Positions 1 through 64,000 of a stretch of 64,000 bases of DNA are shown piece by piece (the first letter of the stretch is position 1; each line of letters starts with the position of its first letter). The DNA is from Crocinitomicaceae bacterium (GTDB lineage: Bacteria > Bacteroidota > Bacteroidia > Flavobacteriales_D > Crocinitomicaceae): NCBI GenBank assembly GCA_022447585.1, contig JAKVAR010000001.1, positions 124,001-188,000 of the forward strand, read 5' to 3'. The notes under the pieces were generated by a model. The model saw nothing but the letters and a program-made list of their open reading frames with translations, ran no database searches and was not told where the DNA came from. A program made the translations under genes and the position numbers.

Positions 1-612
1 GACATTCATGATACTTATGGTCCAAATGGAACGGATCAAGTGCGTGTTCTTTTTTACGAAGCTGATGAATCAACTGGTTTAAATGCTTTGCAAGGAACTG
101 GTGGAAGCACTCAAGGTGACTGGTTAACAGACGTTGAATACCCAGTAATCAACGAAGCACCTGTAACTCTAAGTGGAGCTAAATATTGGCCTTTAGGATA
201 CCCAACAATTAACGTTATTAACCCGATTAATGGAGTCATTGAAGCAGATTTATATGATTCTTGGAACCCAAGTAATGCCCCTGCTTCTTTAAGCGCAATG
301 GTTGATGTGATAGATGACTTCTTTCAAAGTGGAGCTGTAGCTTCAACTGATGAACTAAGTTTAGCTAACGCTACAATTTTCCCTAACCCATCAAATGGAT
401 CTGTTACTGTTTCTATGAGTTCTGTTGATGCAAATAATGCGACTATCGAAGTGAGCAATTTATTAGGACAAGTTGTTTACACTTCTAATGCTGCGTTAGT
501 CTCAGGTGAAAACGCTATCCAATTAGACCTTTCTTCTTTAGAAGCTGGTCAGTATATTGTGCGTATTTCTAACGAAACAGCTTCTACAACTGCTTCTGTT
601 CAGATTAAATAA
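1..612 (+). CDS. T9SS type A sorting-domain protein, 3' part only
   Basis: The reading frame is open from base 1, so the gene starts before the window; the first in-frame start-like codon (GTG at 40) lies inside the gene. The visible ~200 residues are rich in Asn, Ser and Thr, as in secreted proteins. The last ~85 residues look like a T9SS type A C-terminal sorting domain: a FPNPSNG motif, then beta-strand repeats and an ending of the form YIVRISNE...VQIK. Known family behaviour: such proteins cross the outer membrane by the Por system and lose this domain. The catalytic or binding part is mostly upstream, so its function cannot be told. A hairpin terminator follows. Confidence 0.85.
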   Translation, partial: DIHDTYGPNGTDQVRVLFYEADESTGLNALQGTGGSTQGDWLTDVEYPVINEAPVTLSGAKYWPLGYPTINVINPINGVIEADLYDSWNPSNAPASLSAMVDVIDDFFQSGAVASTDELSLANATIFPNPSNGSVTVSMSSVDANNATIEVSNLLGQVVYTSNAALVSGENAIQLDLSSLEAGQYIVRISNETASTTASVQIK

Positions 613-630
613 AATTTACCCAATTAATGA

Positions 631-661
631 AAAAGGCTTCAACGAATTGTTGAGGCCTTTT
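631..661. terminator. Bidirectional hairpin terminator
   Basis: A 13-bp stem (aaaaggcttcaac / gttgaggcctttt, one wobble) with a 5-nt loop. It lies between the convergent ends of the genes stopping at 612 and 711, with T-rich arms on both strands. Confidence 0.75.
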
Positions 662-710
662 CTGTTTAAGAGGATAAAAAACTATTTTTCATTGTATAAC
701 TTGAACTCTC

Positions 711-2267
711 CTATTCAACAATTAATTTCTGAGTTGTCGTAACACCAGCATAGACAACATTAACAAAATATGCTCCTGCTGGAGTATTTAAGCTCACTAC
801 CGTTTTCCCAACAGCATCAATTTCATTATAGATTTCTCTTCCCGCTAAATCGATGATTGAGATATCATACGCTCCACTTACTTTCGTATCAATCGAAAAC
901 GATCCAATTGATGGGTTTGGATATAAACTAAATTCCAGTCCAATTATGTCTTCAATAGACATAACAGAAGGATCACAAACACCGCCTAAATTTGAATCAT
1001 AAAAACCCTGAACCAGATCAGCTGTATTCAGCAATCCATTGACATTATCCAAATTATTAACCCCTGAACGATCATACAGAACAGCATAAGTCATCGAAAT
1101 ATGATCTTGAGGAGTTAGCACATGTTGCAATGAAGACATAATACTTTTTCGATCACCAGATATATTTGAAAAACTATACTCCGACCATTCTCCACTATTA
1201 TTTGGATTTCCTGGGTACTGAAACTTAGTAGGTTGATTATTTTCATTTAATACTGGTGATTGATCAGACCATAAACCGTTCATTGCATTATATGATTCGA
1301 TTGCATTCGAAGGCGCTCCTTGTGGAAACATAGCTCCATTTGAAAAACTAAGCATACTAGTCATATCATGACTCAGACAAACAACGCCTGCAGCAGGAGG
1401 ATTAACACCGTATCCTTGGCTACCAGCTGCTGATTCATCCATATTATCTGAATTATATATATACATTAGATTTCTTGTTGTATCACAACCTATATAATCA
1501 TCCGTCGCATTACCTAAATCACCGTCCATTACAAATGACGATTTAAAATCATATAAGGTCTGCGTGCCTCGATTATAGATGTTGACATCAATAAAGGTTG
1601 TATTGTCTAAATAATCATTTGTTTCAAACTGATAGAACATATAATGTACCTCTAGGCCAATTGGCGCTCCTCCCGAGCCGTGTAAGTCCTGTTTGTCGTT
1701 CATTATAGTATATATGGCTTTATCACCTTTAATACATGGATAATCTCCATCCAGTGGATTATAGACATTATCAAAATTAACATCAACAAATGGAGCAAGA
1801 AAATAACTTAGTCCTAAAGAAATATCCCCATTAGCTGGCCAATTTAAGATGGAAGAAGGAACAACATAACCTGGTTGATTGTAATTAGCAATATGATTAT
1901 CAACCTCTGCTTTAGTCACAGCCCATAAAGTTTGTCCGAGAGGATTTGGTAAAACAGGAAGCGCTGTACCCAAAGAGAGCGCCCCAGGCCACATATCCGA
2001 CGTAGTTCCATTAATGTCTGGAGCAGCAAGTCTTAATTGTCCGTTTGCATCTTTCCCTCCAAACCAAAATGCACCGGAATAAATTGTATTTAAACCTGAT
2101 CCAGAAGGGACCTCATATCCAGGAGCATTGTTAGCAGGATTATTAAAGAAGAACCCTCCATCTGTAACCATTGCTGAAACATTATTATAATCAAGTGATT
2201 GTGTGCTGACTTGCGATAAACTACTTCCAGCAATTGCAGCGATTAAAATTGTATTGAGTATTTTCAT
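711..2267 (-). CDS. Secreted T9SS type A sorting-domain protein, function unknown
   Basis: 518 residues. The N-terminus (MKILNTILIAAIAGSSLSQ) looks like a signal peptide. The C-terminal ~80 residues hold the T9SS sorting domain with the motif LYPNPSIGSF and end in TTTQKLIVE. The middle has repeated Asp/Asn-rich stretches and is a beta-rich secreted domain I do not recognise; I saw no catalytic motif. It is likely exported across the outer membrane and shed or attached to the surface. It stands alone between a shared terminator and a 205-nt gap. Function remains open. Confidence 0.8.
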   Translation of the reverse strand: MKILNTILIAAIAGSSLSQVSTQSLDYNNVSAMVTDGGFFFNNPANNAPGYEVPSGSGLNTIYSGAFWFGGKDANGQLRLAAPDINGTTSDMWPGALSLGTALPVLPNPLGQTLWAVTKAEVDNHIANYNQPGYVVPSSILNWPANGDISLGLSYFLAPFVDVNFDNVYNPLDGDYPCIKGDKAIYTIMNDKQDLHGSGGAPIGLEVHYMFYQFETNDYLDNTTFIDVNIYNRGTQTLYDFKSSFVMDGDLGNATDDYIGCDTTRNLMYIYNSDNMDESAAGSQGYGVNPPAAGVVCLSHDMTSMLSFSNGAMFPQGAPSNAIESYNAMNGLWSDQSPVLNENNQPTKFQYPGNPNNSGEWSEYSFSNISGDRKSIMSSLQHVLTPQDHISMTYAVLYDRSGVNNLDNVNGLLNTADLVQGFYDSNLGGVCDPSVMSIEDIIGLEFSLYPNPSIGSFSIDTKVSGAYDISIIDLAGREIYNEIDAVGKTVVSLNTPAGAYFVNVVYAGVTTTQKLIVE

Positions 2268-2472
2268 AAGAGTGGTTTTAAGTTTTCATTATAAACCTAA
2301 TCATCAAAACCTAAAAAAAGTTCTATAAAACAACAATAAACCCACAAACAACACGAGTCAAATCAACCTTGAATAAATCAGTATAAACACATAAAATTGA
2401 AATTATTACCATTCACTTGAATTTAACAACTACTCAGGTGAAATCAGAATAAAAAGAAAACACAGTTCAAAG

Positions 2473-4875
2473 TTAAAAGAGTCCTCCCCCTCCACCTTCT
2501 GATTCTTGATCAACATTCTTCTCCGTCTTTTTAATCGACTTACCTTTGTTGAATCTAAAACTAAACTCTAATAAGAACATGTTTTTAATTAAAGACACAT
2601 CATTATCTGTTTTCATTGAGAAGCCGTTTGCCTCGACACTTGAATTTTGATTATAGTTAGCGCCAAAATCAATTGGAAGAAAATAACCAAACATCACGCT
2701 TGCTCTTTGTTTGAACAAAGGCTGTTTATAGAAAATCATCCAAAAGTCAACATCACCTTTATCAAATCCAAGCGCACTAATATGTTTCACTTGCTCTCGT
2801 TGATATTTAAGACCTAACAACGTCTGAGATTTCCCAAAAATGTAGATTAAGTCAGCATCAGCAGTCCAATCCATGAAGCTATTTGAAGAAACATCCGAAT
2901 TCATCTGTGTATAGAACATTTCAAAATTGGCTTGAATCAACAAATTGAACTTAAAGTACTTGTTAAAGTTGAAATTACCCCCCACTCTTTGGTAATCCTT
3001 GATATTATCAAATCTAAAATTGAATATGTTATTCTCATCTAATTCTCCAATCTGAGCCACTCTATTATTAGAATAGTGAAAATAAGGTTCGAGTGAAATC
3101 ATTCCTTGAAGTGCATTCATTCTTAAGGAAAAGCGATGGGTTGTTGCAGGCTTCAACATTGGGTTTCCTATAGAGGTCACTCTAGGATTAACCACACTCA
3201 AAAATGGATTCGTTTGATCTATCGTTGGATAAGAGCCGTCAGTTCTGTACTTAAGTTTAAAATTCAAGCGCTTACCCGCCACATACCTCAAATCAAACAA
3301 AGGTTGATAAATGAAATAATCACGTTTCACTCCATTTGCTCTCGGTGAAGACAATTCCCCTGCCATACCAATTCTTATCCCCCACTTCTTGGAAATTTTC
3401 CATGAATAATTTGAATAGAGCTTATGTCGCGTATCAGTTAAACTAAATGCATCCGAAAACTCAATCTCATCATTTGACATAAAATCCGTTTGGACGACAT
3501 CAAAACTATTCTTAATATCTCTCCATGTATTCCCATAACCAACTTGAATACTCGCCTTAGGCGTCAGAATATGATCAAACTCAGCATAAAATCTAGTATA
3601 CTGCTTCTTATTCAATCCTGTTTCATTACGATAGAATCTATCTTCTTGGTCCGTTATTGAAACGTATTCTTCATTATAATTTGAATATGTGAAATTTACA
3701 TTTAACTTGTTGCGATCATTAAAATCAGCGATGTAGAATAACGTATTGTACATATTAAAAGTCCTATCCTTGGTTTGGGTATCGAAACGGAATGAATTTA
3801 ACAAACTGTCACCTTGATAAACCTCTGTGTTATAACCAAAATTATAGTCTGACTCTAACCGAGGCATTCCAGAAATATTACTTTCAAAACTGATTAAGTG
3901 TTTAGGGTTAATCCGATAATCAAAACCTAAGTTATAGTCCAGATTATATTCTAAAATAATTCCATTGGGTACATCCCCTTCTGATATTTCAAGTACATGA
4001 TACCCGTCATCATAATCAGTTCTAGAATCCGTAGAGATTTGAAACCTTCTACGTTCGAACCAAGCACCTGCATAAAGATTTAAATTATCTCTAGTGAAAT
4101 TGTAAGTTCCTCCCAAAGATCCAATCATATAATCTAGCATAGAGCGTTTCGTATCAATATCAACGAGTTGCATTTGTTCTATGTAGACTTCGCTTCCTTT
4201 ATAATTTCCTTTTAAGACAATATTTAAAATCGCCGTGTATCCTTCTAGTCCGTATCTTCCGCCCGGGTCGCGAGTAGTTTCTACTCTTAATAACCTGTCA
4301 GGATCTAAGTTCTGAACGTACTCTTGACTCTTTTCAACGCCATTCACCAAAATCATGATATTCGCATCACTATCAATTTTAAGCTGACCAGAGTAATCAT
4401 CAAAGGTAATCCCAGGCAACTTTCTTAAAACATCCTTAGCAGCTGTAGTTCCTTTTTTGTGCACATCCGTAACAACTTGAACATCTTTATCTAGGTAATC
4501 GATTCTAGAACTTGCTTCTACATTCATTTGCTCCAAGTTAATGGCATCCACCTTAAGCTTATATACTCCTAAAAAGACATCTTTGTCTGAAACTTGAATA
4601 TGACTAGTATCTGAAATGTATCCATAAAAACTGATAGCCAACTTATAGGAACCAGGATTTAGAGGCAATCTAAAAAAACCTTTATCATCTGTGATTCCCC
4701 CTGTAACAATACTATCATTCATGGTAAGAGCAACCACCTTACAATATGGCATACTTTCTTTTGATATTTCATCTTTAATTTGCCCTGAAGCCTCAACTTG
4801 ACCTAAAGAAACAAAGCTCATTGACAACATCAGAAATGATAATAATTGAATGGATAAATTTAATTTTATACACAT
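2473..4875 (-). CDS. Outer-membrane beta-barrel, TonB-receptor-like protein
   Basis: 800 residues. A signal peptide (residues 1-25) is followed by a carboxypeptidase-regulatory-like beta-sandwich (about 28-110, containing DDKGFFRLPL), a plug-like region (about 125-220, with DVLRKLPGITFDD and ILVNG) and a long barrel rich in alternating aromatic strands to the end. This order matches the Bacteroidota outer-membrane barrel family related to TonB-dependent receptors. The C-terminus is unusual: a charged tail then five Gly and LF, rather than a terminal aromatic barrel strand. There is no SusD partner next to it, so the substrate is unknown. The start is an ATG just before the signal peptide. Confidence 0.8.
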   Translation of the reverse strand: MCIKLNLSIQLLSFLMLSMSFVSLGQVEASGQIKDEISKESMPYCKVVALTMNDSIVTGGITDDKGFFRLPLNPGSYKLAISFYGYISDTSHIQVSDKDVFLGVYKLKVDAINLEQMNVEASSRIDYLDKDVQVVTDVHKKGTTAAKDVLRKLPGITFDDYSGQLKIDSDANIMILVNGVEKSQEYVQNLDPDRLLRVETTRDPGGRYGLEGYTAILNIVLKGNYKGSEVYIEQMQLVDIDTKRSMLDYMIGSLGGTYNFTRDNLNLYAGAWFERRRFQISTDSRTDYDDGYHVLEISEGDVPNGIILEYNLDYNLGFDYRINPKHLISFESNISGMPRLESDYNFGYNTEVYQGDSLLNSFRFDTQTKDRTFNMYNTLFYIADFNDRNKLNVNFTYSNYNEEYVSITDQEDRFYRNETGLNKKQYTRFYAEFDHILTPKASIQVGYGNTWRDIKNSFDVVQTDFMSNDEIEFSDAFSLTDTRHKLYSNYSWKISKKWGIRIGMAGELSSPRANGVKRDYFIYQPLFDLRYVAGKRLNFKLKYRTDGSYPTIDQTNPFLSVVNPRVTSIGNPMLKPATTHRFSLRMNALQGMISLEPYFHYSNNRVAQIGELDENNIFNFRFDNIKDYQRVGGNFNFNKYFKFNLLIQANFEMFYTQMNSDVSSNSFMDWTADADLIYIFGKSQTLLGLKYQREQVKHISALGFDKGDVDFWMIFYKQPLFKQRASVMFGYFLPIDFGANYNQNSSVEANGFSMKTDNDVSLIKNMFLLEFSFRFNKGKSIKKTEKNVDQESEGGGGGLF

Positions 4876-5073
4876 TGGTCAAATTCTTAAATAAGGTTTT
4901 ACATTACTACGACATGCATACCTTCTAATTAGTTACAACAACAATGAATTTTTTATTCTTAGTAACACATCTCTGAGATATTTTTTCCTTTTACTTTAAA
5001 GTTTATAAAACATATATGAATGGAAACAAGACTTCTAAGAGAATAAATAATGGGTAAAAGGAAATCTTCAGAC

Positions 5074-5109
5074 AAAAAAAGAGGAGTGATAAATAACACT
5101 CCCCTTTTT
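5074..5109 (-). terminator. Terminator of dnaK
   Basis: Inverted repeat agaggagtg / cactcccct with A-rich and T-rich flanks, 21 nt beyond the dnaK stop codon. On the minus strand the hairpin is followed by a T-run. Confidence 0.7.
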
Positions 5110-5129
5110 ATAATTGTATTTAACTAAGT

Positions 5130-7031
5130 TTATTTTTCATCAACTTCTTCGAAGTCAACGTCAGTTACTTCATCCTCTGGATTTCCTCCAGCGTCTGCAC
5201 CTGCATCAGGACCGGCATTTCCACCTTCATTAGACGCGTTGTACATTTCTTCAGAAGCAGCAGAGAATACTTGATTTAATTTCTCCATTGCTGGCTCTAA
5301 ATTATCCATGTTCTTCGCTTCAAACTCTTTCTTCAATTCAGCAAGAGCATCTTCGATTGGTTGTTTCTTCTCAGCTGGGATCTTATCTCCATACTCTTTC
5401 AGTTGTCTTTCAGTTTGGAAAATCAATGAATCAGCTTTGTTTACTTTTTCAACATCCTCTTTTAACTTAGCATCGGCATCAGCATTTGCTTCAGCTTCAG
5501 CCTTCATTCTTTCGATATCCTCATCAGATAATCCTGAAGAAGCTTCAATCTTAATTGATTGCTCTTTACCAGTTCCTTTATCTTTTGCAGAAATATTCAT
5601 GATACCATTTGCATCAATATCAAATGTCACCTCAATTTGAGGAACTCCTCTTTGAGCTGGTGGAATATCAGATAATTGGAATCTACCTAATGACTTATTA
5701 TCGTTAGCCATTGCTCTTTCCCCTTGCAAAACGTGAATATCAACAGATGGTTGATTATCAGAAGCTGTAGAAAACACTTCAGATTTCTTAGTAGGAATAG
5801 TTGTATTCGCATCAATTAATTTAGTGAATACCCCCCCCATTGTTTCAATCCCTAGTGATAAAGGAATAACATCTAAAAGAAGCACATCTTTAACCTCACC
5901 AGTTAAAACACCACCTTGAATAGCGGCACCAACAGCAACCACTTCATCCGGATTAACTCCTTTAGAAGCATCTTTACCGAAGAAGTTCTTAACTGCATCT
6001 TGAATAACAGGGATTCTTGTTGAACCACCAACTAAGATTACCTCGTCAATATCACTTGTAGACAATCCAGCATTCTTAAGAGCTGAACGACAAGGTGCTA
6101 TCGTTCTTTCAACGATATCAGCAATTAATTGCTCAAATTTAGAGCGTTGTAAAGTCCTTACAAGGTGCTTAGGAACACCGTCAACTGGCATAATGTAAGG
6201 TAAGTTGATTTCTGTTGAAGTCGTAGAGGAAAGTTCAATTTTTGCTTTCTCAGCAGCTTCTTTCAAACGTTGTAACGCCATTGGATCTTTTGTTAAGTCC
6301 AAACCTTCGTCATTTTTGAATTCAGCAGCTAACCATTCGATAATTGCCTGATCTACATCATCTCCACCTAAGTGCGTATCACCATCAGTAGCTAATACTT
6401 CAAATACTCCGTCTCCTAATTCAAGGATCGAAACATCATGTGTTCCTCCACCAAAATCAAATACTACTATTTTTTGGTCAACTCCCTTTTTATCTAATCC
6501 ATAAGCTAATGCAGCAGCAGTTGGCTCATTGATAATTCTTTTGATTGCTAATCCAGCAATTTCACCAGCTTCTTTCGTTGCCTGTCTTTGTGAATCATTA
6601 AAGTAAGCAGGAACTGTAACTACAGCCTCTGTAACTTCTTGCCCAAGGTAGTCTTCTGCAGTTTTCTTCATTTTTTGAAGGATCATTGCAGAAATTTCTT
6701 GAGGAGTATACTTTCTATCCTCGATTAAAACACGCGGCGTATTGTTATCTCCTTTAACTACTTCATAAGGCACTCTTCCAACCTCTTTACTTACATCATC
6801 AAAAGATGATCCCATAAAACGCTTGATTGAGTATATTGTTTTTGTTGGGTTAGTAATTGCTTGACGTTTTGCAGGATCACCTACCTTACGCTCACCACCC
6901 TCTACAAATGCCACTATAGATGGCGTTGTTCTTTTTCCTTCTGAGTTTGCGATAACTACTGGCTCATTTCCTTCCATTACAGAAACACAAGAGTTCGTAG
7001 TACCTAAATCAATTCCGATTATTTTTCCCAT
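5130..7031 (-). CDS. dnaK: Molecular chaperone DnaK (Hsp70)
   Basis: 633 residues, the normal length. The ATPase domain begins [20 protein letters not shown] and contains the phosphate loops [15 protein letters not shown] and [13 protein letters not shown]. The linker [13 protein letters not shown] leads into the peptide-binding domain, and the protein ends with an acidic EEVD-like tail ([10 protein letters not shown]). DnaK folds and protects proteins in the cytoplasm together with DnaJ and GrpE, which are not next to it here. The gene is transcribed alone, with its own terminator. No CIRCE element is visible upstream; instead there is a cluster of TGACA/TGTCA palindromes. Confidence 0.98.
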
Positions 7032-7118
7032 GACTATTATTAACTATTAAACTTTAATTTCAATTTTGATACTAAGCTCTAGTCAATCTCTGTGCCAATA
7101 GAATTTTAGTTGTTTTTT

Positions 7119-7197
7119 ATGACAGTTTTGTCATTTCATTAATACATGCGGCAGAGTATGATGTCGATTTGACAGTCAAAATGTCAGAAAACTGACA
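7119..7197. promoter_or_regulatory. Cluster of three TGAC-core palindromes upstream of dnaK
   Basis: Three perfect short palindromes lie within 79 nt: ATGACA-n4-TGTCAT (7119-7134), TTTGAC-n1-GTCAAA (7168-7180) and TGTCAG-n4-CTGACA (7182-7197). They sit 88-166 nt upstream of the dnaK start and just after the M23 peptidase stop. They could be binding sites of one dimeric regulator; this is inference. Confidence 0.4.
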
Positions 7198-7207
7198 AAT
7201 TAATGAA

Positions 7208-8179
7208 TTAATCCATTGATTGATAAGAATTCTCGCTCATTTCCAACAGCGTTTCGTATTGTTCAGGAGTTAAATCCGAATGATAATAGCCAATTGGATT
7301 AACTTTTTTACCGTTTTTAATAACTTCATAATGCAAATGAGGCCCCGTAGACTTTCCTGTAGACCCTATTAACCCGATTAATTCTCCACGCTTAACCTTT
7401 TGTCCTTGCTTCACTTTAAAAGCACTTAAATGGGCATATCTTGTTTTGTAGCCGAAGCCATGATTAATTACAATCGACTTTCCATATCCCCACCGCTTTC
7501 GTTCAACGAGCTCAACAACACCATCACCAGTCGCATACACATCAGTCCCGCGGGGAGCGGTGAAATCCATCCCTGTGTGCATCCGTCTTGTTTTATATAT
7601 CGGGTCAATTCTAAAACCAAATCCTGATATCCTTTTCTTTAAATCCGTATTTCGAACAGGCTGAATTGCTGGGACGCAAGCTAAAAGCTTTTCTTTGCCT
7701 TTTGCTAATTCTAATAATTCTCTAAACGAAATACTTTGAGCATTCAACCTTTTCTCGAGTTTATCTATCTGTTGAGACGTAGATTTAATTAACTCACCAT
7801 TTGTCATTCTCGATAAGTACGCATATTTCTCACTACCACCAGTTCCCATTTGTCTTAATTCATCAGGAAACTTCTCAGCATATAGAGCAGCGCGGTACAA
7901 ATCTTCATCTCTACTTTCAATTACATCAAGCACTTTATTTGCCAATGCAATATCTTCCTGAATTCTTTTGAGCTCTTTAGCATTTGCTTTAAGTTCAGAC
8001 TGCAATTGCTTCTCTTTAGGAGAATTGATTCTTTTTGTAAAAAAGAAGGCTAAAATCAACCCAAACACTATACTTGGAGCCATCCAAAAGAGCACGCGTA
8101 ATATCTTTTTACCTAAGGAAACGTTTACCGTTTCATAAGACAAAGATTCTGGATTATACCTATACTTCTGTTTAGACAT
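7208..8179 (-). CDS. Membrane-anchored M23 family metallopeptidase
   Basis: 323 residues. One transmembrane segment (about 28-47) is followed by a coiled-coil stretch (about 55-90) and a C-terminal M23 (LytM/lysostaphin-like) domain (about 185-300). The zinc and catalytic residues are present: H201 and D205 in HTGMD, H250, and H281/H283 in HLHYE. Known role of the family: cutting or regulating the cutting of peptidoglycan cross-bridges in the periplasm. All active-site residues are intact, so it may be an active enzyme rather than an EnvC/NlpD-type activator. A consensus -7 box ends only 4 nt before the ATG, suggesting its own nearly leaderless transcript. Confidence 0.9.
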   Translation of the reverse strand: MSKQKYRYNPESLSYETVNVSLGKKILRVLFWMAPSIVFGLILAFFFTKRINSPKEKQLQSELKANAKELKRIQEDIALANKVLDVIESRDEDLYRAALYAEKFPDELRQMGTGGSEKYAYLSRMTNGELIKSTSQQIDKLEKRLNAQSISFRELLELAKGKEKLLACVPAIQPVRNTDLKKRISGFGFRIDPIYKTRRMHTGMDFTAPRGTDVYATGDGVVELVERKRWGYGKSIVINHGFGYKTRYAHLSAFKVKQGQKVKRGELIGLIGSTGKSTGPHLHYEVIKNGKKVNPIGYYHSDLTPEQYETLLEMSENSYQSMD

Positions 8180-8183
8180 AAGT

Positions 8184-8191
8184 CAAAACTA
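8184..8191 (-). promoter_or_regulatory. -7 box TAGTTTTG of the M23 peptidase gene
   Basis: On the minus strand this reads TAGTTTTG-ACTT-ATG, an exact match to the Bacteroidota -7 consensus TAnnTTTG, with only 4 nt before the start codon. I found no clear -33 TTG at normal spacing. Confidence 0.5.
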
Positions 8192-8214
8192 CAAAGAAAT
8201 TGAGGTAATTCAGT

Positions 8215-9768
8215 CTATTTAACAAAATCTTTAAGACCTTTTAACTCTTCCGAATTCGGGTTCAAGCAGATATAATATTTATCTCCAACCTCCCTTATCT
8301 TTGAATAAAACGAATCACTCGTATTTAATCCATTATAAATCCCTTTATAACCAATCGCTGCAAAATTATTTCCACCTTGCTTTTCAAGTAACTTAATTCT
8401 ATCGATGAACACCTGTGTTCTTTCAATCTCAGAAACACTTCTTGCAGGAATAGTTGATCCATAGATGAAATTCCATTTCCATTGAAAATCTGGTTCAACA
8501 GCATAAATATACTGAACCTTTCTTTCCCGACAAAAGCTATATAGTTTATCAACTAACTCCATTTCATTCAAGTCAGTCTTATACCAATCTCGACGATGAT
8601 TACCTCCAACTATGGACATACTCACGAACAGAAATACAACTAACCAGTATTTTTGACCTAACGGTTTTCTAATCAATAAATACAACAATAAAAACATCCC
8701 GCCAGTATATAACCCAATCCAGTATCGCGGCGCTGGTAATCTCATTCCAGACACAACAAATAAATAAAAAGCACTCATAGCAATAAATAAGAACGCGACT
8801 TTTTTAGAATCATCCCAGTATTTAATCACAACAACAGTCAATAATACGAGAAAGGAAATTAAGGCTGTAAGAATCAGAGACATCAACCAAATTGGGCTTT
8901 TAAATGCAACAGTAAAAAAATGATAATTCGAAAAAGCACTTATCAAATCGCCAAGATGATAAGTTAATTGATCAAATTGAGATTGTACACCCAGATTTAA
9001 TTCTGGCTTAAACCAAACTGGATTATCAATAAAAAACAATCTACATATTACAATGATCAATACAGCTGAAGTAACAAAAACGAGCTGCTGCCTACACAGT
9101 TTACTGTTAGAAAACAACCAAGAAGTTAGAACGGGAAGAAATCCAAGAAGAATTAATATTTGAGACTCATAAGCAAGGCCCGCAACCCCACCTGCAATAA
9201 AAGCCCATTTATAGTTAAATTCCTTTATTTGACTAATGTAAAAGAGGATTGAAATGCAAAAAAAAGCTGTCACATAACCTCCCCTAGCGAACATACCCCA
9301 TAAATACCAAGCTGGAAAGGAGGCCATAAACAACCCAACAAAGACCATTTTCTTTCGAGGCGTACCGATTTTCTGGAAGGTTTTTAAAACTAACGACCCT
9401 CCAAAAGAAAATAACAACAGCCCTCCAAATCTTAATACCCAAACACCTGTACCCAGGATCTTAAGCCATAAAGCCACGCTTGTGCTTTCAAGCAAAGCGA
9501 AACCGTAATTCTGACCAAGAAAATAAACAGTGAACTTCCCCTTTAACAATTGTTGCCCCATAATTCCAACAACCCCCTCATCTCCATCCAGAAAATTCAT
9601 ATTAGATAATAAATGGGGTAATCTCAGAATTAAACATAGGGAGAAGAACACCCCAAATATTACTAAGAAGTTAATGCTTGATACTGACTTTTGACTTCCT
9701 AATTGTGCCATAATGAATAGTACAAATCTTTCAATTGATTCAGCATCAAAGTTAAAATTAAGTTTCAA
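8215..9768 (-). CDS. Polytopic membrane protein, probable GT-C (family 39-like) glycosyltransferase
   Basis: 517 residues with about ten hydrophobic segments between residue 33 and about 385, then a soluble C-terminal domain of ~120 residues. The first external loop holds an acidic motif, DGDEG (61-65), in the place where GT-C enzymes such as ArnT or PMT carry their catalytic Asp/Glu. Such enzymes transfer sugars from polyprenyl-phosphate donors on the outer face of the inner membrane. The acceptor cannot be read from sequence. It lies 35 nt upstream of the M23 peptidase on the same strand and is divergent from alaS. Confidence 0.65.
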   Translation of the reverse strand: MKLNFNFDAESIERFVLFIMAQLGSQKSVSSINFLVIFGVFFSLCLILRLPHLLSNMNFLDGDEGVVGIMGQQLLKGKFTVYFLGQNYGFALLESTSVALWLKILGTGVWVLRFGGLLLFSFGGSLVLKTFQKIGTPRKKMVFVGLFMASFPAWYLWGMFARGGYVTAFFCISILFYISQIKEFNYKWAFIAGGVAGLAYESQILILLGFLPVLTSWLFSNSKLCRQQLVFVTSAVLIIVICRLFFIDNPVWFKPELNLGVQSQFDQLTYHLGDLISAFSNYHFFTVAFKSPIWLMSLILTALISFLVLLTVVVIKYWDDSKKVAFLFIAMSAFYLFVVSGMRLPAPRYWIGLYTGGMFLLLYLLIRKPLGQKYWLVVFLFVSMSIVGGNHRRDWYKTDLNEMELVDKLYSFCRERKVQYIYAVEPDFQWKWNFIYGSTIPARSVSEIERTQVFIDRIKLLEKQGGNNFAAIGYKGIYNGLNTSDSFYSKIREVGDKYYICLNPNSEELKGLKDFVK

Positions 9769-9859
9769 TATTAGCTCTTACCTCAACTTGACTTCAAATA
9801 AGCATTCAGTCTATCCAAAATATAATGACTGATAATCATAAACAAAAAGACAAAAAGAC

Positions 9860-9867
9860 TAAATTTG
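9860..9867 (+). promoter_or_regulatory. -7 box TAAATTTG of alaS
   Basis: Exact match to TAnnTTTG, 35 nt before the alaS ATG, giving a leader of about 30 nt. Confidence 0.5.
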
Positions 9868-9902
9868 TGCAACGATTTTTAGAACAAACATAACAATAGA
9901 CC

Positions 9903-12515
9903 ATGACTATTTCCGAGATACGCCAGGCATTTTTCGATTACTTCGAATCAAAAGGACATGATATAGTTCCTAGCGCACCAATGGTAGTAAAGAATGACCC
10001 TACATTGATGTTCATTAATGCAGGAATGAATCAATTCAAGGATTACTTTTTAGGTAATGCCGTGCCTAAAAATCGTCGTGTAGCCAATACTCAAAAATGT
10101 TTGCGTGTTTCTGGAAAACACAATGACCTGGAAGAAGTTGGTGTTGATACCTACCATCATACCATGTTTGAAATGCTAGGGAATTGGTCTTTTGGCGACT
10201 ACTTTAAGGAAGAAGCTATCGGTTGGTCTTGGGACTTATTAACGCATGTTTATAAAATCCCGGTAGATCGCATATACGTTACCGTATTTGAAGGTGATAC
10301 GGAAGATGGCGTACCCGTAGATCAAGAAAGTATTGATATCTGGAAGAAATACATTAGTGAAGACAGAATCATCTTAGCTGATAAAAAAGATAACTTCTGG
10401 GAAATGGGGGATATTGGACCTTGTGGACCTTGTTCAGAAATCCATGTTGATTTAAGATCTGAAGATGAAAGAGCACGTATTGATGGTAAATCATTGGTCA
10501 ACGAAGATCATCCTCAAGTAATAGAAGTTTGGAATAATGTATTCATGCAATTCAATCGAAAAGCAAATGGATCTTTAGAGCCATTGCCAGAAACACATGT
10601 GGATACTGGAATGGGACTTGAGCGTTTGGCTATGGCACTTCAAGGAAAACAATCTAACTACGATACGGACTTATTCCAAACGCTTATTAAACACATGGAG
10701 CAAGTTTCAGGTGTTGAATATGGTAAGCAGGAAGCAACGGACATTGCATTGCGCGTTATTGCGGATCACGTTCGTGCAATTGCTTTCTCTACGGCTGATG
10801 GACAACTTCCTTCAAATACTGGAGCTGGTTATGTAATCCGAAGAATATTGAGAAGAGCTGTTCGTTACGGCTACCAAACATTAGGATTAAAAGAACCGTT
10901 TTTGTGCGACTTATTTATTGTTCTTGTTGATTTAATGGGAGAAACTTTCCCAGAGATAAAACAACAGCAAGATCTAGTTTACAAAGTAATTCATGAAGAA
11001 GAAATTAGTTTTTTTAGAACATTAGAACAGGGAATCCGAAGAATGGATCTTGTAATCGCTAAGAATAAAGAAGCGAAAAAAGACACGATTGAAGGAGCCA
11101 CAGCTTTTGAATTATATGATACTTTTGGCTTCCCATTAGATTTAATATCATTGATTGCACGCGAAAACGGATTGAAAATTGACAAGAATGGTTTTGATGA
11201 AAAACTAAAAATTCAAAAAAACAAATCTAGAGCAGCAACAGCAATTGAAACGGATGATTGGATTGAAGTAAGAGAAGATGCAGTTGAAGAATTTGTTGGT
11301 TACGATTTACTTTCTACTTCAGTTAAGATTGTTAAATACAGAAAAGTAAGCCAAAAGAAAAAAGATTTTTTTCAAGTAGTATTCAATTTAACCCCTTTCT
11401 ACCCAGAAGGCGGTGGACAAGTAGGAGATACTGGATTTATCGAAGTTAATGGAGTAAAAACATCTGTATTCGACACAAAGAAAGAGAACAACCTTATCAT
11501 TCATTTAATGAAAGAAATGCCTTCAGATGTAAATGCAACATTCACTGCAAATGTAAGTAAGGCTAAACGTAAGGCCTCTGCTAACAATCATTCTGCTACA
11601 CATCTCTTGCATCATGCATTAAGGACTGTTCTTGGCGACCATGTTGAACAGAAAGGATCTTTAGTAAACGCAGATTACTTAAGATTTGATTTCTCCCACT
11701 TCTCCAAGGTAACTGATGAGGAATTAGATCAAATTCAAGAACTCGTTTCATCTAGCATTCGTGCAAACATTGCACTGGAGGAAAAGAGAAATACACCAAT
11801 TGAAATTGCCCAAGAAATGGGAGCAATGGCTTTATTTGGTGAAAAGTATGGAGATACTGTCCGTGTAATTAAATTTGGTGACTCAGTGGAGCTATGCGGA
11901 GGAACACACGTTCAAGCTACAGGAGAAATCGGATTATTCATTATTACTTCAGAAGGATCAGTTGCGGCTGGCGTAAGAAGAATTGAAGCAATCACTTCAG
12001 AAAAAGCCATAGCCTATTATACAAATAAAGCATCTAAATTAGATGAAGTTAATGCTGCACTGAAGAACCCAAAAGATGTTGTCAAAGCGGTAAATGATTT
12101 ACTGACTAAAAACACCTCATTGATTAAGGAATTAGAACAATTTCAAAAGGAAAAAACAAAGACGGTTAAGGCTGGATTAAAAGATGCGATCAAGCCTTAC
12201 AATGGAATTAACCTTTTATCTGAAATAGTTGAATTAGATGGTGGGTCGATTAGAGATATTTTATACCAATTGAAAGGTGAACACGATAATTTTCTCGGCG
12301 TAATAGGCGGGAAAGACGCTGGTAAATGTACTTTAAGTATCATTGCTTCCGATAACCTCGTTAAAGAAAAAGAAATTCACGCCGGAAATATCATTCGCGA
12401 AGTGTCTAAGCATATCCAAGGAGGCGGTGGAGGACAACCATTCTTTGCAACTGCAGGTGGAAAAAACCCAGCAGGATTGGAAGAAGCTATTGCAGCTGTA
12501 TTAGAGAAATTATAA
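9903..12515 (+). CDS. alaS: Alanine--tRNA ligase
   Basis: 870 residues, the family's usual length (about 875). The class II aminoacylation core starts at residue 1 ([18 protein letters not shown]) and includes the motif [16 protein letters not shown]. The editing domain has the zinc-binding HSATHLLHH at about residue 562 and CGGTH at about 665. The C-terminal domain has a Gly-rich [14 protein letters not shown] segment near the end. It charges tRNA-Ala in the cytoplasm and removes wrongly attached Ser or Gly. Single-gene unit with an upstream -7 box and a strong palindromic terminator. Confidence 0.98.
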
Positions 12516-12536
12516 TTTTAAAATTTTGATTGATAT

Positions 12537-12582
12537 AGAAATAATAAAGGCGTTCAATTAATTGAACGCCTTTATTATTTCT
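12537..12582. terminator. 46-bp perfect palindrome, bidirectional terminator reaching into wecB
   Basis: A perfect inverted repeat without spacer, centred at 12559/12560; the core is cgttcaattaattgaacg with A/T-rich outer arms. It serves the convergent ends of alaS and wecB and overlaps the last ~25 nt of the wecB coding region, including its stop codon. Confidence 0.8.
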
Positions 12583-13706
12583 TGACAGATAAACTCTGAC
12601 GCTTTTCCGTCTCCATACATATCCATAAATTCATAGAGCCTTCCTTTTTTTAAGAACTCATTTGCTCCATTGACAATTTTATTGTAATCTGACCCTGTCA
12701 AAATAGCATTACCACTCTCCAGTAATTCAATCCAAGGAGTTTCATCCAGCATAATTAAACAAGGCTTCTTTAAGAAGTATGCTTCTTTCTGAACTCCACC
12801 TGAATCAGTAATTACCAAATCAGAATTTTCTTCTAATTCTATCATTTCTAGAAAAGAAACGGGCGGAATAATTCTTAGTCGTTCATTATTAAGTAAAGGA
12901 CCTAATTCAGGTTGATTATCTAGCCTATTTTTCGTTCTTGGGTGAAGCGGTAAAACAATTGTCTTTCCATGACTATCAATAAGCTGATTTAATGCTTTTA
13001 AAATGCTTTCAAGTGTCTCATTTTGATCAACATTACTTGGTCTATGCATTGTCGTAAGAATATAATTCTCTTTTGGCAAATCATATTTACTAAAAATTGA
13101 ATCGAGTCGATTCTTAATCTTTTCTTTATAAAACAATGTATTGTCATACATAATATCTCCGCAATGAAAAACCCCTGGATTATCCAAACTAATTACATCT
13201 CCATTCTTCTTATGCTTCAAACCTTCAATTTCTAAAGATTTAATCCCAGCGATAGAAGGAACGAAAAGTAAAGAAGACATATGGTCACAAACTAAACGAT
13301 TCACCTCTTCGGGGAAGCGTTTATTATAACCTCTCACTCCTGCCTCAACATGAATAATTGGAATATGTAATTTGATTGCAACTAAACAAGCAGATAAAGT
13401 TGAATTAGTATCACCATATAATAGTATAGCATCTGGCTTTTCCTCTAAGACAACCTTTTCAATTTCAATCATCATGTTCGCAGTTTGTAGCGCATGAGAA
13501 CCTGAACCAATATTGAGGTTATACTTTTCCTTTGGAATTTGCAGTTCATTAAAGAAAACATTAGACATTGAAGAATCATAGTGCTGTCCAGTATGAACAA
13601 TTATTTCTTCAATTTCATCACTAAAGGATGTATTAACAGCTCTACTAATTGCAGCCGCTTTAATAAATTGAGGTCTTGCCCCAATAACTGTAACTAACTT
13701 AATCAT
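12558..13706 (-). CDS. wecB: Non-hydrolysing UDP-N-acetylglucosamine 2-epimerase
   Basis: 382 residues, close to the usual ~375. Family motifs seen: GARPQFIK (9-16), HTGQHYD (38-44), GDTNSTLS (about 97-104), HVEAGVRG (about 116), FPEEVNR (about 130) and TDSGGVQKEA in the C-terminal UDP-binding half. The enzyme interconverts UDP-GlcNAc and UDP-ManNAc in the cytoplasm for surface-polysaccharide synthesis. It follows a glycosyltransferase gene with one base between them, so the two form an operon. WecC is not in this window. The stop codon lies inside the terminator palindrome. Confidence 0.95.
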   Translation of the reverse strand: MIKLVTVIGARPQFIKAAAISRAVNTSFSDEIEEIIVHTGQHYDSSMSNVFFNELQIPKEKYNLNIGSGSHALQTANMMIEIEKVVLEEKPDAILLYGDTNSTLSACLVAIKLHIPIIHVEAGVRGYNKRFPEEVNRLVCDHMSSLLFVPSIAGIKSLEIEGLKHKKNGDVISLDNPGVFHCGDIMYDNTLFYKEKIKNRLDSIFSKYDLPKENYILTTMHRPSNVDQNETLESILKALNQLIDSHGKTIVLPLHPRTKNRLDNQPELGPLLNNERLRIIPPVSFLEMIELEENSDLVITDSGGVQKEAYFLKKPCLIMLDETPWIELLESGNAILTGSDYNKIVNGANEFLKKGRLYEFMDMYGDGKASEFICQEIIKAFN

Positions 13707-13707
13707 T

Positions 13708-15018
13708 TTAGTCTTTCTTATTTCCTTGTAATACTTCAGCCATTTTACGCGTTAATTCATAACCTGAAAAACGCTCAATATTCACCGAGTTCACATTGTT
13801 TTTTTTCTCTAAATAGAGATTGAACATTGTAAGCAAAGAATCCTTTATTGCCTTACCATCATCAAAATCACAGCAATAACCAGCATTGCATTGTTCAATA
13901 ATATCCGCCGCATCTCCATAAGATGGTGCTAATAATAACACTGGCCTTTTCGACTTCAGGTATTCGAATAATTTTCCTGTCAATACAAATGCTGCATTTT
14001 CTATTCTATCAATCGGAAGCAACAACACTTGAGCCCCAAAAAGATACTTTTGCGTTTCTTCAAAAGGAATATAGTCGATTTTATTCAAATTATTATTCAA
14101 TCCAAAATTGACAATGGATTCCAAGACATTAGGTGCCACATTTCCAATTAAACGTATTTCAAGACGCTCTTTAAACAATACATTATCTTTACAAAGAGTC
14201 GCAAGTTGCTCCCATAAGTCGTTACAATTTCGATTCTTTAGAAAACTACCGATATGCACAATTGTAAACTTTTCATCTAATTCAATTGGAGTGCTCGCAT
14301 CATCCGCTTTCTTTTCATATCCATTATAGATAATCTTACTTTCAACATTATAATTACCCTTGAATTCATTGAACATCGTTTTTCCGACCACAACAACTTC
14401 ATCCGCGTTCATGATAACCTTTTTTTCTAATCGAGCATGTTTCTTTTTAGCAAATTCTGTTAAGAACATATCATCCATATAATCCATGGAAGTCCACGGA
14501 TCCCTGAAATCGGCAATCCAATGAATATCGTGTTTCTTCTTAAGGTTTTCAGCAATCAGGTGCAATGAATGAGGAGGACCAGTAGAAACAACAGCATCAA
14601 AACCTTCCTTTTCTAATATCGGATTTAGAAACCTGATAGACGGCTTAATCCATAAAAACCTGGCATCTGGAATAAAAAAGTTTCCTCGAATAAACCATAC
14701 TAACTTTTGAAAAAATGATCTATTTGATCCTTTCTGCTGTTGCAAGTTGTATAGCTTATTATCCTTCCGAACTCTCTTAGGTGAAAGCTTCGCGAATAAA
14801 TTATTGACTTCCCGAATTTTACGCTTGTAAACTTTAACATCACAAGGAATTTCATTAACTAATGAAATATCTTCAAGTGCATAACTTGGACTTTCTGGAG
14901 CATATATAACTGGCTCCCATCCAAAAGACCTAAGATGCTTCACGAATCTAACCCATCGTTGTACTCCTGCTCCACCACTTGGCGGCCAATAATAAGTGAT
15001 AATTAGAACTTTCTTCAT
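13708..15018 (-). CDS. Glycosyltransferase family 4 protein
   Basis: 436 residues with the two-Rossmann GT-B layout. The N-terminal half has the acceptor-loop motif YYWPPSGGAGVQRW (9-22) and later ADFRDPW. The C-terminal half has the donor-site region GKLFEYLKSKRPVLLL at about 372-387, followed by a conserved Glu/Asp-rich helix. Such enzymes transfer a nucleotide-activated sugar to a cell-surface glycan at the inner membrane. Pairing with wecB suggests a ManNAc- or GlcNAc-type glycan; this is inference. A good -7/-33 promoter lies upstream. Confidence 0.85.
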   Translation of the reverse strand: MKKVLIITYYWPPSGGAGVQRWVRFVKHLRSFGWEPVIYAPESPSYALEDISLVNEIPCDVKVYKRKIREVNNLFAKLSPKRVRKDNKLYNLQQQKGSNRSFFQKLVWFIRGNFFIPDARFLWIKPSIRFLNPILEKEGFDAVVSTGPPHSLHLIAENLKKKHDIHWIADFRDPWTSMDYMDDMFLTEFAKKKHARLEKKVIMNADEVVVVGKTMFNEFKGNYNVESKIIYNGYEKKADDASTPIELDEKFTIVHIGSFLKNRNCNDLWEQLATLCKDNVLFKERLEIRLIGNVAPNVLESIVNFGLNNNLNKIDYIPFEETQKYLFGAQVLLLPIDRIENAAFVLTGKLFEYLKSKRPVLLLAPSYGDAADIIEQCNAGYCCDFDDGKAIKDSLLTMFNLYLEKKNNVNSVNIERFSGYELTRKMAEVLQGNKKD

Positions 15019-15056
15019 TTAGAACCTTTAATTCAAACGGTCCAAAAAGAACCATT

Positions 15057-15087
15057 CAAAGATAAGATTAAAGAAAAACAAACCCAA
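15057..15087 (-). promoter_or_regulatory. Promoter of the glycosyltransferase-wecB operon
   Basis: On the minus strand TTG (15087-15085), 20 nt, then TATCTTTG (15064-15057). Both elements match the Bacteroidota consensus, and the start codon is 39 nt after the -7 box. Confidence 0.6.
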
Positions 15088-15185
15088 TAAACTCTTCGAT
15101 TTATAAACCTAACTGAATTTAGCACAGTCCAAATACGAAATCGAATGCTAAAATTCCTCATAGGAAGTAGCCAGACTCATAAAAT

Positions 15186-15606
15186 ATAATCCATATTGAA
15201 GCTGAATTGCGTTCTTTCAACATGCAAATTCCCGGAGAAATTAACCACATAATAACGGACCACATTTATGATTTATTCTCATATCCAACTCAAAATACTC
15301 TGGATAATTTAGCCAACGAAGGGTTTAGAAATTTTGAAGAATTGTTGAATGCTTGTTTCGGACAACGGTGGATTACAGAAAGAAGCATTCTTCAATCAAA
15401 AGCACTGTATTATTGCTAGAACGGAAACTGAATGGATTGAACTCTTAGAACACGGATACGCCAAAATTATTGGAAGTAGCAGTCGTGATATGCTTGAAAC
15501 TTATGCGAACTATAAAAAATCAACGTTGGACTTTTTTACGCCTCTTTATGGAAATGGTGTTGGGGATAAAATTCATGCTGCAATGTTAGCATTATTAGAA
15601 AAGTAA
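15186..15606 (+). pseudogene. Decayed wecB-like UDP-GlcNAc 2-epimerase gene
   Basis: Two fragments in different frames match the family. Fragment 1 (15186 to about 15340, frame of 15207) reads IIHIEAELRSFNMQIPGEIN, the counterpart of the HVEAGxR...FPEEVNR region. Fragment 2 (15349-15606) reads LVSDNGGLQKEAFF and WIELLEHGYA, the counterpart of the C-terminal UDP site. The first ~115 residues and roughly 150 residues between the fragments are missing, and the frame changes between them. The conserved Gly in HIEAG is also Glu. It is clearly diverged from the intact wecB 1.5 kb away, so it is a separate paralogue rather than a recent partial copy. Confidence 0.8.
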
Positions 15607-15711
15607 TACGTTTACTCAAATTAAGTATCTCTGCTTATCTAAGCACTATATTCTCGCGTTCCTGAACCTAATTTACATTCAGTTGTAATTGATATTAAAC
15701 ACATCAAAATT

Positions 15712-16674
15712 ATGAGGTATTTATTGAGTATAACCTTCATTTGTTCTATCCTAATTAGCGTAGCAAGAACTGAGGAATCCTTGCCCCAGATTATGTTAGT
15801 TAAATCTCAAAAAGATCAAAACTTAAGTTACAACCAAGCTTTGTACATCTTTGAGTTTAAAGGGATTTATGATTCAAAAATGGAAAGGTACATCGATTAT
15901 AGTATTGATGGAAAAGCAGACCGTCAACAACTTTCAAAGCATAATGTACTTCGAGTTTTAACCACTCCTGGAAATCATAAATTTCAATTCTATTATGATG
16001 AGAACCACTATGAGATCTATACAGACACTTTATCCATCAAAGCTATGCATGCTAATTCATATGCTGTTCATTTCGAATCTGCTGAAACGATGATTATGTC
16101 TGAGAAACCAGTTTTATATCTATATCCAAAACAAAAGACAGATGTGACTGTTAAACTAGACATAAAGGGAGAACCTCTTTATTTATATCCTGCTTACAAT
16201 GACGGCTGGGACTTTACAGCAACACCAGAAGGAGAGCTTCAATTTGGCAATGACACTTACAACTATTTGTTTTGGGAATCAGAGAATAAAGGGAGGTTTT
16301 CTATGAAAACGGATCGTGGATTTAGCGTAAAAGGTTCCGAAACAACAATTTTTCTGGAAGAAATACTTTCGGAAGCGGGATTCAACTCAAAAGAAAAGGC
16401 AGACTTCATAACCTATTGGGCGCCGCGTATGATCAATAATGAATATAACCTTATACACTTCGAATTCAATAAGGAATGTAATCAATATGCAGAACTTGAC
16501 ATTAATCCAAAACCAACTGAAATTTATAGAATTTACATGTCTTGGCAAAAATCTAATGCTCCAATTAAAGTAATAAATCAAGTAATTCCTCGAATGAAAC
16601 GAATAGGATTTAGCGTGCTTGAATGGGGAGGTCAAGAATTCAAACAGCCGTTAAGAAAAAGTAGAAACATTTAA
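15712..16674 (+). CDS. Secreted protein of a conserved uncharacterised family
   Basis: 320 residues with a probable signal peptide (1-19). The N-terminal ~125 residues look like a beta-sandwich. From about residue 133 the protein has a conserved-looking pattern EKPVLYLYPKQKTDVTVKLD, then NDGWDFTA.PEGEL, YNYLFWE and a C-terminal YWAPRM...NLIHFEFN. I recall this pattern from unannotated proteins of many bacteria but cannot name a family. No catalytic signature is visible. It is probably periplasmic or cell-surface and transcribed on its own. Confidence 0.7.
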   Translation: MRYLLSITFICSILISVARTEESLPQIMLVKSQKDQNLSYNQALYIFEFKGIYDSKMERYIDYSIDGKADRQQLSKHNVLRVLTTPGNHKFQFYYDENHYEIYTDTLSIKAMHANSYAVHFESAETMIMSEKPVLYLYPKQKTDVTVKLDIKGEPLYLYPAYNDGWDFTATPEGELQFGNDTYNYLFWESENKGRFSMKTDRGFSVKGSETTIFLEEILSEAGFNSKEKADFITYWAPRMINNEYNLIHFEFNKECNQYAELDINPKPTEIYRIYMSWQKSNAPIKVINQVIPRMKRIGFSVLEWGGQEFKQPLRKSRNI

Positions 16675-16752
16675 TACTCAAAAGCGTTTATTGATTTTTC
16701 CTTATATTGCGTCCGATTAAATAATTGTAGCTCATAGTATTACCTTGGAATC

Positions 16753-17241
16753 ATGAAATATAGAATGCTGTCTTTACTGTCAATTATACTTGTGCTTTCT
16801 ATCAAAAGTATGGAGATTTCTGCGAAAGATTATCACGAGCTTCGAATTATGGTAAACGCGATACCTCCCAGTCCATATGCTCCTCAAATTGTTCCATTAA
16901 TACTTGAAAACGAACTTGATAGTATCGTTTACCAGTTGGCTCAGGCTAATGGAATTAAAGAACGATATATTGGTCAGAATGACACCATTAACAGCGAATT
17001 TATTGCGTATGAAAAACTTAAGGATTTAGCTACTGAAGAAGACTTAAACGGTTTACTTTTACACGATTCTCCGATAGTTAAAGTATATGCTTATCGGGCA
17101 CTGTTAGTAAATGAAATGGATATGAACTGTGATGTTGAAACCGCTCTTTTTTTAGACACAACATGTTTAGATTGGTATCTGGATGAAATTCCAACGGCCA
17201 GTACTGTAGGAGAAATGGTTCAAGTTCCTTTCCAAGAATAA
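16753..17241 (+). CDS. Small secreted protein with a HEAT-like segment
   Basis: 162 residues with a signal peptide (1-24, ending ISAKDYH). The segment LLLHDSPIVKVYAYRALL (about 106-123) resembles one HEAT-type helical repeat, the form seen in proteins that test whether neighbouring repeats are lost. There are two Cys in the C-terminal part. Function unknown. It follows the previous gene on the same strand after 78 nt, with a -7-like TATATTGC in the gap, so it may be transcribed separately. Confidence 0.6.
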   Translation: MKYRMLSLLSIILVLSIKSMEISAKDYHELRIMVNAIPPSPYAPQIVPLILENELDSIVYQLAQANGIKERYIGQNDTINSEFIAYEKLKDLATEEDLNGLLLHDSPIVKVYAYRALLVNEMDMNCDVETALFLDTTCLDWYLDEIPTASTVGEMVQVPFQE

Positions 17242-17274
17242 TTGGGCGTTTTAACAGGCTATCCATTATGTCTT

Positions 17275-17304
17275 ATAAATAAAAAGGATACCATTACTAT
17301 CCTT
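17275..17304 (-). terminator. Terminator of the cytochrome c peroxidase gene
   Basis: Stem aaggata / tatcctt with a 7-nt loop (17284-17304), followed on the minus strand by a T-rich run. It lies 20 nt beyond the stop at 17325. Confidence 0.55.
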
Positions 17305-17324
17305 AACGCAATTTGAAACTTTCC

Positions 17325-18317
17325 CTATTCTGTCTCCTTAATCAACAACCTTTTCTCGGTCAATGACCCTAGGAATTCGATTAGATCTTTCATTTCATCA
17401 CCATTGATATTAAACCCTTTTATTTCTTTAGATTGATTTACATGTTTCGATCCTCCTTTCGCATAATTTAGAATCACTTCTTCAAGCGTTTGAACTGATC
17501 CATCATGCATATATGGATAAGTCAACGCAATATTTCTGAGCGAAGGGACTTTAAATTTACCAATATCCTTACTGGAATGAGTAATCAAGGCTCTGCCAGA
17601 ATCTAAATACACTTCGTGCAATCCATTATTTTGAAATGAATAGTTGCTAAAATCGAAGCCACTATGGCAAGCAGTGCAATTCAGTTCATCAGAAGAGAAC
17701 AAATTAAACCCTCTTTTGGCACTCATTGAAATGGAGTCAACGCCACCCTTCATGTAATCATCGAAACTTGAGTTTTTACTAATTAATGCACGCTGAAAAT
17801 TCGCGAGCGCTTTTTGAATAATCTCAATTGAAACGGATTCACCATATGCTTGCTGACTCATCTCTTGATACATGGGGATAGCAGCAATTCTTTTCGCGAC
17901 TTCTTCTGGGTTTAAATCAAATTCTCTATGATCGTTTATTGGACCAAGAACTTGATCTTCAAGTGTAGCAAACTTACCGTCTTTCATTAATGATGGATGA
18001 AAACCGACGTTAAACAAAGAAGGAGTATTTCTCGTTACTTTTAGTCCTTCTATCCCCTCGCCGACTTTTAAATGATCCGCAAAGGCTTGAGAGATCAAAT
18101 GGCAAGATTGGCAACTAACGGAGCGATCTCTGGAAAGTAAAGTTTCAAAGAATAAACTCCCTCCAAAATTGATAGAGGCATCCGTTAATGGATTGTCCAC
18201 AGGGTACTCAACTTCTGGGAATTTCCAAAGTTGATTTTGCCCGTTTGATTTTAATAGGAAAAGTCCGATAATTAATGCAGCGAAGAGAAAAACAAATAAT
18301 TTAGAATGATACATCAA
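17325..18317 (-). CDS. Di-heme cytochrome c peroxidase (MauG/CcpA family)
   Basis: 330 residues. An N-terminal hydrophobic segment (about 7-22) is a signal or anchor. There are two c-type heme motifs, CQSCH at 69-73 and CTACH at 214-218, and the family motifs TRNTPSLFN (95-103) and PYMHDG (268-273, with the possible axial Met270). These enzymes reduce hydrogen peroxide to water in the periplasm using electrons from small cytochromes; MauG-like relatives oxidise other substrates. Length and motif spacing are typical for the peroxidase. It is transcribed alone with its own terminator. Confidence 0.9.
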   Translation of the reverse strand: MMYHSKLFVFLFAALIIGLFLLKSNGQNQLWKFPEVEYPVDNPLTDASINFGGSLFFETLLSRDRSVSCQSCHLISQAFADHLKVGEGIEGLKVTRNTPSLFNVGFHPSLMKDGKFATLEDQVLGPINDHREFDLNPEEVAKRIAAIPMYQEMSQQAYGESVSIEIIQKALANFQRALISKNSSFDDYMKGGVDSISMSAKRGFNLFSSDELNCTACHSGFDFSNYSFQNNGLHEVYLDSGRALITHSSKDIGKFKVPSLRNIALTYPYMHDGSVQTLEEVILNYAKGGSKHVNQSKEIKGFNINGDEMKDLIEFLGSLTEKRLLIKETE

Positions 18318-18402
18318 ATTGATTTCTACTTAAGGTATCCATTCCCCCAAAATAAGAGGTCAAACTAAACTCGGGAATACTCAGAAATCTTGGAATGCTA
18401 AA

Positions 18403-18428
18403 AAGGGTATTCTAAAAAGAACGCCCTT
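18403..18428 (-). terminator. Probable terminator of the doxX-like gene
   Basis: Imperfect 11-bp stem aagggtattct / agaacgccctt with loop aaaa; on the minus strand it is followed by a run of five T. Confidence 0.5.
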
Positions 18429-18447
18429 AATTAAGATAGGAAAAGAA

Positions 18448-18810
18448 CTATTCTTTACCCCATGCCATTTTCCACATAGAAAATGAACCAATCCAAAGAA
18501 TCAATCCTATGACTGCGCCTCCTGATTCACCATCACGTATTGCCGAGTGAGCCGCGAAAGCAAGCAACAAATTGAATAAAAATCCAGCATACGCGAAAGT
18601 GGTTATAGTCTTGTTGAACTTTGTAAGTATCATTACAACTCCCAAAATTTTCGCTATTGCCAAAGGAATCACAATCCATTTAGGAAACCCGAAACCTGTG
18701 AACAATCCTTTGATCTCTTCTGTATTAAACAAATACATACCCGCCGACATCAACATTAATGCAGCTAATAATCCTGTGAATATCCAGTGTATAACCTTAA
18801 ACTTTTTCAT
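18448..18810 (-). CDS. DoxX-like small membrane protein
   Basis: 120 residues with four hydrophobic segments (about 8-26, 45-63, 67-88, 96-114), the four-helix pattern of DoxX-like proteins. The segment PLAIAKILGVVMIL fits the conserved helix of this family. Its biochemical role is not established. An AGGAGGA ribosome-binding site sits just before the ATG, which is uncommon in this phylum and suggests strong translation. A palindrome TATTTACC-GA-GGTAAATA lies 27 nt upstream, suggesting control by a repressor whose gene is not in view. Confidence 0.75.
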   Translation of the reverse strand: MKKFKVIHWIFTGLLAALMLMSAGMYLFNTEEIKGLFTGFGFPKWIVIPLAIAKILGVVMILTKFNKTITTFAYAGFLFNLLLAFAAHSAIRDGESGGAVIGLILWIGSFSMWKMAWGKE

Positions 18811-18836
18811 CTTCCTCCTTGTATCTACCTGTTAAT

Positions 18837-18854
18837 TATTTACCGAGGTAAATA
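18837..18854. promoter_or_regulatory. Operator-like palindrome upstream of the doxX-like gene
   Basis: TATTTACC-GA-GGTAAATA: perfect 8-bp arms with a 2-nt centre, 27 nt before the start codon, where the promoter should be. It looks like a dimeric repressor site. Confidence 0.45.
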
Positions 18855-18898
18855 TATAGATAGTAATTAAAATAAACGCAATTATTTTAACTAAAAAT

Positions 18899-20074
18899 TT
18901 ATGCTTTAGCTCCTGGGTTCGCGAACATCACAACCTCATCCGCAGTAATTACATCACCTCCAAGGATAATTAGGCGTTCAATAATATTTCTAAGTTCGCG
19001 AATATTTCCGGTCCAGTTTGTTTTCTGAAGAGCCAAGAGGGCTGCATCATCGAATGATTTTCGTGCAACACCATGCTCTGCACACACCATTGTTAAAAAG
19101 TGATTTGCCAAAAGTGGTATATCATCTCTTCTGTCATTCAACGAAGGAACATGCAATAAAATAACCGCCAAACGATGATATAGATCTTCACGAAAGTTAC
19201 CTTCATCAATCTCATTCCTGAGGTTTTTATTCGTTGCTGCAATAACTCGTGCGTTTACTTTTATGTCTTTTTCTCCACCAACACGTTGAATCACATTTTC
19301 CTGGAGCGCTCGTAATACTTTCGCTTGAGCACTGGCCGACATATCACCAATCTCATCTAAAAACAACGTTCCACCCGAAGCTAATTCAAACTTCCCTTTC
19401 TTTTGCTTTACAGCGGACGTAAATGCACCTTTCTCATGCCCAAATAATTCACTTTCGATTAATTCAGCTGGAATTGCAGCACAATTAACTTCAATGAAAG
19501 GTTGACCTTTCCGTTCACTTAAATCATGAAGCGATCTTGCCACCAATTCCTTCCCTGTTCCATTCTCTCCTGTCACTAAAACACGGGCATCTGAAGGCGC
19601 AACCTTCTCTATCATTTCTTTAATCTTGATGATACCTTCCGTTTCACCAATAATGGAAGAACCTTTGAATTTCTTTACAGTCTTTCGAAGCACTTTCTTT
19701 TCTTCAATAAGAACTGTCTTATCTTTAGCATTTCTAATTGTTACAAGAATTCGGTTAAGATCCAGAGGCTTCTCAATAAAATCAAATGCGCCTTTCTTTA
19801 TCGCTTGAACAGCAGTTTCAATATTTCCGTGACCACTTATCATGATTACCGGAGTTTCCACTTTTGCTTTGATCAAACCTTCAAGAACTTCCATTCCATC
19901 CATTTCAGGCATTTTTATATCACAAAATATGATGTCGTACGTCTCAGCTTTCGCCTTGTCCAATCCTTGTTTCCCATTCTCGGCTTCATCCACTTCAAAC
20001 TCTTCGAATTCAAGGATTTCGCGCAAAGCTCTTCGGATTGCTCTTTCGTCGTCAACAACTAATATTTTACTCAT
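18899..20074 (-). CDS. NtrC-type response regulator with AAA+ domain, no DNA-binding domain seen
   Basis: 391 residues. Receiver domain (1-120) with acidic pocket D8/D9, phospho-acceptor D52 and K102. AAA+ sigma-54-activator domain (about 140-370) with Walker A GENGTGKE (169-176) and Walker B TLFLDE (236-241). Two oddities: the sigma-54 contact loop reads GAFTSA (216-221) instead of GAFTGA, and the protein ends about 30 residues after the [13 protein letters not shown] helix with no Fis-type helix-turn-helix. It probably activates sigma-54 promoters on phosphorylation, but without an obvious DNA site. No cognate histidine kinase is adjacent. It follows the ppx gene on the same strand after 71 nt, with a weak -7 box (TATCTTTA) between them. 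Confidence 0.88.
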
Positions 20075-20090
20075 TTGAATCTATTTTTGT

Positions 20091-20098
20091 TAAAGATA
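20091..20098 (-). promoter_or_regulatory. Possible -7 box TATCTTTA of the NtrC-type regulator gene
   Basis: One mismatch to TAnnTTTG, 16 nt before the start codon. Weak evidence that the regulator can be transcribed separately from ppx. Confidence 0.3.
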
Positions 20099-20145
20099 AT
20101 TATTTGATAAAAACTCCGCCTAGAATTAAGCATTGAGAATAATTT

Positions 20146-21033
20146 TTAATCATTCAAAACCCCCTCTTTCAATGAGAAAGATGAAACATATATTGTTTTA
20201 ATTCCGAAGTGATTAATTACCCATAACATTTTGACAGCAGCAATTGGAAGCATTCTTTTACGAATTTTAGCGATCCAGTCATTATCTAATCGATCTTTTA
20301 GGCTAGAAGTTATGATCCATTCCAGTATTTTTATAACCTCATCGAATGGCAATTCTATTGCTTCTGCGCCTTCTGGGAAAGAGCGTTGATAAATCATCTC
20401 ATATATGGTCTCAAAACTGCCAGATGAACCAACTAGAATACTTGCAGAAACATTGGAAAAAAAACTATTTTTCTCATCTTCTAAAAACTGAACAATTCTT
20501 TTAATCCCATCATTTGAGAATTCTTCCGGACGATTTAAAGCTTGAAAAATTCGAGATACTCCAATATCTAAACTTGTTTTTTCTTGCAATCCATTTTCAT
20601 CTGCTGCAATAAACTCTGTGCTTCCACCTCCAATATCCATCACAATGGAAGGTTTTTTAAAGTCATAGCCCCATTTTACACCTTTATATATAAAATCTGC
20701 TTCTTTGTAACCAGAAATAATACTAATTTCAAAACCGAGTTCAGCCTTTGTGAAGTACAATAAATCTCCACTGTTTGACGAATCTCGTAAAGCGGATGTA
20801 CCAATAGCAAATATGATTTTAACATTATGATTATCACATTTATTCTTGAATGTTCTGAGCGTTTCTTTGGCCCTTGCAAGTGCATCCGGCGCAATCAAAC
20901 CTTTATTGATCCCTCCCATGCCAAGTAAAACCGCCTCTTTATCCGAATAAATAACATTCAACTGGCCATTATTCACTTCTGCGATTAACAAGTTAAACGT
21001 ATTTGTACCCAGATCTATAACTGCCTTACGCAT
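20146..21033 (-). CDS. Ppx/GppA phosphatase family protein (exopolyphosphatase-like)
   Basis: 295 residues, the short form of the family, which lacks the C-terminal HD-like domain of E. coli Ppx. The actin-fold ATPase motifs are present: AVIDLGTNTFNLLIAE at 4-19 (phosphate 1) and VMDIGGGSTEF at about 133-143 (phosphate 2). Known members split terminal phosphate from polyphosphate or hydrolyse pppGpp; which one applies cannot be told. It lies 4 nt after the ABC permease gene, so it is co-transcribed with the transporter. Confidence 0.88.
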   Translation of the reverse strand: MRKAVIDLGTNTFNLLIAEVNNGQLNVIYSDKEAVLLGMGGINKGLIAPDALARAKETLRTFKNKCDNHNVKIIFAIGTSALRDSSNSGDLLYFTKAELGFEISIISGYKEADFIYKGVKWGYDFKKPSIVMDIGGGSTEFIAADENGLQEKTSLDIGVSRIFQALNRPEEFSNDGIKRIVQFLEDEKNSFFSNVSASILVGSSGSFETIYEMIYQRSFPEGAEAIELPFDEVIKILEWIITSSLKDRLDNDWIAKIRKRMLPIAAVKMLWVINHFGIKTIYVSSFSLKEGVLND

Positions 21034-21037
21034 GATT

Positions 21038-22378
21038 CTATGATTTTCTTAACCATTTAAAGAGATGTCGCAATCGGACTCTATGCCCAAATTGAAGGAT
21101 TCCATTTTTATACAATCGAGATGCTATTGCTAACATCATAAATGCTGATATTACTAGAATAATAAATGTCAAGTATATCTCATAAACGTGTCCAGGCCCA
21201 TAATACCCTTGTGCAAGCTTTACCATAACAACAACTGGAGAAGTAAATGGTATATAGCTCAGAACATCAGCCATTGGACTTTCAGGAAAATTTAGTACGT
21301 AATAACCACCATAAAGTGCAAAGCAAAGTAAGAATATTAATGGAAGTATAAACTGTTGCCCATCACTTTCAGACCCCATAGTTGCGCCAACTGCGGCGAA
21401 CAAAGCACCATAAAATACATAACCAGCAATAAAGAACAAAATAAAGAATGTAGTCATGTTCACAAAATGAACTCTATTGTAAACCAATTCAACAAACTGA
21501 TTATACTCTCTCGCTGCAAACATTTGCTCTTGATATGTTTGATCACCTGCTCGAATTGTCAATTCTTTAACATTCATGTTTGCTGCTTCCAACATATCGG
21601 GAAATAAAGTCTCTCGCATGAAATACAAACCTACTCCAATTATAATAATCCAGATTATGAACTGGACCAAAGCCGATAGCCCTACACCTAGGATCTTACC
21701 AATCATTAATTCATTTGGAGAAACAGATGCCAACAAAACTTCAACAATTCGATTACTCTTCTCTCTGGAAACAGACCTCATAATAGTCATTCCGAATAGA
21801 AAAATAAAAGTAAAAATAACTACTCCATAAAAGAAACCTACCCAACCAGATAAATCTGAAGACTCTTCATTTGGATCATACACATCCCTAAAATTAACAG
21901 TCAATGGTTGTTTTATCTTTCTAAATTCTTTCAATGATAAAGATGTAAACTCCTTTACCATAACCTCTTCCAACCTTCGTTCAAAATGATACTGAACCCT
22001 TGTCTGCATTCTAATTGATGGCTTTTCTCTAAAAAAGACAAAACCAATCTTATTTGAAAGCACTTTCTCATTTACCTCCAACAGAGCATCATAAGATTGA
22101 TACTTTTTAGCATCGGCAAACTCTTCCATTTCAATGTACCCATCAGCGAATGCATATGATATAGCTTTATCTTCACCCGACATAATCTTATTACTCATTA
22201 TCCCTGTTGGGTCTGCAATGAGAACGTTCCAGTGCTGTTTTGACTGGCCACCGAAGGCAAACATCAAATAAATTAACCCTAAGATAATTAGAGGTCCTAA
22301 AAATGAAAACAAGACAAAAGAACGAGCTCCCATTCTTTCTTTCCATTCTCTAACAGCAATTAACATACTATTCTTCAT
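21038..22378 (-). CDS. ABC transporter permease (ABC-2/NatB type)
   Basis: 446 residues. One transmembrane segment (about 22-43), a large external domain (about 45-180), then a cluster of five or six membrane segments (about 183-425). This is the NatB/YhaP-like ABC-2 export permease layout. The ATPase gene lies immediately upstream with one base between them. The substrate is unknown; NatAB relatives export sodium ions or other compounds. The C-terminus is basic, which fits a cytoplasmic tail. Confidence 0.85.
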   Translation of the reverse strand: MKNSMLIAVREWKERMGARSFVLFSFLGPLIILGLIYLMFAFGGQSKQHWNVLIADPTGIMSNKIMSGEDKAISYAFADGYIEMEEFADAKKYQSYDALLEVNEKVLSNKIGFVFFREKPSIRMQTRVQYHFERRLEEVMVKEFTSLSLKEFRKIKQPLTVNFRDVYDPNEESSDLSGWVGFFYGVVIFTFIFLFGMTIMRSVSREKSNRIVEVLLASVSPNELMIGKILGVGLSALVQFIIWIIIIGVGLYFMRETLFPDMLEAANMNVKELTIRAGDQTYQEQMFAAREYNQFVELVYNRVHFVNMTTFFILFFIAGYVFYGALFAAVGATMGSESDGQQFILPLIFLLCFALYGGYYVLNFPESPMADVLSYIPFTSPVVVMVKLAQGYYGPGHVYEIYLTFIILVISAFMMLAIASRLYKNGILQFGHRVRLRHLFKWLRKS

Positions 22379-22379
22379 C

Positions 22380-23309
22380 TTACTCGGCTTCTTTAGGTTG
22401 AACTAAATCAATAAATACATCCTGCATAGTTGGCAAAACTTCCCACGCTGCTTCAATTTGAACTTGCCCTATTAATACTCTGAGTAAATCTTCAAATGAG
22501 TTATCTCCTCTCATTTTAACACGAACGACAAAACGGTCATCACCTAAAACATCTTTATCATGAACTTCAAATCCTGTCCAAAGAGCATTTACAAATGAAA
22601 TCATATTTCCTTTAAATCGAACAGCATATAAGCCCATTTTACGATCGCTCTGAAGTTCAGAAATTGAACCTCCTGCAATTTTCTTAGAGTTATGAATCAA
22701 TGCTGCGCGATCGCAAATTTCCTCAACACTCTTCATATTATGAGTTGAAAGCATTATTGTTTTACCTGCAGCTCTCATTTCAAGCAATTCATGCTTAATC
22801 AATTCGACGTTTAATGGATCAAAACCGCTGAATGGCTCATCTAAAATCAAGAACTTAGGTTCATGTAAAACCGTACAAACAAACTGTACTTTCTGCGCCA
22901 TTCCTTTAGAAAGCTCTTCAATCCTTTTCCTTCTCCAATTATTAATTTCAAAACGATCAAACCAATAATCAATCTTGGTCATTACATCTCTTTTCGAAAG
23001 CCCTCGCAGCCTTCCTAGGAAAATAGCATGAGCTTCAACTGTCATGTTTTTATATAACCCTCGCTCTTCTGGCAAATATCCAATTTGAGTCAAATGCGCT
23101 TCCGTCATCAAATCTCCATCAAAACGAATTGACCCGGAGTCTTGTTCTACGATTCGATTAATAATTCTAATTAAAGTTGTTTTACCCGCTCCATTTGGAC
23201 CAAGCAAACCAAATACTTCTCCTTTATTCACCTTAAAAGAAACCTCATTTAATGCCTCTTTCCTGAAAAAGGATTTACTTATATTCCTTACTTCTAACAT
23301 TGAATTCAT
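22380..23309 (-). CDS. ABC transporter ATP-binding protein
   Basis: 309 residues. Walker A GPNGAGKTT (37-45), Q-loop region GYLPEERGLY, signature LSKGMAQKV and Walker B FLILDEPFSGFDP followed by the switch His in STHNMKSV. The domain after about residue 225 is the C-terminal extension found in NatA/DrrA-type export ATPases. It powers the permease encoded directly downstream. It is the first gene of the row ATPase-permease-ppx. Confidence 0.93.
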   Translation of the reverse strand: MNSMLEVRNISKSFFRKEALNEVSFKVNKGEVFGLLGPNGAGKTTLIRIINRIVEQDSGSIRFDGDLMTEAHLTQIGYLPEERGLYKNMTVEAHAIFLGRLRGLSKRDVMTKIDYWFDRFEINNWRRKRIEELSKGMAQKVQFVCTVLHEPKFLILDEPFSGFDPLNVELIKHELLEMRAAGKTIMLSTHNMKSVEEICDRAALIHNSKKIAGGSISELQSDRKMGLYAVRFKGNMISFVNALWTGFEVHDKDVLGDDRFVVRVKMRGDNSFEDLLRVLIGQVQIEAAWEVLPTMQDVFIDLVQPKEAE

Positions 23310-24032
23310 TCTGATGTGAAGTTAATAAAAATGAAGCTGAAATATACGGCTGAATCTTTATTGATTCATGCGCCAAAACAGATTTGGATTGCTTGTTCTA
23401 ATATTTTTGCTTGTACCCCTCGTTTTTCGACTTTTAAACTATGCTGCTTTTAGCTAATCATCGAACTCATTTTTCGGAATAAATTGAATATATATATCTA
23501 TCTTAAATCGTTTGGAAGTTCTAAATCAAACTAAGTTGACAAAGGAGATTCGATTCGATATAAACCATCAGCCATCTGACCATACAAAAACCTAATTGTC
23601 AAGTATCAATATACCGTTTCAATTTGCAGTCTCATTTGCGCATAATTTATCTCCGAAAATAATTTTTCACGAACTTCTTGAATGCTTAAGAAAGCATCTT
23701 TTACATATACGTCCCAAATAGGCCCCATCCAAATCCATTTATTCAAACTTGTTAGAAAAACTGAATAAATCACATAACAATCCTCAAATCCCTCTTTCTT
23801 TGGAATAGATAAGACATAACCAGATTTGAAACCCAAGGAATAGAAAACAAAAGGTACAACGAATCATAATCGCTTATTTACTTTAGGCAAAAACCAAAAT
23901 CAATCCAATCGGTACAAATAGTTTAAGATCTTTTTTAACCTAATTCAACTTTTGATCAAGAAAGGTATCATTAAACTGCGCATTTTACAAAAAGTAATAA
24001 CGGCAGTAATAATTTGTACTCAAAAAATTTCT
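23310..24032. other. 723-nt stretch without a recognised gene
   Basis: AT-rich, between the starts and ends of minus-strand genes. The only coding-like piece is a minus-strand frame open from about 23866 to the stop at 23606. It reads about 86 codons with no ATG near its beginning; a TTG at 23836 would give 76 residues (GFKSGYVLSIPKKEGFED...). The residue composition is protein-like and includes several Trp, so it may be a gene remnant or a small gene with a TTG start. I recognise no family. Nothing else is visible here. Confidence 0.35.
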
Positions 24033-26579
24033 TTAATGAATTACAATTTTTTCAGCACAATTATTATTCTGAACAAAATAGAGTCCTTTTTCAAGGTTTC
24101 TGACATCAAGAATTAAAACACTTTGATCTTCAAATACATTAATAGCGTTCAAATCTATTTTTTTACCATCAAAACTAGACAAAACTAGACCAAACTTATT
24201 TTCACCTTTAATCGTTAAATAGTTATTAGCCGGATTCGGGTAAATCTTCCATTGTGAACTTGATTTTGATTCTAAGTAGACAACATCAGAGAATGTAGAT
24301 TTGCCATCAAAGTCTATTTGCTCATATTGATAGTAGTGGTTTAAGTGAGGGCGCACTGAACTATCATAAAACTCATAATGTAAAACCTCTGATGAATTTC
24401 CATTACCTGGAATTACTCCAATTGGAATAAAAGAAGAATCATTTGACATCCGATATATAACAAACTCAAGATTATTCTGTTCTGAAAAAGTTTCCCAACT
24501 CAAAAAAGCACCCTCCATATCTTCAGCCCATTCAGCTCTTAGGTTGTGTGCATCAACAGCTAAGTTTGAAATCACATGCGTAACCTCAATTGGGTCATCA
24601 AGTGTTAAATTAGCATCAACTTCGTTTAATAAAGTTGAAACAGTATTGGTATGATCAGCTCCAGCGGCCGAATTATCGGGAGTTAAAGTAAGTTCTAACT
24701 TTGCAATCTCCCCTGCGCTTAAAGTTCCGACGCTCCATTCATTTGAATTCCAGACTCCTTTATTAAGTGAAACAGATACAATTGAAAATCCCGGCGGAAT
24801 ATTTTCTGAAATAATTACTCCTGTTAAGTCATGGACACTATTATTTTTAGCTTCTACTGTATAGGTCGTATTTTCTCCAACATGGATCGGATCATTATCG
24901 TCAACTTTTGAAATTTGTAAATCATAATCACAATAAAACAAAGACTCTATTCCTGAAGAATAGCTGCAGGTTCCTTTCGTAACCAACAAAGAATAATCTC
25001 CAATGGAAGCAGGGGTGTAATTAAAACTATTGGCTCCAGAAATATCACTACCATCGTGCACCCATTGATAGGCATCAAATGTACCTGATAGCTCTTGAAT
25101 TGTTCCTCCAGGAAAACATCCTGTACCAACAATTTCAAGCTCAACATTGGGCGCCGTATCAAAGCCTGAAAAATACCCCCCTAATCCAGCAGCAGATCCA
25201 TGACTCATAAAAACCCCCACCGCTATATTTCCCGTAGAAATAACACTTACTTCTCCGGACAGGTTATTCAAATAGAATGTTTTCCAATCTGATGTTCCCA
25301 AAACGGAAGAACTAGAAGGAAGCGCGATAACACCATTATCATCACTAACCACAATGTTTGAGTTTAAGGTTGAACTAGACGCTATTATAGTTATACCAGA
25401 AACACCCGAAACAAGACCGGCTATATCATCAATGGCAGATATCTCGTCTAATAAACTAGGTAACAAACAATTTAAAGGTGCGACAAAATTCATCCCACCT
25501 GTGTTCTGAGCCGATTGCCCAGCGATGGATTGGTAAGCATAAACTGGCTTGGAAGTCTCCACGTACATATTACCCCCAACAGAAGAAGTTGAATAATTAC
25601 TTCCAGGTATTTCAACATAATCACCATCATTAATTGTAGTAAAATAAGTCCCTCCAACAAATACATCAGTATTATTCTCAACTCCTATTATTAATGGAAA
25701 CTCTAGCGCATCAATTCCTTTTCCTCTAACAAAAACATATTCACGGCCAAGTTTTTCTATAGGTACAGACTGATCTATAGCAACATCTCTTGACTGCGCA
25801 CCAAAAATAACCCCACAGTTTAACCCCCCAGAACTAACTACAATTGGTAAATTCGAAGTTACACTGGCACCAATCCATCCATCAATATTGGCAGCATTTG
25901 CCTCGGGGAGCGCCTCTAAGACGAAACTTTGCCCAGCGTCTAAAGAAATTGTCAGATTATTATCTAAAATTCCAGAAGCATTATTCTGAAGCCTAAATTC
26001 ACAGGAAGTATTATAGCCAGAGATTTCAACTGTTGTGCCATTTTCGGTAGCCAGAATTCCTAAAACAGAATTAAGATGACCATTTTTTTGAGCTTTATTT
26101 GGTAACCCGCCCCATCTAAAATCAGTCCCTTTTGCCGAAGTCCCTTTAGATGTTAGAGATCCGGCTTGAGAAGAGGATCGTCCCCTATAATTAACGTAAA
26201 ATTTGGCACCATTCGTTGACTCTATTCTTAATCCCGCATTACTTTGTACTACACCTACTTTATTTTTAGTAAGAAGTAAAATGTCATTATCACCATTCCC
26301 CGGATTATAAGTTTTGGGTGATCCCTTGGCTAACCCTGTAATTGTATGAAAAGGCGTAGCAGAAGATCCAAGATACAATTCAATAGTAAAAGGAGTTGAT
26401 TCCGGTGTAGAAAAATAAACTCGTTGCTCGTTTATCGCTGCCGACGAATGCGCATTTCTAAGAGGCGGAAGATAATGTATACTATCTAACTGAGCATTCA
26501 AGCAGAACATATTTACAATGAATGAGACCATTATTAAAGTCCTCATATACCAGTGGTTAAATTCGAGTATCGTTTTCAT
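24033..26579 (-). CDS. Large T9SS-secreted adhesin-like protein (IgGFc-binding-like, DUF11)
   Basis: 848 residues from the chosen ATG, which opens a signal peptide (MKTILEFNHWYMRTLIMVSF...NAQ); a longer frame to 26636 adds 19 residues without signal character. The N-terminal ~450 residues resemble the IgGFc-binding N-terminal region of Bacteroidota surface proteins (repeats such as GTTVEISGYN and PVYAYQSIAGQ). They are followed by an Ig/PKD-like segment (about 475-545), a DUF11-type domain (about 550-650, NIPPGFSIVSVSL) and a T9SS sorting domain at the end (WKIYPNPANNYLTI). It is probably displayed on or shed from the surface and may bind a glycan or protein. Confidence 0.8.
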   Translation of the reverse strand: MKTILEFNHWYMRTLIMVSFIVNMFCLNAQLDSIHYLPPLRNAHSSAAINEQRVYFSTPESTPFTIELYLGSSATPFHTITGLAKGSPKTYNPGNGDNDILLLTKNKVGVVQSNAGLRIESTNGAKFYVNYRGRSSSQAGSLTSKGTSAKGTDFRWGGLPNKAQKNGHLNSVLGILATENGTTVEISGYNTSCEFRLQNNASGILDNNLTISLDAGQSFVLEALPEANAANIDGWIGASVTSNLPIVVSSGGLNCGVIFGAQSRDVAIDQSVPIEKLGREYVFVRGKGIDALEFPLIIGVENNTDVFVGGTYFTTINDGDYVEIPGSNYSTSSVGGNMYVETSKPVYAYQSIAGQSAQNTGGMNFVAPLNCLLPSLLDEISAIDDIAGLVSGVSGITIIASSSTLNSNIVVSDDNGVIALPSSSSVLGTSDWKTFYLNNLSGEVSVISTGNIAVGVFMSHGSAAGLGGYFSGFDTAPNVELEIVGTGCFPGGTIQELSGTFDAYQWVHDGSDISGANSFNYTPASIGDYSLLVTKGTCSYSSGIESLFYCDYDLQISKVDDNDPIHVGENTTYTVEAKNNSVHDLTGVIISENIPPGFSIVSVSLNKGVWNSNEWSVGTLSAGEIAKLELTLTPDNSAAGADHTNTVSTLLNEVDANLTLDDPIEVTHVISNLAVDAHNLRAEWAEDMEGAFLSWETFSEQNNLEFVIYRMSNDSSFIPIGVIPGNGNSSEVLHYEFYDSSVRPHLNHYYQYEQIDFDGKSTFSDVVYLESKSSSQWKIYPNPANNYLTIKGENKFGLVLSSFDGKKIDLNAINVFEDQSVLILDVRNLEKGLYFVQNNNCAEKIVIH

Positions 26580-26745
26580 AAAATGAATTTTCAATACACA
26601 ATCAAGAATAACACCACTCAAACAAAACCAACACAAACAACTGTAAATCAGTTATTTAACTAAAAAACAGGTGAGAGTTGAAATTTCAAAACGGGACAAA
26701 AATTCCTATTTTGAAAATAAACTTATCAATACTTTTCCAATAGAT

Positions 26746-26767
26746 TTAGACATACATGTTTGTCTAA
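26746..26767. promoter_or_regulatory. Operator-like palindrome between the T9SS gene and the MepA-like gene
   Basis: TTAGACA-TACATGTT-TGTCTAA: 22 bp, 10 of 11 pairs match. It lies 59 nt before the MepA-like start and 167 nt before the divergent gene. The shape is that of a TetR-like dimer site; this is inference. Confidence 0.45.
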
Positions 26768-26825
26768 TAGAACTTGAGAAATCACCTAACTCGAAAAAGG
26801 CATAAAATTTGCGAATACGTTCAAC

Positions 26826-27611
26826 ATGAAAAGAACTCTTCCACCAATTGTTTCAGTCTTTTTATTCGCCTACTGCAATGCACAATCAGATGAAGCCAAA
26901 ACAATAGAAAAACAACGTGTTGAATACAACATAAACCAAGAGGTTTCCGCATATTACTTAAAAAATAAGGGAGATGATACCCCAAGTATCTCGCAAGGTA
27001 CAGTTTCAAATGGTAGGCTAATCAATGGCAAACTATTTCCTTTTTATGGTCCGAATTACACTTATTTTGATGAAAAAAGTTATTTAGCAGGAAGAGGTTT
27101 TATTCACTCATCTATTCGTGATATTGTTTTAGAATCATACCTACAACTTGAAATAAGCCAACCAAATCGTCATTTCTACATTATGGAATGTGCAAATCAA
27201 CATGGAGGGAAAATCTACCCACATCGAACCCATCAAAACGGCACTAGTGTCGACTTTATGATGCCTAAATTACAAAATGGTAAACCTTACACTGATTTAG
27301 ATCAATTAGGCAGCGATCATTACTGGTTGACATTTGATGACAATGGTAAATATGCAAAAGACCCATCAATTGAAATAGACTTTAATCTAATAGCAAAACA
27401 TATACTATTGCTCAATGAACAAGCAAAAGAGATAGGATATAAAGTATCAAAAGTTATTATCAAGATAGAGTTTAAAGATGAACTTTTCGCTACTGAATAT
27501 GGCAAGAAACTAAAAGAAAGTGAGATATATGTCGTTAGAAACCTAAGTCCACTAATCAACTCATTACATGACGAACATTACCATCTCGATTTTGCACCAA
27601 TCCACAAATAA
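26826..27611 (+). CDS. MepA-like (LAS family) murein endopeptidase
   Basis: 261 residues with a signal peptide (1-20). The zinc-site pattern of the LAS metallopeptidases is present: H136 and D143 in HRTHQNGTSVDF, and H251/H253 in DEHYHLDF. GGxxxPHxxHQNGxxVD is the signature of penicillin-insensitive endopeptidase MepA, which cuts cross-links between peptidoglycan peptides in the periplasm. E. coli MepA has a similar length (274). The gene has its own upstream region with a palindromic operator candidate, so it may be inducible. Confidence 0.8.
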   Translation: MKRTLPPIVSVFLFAYCNAQSDEAKTIEKQRVEYNINQEVSAYYLKNKGDDTPSISQGTVSNGRLINGKLFPFYGPNYTYFDEKSYLAGRGFIHSSIRDIVLESYLQLEISQPNRHFYIMECANQHGGKIYPHRTHQNGTSVDFMMPKLQNGKPYTDLDQLGSDHYWLTFDDNGKYAKDPSIEIDFNLIAKHILLLNEQAKEIGYKVSKVIIKIEFKDELFATEYGKKLKESEIYVVRNLSPLINSLHDEHYHLDFAPIHK

Positions 27612-27618
27612 TTTCAAG

Positions 27619-27626
27619 TATCTTTG
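27619..27626 (+). promoter_or_regulatory. -7 box TATCTTTG of the DEAD-box helicase operon
   Basis: Exact consensus, 38 nt before the start codon; a TTG lies 24 nt further upstream, slightly beyond usual spacing. Confidence 0.5.
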
Positions 27627-27664
27627 CTCCGTCGAAAACAACTTCGTCAAGTAAAAATTATTGA

Positions 27665-28807
27665 ATGTCTTTTTCAGAATTAGGTTTAGCACCTGCCCTA
27701 CTTAACCTTCTAAAGAATCAGGAATACGAGAAACCATATCCGATTCAAAAAGATTCTATCCCTTCTATTATCGAAGGAAAGGATTTGCTGGGTATCGCAA
27801 GAACAGGCTCAGGAAAAACTGCAAGTTTTGTTCTACCAATTTTGACGAATCTTCAGTCTTCTGAAATCACTCAAAATAGACATATCAATGCTTTAGTTTT
27901 AGTTCCAACTAGAGAGTTAGCAACTCAGGTTCGCGATGTTTTTCATACGTTTTCCGTTGGTCTACCAAGCCCGATTAAAACAATGGCCGCATTTGGGGGA
28001 GCTTCAATCAATCCACAAATGAAAGCGATGCGGGGCGTAAATATCCTAGTGGCTACTCCAGGTAGATTAATTGAACTTTTAGAATCCAATGCTGTTCATT
28101 TATCATCGATTGAAACACTTGTTTTAGATGAAGCAGATAAGATGTTAAATCTTGGGTTTAAGGATGAAATGGATCAAATTTTCAAACTGCTTCCGAAGAA
28201 ACGTCAAAACTTATTGTTTTCCGCAACGTTGAGCAGCAATGTTGAAGCGATCACTCAATTCTTATTGAAAGAACCTAAGGTTGTTAAAATTAATATTAGT
28301 GAAGCTAATTTGGACCTCATCAATCAAATAGCTTACGATGTGAGCGAAGAAAAGAAAGGACCATTATTGCGGTATCTCATAAAATCTCAGAACATGGAGC
28401 AGGTTTTGGTTTTCACATCATCTATATATAAGGCAGATAATGTTGCCGAGAAGTTAAACAAGAATGGAATACAAGCCATTGCTACACACAGTAAGAAAAG
28501 TACTAAGGCAAGACGAGATGCATTGACCAACTTTAAAAATGGTAAAATGCGCGTTTTGGTCGCAACAGACTTACTTTCTCGTGGTATAGATATTGAATTT
28601 TTACCCTATGTGATAAACTATGAACTGCCTAGATCTCCAAAAGATTATATTCACAGAATTGGTAGAACCGGACGTTCAGAAGCAGCAGGCGATGCCATAA
28701 CTCTAGTTACGCCAGATGATCAACATCACTTCAAGATTATTCAAAAGAAAATGAAATGTCAGGTTGATCATGAGGATGGGGACTCAATCAATTTACAAGG
28801 TTATTAA
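27665..28807 (+). CDS. DEAD-box ATP-dependent RNA helicase (RhlE-like)
   Basis: 380 residues, holding just the two RecA-like domains. Motifs in order: Q motif (F3, Y25..PIQ), Walker A ARTGSGKT (45-52), PTRELA, GG, TPGR, DEAD (about 155), SAT, ARRDAL/TDLLSRGID and HRIGRTGR. The enzyme unwinds short RNA duplexes in ribosome assembly or RNA decay. It lacks the basic C-terminal tail of longer RhlE proteins. The next gene starts within its stop codon (TAATG), so they are translationally coupled. Confidence 0.95.
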   Translation: MSFSELGLAPALLNLLKNQEYEKPYPIQKDSIPSIIEGKDLLGIARTGSGKTASFVLPILTNLQSSEITQNRHINALVLVPTRELATQVRDVFHTFSVGLPSPIKTMAAFGGASINPQMKAMRGVNILVATPGRLIELLESNAVHLSSIETLVLDEADKMLNLGFKDEMDQIFKLLPKKRQNLLFSATLSSNVEAITQFLLKEPKVVKINISEANLDLINQIAYDVSEEKKGPLLRYLIKSQNMEQVLVFTSSIYKADNVAEKLNKNGIQAIATHSKKSTKARRDALTNFKNGKMRVLVATDLLSRGIDIEFLPYVINYELPRSPKDYIHRIGRTGRSEAAGDAITLVTPDDQHHFKIIQKKMKCQVDHEDGDSINLQGY

Positions 28808-29352
28808 TGTCGAATCCAAGAATTGCAATTATATCGGACCTTTGGGGTTTTAAGAACGATCAGTACATCAATACTTACGTTAAAAAACTGTACAATCATT
28901 TTGATTTAGATCTAGTGGATGCTCAAGTCCTTGCCGATATCAACCCAAGTAATAGCGAACAAGAATTACACGCTCAATTTATTGACTCTGGGATTAACAT
29001 CGCAGCTGAAAGACTCGTTAAATCTAGGATTCGCTTTGATGCAATCGTAGGGTTCAGTGTTGGAGGAACAATTGGCTGGAAAGCGATTCAATCCGGGGCA
29101 AACATAGATTCACTCTTTGCTATTTCAGCTACCCGTTTGAGAAAAGAAACAAATGCTTTAACTAAAGAAACAAAACTATTCTATGGTCAAAAAGAAGAAT
29201 TTGGACCTGATACAAATTGGTTTGAAAAACTTAAAATTGATCACGAAATCATCCAAAATGAAGGGCATCAAGTTTATAAAAGTGAATCCTTTATGAACAA
29301 CTTCTGTGAAGAGCTAATCGATAAATATTCAGGTAAACAAAGTTGTAGTTAA
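28807..29352 (+). CDS. Small alpha/beta-hydrolase-like protein
   Basis: 181 residues. A nucleophile-elbow motif G82-F-S84-V-G86 and a late His in NEGHQVY (about 157) fit an alpha/beta hydrolase of the dienelactone-hydrolase size class; a strand-turn-helix AIVGFSVGGTIGWKA surrounds the Ser. No signal peptide, so cytoplasmic. The start codon overlaps the helicase stop by one base and its own stop overlaps the next start, giving a tight three-gene operon. The substrate is unknown. Confidence 0.65.
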   Translation: MSNPRIAIISDLWGFKNDQYINTYVKKLYNHFDLDLVDAQVLADINPSNSEQELHAQFIDSGINIAAERLVKSRIRFDAIVGFSVGGTIGWKAIQSGANIDSLFAISATRLRKETNALTKETKLFYGQKEEFGPDTNWFEKLKIDHEIIQNEGHQVYKSESFMNNFCEELIDKYSGKQSCS

Positions 29353-30548
29353 TGAAGAAATCAATTGCTCTAATTGGCGGTGGGCCTGCAGGATTAGCCT
29401 TTGCATCGTGCATAGACACAGAAAAGTATGATGTAACTATTTACGAAAAAAATAAAGCAGTTGGACGTAAATTTCTCGTTGCAGGAGACGGTGGATTCAA
29501 CTTAACTCATTCTGAAGATTTACCACAATTCGTCGAACGATATACACCAACTGATTTTTTAGTAAGTTCACTTAAACACTTCTGCAATACTGACACAAGA
29601 ACTTGGTTAAAAGGTTTAGGAATTGAAACATTTATTGGCAGCAGCAAACGCATATACCCCATTCAGGGCATAAAACCGATTCAAGTAATCAATGCTATTG
29701 TTGATGATATTAAGTCAAAAGGCATTAAGCTTGAATTGAATAAAGTTTGGACAGGTTGGAATAATGATAAACTAACTTTTGAGTCTGGAGAACCCATTCA
29801 AGCAGACATTGTAATATTTGCGTTGGGCGGCGGATCTTGGAAAGTAACAGGGTCGGATGGTAATTGGCTAGACACTTTCGAGCAACAAGGAATTAAGACT
29901 ATTCCATTCTCTCCTGCTAATTGTGCCTATGCAATCAAGTGGAACGAAAAATTCAAACAACGATTTGAAGGAACCCCCTTAAAAAACATAGCTGTATCTT
30001 TTGGTAGTAAAACTCAAAAAGGAGAGCTTGTAATCACGAGCTTTGGGGTTGAAGGGAATGCGATTTATGCGTTAAGTCCTGAAATACAACCTGAATTGAA
30101 CAAAGGAAATTCAGTCGAAATCACCATTGATTTTAAGCCTGTCTTTTCGGAGAGCGAAATCATTTCTAAAATTGAAGTTTCAACTTTCAAAAACAGAACA
30201 GAAACTCTAAAAAGAGGATTAAAACTTTCGAAAGTACAGTTGGAGTTATTGAAAACTAGATTGACTAAAGAGCAATACATGTCGAATAAACAACTTGCTC
30301 ATTTCATCAAGGAATTCCCGTTAGTAGTTAATGCAGCTGCTGATTTAGATGAAGCCATCTCAACAACTGGTGGAATCGCATTAAAGGCAATAAATGATAA
30401 CTTCGAATTGATTGATAAAAAATCAACTTATTGCATAGGGGAAATGCTCGACTGGAATGCTCCAACCGGCGGTTATTTACTTCAAGCTTGTTTCAGTATG
30501 GGGGCTAGACTTGCTGGTCGTCTGAATACTTCCTTGGCCTCTTATTAG
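29352..30548 (+). CDS. HI0933-family flavoprotein (NAD(P)/FAD-dependent oxidoreductase)
   Basis: 398 residues. N-terminal dinucleotide fold GGGPAGLAFASC (9-20), then VGRKFLVAGDGGFNLTHSEDL (two pieces of the HI0933/YhiN signature), a middle beta-domain, and a C-terminal FAD-contact region with TTGGIALKAI and APTGGYLLQACFSMG. Family members bind FAD; most have no known substrate. The variant with this length and C-terminus matches the subgroup seen in Bacteroidota and Pseudomonas. Last gene of the helicase operon. Its 3' end overlaps the convergent DUF1456 gene by 44 nt. Confidence 0.85.
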   Translation: MKKSIALIGGGPAGLAFASCIDTEKYDVTIYEKNKAVGRKFLVAGDGGFNLTHSEDLPQFVERYTPTDFLVSSLKHFCNTDTRTWLKGLGIETFIGSSKRIYPIQGIKPIQVINAIVDDIKSKGIKLELNKVWTGWNNDKLTFESGEPIQADIVIFALGGGSWKVTGSDGNWLDTFEQQGIKTIPFSPANCAYAIKWNEKFKQRFEGTPLKNIAVSFGSKTQKGELVITSFGVEGNAIYALSPEIQPELNKGNSVEITIDFKPVFSESEIISKIEVSTFKNRTETLKRGLKLSKVQLELLKTRLTKEQYMSNKQLAHFIKEFPLVVNAAADLDEAISTTGGIALKAINDNFELIDKKSTYCIGEMLDWNAPTGGYLLQACFSMGARLAGRLNTSLASY

Positions 30549-30783
30549 GTCTTTTATCCTCTCTTGGCCCTCTTTTGTATATAACAAGACCATTCAAGAA
30601 GTTTCTAAGAATTTGATCTTGAAGTTCCATGTACTTAGGATGATCTTCCGATCTGAAGAATGCTCCCAATTCACTTTTTGTGATTTTAAAATCAACTAAT
30701 GCTAAGATCTTAACGATATCGTCATCTCTTAACTTTAGAGCAACTCTTAGCTTTTTAATTATGTCATTGTTTGTAAGTGCCAT
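30505..30783 (-). CDS. DUF1456 family protein (YehS-like)
   Basis: 92 residues. The sequence NDIIKKLRVALKLRDDDIVK and later KITKSELGAFFR match one DUF1456 repeat; E. coli YehS has two, so this is the one-repeat plus basic tail form (about 25 residues rich in Lys, Arg and Pro). Function unknown; the basic tail suggests nucleic-acid contact, which is inference. The end overlaps the flavoprotein gene on the other strand. Confidence 0.75.
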   Translation of the reverse strand: MALTNNDIIKKLRVALKLRDDDIVKILALVDFKITKSELGAFFRSEDHPKYMELQDQILRNFLNGLVIYKRGPREDKRPNKRPRKYSDDQQV

Positions 30784-30951
30784 TTACTTTCTAAATTGTA
30801 CTGCAATTTACGGAAAAGCATTATTCCCAAATACCAGAATGTGTGAAAAATCGATTTCGCAGATGAATATAGCTGTTTTACATATCGCTTTTGTATCATC
30901 AGAAGAAAGAAATCACCTTTGAATCATTATTAATCACTAAATTTTAATGCA

Positions 30952-32001
30952 ATGAAAAAATCAATTGTCATTTTACTTCACGCAGGTTATTGGGCTTGTG
31001 TATTAATTATTCTCAGTCTCTTGTCAGGCGCGAGTACAATAAACTTTGTCGGGATAACAGACGATGGTCCATCATATGGTTATGTTTTCCGATTATTTGT
31101 AGGTACAGCATTGATTCCAGCTTTAACTGCCTTCTACCTATATTATTTCTTCTTATTCCCTGAATACATTAAAAAGAAAAAGCTTGGAAGAACAATTGGA
31201 CTAGGTTTTTTATTTTCCGTGCTTGGAGCTATTGAAGGTTCTCTATATTTAACGATTGGTATCAAGGCAGATCTAATGACTAGAATGGGACCAGGAATTT
31301 TCATTGAAATCTTTTCTAGCATAATCATCATAGCGGCACTCAGCGGAATTATGGGATTCATTATGAAAGGCTTCCTGACTTGGTTCAAAGATATGAAAGT
31401 CAAAGAAGAATTGGCTGAGAAAAACCATCAAATGGAAATGGCTTTGGTTAAAGCACAGTTGGACCCACACTTCTTATTCAATACGATAAACAATATCGAT
31501 GTATTGATTCAAAAGAAACCAGAGGCTGCTTCAGAATACTTAAATAAGCTTTCTGAAATACTTCGTTTTATGCTTTTTGAAACGAAAGCAGAACAAATCT
31601 CTTTAAATATGGAAGTGGATTACATCTCTAAATTCATCGAATTACATCGTATCAGAAGCTCAAATAGCAAGTTTGTCAATTTTAAAGGATGTGAGTCAAA
31701 CCTGACTGTTGCCCCCATGCTATTCATGCCATTCATAGAAAACGCATTTAAGCATTGCTCTGATAAAAAATCTGATAATTCAATTCAAATTGAAATAAAG
31801 ACAAAAGGAAGTGAAATTTTCTTTTCTTGTAAAAACAAATATGATGTGAATAAGAAATCGATCGGAACAGACCATGGCTTGGGTATGGAATTAATTAATA
31901 AACGACTTTTGACTCTTTATCCTAATTCGCATAATTTAAACGTTTCGAAATCGAAGGCACAATACGAAGTTTCACTTAGTTTAAGAACAAATGAACATTA
32001 A
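30952..32001 (+). CDS. LytS/YehU-type sensor histidine kinase
   Basis: 349 residues. Four transmembrane segments (about 7-25, 46-68, 82-102, 117-139), a short coiled linker, then the His_kinase domain with phospho-acceptor H173 in LDPHFLFNTINNID and a divergent ATPase domain (N-box FIENAFKH, G-box DHGLGMELINKRL). It has no extracellular sensing domain, so it probably senses within the membrane. It partners the LytTR regulator whose start overlaps its last 11 nt. Confidence 0.92.
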   Translation: MKKSIVILLHAGYWACVLIILSLLSGASTINFVGITDDGPSYGYVFRLFVGTALIPALTAFYLYYFFLFPEYIKKKKLGRTIGLGFLFSVLGAIEGSLYLTIGIKADLMTRMGPGIFIEIFSSIIIIAALSGIMGFIMKGFLTWFKDMKVKEELAEKNHQMEMALVKAQLDPHFLFNTINNIDVLIQKKPEAASEYLNKLSEILRFMLFETKAEQISLNMEVDYISKFIELHRIRSSNSKFVNFKGCESNLTVAPMLFMPFIENAFKHCSDKKSDNSIQIEIKTKGSEIFFSCKNKYDVNKKSIGTDHGLGMELINKRLLTLYPNSHNLNVSKSKAQYEVSLSLRTNEH

Positions 32002-32671
32002 CTGTATAATTATAGAAGATGAACCTTTGGCACAAGAGCGTGCCAAAGGTTATATCGACAAATTACCTTCTCTTAATTTAGTTGGATGTTTTGACAATGC
32101 AATCGAAGGTCACGAATTCTTAAAGTCAAATAGGGTTGATTTAATCTTCTTAGACATCAACATGGATGGTCTTACGGGTATACAATTACTTGAAAATAGT
32201 ACCATTGATGCAAAGGTTATTATTACAACGGCTTACGATCAATATGCCTTGAAAGGATATGACTTAAACGTCTCTGACTTCCTGCTTAAACCCTATACAT
32301 TTGAGCGTTTCTTAAAAGCAGTGGATAAAGTTGAAGAGCAAATGACATCTAATGAAAAAGGTCATGCTGATAACATCTTCATTAAGACCGAAAATCGTTT
32401 AGAAAAGATTGTTTTAAGCGAAATCAAGTTTATTGAAGGAATGCGTGACTATCGAAGAATCCACACGGATGATAAAAAAATCATGACGCTTCAAACGTTT
32501 TCAGAACTAGAACGTATGTTGAACTCTAAAGAAATTGTTCGAGTACATAAATCTTACATGGTGAACATCAATAAGATTGAAAGTATAGAACGTAATCGAA
32601 TAAAAATAGATTCGGAATCAATTCCTATTTCGGACACCTACAAAGCCGCATTTTTCCAGTTAATTCAATAA
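31991..32671 (+). CDS. LytTR-family response regulator
   Basis: 226 residues. Receiver domain (1-120) with D10/E11, phospho-acceptor D55 in FLDINMDG and K107 (LLKPYTFERF). DNA-binding LytTR domain (about 130-226) with FIEGMRDYRRIHT and VRVHKSYMVNINKI. It is the partner of the kinase encoded just upstream (11-nt overlap). Target genes are not evident here. Confidence 0.93.
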   Translation: MNINCIIIEDEPLAQERAKGYIDKLPSLNLVGCFDNAIEGHEFLKSNRVDLIFLDINMDGLTGIQLLENSTIDAKVIITTAYDQYALKGYDLNVSDFLLKPYTFERFLKAVDKVEEQMTSNEKGHADNIFIKTENRLEKIVLSEIKFIEGMRDYRRIHTDDKKIMTLQTFSELERMLNSKEIVRVHKSYMVNINKIESIERNRIKIDSESIPISDTYKAAFFQLIQ

Positions 32672-32673
32672 TT

Positions 32674-33171
32674 ATGACTTCATTCCAAACAGCAAGAACT
32701 TATATTAGACCGTTGACAAAAGAAGATTATCCCTCCATTTTAGAGATGTATCAAGAAGAGGATTCGTTCAAGTTCATCAGGCCATTGCGAGGCCTTTCTC
32801 TTGAAGAGTACTCAAATTTCATTGACAAAAAAATGATTCAAAATGAAAATGAGGTTGGTTTTTGGTGCGTGTTTTCAAAGGATGAAAATACATTTATAGG
32901 GACTGTTAACCTCAATGAATTTGCAAACACGGGCAAAATTCAAATTGGCTGTCATCTTAAACGTAATGTTTGGAATAAAGGATATGGGTTCGAATTAATG
33001 AAAGCTGTTTTGAATTATGGATTTGAAACTCGAGGTTTAAAAAGTATACATGGCGTTTATGAAAAAAAGCATATTGTTTCAGCAAAACTAATGAAGCAAC
33101 TAGGTTTTTCTTTTCTTGAGACTATGCCATTTGGAGATACCGATGTGAATATAATGATTTTGGAAGCCTAA
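32674..33171 (+). CDS. GNAT N-acetyltransferase (RimJ/RimL-like)
   Basis: 165 residues. A RimJ/RimL-type opening (TARTYIRPLTKEDYPSI) and an acetyl-CoA loop region GYGFELMKAVLNYGFE, followed by VHG..EKKHIVSAKLMKQLGF, the standard GNAT ending. It transfers an acetyl group to an unknown amine. It starts 2 nt after the LytTR regulator, probably in the same transcript. The stop overlaps the convergent marC gene by 4 nt. Confidence 0.85.
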   Translation: MTSFQTARTYIRPLTKEDYPSILEMYQEEDSFKFIRPLRGLSLEEYSNFIDKKMIQNENEVGFWCVFSKDENTFIGTVNLNEFANTGKIQIGCHLKRNVWNKGYGFELMKAVLNYGFETRGLKSIHGVYEKKHIVSAKLMKQLGFSFLETMPFGDTDVNIMILEA

Positions 33172-33827
33172 AAGAATGTTCTAAATACTACATCTAGAAT
33201 AGAACTTAAAATATACTCCACTCCTATTGCGATTACAATAAATCCAATAACTCTTGATAATGCATTTATTCCTGATGCACCTAAAAATTTTGCTATAAAG
33301 TGTGAACTTTTTAATATCAAATAGATTACAACTGTAGTAAATACAATTGCAGAAACAGTAATGATTATTTGATCGAAATCAGTGTAAACCTGATTATAGG
33401 TAATCAACATTGAAATCGTCCCTGGTCCGGCTAGCATCGGAATAGCTAAGGGAGTTAGAGAAACCTCTGAACGAGTCGCAATATCTTCTTTCACCTTAGA
33501 CTTTTTCATTCCTTTATGCTCTGAAAATTTCCCTGTTAATAGAGCGAAACCTGAAGATGTAATTATTAATCCACCAGCAATTTTTAAGGAAGTTAGACTA
33601 ATACCGAAAAAAGACAGAATGTACTTTCCTCCAAAGAACGATAGAAATAGGATAATCAAAACATTGAAAGACGTCCAGAAAGCAATCTTTGCTCGTTCAA
33701 TACTAGTATTATCATGCGTCAATCCTACAAAAACTGGAACGGTGCCCAGTGGATTCATAATTGAAAACAATGCCCCAAATACTAATAAGAATAATTCCAT
33801 TCGTTTTTTCTGCAAAAATCTGGACAT
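33168..33827 (-). CDS. MarC family integral membrane protein
   Basis: 219 residues with six hydrophobic segments. FSIMNPLGTVPVFVGLT near the N-terminus and the second-half repeat TPLAIPMLAGPGTISMLI are the two copies of the MarC/NAAT signature. The fold is a small transporter; E. coli MarC itself has no confirmed role, and archaeal relatives have been linked to amino acid transport. It is transcribed alone towards the acetyltransferase. Confidence 0.85.
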   Translation of the reverse strand: MSRFLQKKRMELFLLVFGALFSIMNPLGTVPVFVGLTHDNTSIERAKIAFWTSFNVLIILFLSFFGGKYILSFFGISLTSLKIAGGLIITSSGFALLTGKFSEHKGMKKSKVKEDIATRSEVSLTPLAIPMLAGPGTISMLITYNQVYTDFDQIIITVSAIVFTTVVIYLILKSSHFIAKFLGASGINALSRVIGFIVIAIGVEYILSSILDVVFRTFF

Positions 33828-33885
33828 TCAAATGAAATCATATTAGCTAAATATTAATAATCGATAAATAATGAAGTAAAAACCA

Positions 33886-33915
33886 TTGATAGTTGAAAGT
33901 AAAAAGCTATTTTTG
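33886..33915 (+). promoter_or_regulatory. Promoter of the glutathione peroxidase-ohrR operon
   Basis: TTG (33886-33888), exactly 19 nt, then TATTTTTG (33908-33915): the textbook Bacteroidota arrangement. The start codon is 41 nt after the -7 box. Confidence 0.65.
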
Positions 33916-33956
33916 TCTCACACGACATAATCGCAAACGAATATAAATTTAAACAG

Positions 33957-34433
33957 ATGACATTTTACGACTTAAGTATAAAAACACCAATTGGACAAGA
34001 ATTGAAAATGAGCGATTTCAAAGGAAAGCCGGTACTTATTATTAATACAGCTACAAAATGTGGGCTTGCACCTCAATTCGATGGATTAGAAGAGCTTCAC
34101 CAGAAATATAAAGATCAAGGACTAGTTGTTCTGGGGTTTCCATGTAATCAATTTAGAGATCAGGAACCAGAAACAAATAGCTCTATGGAAGAAAGCTGCA
34201 GAATTAATCATGGAGTTACATTTCAATTAACTGAAAAAATTGATGTTAACGGTCCAAATACACACCCGATATTTGCCTACTTGAAGGACGAATTAAAAGG
34301 GTTCTTAAATAACAAAATCAAATGGAATTTTACGAAGTTCTTAATTACACCCGATGGCAAACCTTTTAAGCGTTACGCACCGACCACAAAGCCAGCTAGA
34401 ATTGAAAAAGACATTCAGAAAATATTAAACTAA
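33957..34433 (+). CDS. Glutathione peroxidase family protein (thiol type)
   Basis: 158 residues. Peroxidatic C35 in NTATKCGLAPQF, resolving-Cys candidate in FPCNQF (about 73) and the catalytic Trp/Asn pair in WNFTKF. Cysteine replaces selenocysteine, as is normal in bacteria. These enzymes reduce organic and lipid hydroperoxides, usually with thioredoxin. It is followed, with an overlap of one base, by a MarR/OhrR regulator carrying a redox Cys, so the pair forms a self-contained peroxide response. Confidence 0.93.
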   Translation: MTFYDLSIKTPIGQELKMSDFKGKPVLIINTATKCGLAPQFDGLEELHQKYKDQGLVVLGFPCNQFRDQEPETNSSMEESCRINHGVTFQLTEKIDVNGPNTHPIFAYLKDELKGFLNNKIKWNFTKFLITPDGKPFKRYAPTTKPARIEKDIQKILN

Positions 34434-34870
34434 TGGATATGTCTAGCAATCATCTTCATCTTCAAGAACAACTTTGTTTTCCTATCTATGCCTCATCTAG
34501 AATGGTCACAAGATTGTATCAGCCATACTTGGATGAGATTAATTTAACCTATCCACAATATATCACCATGCTCTCATTATGGGAAAAAGATCGAGTTAAA
34601 GTCAGTGATTTAGGGAAAGAACTATTCCTTTATACCAATACCTTAACCCCACTATTGAAAAAGCTTGAAGCAAAGGGTTTAATTAAGCGCGTGCGTTCTA
34701 AGAAGGATGAACGCACCGTATTAATTTCGTTAACAAATTCAGGTATGGAGCTTCGTCGATCTGCAGAAGACATTCCTATCAAGTTAGTTGAAAACCTTGG
34801 AATGTCTATTGATGAATTAAAACAAATGAGGAAATTAATGTGGAAATTACTATCGAATCTAGACAAGTAA
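34433..34870 (+). CDS. MarR-family regulator, probably OhrR-type peroxide sensor
   Basis: 145 residues. The N-terminal LQEQLCFPIYASSRM carries C15 at the site of the OhrR redox Cys, followed by a winged-helix domain (TYPQYITMLSLWEKD, then LGKELFLYTNTLTPLLKKLEAKGLI and the wing RSKKDERTV). OhrR proteins repress peroxidase genes until organic peroxide oxidises the Cys. The start overlaps the peroxidase stop by one base, so it probably represses its own operon. I do not see a clear palindromic site near that promoter. Confidence 0.85.
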   Translation: MDMSSNHLHLQEQLCFPIYASSRMVTRLYQPYLDEINLTYPQYITMLSLWEKDRVKVSDLGKELFLYTNTLTPLLKKLEAKGLIKRVRSKKDERTVLISLTNSGMELRRSAEDIPIKLVENLGMSIDELKQMRKLMWKLLSNLDK

Positions 34871-34874
34871 CGAT

Positions 34875-36575
34875 CTACCAACCACCACCACCACCACCAC
34901 CGCCGCCGCCGCCGGAGAAACCGCCCCCGCTGCTACCTGAATTAGAACCTGGAGGTGTTGAGGCCGATGAAATTGTACTTGATAAATCTTGCGAAAAATC
35001 ATTGAAATTAAGTGTCGACATTCCATAGTAATATGGCATATTTCCACCTCTAAATTCTTTCAAGTCCAATGGATCAAACTGTCCTGCCCATTCCTCGGCA
35101 ACACCCAGTGCAATTGCATAAGCCAAATTCTCTTCAAAATGAGTGAAATTCATAGTTGGCGGATTCATTACTTTAATTCTCTCCTTATCGGCATATTTCA
35201 TATACATCCGAAAGCCTAAAATTTCATCCATTTTCTTTCTTCCTCTTTTTGTTGGCTGCTCATAAAGCCTTGAAAAGATCATATTCATAATAATCAATGT
35301 AACAAAACCTCCTATCAATATTGGTAAAGATCCACCAAACATGAAAAAAACAATTGTTCCTATTACACCTACAATTAAAGGAACTAGAAATTGCCTTCCT
35401 TTTAAATTCAAATTCCTCTTGAAATAGATATTGTTCTGCTTTTTGTCAATTGAAGCGATCAATTGCCTTGACACTTCCGCTATTTCTGCATTATACTTTC
35501 CATTTTCAATAATTACGACGTCCCTAGTTTTAAAAAGGCCTCTAAAAAAAACAGATTCAACATGATTTAATGTTTGTTTTGGATTTTTAGGCAATCTAGT
35601 GATTGTATACTTAGAATGTGTATAAATAGCCCCCTTAGATTCAAACTCAATCTTCAAGTATTCCTTAGTTGCTAAACTCATTAAAGTTGAACCAAACATG
35701 GTATTTGTTTTTCTTCCCTCATTTTCCAAGTAGGCACATTCAGCAGGTGAAAAACCTTCGGGAGCATAAAAAAGAGGTATTATAACACCAGGTTTTGGAT
35801 CTTTACCGTGCTTCTTCCATGTCCAAAAATTGAAGATAAAACCAAAAAATAATCCTGTCCCTGAAATAATCCATAAAGCAAATGAACGCAACCAATAAAG
35901 AAAATTATCTATTCCAGTTGGATACTCTAAGTGGTTCTTATCCCAGGCAACGGCCACAGTTAAATTTTCACCATTTAAAAACTTCGAGGTCCCATTAAAA
36001 GAAACTCCGTACTCTGTTTTCTTCATTGTAAACCTCTTATCATTCTCTCCATAAGAACCCGAGTACGCGGCAAATTGTTCTACTCTAGCGCCTTTTGGAA
36101 GATGGACTTCGGCCGATATTTCATCAATTGAAAAATTCCATTTATTTCCATTTATATTCCAATATAACTCGTCGAAACCACCGAACAATCCCAAAACTCG
36201 GTTCACTTTATATATTATTTCATATTTGTGAACACCGACTGGTACAAGACGAGCATCGTCTCCTGCATAAATTCGAATACCATTAAGCATCGATTCTGTA
36301 TGAAAAGGTTCATTTTTACCATTTCGTTTTACTTCAAGTAATTCAAAACCTACTTCAATTTCCCCTCCCCTATAATTATATGACAATGGAAGTTCACGAA
36401 AAATCCCGTTCCTAATATCAACATTATTAGAATAAACAATAATCGTTTCAGTAACTATAACATCACATGACTTGAGTACCTCAATATGGGAATGGTATTT
36501 TAAGATCCGTTCTTCCTCATAAGCAAAGCTTAAGCTCGATACTATCAAAACAAGTCCAAAAACTAAATTTTTCAT
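34875..36575 (-). CDS. DUF2207 membrane protein with poly-Gly C-terminus
   Basis: 566 residues: signal peptide (1-17), a periplasmic beta-rich DUF2207 domain (about 20-200), a transmembrane helix (about 226-248), a cytoplasmic segment, two more helices (about 395-440) and a tail ending in eleven Gly and Trp (FSGGGGGGGGGGGW). The tail lies in a CCA/CCG repeat tract on the plus strand. The family is commonly encoded beside LemA, as here (6 nt from its stop), and its role is unknown. It ends 4 nt from the convergent ohrR-like gene with no obvious terminator. Confidence 0.88.
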   Translation of the reverse strand: MKNLVFGLVLIVSSLSFAYEEERILKYHSHIEVLKSCDVIVTETIIVYSNNVDIRNGIFRELPLSYNYRGGEIEVGFELLEVKRNGKNEPFHTESMLNGIRIYAGDDARLVPVGVHKYEIIYKVNRVLGLFGGFDELYWNINGNKWNFSIDEISAEVHLPKGARVEQFAAYSGSYGENDKRFTMKKTEYGVSFNGTSKFLNGENLTVAVAWDKNHLEYPTGIDNFLYWLRSFALWIISGTGLFFGFIFNFWTWKKHGKDPKPGVIIPLFYAPEGFSPAECAYLENEGRKTNTMFGSTLMSLATKEYLKIEFESKGAIYTHSKYTITRLPKNPKQTLNHVESVFFRGLFKTRDVVIIENGKYNAEIAEVSRQLIASIDKKQNNIYFKRNLNLKGRQFLVPLIVGVIGTIVFFMFGGSLPILIGGFVTLIIMNMIFSRLYEQPTKRGRKKMDEILGFRMYMKYADKERIKVMNPPTMNFTHFEENLAYAIALGVAEEWAGQFDPLDLKEFRGGNMPYYYGMSTLNFNDFSQDLSSTISSASTPPGSNSGSSGGGFSGGGGGGGGGGGW

Positions 36576-36581
36576 TCTAAC

Positions 36582-37130
36582 CTATTTCAAATCAATCAAC
36601 GGTAACTCTGTTTCTTCTGCACCCCTTAAGACATATAGTGGATTCTTTTTGAAACCAAATTTGTTTGCCACTAAAACTGTCGGAAATACTTCTATTTTAA
36701 TATTGTAATCTCTGGTTGCTCCGTTGAAATAGCGCCTAGACATGGCCAACTCGTTTTCAACAATAGATAAATTATCCATCAATTTCAAAAATTGTGTATT
36801 CGCTTTCAAATCTGGATACGCTTCAACATTAATTCTAAACTGCTTTAATGAATTTGTAATGGAATTATCATTATCGGCAATTTTTAATATGTCACCCTCT
36901 GTTATTCTTTGCTTCAAGATTTGCTCAAGTAAATCAGCCTCATGAGAATTATACCCTTTAACGGCTTCAATAAGATTAGGTATAAGTTCAAAACGTTTCT
37001 TTAATTGAACATCAATGCCACTATAGGCCTCATCAACAATATTTTTAGCAGTAACCAATCCGTTATAAATTGTCCACATAAAAATTGCGACAATTAAAGA
37101 CACTCCTATCAGCACTAGAATTATTAACAT
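36582..37130 (-). CDS. LemA family protein
   Basis: 182 residues. A single N-terminal transmembrane helix (2-22, outward C-terminus) is followed by the LemA helical domain with VDEAYSGIDVQLKKRFELIP and VENELAMSRRYFNGATRDYN, both highly typical. The role of LemA is not settled; it tends to sit beside DUF2207 or TPM-domain genes, as here, and probably works with that membrane protein. First gene of the two-gene unit. Confidence 0.92.
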   Translation of the reverse strand: MLIILVLIGVSLIVAIFMWTIYNGLVTAKNIVDEAYSGIDVQLKKRFELIPNLIEAVKGYNSHEADLLEQILKQRITEGDILKIADNDNSITNSLKQFRINVEAYPDLKANTQFLKLMDNLSIVENELAMSRRYFNGATRDYNIKIEVFPTVLVANKFGFKKNPLYVLRGAEETELPLIDLK

Positions 37131-37214
37131 AGCTTCTATAACAATTATATTTCAATATGATCTAATATAGTTAAAAGCATACTAAACCAATTTAATCTTT
37201 CCAACAGAATTCCT

Positions 37215-37222
37215 TATTTTTA
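37215..37222 (+). promoter_or_regulatory. Possible -7 box TATTTTTA of the MOSC gene
   Basis: Matches TAnnTTTG except for the final base; it ends 4 nt before the ATG, like other leaderless-looking starts in this window. Confidence 0.35.
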
Positions 37223-37226
37223 ACTC

Positions 37227-37667
37227 ATGGGAAAATTATTAGCTATTGCTCAACGTGAAAAATCAAAAGCTCCAATGGAAGAATTAGTTAATGCTACTGT
37301 ATTATTTGATACTGGTGTCGGAACTGATTCCCGGGGAAAAAAACAAGGAAAGCGTCAAGTAACTGTTTTAGTAAAAGAAGCCTGGAATCAAACATGTAAC
37401 CTATTATCTCAAGAAATACCTTGGACTACGCGAAGAGCCAATTTGTTAATTTCTGGCTTAGATTTACAAAACTCAACTGGATCTCAACTAATCATTGGAA
37501 ACGTTGTTTTAGAAATAACCGGAGAATTAGTCCCTTGCAACAGAATGGATGAACAATACATGGGACTAACAAACATATTATCCACTAACTGGCGCGGAGG
37601 TGTTTGTTGTAAAATTATTTCAGAAGGACGCATTACTGTTGGAGATGTGGTAAAGTTCAAGCAATAA
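37227..37667 (+). CDS. MOSC domain-containing protein
   Basis: 146 residues, a stand-alone MOSC beta-barrel. RQVTVLVKEAWNQ, LLISGLDL, IIGNVVLEITGELVPCNRM and WRGGVCCKIISEGRI are the conserved MOSC strands; the family's conserved Cys is in GGVCC. The domain occurs in molybdenum-cofactor sulfurases and in sulfur-transfer proteins such as YiiM. The small stand-alone form probably handles sulfur or hydroxylated compounds; the substrate is unknown. No molybdopterin genes are nearby. Confidence 0.85.
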   Translation: MGKLLAIAQREKSKAPMEELVNATVLFDTGVGTDSRGKKQGKRQVTVLVKEAWNQTCNLLSQEIPWTTRRANLLISGLDLQNSTGSQLIIGNVVLEITGELVPCNRMDEQYMGLTNILSTNWRGGVCCKIISEGRITVGDVVKFKQ

Positions 37668-37729
37668 TTATGGCATGAAATCTGCAAAATGACAACGACA
37701 AAAATTACAAATTTTAAGAAACATCAACT

Positions 37730-38566
37730 ATGTCAATAAGTACTACAAAATTAATAATCACAGGGTTATTCCTTTATTCGACAACACTTTTTGCTCAAGA
37801 AGTAAAAGGATATGAGCGCATTTACTATACTGAACCTGAATCCATTAACCAAAATGATATTGAATATTCATTTAGAAATTCGGTGGCCCAATTTGATCAT
37901 TGTAAAACGGCCTTCACTATTACGAACAATTCAAATGATTTTATCTTATACAAATCGGATGAATCTAAATTCAAGTATACATTTGGTGAAAAGTATCCAA
38001 CAGTAAAACCTTTCTATGTTGAGCCAGGAAAAAAGAAAACGAAAACGCTTCAAGTAGAGGGAGCTGAGCAATATTTACAGGGGGCTTTTGAGATTGAGTT
38101 AGGTGGACTTTATAGAATTCCGATGGACGGCAAAACAATAGCTGCTCCAGATTTCAAATTACCCGCTGCGACAAACAGCATGAAAATGGACTGCTTTAAA
38201 GTAACTTTAAAAAAGTATTCAGCCTCTACCAAAGAGGCTAAAGCGATATTTGATGTTACTTATACTGGAAATGATGTTGGAATTCTGCATCCAGCGAATC
38301 TTTCCGTAACCGCTCAACGCAAAAAGTCAAATGAAATGGTAACTTATGCTAATGACAATAAAAAATCAAAACCAATTATCGTACATAAAGGTGAGACCGT
38401 AAAAATTACAGCTGTATTTCACATACCTGGTAAAATTGTAGATATGCAATTCGCAGATATGACAATTCTTTGGAATGATACTTTCGTTGAATCAAAAGAG
38501 ATTAAGTTAGACGCTCCTTTAGTGAAAATCGCAATGGACGAAGCATTAACTAAAGAGAAAAAATAG
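37730..38566 (+). CDS. Secreted protein of unknown function
   Basis: 278 residues with a signal peptide (1-22, ending LFAQ). The rest looks like two beta-sandwich domains: 25-150, with KTKTLQVEGAEQYL, and 155-270, with AIFDVTYTGNDVG. No catalytic motif or sorting domain; probably periplasmic. The stop codon is immediately followed by the ATG of the aminotransferase gene, so the two are co-transcribed. I do not recognise a family. Confidence 0.65.
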   Translation: MSISTTKLIITGLFLYSTTLFAQEVKGYERIYYTEPESINQNDIEYSFRNSVAQFDHCKTAFTITNNSNDFILYKSDESKFKYTFGEKYPTVKPFYVEPGKKKTKTLQVEGAEQYLQGAFEIELGGLYRIPMDGKTIAAPDFKLPAATNSMKMDCFKVTLKKYSASTKEAKAIFDVTYTGNDVGILHPANLSVTAQRKKSNEMVTYANDNKKSKPIIVHKGETVKITAVFHIPGKIVDMQFADMTILWNDTFVESKEIKLDAPLVKIAMDEALTKEKK

Positions 38567-39736
38567 ATGAGTATTTCTAAATCTGATTTCCTATTAAGTG
38601 AGGAGTACACTCACTTGAATCACGGTTCATTTGGTGCTTGTCCTAAAGAAATTTTTGCTGATTATCAACATTGGCAACTTCAATTAGAACGAGACCCAGT
38701 TGAATTTTTCACAAAGACAGGTTTAGATAAACTCGAAGATTCTAAACGCGCATTGGCATCATATATTAATTGTGATACTGATGACCTTGTTTATACAACA
38801 AATCCAACTTATGCGATAAACATAATCGCTAAAAGCTTGAGCCTATCCCCTGATGATGAAGTTCTAGCGACTAATCACGAGTATGGTGCGTTGGACAGAA
38901 CTTGGAATTACTATTGTGATAAAGTTGGAGCAAAGTACGTTCAACAAGAGATTCCTATTCCTTTAACTTCTAAAGAAGAATTCATTGAATATTTTTGGAA
39001 GGGATACACACCAAACACAAAAGCTATTTTCATCAGTCACATTACAAGCATAACAGCACTAATTTTTCCGGTAAAGGAGATTTGTGCAAAAGCTAAGGAA
39101 CTTGGTTTAATAACTATTGTAGACGGCGCACATGTTCCGGGGCATATACCACTAGATTTATCCGAATTAAAAGCAGATATCTATACCGGTGCATGCCATA
39201 AATGGATGCTTACACCTAAAGGTTGCTCTTTTTTATATGTTAATAAAGAAATTCAAAATAATTTCGATCCTGTAATTATTTCTTGGGGATACAATGCAGA
39301 ATCACCTGGAAAGTCTTTATTTCTAGACTACCACCAGCAACAGGGAACTAGAGATTACTCGGCATTCTTAACCGTTCCTAAATCAATTGAATTCCTGACA
39401 AAACATAAATGGAAAGACGTTTCTAACGAGGCGAAATTGATGCTTCGAAAAAATTATGTTGAGCTATGTGAACTCGCGGGAAGCAAGCCAATTTGTCCTG
39501 TTACCTCCGAATTTTTAGGGCAAATTTGCAGCATCCCTGTATCGCTCAAAAACAATGATGCGTCTTTATTAAAATCGATTCTTTTCGAGAAGTATAAAAT
39601 CGAAATTCCTGTATTCAAACTGAGAGAACATATTTTCATGAGACTTTCAACTCAAGCTTATATACATCAGGAAGATATCGATTATCTAAAAAAAGCAATT
39701 AAAGAGATTAAAGAAAAGACTGATATTTTCGTATAA
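38567..39736 (+). CDS. Class V aminotransferase-fold PLP enzyme (isopenicillin-N-epimerase-like)
   Basis: 389 residues. The N-terminus YTHLNHGSFGACP matches the isopenicillin N epimerase-like branch, and the PLP Lys is K212 in TGACHKWMLTPKG. D-x-A-H in VDGAHVPGHI is the cofactor-pairing Asp. Related enzymes act as epimerases, desulfurases or lyases on amino acids; the substrate cannot be told. It is translated directly after the preceding secreted-protein gene. Confidence 0.88.
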   Translation: MSISKSDFLLSEEYTHLNHGSFGACPKEIFADYQHWQLQLERDPVEFFTKTGLDKLEDSKRALASYINCDTDDLVYTTNPTYAINIIAKSLSLSPDDEVLATNHEYGALDRTWNYYCDKVGAKYVQQEIPIPLTSKEEFIEYFWKGYTPNTKAIFISHITSITALIFPVKEICAKAKELGLITIVDGAHVPGHIPLDLSELKADIYTGACHKWMLTPKGCSFLYVNKEIQNNFDPVIISWGYNAESPGKSLFLDYHQQQGTRDYSAFLTVPKSIEFLTKHKWKDVSNEAKLMLRKNYVELCELAGSKPICPVTSEFLGQICSIPVSLKNNDASLLKSILFEKYKIEIPVFKLREHIFMRLSTQAYIHQEDIDYLKKAIKEIKEKTDIFV

Positions 39737-39822
39737 TCTATTCCATATCAGTCACTTTACATTAAAAATTTTAAAATGTATTGTCATTCAACATAATACT
39801 GTAACACCTCATCATTTTTTCG

Positions 39823-39853
39823 TTAGTTTAGTCAACTAGTATTACTAAACTAA
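39823..39853. promoter_or_regulatory. Inverted repeat just before the metalloprotease start
   Basis: Perfect 10-bp arms ttagtttagt / actaaactaa with an 11-nt loop that contains ACTAGT. It ends 7 nt before the ATG, so it could be a translational hairpin in the leader or an operator over the promoter. Confidence 0.45.
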
Positions 39854-39860
39854 ATTGATT

Positions 39861-42452
39861 ATGAAAAACACAGTAACTCATTCTCGCATATTATTGCGTG
39901 GAATATTAGTTTTTTCTTTGATTTTAAATACGCATTCCACTTTCGCTCAAAAAAAAACAAAGAAAAAAGACAAAGAGAAAACTGAAGCAGCAGTAAAAAA
40001 AGACGGTTTTAAGAAAATCTCAGAGTTAACTAAAAACAGTTCAGAATTCCCAGGTCTTTTTACTGTATATCAAGACTCTACGAGTGGCGATATTAAAATT
40101 GCCGTATCAAAAGATCAGATTGGCAAAGAATACATTTACTTCAGTCAGATTGCCGATGGTGTTACTGAAGTTAGAGGCTTTAGAGGGAATTACAAAGGTT
40201 CTAAGGTCATAAAAATTGAAAAATACTACAATAAAATTGAGTTTATTCAAGTAAACACGTCATCCTATTTTGACCCAGAAAATGCCCTTTCAAAAGCCGC
40301 CGAAGCGAACATGCCAGATGCTATTATAGCGAGTTTAGAAATTGAAGGAACGAACAAAGATGAAACTATTTACCTTCTTGATGGGAATAGCTTGTTCCTG
40401 ACTGAAACGTTTTCTCAGGTAAAACCTCCTAGATTTCCAGGCCAATCTCCAATGTCTTTCACGCTTGGAAATCTAGACAAAAATAAAACAAAAATCAATG
40501 CTATTAGAAGTTACCCTGCTAATACAGATATCGCTGTTGAATATGTCTATTCAAAGCCTTCTGTTCTAAATGGTGGGTCAAGAGCTGTTACAGATGGGAG
40601 AAATGTTAGTATTAAAGTTTATCACAGCTTAATTGAGATGCCAGACAATGACTATCAACCATTATTTGATGACCCAAGAGTCGGTTATTTCACAACACAA
40701 GTTACAGATATGACAAGTCCTAAAAGTGCTAACTATAGAGATTTAGTGCACAGGTGGCATTTGGTAAAAAAAGATCCTGAAGCTGAACTATCAGAACCTG
40801 TGGAGCCAATCGTTTGGTGGATGGAAAATACCACTCCTGAAAACTTAAGGCCTATAATTAAAAATGCTGCAGAAAAATGGAACATTGCTTTTAAAGAAGC
40901 AGGTTTTAAAAATGCAGTGGTGATTAAGCAGCAACCTGATAATGCTGACTGGGATGCGGGAGATATTAGATACAATGTATTGAGGTGGACGGCATCTCCG
41001 AATCCTCCTTTTGGTGGATATGGACCGAGTTTTGTTAACCCTAGAACAGGTCAAATTATGGGAGCTGATATTATGTTCGAATATCGCTCAGTTCTAGGCC
41101 GCTTGAGAGCAGAGGCATTTTTCAAAGCTCCTAATTCCAATCATTCAGAAAGTGAAATTCAGTTTACAAACTGCGATCAACATACATGTGAAGCAGCTGG
41201 ATATGGTTCAGTTAACACCGCATTTGCAGGGCTAATCCTCCAATACATTGATGGGCAAGAAATAGAAAACAGTCAAATGATTAACGATTATTTGCACTAT
41301 TTAATTTTGCATGAAATTGGTCACACATTAGGACTCAATCATAATATGAAGGCAAGTCAATTACACAACTTAAAAGATGTTCATAATATTGAGATTACTT
41401 CTAAAGTTGGTGTTATGGCTTCGGTAATGGATTACCCTTCTATCAATGTATCGAAAGACAGAGAAAACCAAGGCCAGTACTTTACTAAACGTCCAGGGCC
41501 ATATGATTTATGGGCTATTCAATTTGCATATGAAACAGGCAGAACGGCAGAAGAAAGTAAAACTCTTTTAGCTCGATCTACAGAACCTCAATTGATGTTT
41601 GGTAATGATGCTGATGACATGCGTGCACCGGGTAAAGCAATCGATCCAAGAGTAAACATATACGACTTAACCAGTGATGCGATTGAATATGGCATTGAAA
41701 GAATGGAGTTAGTTAAAATTCTCGCCTCTGAAATGATGGATAAACACAATAACGAAGGACAATCATACGATGATCATTTCATTGCTTACCAGTCAATGAT
41801 GCGTCAATACAGAGATGCCGCGAACACAATGTCTCGATATATTGGAGGTGTTTATGTTGATAGAGCTTTTGTTGGTCAAGAAGGCGGCACGAAGCCTTAT
41901 ACACCTGTAGCATTAGAGAAGCAAAAATTAGCTTTAAACTCATTATCTGAATATATATTCGCCCCGGACGCATTTGATTTCTCTAATGAGATGTATAGCT
42001 ATATTCAACCTCAACGTAGAGGGTTTAATTTCTTTATGCGATCTGAAGATCCTAAATTACACAGTCAAGTATTAAACATTCAGTCGAACGTATTAAATCA
42101 CATATTACATCCAACAACCCTTCAACGTATTGTTGATACAAAGATGTATGGTAATGAATATGATCTTTCTGCTTTCATGACTGATTTAAATAAATCAATA
42201 TTTAAGGAAGATATAGCTGGATCAGTAAATACATTCAGACAAAACCTTCAGATTAAGTATACAGAAATGCTAATTGCAATGGTTGTTGGGAAAACTGAAG
42301 AACGATATAACAATATTGCTCAATCACATGCAATTTATTTCTTGAAAGAAATTAAGAAAATGGCTAGTAACTCATCTGGAGACATTTCATCCAAAGCTCA
42401 CAAAACTCATATAATTACTTTAATCGACAATGCATTAAAAGAGATCAAGTAG
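39861..42452 (+). CDS. Zinc-dependent metalloprotease (DUF4953/DUF5117 family)
   Basis: 863 residues from the ATG at 39861; a TTG two codons earlier is less likely because it lacks any support. Signal peptide (about 1-30), then a Lys-rich segment, the DUF5118/DUF5117 regions and a metallopeptidase domain with H484-E485-xx-H488 and H494 in HEIGHTLGLNHN and a Met-turn candidate in VMDYPS. This family is common in Bacteroidota and acts in the periplasm or outside the cell. It stands alone with a strong terminator, and an inverted repeat sits just before the start. Confidence 0.88.
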   Translation: MKNTVTHSRILLRGILVFSLILNTHSTFAQKKTKKKDKEKTEAAVKKDGFKKISELTKNSSEFPGLFTVYQDSTSGDIKIAVSKDQIGKEYIYFSQIADGVTEVRGFRGNYKGSKVIKIEKYYNKIEFIQVNTSSYFDPENALSKAAEANMPDAIIASLEIEGTNKDETIYLLDGNSLFLTETFSQVKPPRFPGQSPMSFTLGNLDKNKTKINAIRSYPANTDIAVEYVYSKPSVLNGGSRAVTDGRNVSIKVYHSLIEMPDNDYQPLFDDPRVGYFTTQVTDMTSPKSANYRDLVHRWHLVKKDPEAELSEPVEPIVWWMENTTPENLRPIIKNAAEKWNIAFKEAGFKNAVVIKQQPDNADWDAGDIRYNVLRWTASPNPPFGGYGPSFVNPRTGQIMGADIMFEYRSVLGRLRAEAFFKAPNSNHSESEIQFTNCDQHTCEAAGYGSVNTAFAGLILQYIDGQEIENSQMINDYLHYLILHEIGHTLGLNHNMKASQLHNLKDVHNIEITSKVGVMASVMDYPSINVSKDRENQGQYFTKRPGPYDLWAIQFAYETGRTAEESKTLLARSTEPQLMFGNDADDMRAPGKAIDPRVNIYDLTSDAIEYGIERMELVKILASEMMDKHNNEGQSYDDHFIAYQSMMRQYRDAANTMSRYIGGVYVDRAFVGQEGGTKPYTPVALEKQKLALNSLSEYIFAPDAFDFSNEMYSYIQPQRRGFNFFMRSEDPKLHSQVLNIQSNVLNHILHPTTLQRIVDTKMYGNEYDLSAFMTDLNKSIFKEDIAGSVNTFRQNLQIKYTEMLIAMVVGKTEERYNNIAQSHAIYFLKEIKKMASNSSGDISSKAHKTHIITLIDNALKEIK

Positions 42453-42463
42453 CAAATAGTAAC

Positions 42464-42504
42464 ACATAAAAAAGGCAACTTTATTAAAGTTGCCTTTTTT
42501 ATGT
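42464..42504. terminator. Strong bidirectional hairpin terminator
   Basis: A 20-bp perfect stem, acataaaaaaggcaacttta / its complement, with a 1-nt centre. It lies between the convergent ends at 42452 and 42517 and has A- and T-runs on both strands. Confidence 0.85.
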
Positions 42505-42516
42505 CACAAATTAGTC

Positions 42517-44379
42517 TTACTTAATCATTACTCTTTCAGTAGTTTGGAAGTTTGAATTCCCAACTCTTACAAAATAAACACCTGATTCTAGAGAGCTCAC
42601 ATCAATTGTACCTGTAACTTTTTTGTCTTGAGGATGCATTGACCCCAAAGACTTAACTACTTGACCATTCATTGCAATAACTTCCATTACAACAGAAGCC
42701 TCACCATGAATACCATCTACATCAATCACTAAATTAGAATTAGATTGGTGTACATTCATAACTAAATTAGCATAATAAGGATCCAGAATATCGATACCAG
42801 CTTCTCCTGCTAATCTAAAAGAAAAAATTCTTGTTCTTGCATTTCCACCTGACCCCATATACTCGCCAGTGTGCCAAAAAGTCCCACCATCTGGATCTAA
42901 CGCCATATGTCCGTAATCTCCAAAACGATCTGCAAAAGTTTGAGAAGACAATCCATCAATCGCAGTTTCTTCAGCGAAAGTCATTTGTCCCAAAGGGTCT
43001 GTACTTAAGCGACCTGTATAACGAATGCCAGGATAAATATCAGTAGAGTTACAAATACTGTAAGCTAAGGCTATGTTACCATAATTATCCATGGCAGCAC
43101 TACTCATGAATCGAGAATCATTGGTAGGATCATATGTCCCAGATTGATGAACAGACCAGTTACCGTCGTTAGCATCTCTTAACTCGTACCATCTAACAGC
43201 AGCTCTATTCGCCCCCATATCAACAGCATGAGACATTACAATCGTATTATAACCTTGCCAGCGCATATGCTGTGCTCTGTACATCAATACCCCTTGAATT
43301 GCATCAATTCTTTGCGATGTTCCCGGTTGAGCAATATTTGCAAACCCTCCAGTAAATACAGCATCAAATGAAGGAACTGATAACTGTTGTGAAGAAGAAA
43401 CAGAAGAATTACCTGTATTATTCCAATCTGTATTGAATTCATAAATCTCGATTTGATCTTGAGACACACCAGAGAACGCGTTATCCTCTAAGTTGAAGAA
43501 ATAACATGGGGTTCCATCTGGAGGTAAAGGACCATCTGCATCTGCAGGGAGAGGACTTCTAAACCCTCCATTTCCTAAACTTGGCAAGCTTAAAGAAACC
43601 ATTTGTGCAGTAGGATCACCTGCTAACATTTTTTCTCTTTCGAACACTACCGCAGTATGCGTAGAGTTTGAAGTCATATAATAACCATCCCACCAAATTG
43701 AATACTTTGGATAATCAGGAAATTGTGCAAAAGTATAACTATATGCGTAATATGAACCAGTAGGATCATTTGTCTCAGAAATAGCAATTAAAATTCTGTT
43801 AGGACTTTGATTAAACTGAGAAATAAACCAGCGATCAGCATGTCTATCATACATTACGATTGGATCTCCAGCATTTGAGGAACCTGCCCATAAAGAGCTC
43901 AAACTAAAAGTTCCTCCAGGAACTACACTCCCTGTATTAGTATAGCATCTAACACTTGTATTTACGCCTTGAACATAAAATCCAGGACCAGCTGCTCCAG
44001 AAGGGTCTGGTGGTAATCCACTTCCACTTTGACCGTTCAAATTCACAATAGGAGCGCGATTTGTTTTCGTACCCGCTGTAGATTGAACAACAGGGTCAAT
44101 ATCTGTAGCCTCTTGAGCTTCCAAATATCCTTCACGATCAAAATTATTCCTAATTTTAACCTTATCTGCAGAAGGTACATTAGAATCCTTAAGCTGTGGC
44201 CATTCCCGTGCAGGAATAGTGTGCATAAAAGCTGATGGTTGGAAAGTTGTTACTTGTTGACCTAATTCATTTGTTTCCACTCTTTTTTTACTCATTTCTT
44301 GCGGTGCCTCAGAAGTCGTTTGAGCCATCGAAAAACCTGAGGACAATACAAGTGCAATTGTAAGCGTCTTCATTTTCAT
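42517..44379 (-). CDS. Large secreted T9SS type A sorting-domain protein
   Basis: 620 residues with a signal peptide (1-19, ending SMAQ). The long middle contains DPSGAAGPGFYVQGVNTSVRCY, DPIVMYDRHADRWFISQFN (two separate pieces) and many aromatic and Gly residues, typical of a beta-propeller-like surface protein. The C-terminal ~75 residues form the T9SS sorting domain, ending SGVYFVRVGNSNFQTTERVMIK. Probably a cell-surface or released protein; no catalytic motif is recognised. It stands alone with the strong shared terminator. Confidence 0.82.
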   Translation of the reverse strand: MKMKTLTIALVLSSGFSMAQTTSEAPQEMSKKRVETNELGQQVTTFQPSAFMHTIPAREWPQLKDSNVPSADKVKIRNNFDREGYLEAQEATDIDPVVQSTAGTKTNRAPIVNLNGQSGSGLPPDPSGAAGPGFYVQGVNTSVRCYTNTGSVVPGGTFSLSSLWAGSSNAGDPIVMYDRHADRWFISQFNQSPNRILIAISETNDPTGSYYAYSYTFAQFPDYPKYSIWWDGYYMTSNSTHTAVVFEREKMLAGDPTAQMVSLSLPSLGNGGFRSPLPADADGPLPPDGTPCYFFNLEDNAFSGVSQDQIEIYEFNTDWNNTGNSSVSSSQQLSVPSFDAVFTGGFANIAQPGTSQRIDAIQGVLMYRAQHMRWQGYNTIVMSHAVDMGANRAAVRWYELRDANDGNWSVHQSGTYDPTNDSRFMSSAAMDNYGNIALAYSICNSTDIYPGIRYTGRLSTDPLGQMTFAEETAIDGLSSQTFADRFGDYGHMALDPDGGTFWHTGEYMGSGGNARTRIFSFRLAGEAGIDILDPYYANLVMNVHQSNSNLVIDVDGIHGEASVVMEVIAMNGQVVKSLGSMHPQDKKVTGTIDVSSLESGVYFVRVGNSNFQTTERVMIK

Positions 44380-44555
44380 AGTTTAATTTTTTGTTTCAAA
44401 TCTTTATAAATTCGATGTTAAATCTTTCATTATAAAAATTCCCATATTCAATATTACGTGTTTTCGAACGTTTTCACCCTATTTTATTTACAAAAATAAT
44501 CAGATTCGCTATTAAATTTTGTGATTAACTTTACATTAAAAACCAACAACAATTA

Positions 44556-45125
44556 ATGAAAATCCATCGCAATTTTGTTATAAATAAGCCTTACGGGTAC
44601 ATCTGCCAATTCGTATACAATGGTAAACGTAAAAAAAGGATGCTTGGTGAGTTAGGTGACTTTCCCGAAGGTACAATGTCTGTTGGTAGATTGGATGAAC
44701 ATTCTGAAGGATTGCTTATCCTCACTACAAATGGGAAGACTAGCTTTGCTGTAAGAAGTAAAGGAATTGAGAAAGAATATTATGCGCAAGTTGATGGAAT
44801 AATCTCACAAGAGGCCATTGACAAAATGAAACAAGGGGTTGAAATTGGCGTTAAAGGTGAAAAATACAATACCCTTCCCTGCAAAGCCTTCAAAATTGAA
44901 AACCCAAACCTTCCTGAACGTTCTCGAAAAATAAGAGATGAGCGACATGGTCCATCAAGTTGGGTCTCTGTTATCGTTACAGAAGGTAAATTTAGACAGG
45001 TTCGCAAAATGACGGCCGCTGTAGGTTTTCCAACATTAAGACTTGTCCGTGTCAGAATTGGAAGATTACATCTTGGTGACTTAAAAAGTGGTGAATATTA
45101 CGAGTTAGACGAAGTTGCAGTTTAA
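44556..45125 (+). CDS. RsuA/RluB/RluE-type rRNA pseudouridine synthase
   Basis: 189 residues, the short form without an S4 domain, like RluE. Catalytic D47 sits in GRLDEHSEGLLILT (44-57); NKPYGYICQF and later KFRQVRKMTAAVGFPTLRLVRVRIG are family motifs. It isomerises a uridine in 23S rRNA, probably like RluE; the exact site cannot be read. Convergent overlap of 4 nt (a TTTAAA sequence) with the next gene's stop. Confidence 0.9.
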   Translation: MKIHRNFVINKPYGYICQFVYNGKRKKRMLGELGDFPEGTMSVGRLDEHSEGLLILTTNGKTSFAVRSKGIEKEYYAQVDGIISQEAIDKMKQGVEIGVKGEKYNTLPCKAFKIENPNLPERSRKIRDERHGPSSWVSVIVTEGKFRQVRKMTAAVGFPTLRLVRVRIGRLHLGDLKSGEYYELDEVAV

Positions 45126-47764
45126 AATCGGGCAATCAACTTCAAATTAAACCTCCTCTCTGTCAGATAATTAGGAATAGCATAATATTTGCCCTCTGTA
45201 TCTTGAATCCATTGTTTAGATAAAACATTATTAATCCCGAGCAAGTTAAATACTTCAAAAGAAACAATTAAGTCTCTAAAATTTTTATTCCAAAATGTTT
45301 CTGTATCTCTCTTTTTATATAAAAAATCATAAGACATACCTATATCTACTCTGAAGTAAGATTTTAATCTTAACGTATCTCTAAATCGCTGAAAATCGGG
45401 AGGCCCATAAGGTAATGGTGTTCCAAACTGTAGCCCCATTTGAACTGTGAAGCTCTCATAAATAGGCATTCTATCTTGAATTAACGCTCCCAAATTAAGC
45501 CACTGATCTGTTGGTCTAGGAACATAGCCAGGATTAACCCTAATCGTATCTACCACTGTTTGATCTTCACTATATCCGAATATAATTCTCTCTCCTGCAG
45601 CATTGTAGTACTCATCGTAGTAATCGCCTTTTATATCCTCTTTCGTTGAAAGTAACCCCAGTTTAAAGAAAGATTCGATTCCTTCTACAAACTGACCATG
45701 TAAGTTTAAATCTAAACCATAGGCATAAGCAACAGCATCATTATTCGCATAATAACGTGTTCTGACGTTATCAATCTCATAAGGGTTAACATCCCAGAGA
45801 TACTTATAATACGCTTCTGCTGTAAACTTGAAAGGTGTTTCTCTTCCCCACATTCCAAAATAAACATCAGACCCCAAAACAAAGTGAGCTGACTTTTGCG
45901 CTTTGACCTCTAAATTTAGTTCGCCATCAAAAGTTCTAAACTCTCTGTAGAATGGAGGCTGGTAATACATGCCTGTAGCAAAATAAACACTAACATCCCT
46001 TCGGATTACTCTACCATCCTTAACCATGTAGGCTCTAGGGAAGTACTTCACTGATGCTCTTGGTGTAATAAAAAACTCTTCATTGGAACTTGTGTATCCA
46101 GCTCTAGACCCAATACTTAACGCCCATTTTGAGGGAGACTCAACTATAGTATCTGAAAAAGTCTTCTGGTATTTAGACTTTACACCATTCTCTTTCTTTT
46201 TGTATTTCTTAGTAACAGAGATAACTTTATTTCTTTGGTTATTCGACCAAATAGAATTGAATTGTAAAAACCCAGTATATCGTTGTGATTCTAAATCAAG
46301 GTTGCTCTTCAAAGATTCAGATAGTGACAATTGACCATCATTGTTGTACGGTAATGAATATCCAGCTGAATCAACCAATTTCCATTCGCTCAATTTATCT
46401 GTAAAATCATCCATTTGGAAATTGACCCCCCATTTCATTCCATGATTTTGAAATTTTGTTCTATTGTCATCATTATACCCTTTCTTGAACGTATGAGAAC
46501 CATCATGATAAATATTAATAATTGTTGCGTTCAATTTATTTCGAGCATGAGATAAGTATGAGCCCACACCAAGAACTGCAATAGAATCTCCAAATTCTTC
46601 TTGCGTAGGATCTGTCTCTAATTCATTAATATAATACTCAGCAAGGATATCAAAATTTTCCTCTTCTATAGTATTAAACACAGTTGCATATAAATCTAAA
46701 TTCGTTTTCTCACTTACTTTCCATTTCAAGGATGTTCCTCCCATCATTGTCGTAAACTGTGTTTGTTCTTGCCCTTCGAAATAAACCCTAAATGAATAGG
46801 CTTCATTAGCCGTACCGAAATCTGTCTCCGATGTTTGGGGTTTAAAACGATAATTATTCGAAGAAAAGTGCCCAATAACTGACCAAGTTAAATCCTCAGT
46901 GATTGCATAATTCGTTAAAACCTGAGCATCCCAAAAGACAGGGTTATAAGCCCCTTTTGTTGGTAATGCATTCAATAAATATCCATTAGAACGATATCTT
47001 CCACCAACCAAATAATTAAATCTTGAATTTACTTTATGCTCAATATGCGCTTCTGCTCCAAGTAATGATGCCATAACAGACCCTCTAAGACTTTCAGGAG
47101 TTTTATACTTAATGTCCAATACCGAACTTAATTTATCGCCATATTGAGCGTCAAAACCGCCACCTGAGAAACTCAATGACTCCACTAAAGCCGAGTTAAT
47201 GAAACTCATTCCCTCTTGCTGGCCAGATCTAGTTAGAAAAGGGCGATAAATATTAAACCCATTTACATAGACTAGGTTTTCATCATAACTCCCACCCCTC
47301 ACATTATAGTTAGAAGTCAACTCATTATTTGACGTAGCCGGTGTTGTATAAATTAAATAGCGTTCAGGACTTCCCATTGGAAGATTTTGCCAATCTATCA
47401 CTTCTAACTTTGGTAATTCAAACGGATCCTTTTGTCGCCCCTGAACATCAACCGCACCTTGCTGCAGAAAAGAAAATCGCACTTCCTCAACTTTAGTTTT
47501 AGACTTTTTAAGAACAACTGATTTTTGAATAACAAGATCGGACGTTCTAAACTCAATATTGATTGTATCTACCCCATCAAACAGTAACGTATACTCACCT
47601 TTATTGTTGGTATACACTATTGGAGTTATTGCCTTTTTCGATATAACCTTAACGTTGTCAATTGGTGTGCCTTTCTTATCAGCACAGAACCCAGTCACAA
47701 TCCTCTCTTGCCCTCGAGAAAAAAATGAAGTAATACCAATAAGAAATAAAAGTAATCTGTGCAT
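45122..47764 (-). CDS. TonB-dependent outer-membrane receptor
   Basis: 880 residues from the ATG at 47764, which starts a proper signal peptide (MHRLLLFLIGITSFFSRGQ). A longer frame to 47785 would run through a perfect -7 box (TACTTTTG), so it is rejected. Domains: a carboxypeptidase-regulatory-like fold (about 20-100), a plug (about 125-230; YNVRGGSYDENLVYVNGF) and a 22-strand-type barrel ending in an aromatic strand (RRFNLKLIARF). It takes up an unknown large substrate across the outer membrane using TonB. No SusD is adjacent. Confidence 0.9.
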   Translation of the reverse strand: MHRLLLFLIGITSFFSRGQERIVTGFCADKKGTPIDNVKVISKKAITPIVYTNNKGEYTLLFDGVDTINIEFRTSDLVIQKSVVLKKSKTKVEEVRFSFLQQGAVDVQGRQKDPFELPKLEVIDWQNLPMGSPERYLIYTTPATSNNELTSNYNVRGGSYDENLVYVNGFNIYRPFLTRSGQQEGMSFINSALVESLSFSGGGFDAQYGDKLSSVLDIKYKTPESLRGSVMASLLGAEAHIEHKVNSRFNYLVGGRYRSNGYLLNALPTKGAYNPVFWDAQVLTNYAITEDLTWSVIGHFSSNNYRFKPQTSETDFGTANEAYSFRVYFEGQEQTQFTTMMGGTSLKWKVSEKTNLDLYATVFNTIEEENFDILAEYYINELETDPTQEEFGDSIAVLGVGSYLSHARNKLNATIINIYHDGSHTFKKGYNDDNRTKFQNHGMKWGVNFQMDDFTDKLSEWKLVDSAGYSLPYNNDGQLSLSESLKSNLDLESQRYTGFLQFNSIWSNNQRNKVISVTKKYKKKENGVKSKYQKTFSDTIVESPSKWALSIGSRAGYTSSNEEFFITPRASVKYFPRAYMVKDGRVIRRDVSVYFATGMYYQPPFYREFRTFDGELNLEVKAQKSAHFVLGSDVYFGMWGRETPFKFTAEAYYKYLWDVNPYEIDNVRTRYYANNDAVAYAYGLDLNLHGQFVEGIESFFKLGLLSTKEDIKGDYYDEYYNAAGERIIFGYSEDQTVVDTIRVNPGYVPRPTDQWLNLGALIQDRMPIYESFTVQMGLQFGTPLPYGPPDFQRFRDTLRLKSYFRVDIGMSYDFLYKKRDTETFWNKNFRDLIVSFEVFNLLGINNVLSKQWIQDTEGKYYAIPNYLTERRFNLKLIARF

Positions 47765-47768
47765 CTTA

Positions 47769-47776
47769 CAAAAGTA
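47769..47776 (-). promoter_or_regulatory. -7 box TACTTTTG of the TonB receptor
   Basis: Reads TACTTTTG-TAAG-ATG on the minus strand: exact consensus and only 4 nt before the start codon. Confidence 0.5.
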
Positions 47777-47815
47777 GCTATACAAACGAAAAATAAGTCT
47801 GATTATTTCAATGAA

Positions 47816-49405
47816 TTAAAATTCTCTTAAAACAATGAAATCTTTTTCTTCCGGATCAATTGCTCGATATAGTGTATCTATGCGCTCAGAAATATTTCCT
47901 TCTGGTGAAAACGAAATGATATTTGTCGTTCTTTCTTGTAGGCCATCATTTGGAAATAGCTTTTCCCTAACTTGCTCAATAATTTTCATCGAACGTTCAT
48001 GTTTTGACTTTGAAAGCTTAATCAGTTTTGACTTAACACCAGTTAATTGTTTTTCCAGCTTAGCAATTTCCGCTTTCGCATACCCTGACATATTAGGTTC
48101 CACTAATAAAATAGCATCTTCAATTTGCTTTCCGAGTTCAATAGACATAGCCTCCATAGATTCAAAATTCAAATCTTCACTTTCGTTTTGTTCAATAAAT
48201 TCACGCTTAATTAAATCCGTCTTTTTGAATAAATCTTCCAGTTGTAAATCAATTTTCGCGATCTTTTTTGAAATATTTTCTTCAATCCACATGACAGAAT
48301 TTCTAACTCCAATTAATGGATAAACCACATCAACAGCATCAAAAACTCGTTTCAATTGAAGCCAATATGAGATTTCTCCCCCCCCTCCTACATAAGCAAG
48401 ATTAGGAAGAATAGTCTCTTGATAAAGCGGTCTTAAAATGACATTTGGTGAGAATGCTTCTGGATGTTCATTTAGTTTTGCTAACATTTCTTCTTTCGAG
48501 AACTCTCCAACGCCATCTACTTTATATCCTTTGTCTATCTTTTCAATTCTTTGACGGATTCCTTTTTCGATGTAGAATAAGTTGATTTCTCTTGCAAAAA
48601 CTTGAATCTTGCCTCCATCCTTTTCTAATGCTTTATTTGTTTTGGATACAGCTTCAAAAGCAAATTGTTCTTCCAGCTCCTTTTTCATTGTTGGCACAAA
48701 CAAACTTTTCAATTCAGTTTTATCACCATCTATAATAACTAATCCATACCCCTTGAATAATTCGTGAACAAGCTTGAATGTTGCTTCTGCTAGATTTGCA
48801 CCATCATAAACGTTCATTAACCTATGAATTTGAGCTTCAGCATGATTTCCGAAAAAGTCTATAATCTCCTTTTTTACTGCATCAAACCCCTCTAAATCGA
48901 ATCTACCGACAGGCCCTTTTTGATCTGATTCCCAGGTAACTTGCTTACCAAATAAATTTACACTTTGAATTTCCTCAAAATCATGATCTTCAGTAGCCAT
49001 CCAAAAAACCGGTACAACATTCATTTCTTGGTCTTCTTGATTTAACCTTTCAGCTAACTTGATGACATGGATAATTTTTATGACAAAAAACAATGGCCCA
49101 GTAAATAAAGATAATTGGTGCCCAGTAGTTACCGTGAGAGTATTATCACGCTTCAACAATTCAATATTCTTAGAAGTCAAGCCCTTATCCTCTATAATTG
49201 AGTAGCTTTTCTCCAATGACTTAACTAAAACCGATCTTGTTACAGCCGAATAATTTTTTCTTTTCTCTAATTGCTGTCGCTCAAAATTTCTAATTGAAAA
49301 TTCATGATTTATATACGGTGTGTAAACATCCTGTTTATAAACCAAATTAATATGTTGTTTATTAAAAAGATTTAAGTCACCCCTGTTAAAATTGAAAACC
49401 TGCAT
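47816..49405 (-). CDS. bshC: Bacillithiol biosynthesis cysteine-adding enzyme BshC
   Basis: 529 residues from the ATG at 49405; the longer version would begin at a TTG inside the -7 box. N-terminal Rossmann-like core with [24 protein letters not shown] and [15 protein letters not shown] (each in short pieces), then a long coiled coil (about 380-460) and a C-terminal part with [17 protein letters not shown] in the core. BshC adds Cys to glucosaminyl-malate, the last step in making the thiol bacillithiol. bshA and bshB are not in this window. Confidence 0.95.
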
Positions 49406-49408
49406 GTA

Positions 49409-49416
49409 CAAATGTA
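49409..49416 (-). promoter_or_regulatory. -7 box TACATTTG of bshC
   Basis: Reads TACATTTG-TAC-ATG on the minus strand, only 3 nt before the start codon. Confidence 0.5.
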
Positions 49417-49456
49417 ATTAAGCTGCATAAAAATGGGAAAAATAATCGGCAGAACT

Positions 49457-49464
49457 TATCTTTG
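49457..49464 (+). promoter_or_regulatory. -7 box TATCTTTG of the cyclophilin gene
   Basis: Exact consensus, 15 nt before the ATG at 49480. It overlaps a TTG that would give a longer frame and so argues against that start. Confidence 0.55.
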
Positions 49465-49479
49465 CCGAAATTGATTTTT

Positions 49480-49932
49480 ATGGAAGCAATAATTAAAACG
49501 AATAAAGGAGAAATGAAAGTGGAGTTTTTTGAAAACGATGCTCCCAATACCGTTGCTAACTTCGTTAAATTGGCAAAAAAAGGATACTATGATGGTTTGC
49601 AATGGCACCGTGTCATTCCTAACTTTGTAATTCAAGGCGGATGCCCTAACTCTAAGCCAGGAGCTAGTGGTCATCCTGGCACAGGTGGACCAGGATACGA
49701 AATTGATTGTGAATTATCTGGAGGAAACCAACATCATGACCGAGGAGTTCTATCTATGGCGCATGCGGGAAGAAATACTGGTGGATCTCAGTTCTTCGTT
49801 TGTCACTCTCGCGAAAACACGGCTCATTTAGATGGAAACCATACTTGTTTTGGTAAAGTAATTGAAGGGGTGGATACTGTAGATGATATTCGTGAAGGAG
49901 ACAGCATTGATTCTATTGTAATTATTGATTAG
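49480..49932 (+). CDS. Cyclophilin-type peptidyl-prolyl cis-trans isomerase
   Basis: 150 residues, all one cyclophilin domain. Motifs: [38 protein letters not shown] (catalytic Arg in FHRV/WHRV), [19 protein letters not shown] and [15 protein letters not shown], shown here in short pieces. No signal peptide, so it is cytoplasmic and helps proteins fold around proline. The start at 49480 is chosen because the upstream -7 box covers the alternative start. The next gene follows after 5 nt. Confidence 0.95.
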
Positions 49933-49937
49933 CATCT

Positions 49938-51416
49938 ATGAAAAAGAAGGCGATTGTTATTGGTTCAGGGTTAGGAGGATTATCCGCTGCTATTCGATTA
50001 GCAAGCAAAGGAATTGAGACTCATGTTTTTGAATCCAACCCTTTTCCTGGCGGAAAGATAAACAGTCGTTCAATTGAAGGTTACCGATTTGATCAAGGAC
50101 CATCAATTTTAACTTGTCCTGAATACATTGAAGAATTATATACAATTTGTGGAGAAGATTTCAGTTCGTTTGAAATGGCGAAACTGGAATCTTCTTTCAA
50201 GTATTTTTTTGATGATGGTGTTGAACTATTATTAAAACATGACCGAGAAAAGGTTATTGAGGAAATTTCTACGAAACTTCATGAGGACCCAAAACAAATT
50301 GAAAATTATCTAAATAAAGCCGAAGATAATTATAATCTAATTGCCCCATTATTTATCGAAAAGTCTTTACATCGATGGAGACAATTACTTGGTAAAAAGC
50401 TAATTAAAGCTCTATTAAAACTACCACAATACAAACTATTCAGCACAATGGATCAGGAGAATTCAAGATTCTTCAAGAACAAGCGCACTGCACAAGTATT
50501 TAATCGATTTGCCATCTATAACGGAAGTCATCCATATATGGCCCCCGCTATGTTGAATATGATTTCTCATTTAGAAATTAATGTCGGTCCATACCTACCA
50601 AAACGAGGGATGATCCAATTGACAGAATCTCTAACTGGTTTAGCTGAAAGGCAAGGTGTAAATTTTCATTTCAACGAAAAAGTAGAGGAAATTATATTAG
50701 AAGGAGGTCAAACTAAAGGCGTAAGAACTTCTAAAGGTAAATACAATACCGATTTTATTATCAGCAATATGGATGTTTCTTTGACTTACGAGAAATTACT
50801 TCCTAACGCTAAACACCCTAAGAAAACCTTAGAACAAGAAAGGTCAAGTTCAGCAATAGTATTTCACTGGGGTATGAAAGAATCATTTCCTGAATTGGAT
50901 GTACATAACATGGTTTTTTCAGATAAGGATGAAGAAGAGTTTGACACTATTTTTAAAGAAAAGAAAGTGTTTGATGAACCATCAATATACATTTACATTT
51001 CATCTAAAATTGTCAAAGATGATGCGCCTGAAGGTTGTGAAAATTGGTTTATATTAATCAATGCTCCAATTAACATTGGACAGGATTGGGATAAAGAAAT
51101 TGAATTAAAACGGGAGTTTGTAATTGAAAAATTAAGTAAAAGGTTCAATAGAGATATTCGATCAATCATACAGTTTGAAGAAATTCTAGATCCCAGAACA
51201 ATTGAAAACAAGCACAACGGTAAATTCGGTTCTATCTATGGAAACGCTTCGAACAATAGGTTCTCAGCATTTTATAGGCACCCAAATTACAGTAAACAAA
51301 TTAAGGGATTATACTTTGTTGGTGTTTCTGTTCACCCTGGTGGTGGAATCCCATTAGCATTAAGTAGTTCTAAAATTGCTACTGAATGCTTATATGAAGA
51401 TTTTAAAATCCATTAA
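49938..51416 (+). CDS. CrtI-type phytoene desaturase family FAD enzyme
   Basis: 492 residues. The FAD-binding fold GSGLGGLSAAIRLASKG (9-25) is followed by ESNPFPGGKINSRSIEGYRFDQGPSI and the C-terminal GVSVHPGGGIPLALSSSKI, both CrtI hallmarks. Family members desaturate or isomerise carotenoid chains at the membrane. Which step this one performs (phytoene desaturase or hydroxycarotenoid 3,4-desaturase) cannot be settled; no crtB, crtY or crtZ is near. Likely co-transcribed with the cyclophilin. Confidence 0.85.
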   Translation: MKKKAIVIGSGLGGLSAAIRLASKGIETHVFESNPFPGGKINSRSIEGYRFDQGPSILTCPEYIEELYTICGEDFSSFEMAKLESSFKYFFDDGVELLLKHDREKVIEEISTKLHEDPKQIENYLNKAEDNYNLIAPLFIEKSLHRWRQLLGKKLIKALLKLPQYKLFSTMDQENSRFFKNKRTAQVFNRFAIYNGSHPYMAPAMLNMISHLEINVGPYLPKRGMIQLTESLTGLAERQGVNFHFNEKVEEIILEGGQTKGVRTSKGKYNTDFIISNMDVSLTYEKLLPNAKHPKKTLEQERSSSAIVFHWGMKESFPELDVHNMVFSDKDEEEFDTIFKEKKVFDEPSIYIYISSKIVKDDAPEGCENWFILINAPINIGQDWDKEIELKREFVIEKLSKRFNRDIRSIIQFEEILDPRTIENKHNGKFGSIYGNASNNRFSAFYRHPNYSKQIKGLYFVGVSVHPGGGIPLALSSSKIATECLYEDFKIH

Positions 51417-51431
51417 ACTTTGAGAATAAAA

Positions 51432-51459
51432 AAATGCACACTATTTCTAGCGTGCATTT
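51432..51459 (-). terminator. Terminator of the small lipoprotein gene
   Basis: Stem aaatgcacact / agcgtgcattt (one pair off on the plus strand, a wobble on the minus strand), followed on the minus strand by seven T. It also lies 15 nt after the crtI-like stop. Confidence 0.65.
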
Positions 51460-51481
51460 CAATCGAATTTTCGAATATATC

Positions 51482-51784
51482 TTAAAGTCCTTTAACATAC
51501 TCGGCATGAGTATCTGCTAAATCTGGACATTTTTCAGAAATTGAAGTCGCCATTTGCTCATCAGAAATATCCACATCAAAAACAACATCAAGAGCACATA
51601 AAGAGTAATCTAAATCTGTCATATCAATATCCATTCCTGAATCATCAGCTTCATTCTCCGCATCTTTCTCAGCCATACAGTCACACAATGTTGTTGCTGC
51701 TTTATCAAACTCTGCCTTTCCTGGCCCTCCGCAAGAAGCTAAAGTAAATGTTAAAACTCCTATTGCTAAAATCGTCTTTTTCAT
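51482..51784 (-). CDS. Small lipoprotein, function unknown
   Basis: 100 residues from the ATG at 51784; the longer reading to 51817 overlaps a perfect -7 box. Signal peptide with a lipobox (TLASC, Cys about 18), then GGPGK and a Cys-, Asp- and Glu-rich acidic helix-forming stretch (LCDCMAEKDAENEADD). Several Cys remain in the mature part. Likely an outer-membrane or inner-membrane lipoprotein; no family recognised. Transcribed alone, divergently from dnaX. Confidence 0.75.
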   Translation of the reverse strand: MKKTILAIGVLTFTLASCGGPGKAEFDKAATTLCDCMAEKDAENEADDSGMDIDMTDLDYSLCALDVVFDVDISDEQMATSISEKCPDLADTHAEYVKGL

Positions 51785-51810
51785 AATAATGTTCATTAGT
51801 TGTATAGGCC

Positions 51811-51839
51811 CAAACATACTAAGAATTCTGCAAAAACAA
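51811..51839 (-). promoter_or_regulatory. Promoter of the small lipoprotein gene
   Basis: On the minus strand TTG (51839-51837), 18 nt, TATGTTTG (51818-51811), then a leader of about 25 nt to the start codon. Confidence 0.6.
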
Positions 51840-51880
51840 CTACGGATATTCCATTAATCCATCACTTTTGTCTACAATTT

Positions 51881-51904
51881 GATTCAGTTATTAACAATTG
51901 AATC
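51881..51904. promoter_or_regulatory. 24-bp imperfect palindrome between the lipoprotein gene and dnaX
   Basis: gattcagttatt / aacaattgaatc: ten of twelve pairs match. It lies about 40 nt before the dnaX start and could be an operator or a divergent control site. Confidence 0.35.
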
Positions 51905-51933
51905 AAACCATTTCATTTTCTGTTTCAAAAGAG

Positions 51934-51941
51934 TAACTTTG
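51934..51941 (+). promoter_or_regulatory. -7 box TAACTTTG of dnaX
   Basis: Exact consensus, ending 5 nt before the ATG, so the transcript would start at or next to the start codon. Confidence 0.5.
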
Positions 51942-51946
51942 CTTCA

Positions 51947-53062
51947 ATGAGTGATTTTGTAGTATCCGCAAGAAAATATCGTCCCCAAACCTTCGACACA
52001 GTTGTTGGTCAAAAGTCGATTACTTCTACTTTACGTAATGCTATTAAAAGCGATCACTTAGCCCAAGCTTTCTTATTTTGTGGTTCCCGCGGTGTTGGAA
52101 AAACATCTACTGCGCGTATTCTTGCAAAAACAATCAACTGTTTTGATAAATCTGAAACAGTTGAGGCATGTGATAAATGTGAATCGTGCGAATCATTTAA
52201 CTCAGGAGCATCTTTAAATGTTTATGAACTGGATGCAGCATCGAATAATTCAGTTGAAGATATACGGTCTCTAATTGATCAGGTACGCATAGCACCGCAG
52301 TTAGGAACGCATAAAGTATATATCATTGATGAGGTACATATGTTATCGACTTCTGCATTTAACGCATTCTTGAAAACATTAGAGGAGCCTCCAAAACACG
52401 CAATTTTCATTTTAGCGACCACAGAAAAGCATAAGATTATTCCAACGATTCTTTCTCGTTGCCAGATTTTTGATTTTTCAAGAATTAAAGTAAAGGATAT
52501 CGCTGATCATTTGGCTAGTATCGCTGAAAAAGAAGGTATTACAGCTGAAGCTGACGCTTTACATATTATCGCTCAAAAGGCAGACGGTGCGTTGAGAGAT
52601 GCGCTATCGATTTTTGATCAAATTGTTACTTTTTCCGGTAATACGGTTACTTACAATAATGTAATTGACAACCTAAATATACTCGATTACGATTATTATT
52701 TCAGAATTGTCGAAAGTGCTCAAAAGGAAGATATTCCTAGCGGGCTTCTTTTATTGAATGATATTATTGAGCGTGGTTTTGATCCACACAATTTTATTGT
52801 TGGCTTAGCAGATCATTACAGAAACTTATTAGTCTGTAAAGATGTTAGAACAGCTCAACTATTAGAAGTTAGTGAATCTATTCAGCAGAAATACGTGGAG
52901 CAATCTAAAGAAATTGAAGCCAATGAATTAGTTCGCGCCTTAGGTGTTCTAAGTAAAACTGATGTTGAGTACAAGGCATCCAAAAATCAACGACTGCTTG
53001 TAGAAATGGCTCTTATGCAATTGTGTTCCATTAAGCAGGAGCTTGAAAAAAAAAACTCCTAA
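51947..53062 (+). CDS. dnaX: DNA polymerase III gamma/tau subunit, zero-frame (gamma-like) product
   Basis: 371 residues covering the full clamp-loader ATPase: Walker A GSRGVGKTS (about 45-53), four zinc-binding Cys (C64, C73, C76, C79), Walker B IIDEVHML and sensor TTEKHKII, then domain III. The frame ends at TAA in ...CTTG-A10-CTCCTAA, so this product stops just after domain III, like gamma in other bacteria. The conserved tau tail is encoded downstream in the -1 frame. An AGGAG sits 4 nt before the A-run. The complex loads the sliding clamp and organises the replisome. Confidence 0.93.
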   Translation: MSDFVVSARKYRPQTFDTVVGQKSITSTLRNAIKSDHLAQAFLFCGSRGVGKTSTARILAKTINCFDKSETVEACDKCESCESFNSGASLNVYELDAASNNSVEDIRSLIDQVRIAPQLGTHKVYIIDEVHMLSTSAFNAFLKTLEEPPKHAIFILATTEKHKIIPTILSRCQIFDFSRIKVKDIADHLASIAEKEGITAEADALHIIAQKADGALRDALSIFDQIVTFSGNTVTYNNVIDNLNILDYDYYFRIVESAQKEDIPSGLLLLNDIIERGFDPHNFIVGLADHYRNLLVCKDVRTAQLLEVSESIQQKYVEQSKEIEANELVRALGVLSKTDVEYKASKNQRLLVEMALMQLCSIKQELEKKNS

Positions 53063-53676
53063 CGGATCCAGTTAACATCATTTCATTCCCAAATCAAAAC
53101 CTTCGAGATAAGTTAAAAAAGGCGGCACCAAAACCAATCGCCAAAAAAGAATCTAAAAAAGTCTTCATGCAAAAAGAAGCGCCAAAGGTTATGACGGCCC
53201 CATCTGGCCAAGTCAAATCATCTGGTATATCTATCAAGAAGATGCTTCAGAAAACAGAAGAAGTAAATGAGGAAAAAGGTTTTGACATCAATAACATGCC
53301 TAAAACCCCATATACGATTGATGACCTTAAGATGGCGTGGAGAAGGTTTGCTTTTGAAATGAAAGACAAACGTAAAGAAACAATATACAACGCGCTGATC
53401 AAACGAGAACCAAAACAAATTAGTGATCATGAATATGTTTTGGTTGTAGACAATCAAGTTCAAATTGATTACATCAAACCTTATGCTGGTGAACTCATAG
53501 GATATATTAGAGCCGAGGTTAAAAATTACCTCATCGATATTAAAATGGAGATTACTCAAAATCAAGAGGCGGAAGTTAAGTTTCAAACTGGAAAGGACAA
53601 ATTTGCCTCTCTTGCAAGAAAAAACCCGAACTTACATACACTTAAGAGCAAATTTAATTTAGATATTGAGTACTAA
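53047..53676 (+). CDS. dnaX: tau C-terminal part of dnaX, read in the -1 frame
   Basis: This frame joins dnaX if one base is re-read within the A10 run (53046-53055); the first ATG in it is at 53167, inside the gene. It would give a tau of about 576 residues. The sequence ends with YTIDDLKMAWRRFAFEMKDK...KFASLARKNPNLHTLKSKFNLD (shown in pieces), the typical Bacteroidota DnaX tail that binds polymerase and helicase. Nothing upstream suggests an independent promoter. See the frameshift finding. Confidence 0.85.
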   Translation, partial: KKKLLTDPVNIISFPNQNLRDKLKKAAPKPIAKKESKKVFMQKEAPKVMTAPSGQVKSSGISIKKMLQKTEEVNEEKGFDINNMPKTPYTIDDLKMAWRRFAFEMKDKRKETIYNALIKREPKQISDHEYVLVVDNQVQIDYIKPYAGELIGYIRAEVKNYLIDIKMEITQNQEAEVKFQTGKDKFASLARKNPNLHTLKSKFNLDIEY

Positions 53677-53722
53677 ACAGAGATATTCACTTCGACCTTT
53701 TGTTCTTATTAATTAAAAAATC

Positions 53723-54466
53723 ATGGAAAAAGATAAAAAACTAGCTGTCTTAATTGACGGTGACAATATACCTTCAAAATATATTAAAGAAATGATGGAA
53801 GAGATTGCTAAATATGGTAATCCAACTATCAAAAGAATTTATGGAGATTGGACTACACCACAACTTTCTAAATGGAAGAAGATTCTTTTGGAGAATGCAA
53901 TTACTCCAATGCAACAATATGGATATACATCTGGGAAAAATGCTACAGATTCTGCAATGATTATTGATGCTATGGACATCTTATACTCTGAAAAGGTGGA
54001 CGGATTCTGTATTGCTTCAAGTGATAGTGATTTCACTCGTTTAGCAATGAGAATTAGAGAAACAGGATTGAGCGTTATCGGAATTGGAGAAAAGAAAACT
54101 CCGAATCCTTTCATCGTTGCTTGTGATAAATTCATTTACTTAGAGATTCTTCATAAAACAGACAACGACCCAGAGAACCCTTCTAAACCTGCCAACAAGC
54201 GAGCTAAAAAGACCGTTGATACAATCACTCCTAAAGTTGTTAAACTTATCATGCAAACCGTTAATGATTGCGCCGATGAGGATGGATGGGCATTCTTAGG
54301 GGATGTCGGAGGGCTGATTCAAAAGAAACAACCTAATTTTGATGCTAGAAACTACGGTTTTGAAAAATTAACTCCATTAATTAAATCCACTGGTAAATTC
54401 GAAATTGACCAAAGAGATAGTCAGAAAGGAAGAGCTAAACTTATCTATATCAGAAGAAAAGATTAA
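53723..54466 (+). CDS. NYN-domain protein with C-terminal OST-HTH/LOTUS-like domain
   Basis: 247 residues. NYN (PIN-like) nuclease domain (about 7-150) with acidic site residues in LAVLIDGDNIP, DSAMIIDAMDILY and SSDSDFTRLAMRI; the pattern of Asp residues suggests activity. A basic linker with NKRAKKTVD follows, then an OST-HTH/LOTUS-like RNA-binding domain (about 165-245; DEDGWAFLGDVGGLIQKKQPNF in pieces). Proteins of this type are thought to process or bind RNA. It is 46 nt after dnaX on the same strand. Confidence 0.85.
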   Translation: MEKDKKLAVLIDGDNIPSKYIKEMMEEIAKYGNPTIKRIYGDWTTPQLSKWKKILLENAITPMQQYGYTSGKNATDSAMIIDAMDILYSEKVDGFCIASSDSDFTRLAMRIRETGLSVIGIGEKKTPNPFIVACDKFIYLEILHKTDNDPENPSKPANKRAKKTVDTITPKVVKLIMQTVNDCADEDGWAFLGDVGGLIQKKQPNFDARNYGFEKLTPLIKSTGKFEIDQRDSQKGRAKLIYIRRKD

Positions 54467-54680
54467 CATGACTCTATTTCTTGCCCACCTTTAAACTCGA
54501 TATCGTGTTGCAATCAAGCAGTGATTCATGCATAGAAAGTGTGTCTCATTTTGATTAGATCTTATCGAGATAATAGTAAAACATTTCCACAAGTGGTTTG
54601 ACTAAATAATTAGAATCGTAAGAAAACGTATTTAATTAGAGCTAAAAGATTATTTTACAATAGATAGAAGACATGTAGAA

Positions 54681-56756
54681 TTAAAACTTCATCCTTAACT
54701 GAATAGTCAAGTCTGACTTTGTATTTCCTGTAATTTCTTCCGAACCAGAACCCAGTGTCTTTCTATTTGCGAAAATACTAACACCGTATCTCACCCATAA
54801 ATCAAATTTACGAGCAAATTTATACCGAACCAAGGCATAGGCTCTGCTTCCTCTATAGTAATAGGAAGGCACAGAGAATACATAAAGTGCATTGTTCTCA
54901 TAGGTATATATTCTAGAGTCATAACTATCTGTATCAAATAGTGCATACCTCAACGAAAGGTCAACTGGGAAAGATTTTGGTTTGAAAAGAATATCTTGTG
55001 TGATAATAAACCCATCCTCGGGGTTACTACTAGGCCTATTGATTGTAACATACTCGACTCTGCTCTTAAGTACTACACTTTCAGAAACTTTAAAGTTTAA
55101 GTTGAATCTATAATTTCTTTGAACGATATCCTCTAAGCCTGTAATTGTTCCATCTGAGTTTCTACTATTCTTTTGTCTTCTTTGCTCTCTATATCGAAGA
55201 TAAACTTCAGTACCTCGTCTTGGTTTGTATGAAGGTTGAAACATAAACTCATGCCCATTTGACGTTCCATCTACCTGATATTTCAACCATGGGAATTTAA
55301 ATACGTCGATGTAAGTGTTTACTGTAAATTGTCTTGTTAAATTCAATTTCAAACCAGCATATAACCCACTCTCATTCTGGGTCTTTCCACCCTCAGCGAA
55401 ACCAGCATTGTAAAAGGTTTGGTAATTTTTGTTATAATTCCGGTAAACCAAACTCATTGAAGCTCTACTGTCCATTGAAAATAACACCCCATGAATATTA
55501 GCCATTCCCCAAGAGTAACTACTAGCAGCCATTTCTCCGAAAAAATTAAAATTTCTGAATACCCAACTATAATCAGCAGACAACCCCATAGTGCTCTTAC
55601 CTCTAAAATCAAATTGATTGTAAGGTAATGTGTCCTTTTCATAAGAACGATCATAACCATAATAAACAGCAGCTAAACCAGCTTGAAAATTCCTTTTTAC
55701 ATATCGTAAATTAGAACCGGCAATGATTTCATTTAAGGCATTTTTTCTTGCAACTTCGGAGTTAGTCCTATGAAAACCAGTTAAATTAATACTGGATACA
55801 AACTCTTGCTCTTCTAACAAGGAATCTGAAATAATTGAGGCATCAATACCTTTGTAAGATCCGAAAGTAGTCAAAGAAAAATCTCCATACCCAACTTCAA
55901 AAGCCGCTCCTCTCAAAAATCTAGTTTCATCTACAGATGTATATGGCTTTAAGGAATTAGCAGACCTTTTTACATTCGTCACATCGGCTGTCTTGCTAAA
56001 CGCAAAACCGGACCATAGATTTAATCCTTGACCAATCTGAACTTGATAATCACCAATTGCAAGCGATTTGAAATATTTCCCTCCTTTGTAAAACGCGTGA
56101 GCAGAATAAAAATCAAATCCATTCTTTTGATTCCCTTTAAAGAATTGCTCCCCAGGATCTTTTTCCGCTGTAATACCAACACTTAAATTGGTTCGATAAC
56201 TAAAACGAAGTCTAGCATAGTAACGATCATCATTTCCATGATAATATGAGTTACTACTCTCTTTAACCGAATCAGGAACATCTTCGTAACCGGCTCTATC
56301 CTCAATAATCGTTTGATATCTCAAAAAAGCTTCAAATTTACCCTGCTTAATTGCTTCTTTCAAACCAACATGTAATTGATCTAGCTTATCATCTACACGA
56401 ACAAAGGGCAACACCAAATAAATGCTATTCAAATCCCAATATTGTAATGCTTGAATCTCGTAGATCGAAATAAACTTTCCAAAAAGACGGCGATGCAGAA
56501 GTAAATCAGCAATTTGAATATCCGTTAACAGACCCAATTCACGCAGCTCCTCAGTATCTACAGAATTAAGATTCATTGGATTATCATAATAGAAATTCAA
56601 CTGATCTACGACATCAGTTAAATCCAAACTTTCTGATTCTGATTGCTCAGATATAAACTCAATTCGCTGTTGAATAATATCATTCTTTTCCTGAGAAAAT
56701 GAGAAGATCGATACAAGCGTAACAATAATTAATAATATATTACTCAATTGGATCAT
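54681..56756 (-). CDS. Helix-hairpin-helix domain fused to an outer-membrane beta-barrel
   Basis: 691 residues. Signal peptide (about 1-21), a helix-hairpin-helix segment at about 56-110 (LNSVDTEELRELGLLTDIQI and later LFGKFISIYEIQAL), then ~550 residues of beta-barrel strands ending in an outer-membrane-type strand (SDLTIQLRMKF). The helix-hairpin-helix resembles the DNA-binding ComEA type but lacks a clear GxGxxxA core, so DNA binding is uncertain. The gene overlaps the upstream barrel gene by 4 nt and lies third in a lipoprotein-barrel-barrel operon. Function unknown. Confidence 0.78.
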   Translation of the reverse strand: MIQLSNILLIIVTLVSIFSFSQEKNDIIQQRIEFISEQSESESLDLTDVVDQLNFYYDNPMNLNSVDTEELRELGLLTDIQIADLLLHRRLFGKFISIYEIQALQYWDLNSIYLVLPFVRVDDKLDQLHVGLKEAIKQGKFEAFLRYQTIIEDRAGYEDVPDSVKESSNSYYHGNDDRYYARLRFSYRTNLSVGITAEKDPGEQFFKGNQKNGFDFYSAHAFYKGGKYFKSLAIGDYQVQIGQGLNLWSGFAFSKTADVTNVKRSANSLKPYTSVDETRFLRGAAFEVGYGDFSLTTFGSYKGIDASIISDSLLEEQEFVSSINLTGFHRTNSEVARKNALNEIIAGSNLRYVKRNFQAGLAAVYYGYDRSYEKDTLPYNQFDFRGKSTMGLSADYSWVFRNFNFFGEMAASSYSWGMANIHGVLFSMDSRASMSLVYRNYNKNYQTFYNAGFAEGGKTQNESGLYAGLKLNLTRQFTVNTYIDVFKFPWLKYQVDGTSNGHEFMFQPSYKPRRGTEVYLRYREQRRQKNSRNSDGTITGLEDIVQRNYRFNLNFKVSESVVLKSRVEYVTINRPSSNPEDGFIITQDILFKPKSFPVDLSLRYALFDTDSYDSRIYTYENNALYVFSVPSYYYRGSRAYALVRYKFARKFDLWVRYGVSIFANRKTLGSGSEEITGNTKSDLTIQLRMKF

Positions 56757-57562
56757 TTACCTAAAAATGCAATTGAAAAATGAGGAGCCCATCCCAATAT
56801 TTGGTGATATGCCGAACCGACATCGATATGAACCTGTTTCAAGTGATACCCTAATCCAAAGGTTAACTCAAGTGGTGTTGTTTTAACCCCTCCTCTCAAG
56901 TAAAAACTTTTGATTACTTCATATTCTAATCCCGTTTTAAATCTTATTGGATTATCCAAATCTTTATCAAATTCTATGGCCAATATCAATTTTTCGGAGA
57001 AATCGTATGAACTTCCTAATCTCATAATTGTTGAATAACGATCATCTTCATAATCTGAAAGCTTTGTTCTTCCTAAATTATAGACACTAATTCCTAATTT
57101 CCATTTCTCTGTAAACTTTGCGTATAATCCTGCCTCTGCAGTTACTGAATTTTTCGCCCCATAATAATCTGCCAACCTTAAACCTTGATAATTCAATTGT
57201 ACTCCGGCATAAAACATGTCAGACAGTTTCATAGCATACCCCAATCCAGCTTTAAAGGATCTATATTGAGTATAACCATACATATTACCGCCTACAGAAA
57301 GAACTCCTAACTTTAGCGGAATAGCGATTGCGAATGCTTGACTTTGAAGTTCCTTTAACAAAAACCTATTTTCATATGAAACCCCTACACTTAGCTTACT
57401 CAAATCCGCAAGAGCTCCTGGGTTATTGTGAAAAGCCCAAACATCATTCATAGTAGTTGATGCATTCCCAAGCGACATAGATCTCCCACCAGCAGGAACC
57501 CATCCTTGACCATAGCTCAAGACAGAAGATAAAAAGAATGATATGATTAAGAGTCGTTTCAT
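56753..57562 (-). CDS. PorV/PorQ-like outer-membrane barrel protein
   Basis: 269 residues with a signal peptide (1-18). WVPAGGRSMSLGNASTTMND and HNNPGALADLSKLSV follow the pattern of the PorV/PorQ and FadL-related barrels (residues 21-60, shown in pieces), then repeated beta-strands ending in PHFSIAFLGK. It is shorter than PorV (about 390) and PorQ (about 340), so a distinct relative is more likely. Its start overlaps the lipoprotein stop by 4 nt and its stop overlaps the HhH-barrel start, so all three are co-translated. Confidence 0.72.
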   Translation of the reverse strand: MKRLLIISFFLSSVLSYGQGWVPAGGRSMSLGNASTTMNDVWAFHNNPGALADLSKLSVGVSYENRFLLKELQSQAFAIAIPLKLGVLSVGGNMYGYTQYRSFKAGLGYAMKLSDMFYAGVQLNYQGLRLADYYGAKNSVTAEAGLYAKFTEKWKLGISVYNLGRTKLSDYEDDRYSTIMRLGSSYDFSEKLILAIEFDKDLDNPIRFKTGLEYEVIKSFYLRGGVKTTPLELTFGLGYHLKQVHIDVGSAYHQILGWAPHFSIAFLGK

Positions 57563-58014
57563 TGTGTAATTAATCTATTCTCCCTAGATATAATATCGTC
57601 ATTAAAATAATCACCTTCATCAATAAAGAACCAAGTTTCTCCGCCATCTTCAGACATTGCAAAAATGGCAACTTCTTCCACTTGCTCTTCCAAAAAACCA
57701 CCAGAAACATTTAAGAAATTATATTTCACGGCAATAACATTACCTTTCGTTTGAATTTCTCGAATATTTCCGTCTTGTAAAAAGGGATCATATTCTGAAT
57801 TTGACAAGTCAAACTTAGCTTTAAATACACTATCACCTTTAGCTTTATAATAAGCAACTGAGTTAGGATGTGTGAAGGCAACATAAGACATTACCACCCC
57901 ATTATTCTTAGAATTAACATATGAAACCATTGCGTCATTTAAGGATGCTTCTTGGTCAGCATTTAATGTACATCCCGAAAGTATTATAATAAGAACTATT
58001 GATAAAATTTTCAC
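57559..58014 (-). CDS. Small lipoprotein, first gene of the barrel operon
   Basis: 151 residues from a GTG at 58014. The longer frame to 58062 starts with TTG and has no signal character. Chosen start: signal peptide with lipobox ILSGC, then about 130 residues with one domain (KAKFDLSNSEYDPFLQDGN and ETWFFIDEGDYFND). A -7-like TACTTTCA ends 4-5 nt before the GTG. No family recognised; the fold may be a small NTF2- or cystatin-like sheet, which is guesswork. It probably assists the two barrels. Confidence 0.65.
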   Translation of the reverse strand: MKILSIVLIIILSGCTLNADQEASLNDAMVSYVNSKNNGVVMSYVAFTHPNSVAYYKAKGDSVFKAKFDLSNSEYDPFLQDGNIREIQTKGNVIAVKYNFLNVSGGFLEEQVEEVAIFAMSEDGGETWFFIDEGDYFNDDIISRENRLITQ

Positions 58015-58054
58015 CTTATGAAAGTAGCTTTTTTTTCGATGTTCTCGAACTGAA

Positions 58055-58086
58055 TTGACCAAACATTTCTAAAATGTAGTATCTTG
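58055..58086 (+). promoter_or_regulatory. Promoter of the T9SS esterase gene
   Basis: TTG (58055-58057), 22 nt, then TATCTTG (58080-58086), one base short of TAnnTTTG, followed by a leader of about 15 nt to the ATG at 58106. Confidence 0.5.
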
Positions 58087-58105
58087 CCACAAAAAAATCA
58101 ACACC

Positions 58106-59218
58106 ATGAAACTACTTCTTGGCCTATTGGCTGCTGCTATCACGTCATTTTCTTTTTCTCAACAAACCAGTCATACCATAAATATTGGCGGTGTAACTAG
58201 AGATTACATACAATACCTACCTGTTGGATTTGACGCAAATACTGAATCTTTACCCGTTGTTTTTGTTCTTCACGGTTTAGGTGATGTGAATTCGAATATG
58301 ACAAATGCTGGATTCAAAGAAATTGGAGATACAGCAAGGTTTATTTCTGTATATCCCCAAGGATTGCCAAATGCGTTTGGAAGCAATTCTTGGGCAAATG
58401 GAACTTTACTAGCTCCAGTTGCAGATGACATAACATTCTTCAACAGCATGATTGATGATATGATATTAAACTATAATGCGGATATAAGTCGTATCTATTT
58501 CACAGGTTTCTCAATGGGAAGTATAATGAGTCATCACTTAGCTTGCGCCTTGAACGATCGAATTGCGGCAATTGGAGCAATGTCTGGAACAATGTCAACT
58601 GACGATATCAACAATTGTGTCCCGATTTATAAAACGCCAGTTATGCATGTTCATGGAACTGTGGATCCAACTGTACCATACCAAGGAACGGCATTACCTT
58701 CTTTAAGTTTGGTTGACGAGACGATGAATTTCTGGATTAATGTTCACGGTTGTGCAACAACTGCGGACTCTATTCAATTAGCAGACACAGCCCCTGATGG
58801 ATTAACTGTTGATAGATTTGTTTATCAAAACTGTAACCCTACTTCATCTGTAGAACTATGGAGAGTTAACGGTGGAGATCACTCTTTTTTCTATGAGCCA
58901 GTGAATGACTTTACTGAATCCATTGAAATCTGGATTTTCTTCAGTCAATGGTCACATTCAAACCCCACAGCCGTTGGACTTGAAGATTTAAATACAACTG
59001 AATTTTCTATTAGTCCAAATCCTTCAACAGGTATATTCAAGGTAACTTCTGAATATTCAAACGAATTTTCAATTTATACAATGGCAGGAAAACTAGTTCA
59101 TTCTGAAAAATTGAACTCGGGTGAAACAACATTAGATTTAACACATTTACAACACGGTATCTATATCATAAAATCTGGATCAAATAGCGAATCAACGCAA
59201 AGAATTAGCATCCAGTAA
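58106..59218 (+). CDS. Secreted esterase (PHB depolymerase/feruloyl-esterase-like) with T9SS sorting domain
   Basis: 370 residues with a signal peptide (1-19). The alpha/beta-hydrolase domain (about 22-280) has HGLGD (56-60, oxyanion hole), nucleophile S136 in TGFSMGS, a GTVDPTVPY segment holding the acid (about 190) and the catalytic His in NGGDHSFFYE (about 252). This is the LpqC/PHB depolymerase-like pattern. The last ~80 residues are a T9SS sorting domain (FSISPNPSTGIF, ending TQRISIQ). It should act outside the cell on an ester substrate. Its 3' end overlaps the next minus-strand ORF by 27 nt. Confidence 0.88.
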   Translation: MKLLLGLLAAAITSFSFSQQTSHTINIGGVTRDYIQYLPVGFDANTESLPVVFVLHGLGDVNSNMTNAGFKEIGDTARFISVYPQGLPNAFGSNSWANGTLLAPVADDITFFNSMIDDMILNYNADISRIYFTGFSMGSIMSHHLACALNDRIAAIGAMSGTMSTDDINNCVPIYKTPVMHVHGTVDPTVPYQGTALPSLSLVDETMNFWINVHGCATTADSIQLADTAPDGLTVDRFVYQNCNPTSSVELWRVNGGDHSFFYEPVNDFTESIEIWIFFSQWSHSNPTAVGLEDLNTTEFSISPNPSTGIFKVTSEYSNEFSIYTMAGKLVHSEKLNSGETTLDLTHLQHGIYIIKSGSNSESTQRISIQ

Positions 59219-59446
59219 TTGTTCGAACTCTTCATGAGTAGAAGCAACGAAACCTTCAATTGAATAGTTAAGCATATCTTGAATCTTTAGGATTTCAGGA
59301 TATTGCTTAGCCTCAACTTTGTAAAGTTGCGCAAATGTTCCAATGACTTGAATTTCGTGGAACAGACGATCATTTATGATTTTATAAAAAACCTTCTCGT
59401 TGGAAAGTTTTCTGAACTGAGGAAAGTCGGTATCTTTGTTGAACAT
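59192..59446 (-). CDS. Small conserved-looking cytoplasmic protein
   Basis: 84 residues from the ATG at 59446; the track of in-frame codons extends to 59482 but an ATG closer to the RBS region fits better. Mostly helical, charged composition (FNKDTDFPQFRKLSNEKVFY ... FVASTHEEFEQLLDA). No signal or membrane segment. It overlaps the esterase end by 27 nt, and its start region contains the -7 box (TATCTTTG) of the divergent TPR gene. I do not recognise a family; it is protein-like enough to be real. Confidence 0.5.
   Translation of the reverse strand: MFNKDTDFPQFRKLSNEKVFYKIINDRLFHEIQVIGTFAQLYKVEAKQYPEILKIQDMLNYSIEGFVASTHEEFEQLLDANSLR
59431..59438 (+). promoter_or_regulatory. -7 box TATCTTTG of the TPR-nth operon
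   Basis: Exact consensus, 25 nt before the ATG at 59464, inside the 5' end of the small minus-strand ORF. Confidence 0.5.
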
Positions 59447-59463
59447 AATTACGAAATTAGATA

Positions 59464-60114
59464 ATGTTCTCGAATAACACACATAAACTGGCTGACGAAG
59501 CTCTTAAGGCAGGAGAAATTGATAAATCAATTCAACTATTCTCTCAAGCATTAAAAGAGTCACCGAACGATTGTAATATACTTTCAGATAGAGGCGTTGC
59601 TTATTTACATGCGAATAAGAAAGATAAAAGCTTAGCTGACTTCAACAAAGCAATTGATTTACAACCAAACTATGGTTTCAGATATGCAGCTAGAGCATTC
59701 GCAAAAAATAATTTTGGAGACATCGATGGCGCTATAGCGGATTATGAAAAGGCAGTACAACTGGATCCTGAAGATTCTGTTGGGCATAATAACTTAGGCT
59801 TATTACTAGAGCAAAAGGGATATCAAAAAGAAGCTGAAGACAGATTCAAACGTGCTGATTCACTTTCTGAAATGGAAGATGGATTACTAGATGTTATCGA
59901 CAACCTTGAAGAGGGCGCATCACCTCACATCGAATTCGAAAAGAAAAAAAATATAGTTGAAATGCCGAAAATTGTTCCATTGGAAAATCAAATGGACATG
60001 ACAAAAGAAGAAGATAGCAGTTCAACAAGTGAAGAGTTGAAAAAAGTATTTACTTCCAAGAAACAATTTGGTGAATTCATCAAGTTCATAAAAAATGGAT
60101 TCAAGATTAAATGA
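59464..60114 (+). CDS. TPR-repeat protein
   Basis: 216 residues. Three tetratricopeptide repeats (about 8-110), each with the W/L-G-Y-A-F-A-P-type positions (e.g. SDRGVAYLHANKKDKSLADF and HNNLGLLLEQKGYQKEAEDR), then an acidic, flexible C-terminal part and a basic end (SKKQFGEFIKFIKNGFKIK). No signal peptide; it acts as a protein-binding scaffold in the cytoplasm. Its last 4 nt overlap the nth start. Confidence 0.82.
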   Translation: MFSNNTHKLADEALKAGEIDKSIQLFSQALKESPNDCNILSDRGVAYLHANKKDKSLADFNKAIDLQPNYGFRYAARAFAKNNFGDIDGAIADYEKAVQLDPEDSVGHNNLGLLLEQKGYQKEAEDRFKRADSLSEMEDGLLDVIDNLEEGASPHIEFEKKKNIVEMPKIVPLENQMDMTKEEDSSSTSEELKKVFTSKKQFGEFIKFIKNGFKIK

Positions 60115-60755
60115 CAAAAAAAGAAAAGGCAGCATATATTGTTGAGGAACTGGAAAGATTATACCCTGAAACTCCGGTCCCATTGGACCATACGGACTCA
60201 TACACTTTATTGATCGCAGTATTACTCTCTGCTCAATGCACCGACAAAAGAGTTAATTTAATAACTCCAAAGCTTTTTAGACTAGCTGACAACCCATTCG
60301 ATATGATCAAGCTAAGTGTAGAAGAAATCCGGGAAATCATTAAACCATGTGGTCTTTCACCAAGAAAGTCGCAAGCCATCTTTACGCTTTCAGAGATGTT
60401 AATCGCAAAATACAATGGTGAAGTACCTCAAAGTTTTGAAGCATTAGAAGAGCTTCCAGGCGTAGGTCATAAAACAGCCTCAGTTGTCATGGCACAAGCA
60501 TTTGGTGTTCCTGCATTTCCTGTTGACACTCATATTCATCGTTTACTGATTCGATGGGGAATAACCAAAGGTAAAAATGTTGACCAAACAGAGAAAGATG
60601 CGAAACGTATTTTCCCTGAAGGGCTGTGGAATAAACTTCACCTTCAAATCATTTTTTACGGAAGAGAATATTCTCCTTCTCGCTCTCCAAAAGCCGATAT
60701 AGACTTTATAACAATGAAAATCGGTACCGCAAAAGCAAAGAAAGAACTTAAGTAA
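60111..60755 (+). CDS. nth: Endonuclease III, apparently without its iron-sulfur cluster
   Basis: 214 residues. The helix-hairpin-helix LPGVGHKTA (115-123) has the catalytic K121, and VDTHIHRL (138-145) the catalytic D139; both are intact. E. coli Nth ends with four Cys that bind a 4Fe-4S cluster, but the matching region here (about 184-200, GREYSPSRSPKADIDF) has none. The enzyme removes oxidised pyrimidines from DNA. Flavobacterial Nth may generally lack the cluster; I cannot check this. The start overlaps the TPR gene by 4 nt. Confidence 0.92.
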   Translation: MTKKEKAAYIVEELERLYPETPVPLDHTDSYTLLIAVLLSAQCTDKRVNLITPKLFRLADNPFDMIKLSVEEIREIIKPCGLSPRKSQAIFTLSEMLIAKYNGEVPQSFEALEELPGVGHKTASVVMAQAFGVPAFPVDTHIHRLLIRWGITKGKNVDQTEKDAKRIFPEGLWNKLHLQIIFYGREYSPSRSPKADIDFITMKIGTAKAKKELK

Positions 60756-60778
60756 CAATTAAACCTTTTTAATTGTTA
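60753..60778 (+). terminator. AT-rich hairpin after nth
   Basis: Perfect 11-bp stem taacaattaaa / tttaattgtta with a 4-nt loop, starting at the nth stop codon. There is no clear T-run after it, so termination is uncertain; it may attenuate before the next gene at 60803. Confidence 0.4.
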
Positions 60779-60802
60779 TCTGTCTATTAGTAAAGGCAGA
60801 TT

Positions 60803-62194
60803 ATGAAATTAAGTAGAAAGCAAATTCAACATTTATATTGGAGAGTGGGGTTTGGAATTTTACCTGATGAACTAGAAGAAATAAATGGTAAAGATTTATC
60901 TTCTATTGTAAAATCCTTATTAAAATCAAGTGAAGTTTATGCCCCTCTAACTTGTGAGATTCCAGAATTTGATGGAGACTTAAAATCACTTTCAAAAGAG
61001 GAGCGTAAGAAATTGAGAAAGGTTGCCAATCAAAAAATGATTGAACTTGACCTTAATTGGATTGATTTAATGTCTCATTCAAAAGCTATTCTAAGAGAGA
61101 AAATGACCTTCTTTTTTCATGATCATTTCGCAACAAGAATAAAGAATCCAGCACAAGCCCTAGAATTAAATAATATTATTAGAAGAAATGCATTAGGAGA
61201 TTTTAAGAAACTATTATCAGAGGTTTCTAAGTCTCCAGCTATGATCCACTTTTTGAATAATAAACAGAACAAAAAGAGTTCTCCGAATGAAAACTTTGCT
61301 AGAGAAGTTTTAGAGTTATTTACTCTTGGACGTGATAATGGATATACTGAACTTGACATTAAGGAAGCCGCTAGAGCTTTTACTGGATGGACAACAAATA
61401 AAGGTCTGCAATTTACATTCAATCAAAAAGTTCATGATTCCGGATCAAAAACATTTCTTGGAGAAATAGGAAACTTTGATGGTAATGATATCTTAAACAT
61501 AATTACCAAACAAGAGCAAACTGCTCTATACATTACAGAGAAGCTGTGTAAGTTTCTAGTTGGAGATGAATTTAGCAAAAAGAATGCACGTCAAATTTCA
61601 AAAGAGTTCTATCAATCTAATTACAGCCTTTCTATTTTGGTGGAAACAATTCTTTTACATAACGATTTCTTTGCCTCGCACAACATGGGAACACGCATCA
61701 AAACTCCAACGGAATTAATTGTAGGTATGAATCGTCTTTTTGATATTGAATATAAGTCACCCAAAGCAGTTTTACAGATTCAACGAAAATTGAATCAAGT
61801 CCTTTTTTTTCCTCCTGACGTTTCTGGATGGCAAGAAGGGCGAGAATGGATTGATAGCTCAACATTAATGTTTAGGATGAAGCTTCCTTCCCTACTGCTT
61901 AATTTTGGGGTCATTGAATGGCGCGATGACTCTGAATTATCTGAAAACATGGTAATCAAAATAAAAAAGGGTAAATCGAAAGTTCAAGAACAAGTAAAAA
62001 AGAAAGTACAGGCTTACCCAAATTGGGAATGTTTTAATCAAGTGATTTCATCACAAGAAGAAAGACTAACAGAATTCCTACTTCAAGGAGAAATATCAAG
62101 CGGTGCGCAAAAAATGATTGCTGAAACTAATAATCAAGATACGAAATACCGCGTCATTGCAATTATGAGTACACCAGAATATCAATTATGCTAA
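60803..62194 (+). CDS. DUF1800 family protein
   Basis: 463 residues with no clear signal peptide. The family pattern is seen throughout: LYWRVGFGILPDELEE near the start, KMTFFFHDHFATR (about 100), NENFAREVLELFTLGRDNGYTE (about 157-178, in pieces) and FPPDVSGWQEGREWID (about 335). The function is unknown; DUF1800 genes very often pair with a DUF1501 gene, as here 9 nt downstream. An exported role is likely because the partner has an export signal. Confidence 0.9.
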   Translation: MKLSRKQIQHLYWRVGFGILPDELEEINGKDLSSIVKSLLKSSEVYAPLTCEIPEFDGDLKSLSKEERKKLRKVANQKMIELDLNWIDLMSHSKAILREKMTFFFHDHFATRIKNPAQALELNNIIRRNALGDFKKLLSEVSKSPAMIHFLNNKQNKKSSPNENFAREVLELFTLGRDNGYTELDIKEAARAFTGWTTNKGLQFTFNQKVHDSGSKTFLGEIGNFDGNDILNIITKQEQTALYITEKLCKFLVGDEFSKKNARQISKEFYQSNYSLSILVETILLHNDFFASHNMGTRIKTPTELIVGMNRLFDIEYKSPKAVLQIQRKLNQVLFFPPDVSGWQEGREWIDSSTLMFRMKLPSLLLNFGVIEWRDDSELSENMVIKIKKGKSKVQEQVKKKVQAYPNWECFNQVISSQEERLTEFLLQGEISSGAQKMIAETNNQDTKYRVIAIMSTPEYQLC

Positions 62195-62203
62195 ACAAGA
62201 ATT

Positions 62204-63397
62204 ATGGATAGAAGAGACTTTTTAAAAAAATCGACTTTCGCATCAGGAATGATGTTAATCCCATCTTTCTTAAAAGGGATGGAGTTTATCAAACCAGAGA
62301 GTATCTCAGGATTTAAAAATGTCATTATCATCCAACTTTCTGGAGGTAATGATGGATTAAACACTATTATACCCCATAGAAACGATAGCTATCACAACTT
62401 AAGACCTACAATTTCTAAATCATTAAATGAAACCTTAAAATTAACTGATGATCTAGGCATTAATAAGGCTTGCCTCGGATTAAAAGAATTATTCGATAAT
62501 GGCGAAATGACTATCATTAACAATGTTGGTTACCCCAACCCCAACCGCTCTCATTTTAGAAGTCGAGACATCTGGCATTCAGGAAGTGATTCCTCTGAAT
62601 ACTTAAAAACAGGTTGGGCTGGAAGATATTTAGATTCATATTGCCAAGGTGCCTATCAAGCAATTGAACATGATTCATCACTATCTCTTATTCTAAAAGG
62701 TAAAAAAACGAAAGGTATCGCAGTTACCAACCCAAAACAATTATTTCAAGCAACACGAGAAACTTACTTTAAGAATATTGTTAAAAATACTGATCAAGAT
62801 TTATTGAACGAAGACAATCAAGGTTACTTGTATAAAACACTTTTGGAAACCTATTCTTCGGCAGATTATATATACGAGCGATCAAAAATATACGCCTCAC
62901 AAACAGACTATCCTGGAAATTCATTCGGTAAAAGTTTAAAAGGAATTTCTGATATGATTAACTCTGGTCTCAACACACGGGTTTATTACTCTACTCTTGG
63001 AGGATTTGACACACATGTAAATCAAAACGCAACTCAAGATCAACTGCTCAAAATCTATTCTGAATCCATTTCAGCCTTGGTGAAAGATTTAAAAAAGACA
63101 GGCAAATTTAAGGATACATTAATCTTGACTTTTAGTGAGTTTGGAAGACGAGCAAAAGAAAACGGAAGTCGGGGGACCGACCATGGAACAGCAAATAACT
63201 TATTCATAATTGGGAGTCAATTAAAACAACCTGGGGTTCTCGGAAATGCCCCAGACTTATCCAACTTAGATAACAATGGTGATTTAATCTATGACATTGA
63301 CTTCAGATCAATTTATGCAACAGTTCTTAACAGATGGCTAGATGCCGATGACACTATAGTTCTTGGTAAGAATTTTCAAAAATTGAATTTCATCTAA
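62204..63397 (+). CDS. DUF1501 family protein with Tat-like signal
   Basis: 397 residues. N-terminal RRDFLKKSTFASGMMLIPS is a twin-arginine-type signal. FKNVIIIQLSGGNDGLNTIIP starts the DUF1501 domain, which continues with NVGYPNPNRSHFRSRDIWHS, YSTLGGFDTHVNQ and LILTFSEFGRRAKENGSRGTDHG, the last holding putative metal ligands (shown in pieces). The fold is alkaline-phosphatase-like; its substrate is unknown. It is co-transcribed with DUF1800 and probably works with it. Confidence 0.9.
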   Translation: MDRRDFLKKSTFASGMMLIPSFLKGMEFIKPESISGFKNVIIIQLSGGNDGLNTIIPHRNDSYHNLRPTISKSLNETLKLTDDLGINKACLGLKELFDNGEMTIINNVGYPNPNRSHFRSRDIWHSGSDSSEYLKTGWAGRYLDSYCQGAYQAIEHDSSLSLILKGKKTKGIAVTNPKQLFQATRETYFKNIVKNTDQDLLNEDNQGYLYKTLLETYSSADYIYERSKIYASQTDYPGNSFGKSLKGISDMINSGLNTRVYYSTLGGFDTHVNQNATQDQLLKIYSESISALVKDLKKTGKFKDTLILTFSEFGRRAKENGSRGTDHGTANNLFIIGSQLKQPGVLGNAPDLSNLDNNGDLIYDIDFRSIYATVLNRWLDADDTIVLGKNFQKLNFI

Positions 63398-64000
63398 TTC
63401 AAATTAAACAAATTAGTTCATCCGTTTTAAATCATCAATACAATTAAGCCAAAACTTCGGCAGGTTAAGTTAAACATAAATATGATTTGCTAATGCTCTT
63501 TTACTAACCTCATATCATCGGAAGTACATATCAAAAATGGAGAATTAATTGACAACTAAACAATTGAAATAGTACTTCTTGTGAGCAAGGCTTTTTAAAT
63601 TACTATTTACGTCAAATTGAGGGAGTTATTTAGCCTTATATCAGATAATCTTCAACCGATCAAATCAAAAGGAGATTGTGAGGCCAGAAGAAGTTTAACC
63701 GTAATTTATGTCTTAAAGTTTAACCAGCTTAAATCCAAAAAGTATTAGATCGAGGATCTCCATTTAAACTTGTAATCTGAACGTACTTTAGTTAGTAGCA
63801 TATTCATGACTATAAAAGATGAAAATGTTAACATTGCTTTTGTAAAAATTGAAAATACAGAGTCTTTTGAAGAGAAAATGCTTTATTATGGGAAGACTTA
63901 TAGTATATTGGAAAAATAGAACTACAATAATCAAGATGGGAGTTCGTTTATTTCGCACCCTCTAGAACACACGAATAGAAAAAGATGAAGACAAAACAAG
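63398..64000. other. 603-nt end stretch without a recognised gene
   Basis: AT-rich, with short open frames only. One plus-strand frame 63806-63919 (ATG, 37 codons: MTIKDENVNIAFVKIENTES...) looks protein-like but is too short to name; another open frame at 63617-63748 has no ATG. These could be remnants of a decayed gene or leader sequence of a gene past the window. Confidence 0.4.

Follow-up and report, generated by a model that had tools for sequence, protein, structure and literature searches.

A poly-A run at the gamma/tau junction of Bacteroidia dnaX as a probable site of programmed transcriptional slippage

A dnaX gene read in two frames

How is tau made from a dnaX gene whose reading frame closes directly after gamma? 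This question is raised by a locus in the window, the 64,000-nt stretch of a Crocinitomicaceae genome analysed here, whose numbering is used throughout; the parts of this gene described below lie on the + strand. The zero frame of dnaX spans positions 51947 to 53062 and encodes a gamma protein of 371 amino acids, in which Pfam DNA_pol3_delta2, DNAX_ATPase_lid and DNA_pol3_gamma3, that is, clamp-loader domains I-III, were matched. When the same genome was searched with the TIGR02397 profile, dnaX, at 442.5 bits, was the only place above the cut-off. The zero frame ends with the codons GAA AAA AAA AAC TCC TAA, the stop (TAA, 53060-53062) starting 5 nt after the last base of a run of ten A (53046-53055). 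Direct reading and the three Pfam domains agree here with the first-pass annotation, which had placed the stop at that distance from the run and right after clamp-loader domain III.

The -1 frame is open from the run to a TAA at 53674-53676. That this stretch (53047-53676) encodes the tail of tau, as the annotation had also stated, is confirmed by its match to positions 433-613 of the 614 positions of NCBIfam PRK14971 (E 3.6e-21) and to an HMM made from the tau tails of uninterrupted genes (E 2.3e-43). Moreover, when 27 tails from the genus were compared (351 pairs), the differences fell on -1-frame codon positions 1, 2 and 3 in shares of 0.30, 0.20 and 0.50, a pattern that fits a frame under translation. 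Searches with the tau tail gave no match in Pfam at E<=0.001 or among PDB sequences at E<=1, and an Rfam scan of window positions 51500-54300 gave no match at E<=1. Directly downstream of dnaX lies an ORF (53723-54466, 247 aa) that, by eye, we take to resemble NYN/LabA-type nucleases.

Upstream of the run, an AGGAG (53037-53041), a putative SD-like sequence that contains the codon of Glu 365, stands 4 nt before the first A, and a TGA (53044-53046) shuts the -1 frame directly upstream of the run, so that the change of frame has to take place inside the run or just after it. Downstream, a TAA at 53073-53075 closes the third (+1) frame. A stretch of nine A was matched three times in the window, two of these matches lying within the dnaX run, against 17.2 expected, and A10 is present at 34 distinct places in 4.475 Mb. 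The only other A9 of the window is found at 39949-39957.

One explanation for such a locus is that the homopolymer was miscounted, the true run being A11 and dnaX one ordinary ORF. The window's genome is indeed an assembly of 201 contigs, and uninterrupted relatives with A11 exist (L035 and L039). However, this explanation does not fit the relatives of the gene. All the 34 genomes of the genus, including the window's, have a dnaX match and, among the 31 junctions examined, 30 (again including the window's) are split like the one described above, with A10 or A11; at 29 of 30 genus loci the zero frame stops at codon 372 and tau lies in the -1 frame, and L355 adds a further split locus. In the sample of the family, 146 of 150 genomes gave a match and the open frames were mostly gamma-sized. 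Split genus genes with A11 (L010, L011, L017, L034 and L036) owe the added A to a substitution at the end of the run, and therefore their phase is unchanged. Also against a miscount, a split gene with A10 (L308) occurs in G099, a genome of a single contig, and two further single-contig genomes, G089 and G122, have frames of gamma size (389 and 379). As an explanation for the whole genus, a miscounted run or an assembly error is thus refuted by the split junctions; judged from their sequences, the relatives rule out a miscount as the general cause of the split, and for the window's own run we find it scarcely credible. The claim of the annotation that gamma is templated, and that tau depends on a change of frame, holds for the reading of the ORFs and for the split shared across the genus, and aligning dnaX from close relatives, a check that it had proposed, recovered the A-run together with the same frame break at those 30 junctions. 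A continuous frame lacking the homopolymer, which it had named as part of what would speak against it, does not occur among the 31 genus junctions examined, the sole continuous gene (L035) having A11. Two of the 30 split genus genes show an early closure of the tau frame (at 209 nt in L012 and, in L355, 266 nt past the stop of gamma), and in L032 the tau frame runs past the end of the contig. L012 and L355 in the tau frame, and L329 in the gamma frame, are dnaX copies with an extra early stop, due either to assembly error or to decay.

The run, the templated frame and the closing stops across the class

How widespread is the run? Our class sample consisted of 149 searched genomes, three of them without a match, and, with G431, G422 and G515 left out, it provided 143 junctions. 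A run of A9-A12 is carried by 122 of these; only lengths from 9 to 12 were found, A8 being also looked for. Among the 122 carriers, tau continues in the same frame in 86, in the -1 frame in 30 and in the +1 frame in 3, whereas two genes are cut by a contig end and the last one is L275, which was counted as a carrier from the A9 in its junction sequence, the region of the run search being limited. The other 21 junctions have no run and an uninterrupted tau, and therefore the device is dispensable. Most uninterrupted genes (67 of 86) have the run in codon phase 1, as do 14 of the 30 genes split at -1; the others have it in phase 0 or 2, and the sequences flanking the run vary from lineage to lineage.

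The complete set of 342 loci comprises L009-L355 minus five exact duplicates, with L001-L008 (other matches in the own genome) and L356-L368 (repeat genomes) excluded and L369-L388 kept as a separate non-class set; the named loci nearest to the window's come from MAGs whose labels are mixed, namely Flavobacteriales (L039), Crocinitomicaceae (L042), Lishizhenia (L043), Chryseobacterium gleum (L040) and Chitinophaga pinensis (L044), and records of this kind suggest Crocinitomicaceae as the family and Bacteroidia as the class. In the set of 342, genes above 55% GC carry the run in 11 of 13 cases. Outside the junction run, stretches of at least nine A were found 11 times and stretches of at least nine T never, in a total of 578,007 nt. 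In the phylum outside the class, 20 genomes were chosen, four of them for their gamma-sized frames; eight of the 20 have A9-A10 no more than 400 nt from the junction, one of these eight runs lying 266 nt away.

While the run is kept, the frame in which tau is templated changes. Among all the genes retrieved that have both a run and a long tail, tau is in the same frame in 150, at -1 in 128 and at +1 in 5 (one of these five from a MAG), and the tau-tail HMM matches the tails of all the 133 split genes at E<1e-5. On a quick FastTree tree of gamma proteins (335 of the 342 loci; short, partial or distant rows were dropped), run carriers changed between uninterrupted and split 31 times, a rough number given the quick tree, and presence of the run changed 18 times on the same tree. 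Gamma is 99% identical between L039, which is uninterrupted with A11, and L301, which is split with A10. Antonov et al. (PMC3711429) regard shifts in mixed directions as indicative of transcriptional slippage.

In 87% of the uninterrupted genes, each of the two non-tau frames meets a stop within 20 nt of the run, compared with 17% at control positions; for the -1 split genes the shares are 91% and 20%. Among representatives with less than 75% identity, the third-frame stop is present in 53 of 64 uninterrupted genes (control 26.1) and in 28 of 33 -1 split genes (control 16.3), with 0 of 5000 draws as high in either case, although these draws and the following ones are not exact probabilities because the sequences are related. 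In the class sample, 75 of 84 uninterrupted genes have this stop, the control mean being 35.1 and the highest draw 52. The result is weaker for -1 split genes with less than 70% identity (19 of 24; 7 of 5000 draws as high) and for those of the class sample (23 of 30; control mean 14.6, top of 5000 draws 25).

Probable transcriptional slippage and the alternatives

How would a single run provide both proteins? The A10 run of dnaX is probably a programmed transcriptional-slippage site. RNA polymerase would slip on it to produce messages with 9, 10, 11 or more A. Messages with A10 (also A7 or A13) would be read to the TAA at 53060 and give gamma; those with A9 and A12 would be read to the TAA at 53073 and give a gamma longer by four residues (375 aa, by arithmetic); and those with A11 (also A8) would have the two frames joined and encode full tau, whose length is predicted, again by arithmetic from A11 messages, to be 576 aa. 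Because the slipping polymerase would produce several message lengths from any template, the phase of the template would be of little weight; it has switched repeatedly in the class, the window's lineage sitting in the gamma phase. Three features favour this mechanism: the run persists through changes of the templated frame, tau occurs in both directions, and the two non-tau frames end in stops close to the run. From these comparisons we infer RNA-polymerase slippage here, as well as the mixture of messages and the gamma:tau ratio resulting from it. The +1 class is small, and the predominance of -1 over it, by 128 to 5, is predicted by a ribosomal -1 shift and likewise by slippage that mostly adds one A.

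The first-pass annotation had left the choice between slippage and a -1 shift open, and the comparative data favour RNA-polymerase slippage. In the ribosomal alternative, programmed -1 frameshifting on A_AAA_AAA or A_AAA_AAN, aided by the AGGAG, would yield tau from the unedited A10 message, acting by itself or in addition to slippage. In favour of this alternative, the heptamer is in phase and tau lies in -1 in 128 of the 133 split genes. Additional support comes from the 74 close relatives, defined by a -1 split, a stop at codon 372 and a gamma more than 69% identical (L154 lies outside the window's family): 73 have a Glu at residue 365, and 68 of these encode it by GAG, compared with 28% GAG gene-wide. 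A GAG kept beyond codon usage before the run suggests a further constraint at this place and, together with the AGGAG, whose spacing is in our judgement compatible with an internal SD, it fits an element that could aid a ribosomal shift. Elsewhere in the gene, Glu 129 (52331-52333, in the IIDEVHM motif) is encoded by GAG in 68 of 69 close relatives, again versus 28% gene-wide.

The AGGAG that the annotation rightly noted 4 nt before the run is a local feature. Of the 74 close relatives, 31 have it at this position and 32 have a strong SD-like 5-mer within 16 nt upstream of the run; such a 5-mer is rare elsewhere, with 6 cases among 58 further -1 split genes and 9 among 152 genes that are uninterrupted. 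The run is also common to uninterrupted and +1 relatives, its length of at least nine is greater than a heptamer requires, and the third-frame stop is useless to a -1 ribosomal shift, which does not need it. A downstream stem-loop was not found in the window (z +1.19); the consensus structure of 12 genus sequences had four pairs, none of them changed on both sides, and 40 of the 74 close relatives gave a mean z of -0.14, compared with -0.51 at a control located 150 nt further. Furthermore, Bacteroidia ribosomes are reported not to recognise the SD (PMC9976891) and, in E. coli, A_AAA_AAC and A_AAA_AAA are described as less shift-prone than A_AAA_AAG (PMC5009743). In view of both sides, we consider the ribosomal shift unlikely and transcriptional slippage the better account of the locus.

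A different possibility is phase variation at the DNA level, in which A10 and A11 cells or strains would switch between making gamma only and making tau. The near-identical L039 and L301, with A11 and A10, speak for it, but the same phase is shared by 30 of 31 genus members and stops shut the two frames other than that of tau. Every replicating cell is expected to need tau, which also counts against this explanation, and we regard it as very improbable in comparison with slippage of RNA polymerase.

The gamma-first layout is already known, and the dnaX of the window is a further member of the type described by Antonov et al. in 2013 (PMC3711429). These authors presented gamma-first dnaX as a new type, with 17 genes from 12 genera, proposed slippage and recorded ten A in 9 of the 17 two-ORF genes, none of which was annotated in RefSeq; a review by Atkins et al. 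in 2016 (PMC5009743) cites the layout as a reversed product order. The reversal pointed out by the annotation is therefore real in this genome but was already in print. As in the genes of Antonov et al., the window has gamma in the zero frame, tau in -1 and a conserved poly-A at the change of frame. The differences are that all 17 are -1, whereas here tau is in the 0, -1 or +1 frame with the run kept, and that stops closing both other frames, as well as a group in which the run is missing (see below), are shown here.

The dnaX gene of Thermus thermophilus, with slippage on A9, also has a run of at least nine A at the gamma/tau border and early stops in both non-tau frames, two products being expected (PMC1088944, PMC5009743). 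It templates tau, whereas the window's lineage templates gamma and, by analogy, the run of the window would work like the Thermus device in the other phase. Escherichia coli dnaX has in common with the window the gene, the two products, an A-rich shift site and an upstream SD-like sequence (PMC5009743, PMC3711429). However, its ribosomal -1 shift on A_AAA_AAG makes the shorter product, whereas the window needs a shift for the longer one, and the window has a longer run, no downstream stem-loop that we could find and a different presumed level of slippage. Shigella mxiE resembles the window in that its longer product requires transcriptional slippage (PMC1088944), but its gene and function are unrelated. 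A dnaX frameshift is also treated in PMC3017870, at a different site, and PMC3971599 lists dnaX in a gene-presence table. A literature search, covering mainly titles and the openings of abstracts, brought up no report of a dnaX run that extends across a class and switches phase.

Split genes without the run, and what slippage would mean

Does a split gene always carry the run? In genera g5, g12, g9, g20 and g23 of the window's family, 16 fetched genomes are split with no stretch of at least nine A at the junction (L333-L347 and L349; L103, L109 and L113, with short frames and no run, were left out). The gamma stop and the -1 tau tail are kept in this group, and 16 of 16 tails match the tau-tail HMM. 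In six of these genomes (L334, L339, L343, L345, L346 and L347) the -1 frame is shut 13 nt before the gamma stop and therefore slippage farther upstream cannot yield tau. A -1-frame ATC starting 4 nt before the gamma stop is present in 13 of the 16; this junction Ile codon is ATC in 13 of 13, and at seven further columns where these tails have a conserved Ile, ATC is used in 0-4 of 11-13. An ATG or GTG overlaps the first bases of the gamma stop in L341 and L345, and an ATG starts at its third base in L349. In 7 of the 13 (L335, L336, L337, L338, L339, L340 and L346), there is no -1-frame ATG, GTG or TTG from the upstream stop to 40 nt past the gamma stop. Our preferred reading, to which we would give about an even chance, is that the C-terminal part of tau is separately initiated in this group, mostly at AUC. 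The alternative would be a novel shift signal of the form pyrimidine-ATC-N-TA-purine.

A separate observation concerns L333, L335 and L336, where an AAGGAGG is followed by 4 nt and then by the ATC at the gamma stop; this strong SD-like sequence stands in bacteria that have been reported as not using the SD.

Considering the class as a whole, we put forward a more general proposal, tentatively and with somewhat more doubt than belief: dnaX of Bacteroidia may carry a phase-blind slippage device, whose templated frame would drift almost freely between tau-first and gamma-first because RNA polymerase would scramble it in any case, accompanied by a group without the run in which a split tau is separately started, mostly at AUC, or depends on a novel recoding signal. 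Gamma-first dnaX genes appear truncated or broken to gene callers, and close relatives in opposite phase represent natural experiments on slippage. If slippage does take place at this run, a large share of a bacterial class would make both forms of an essential replicase subunit through the stutter of RNA polymerase and, in many genomes, tau would depend on it.
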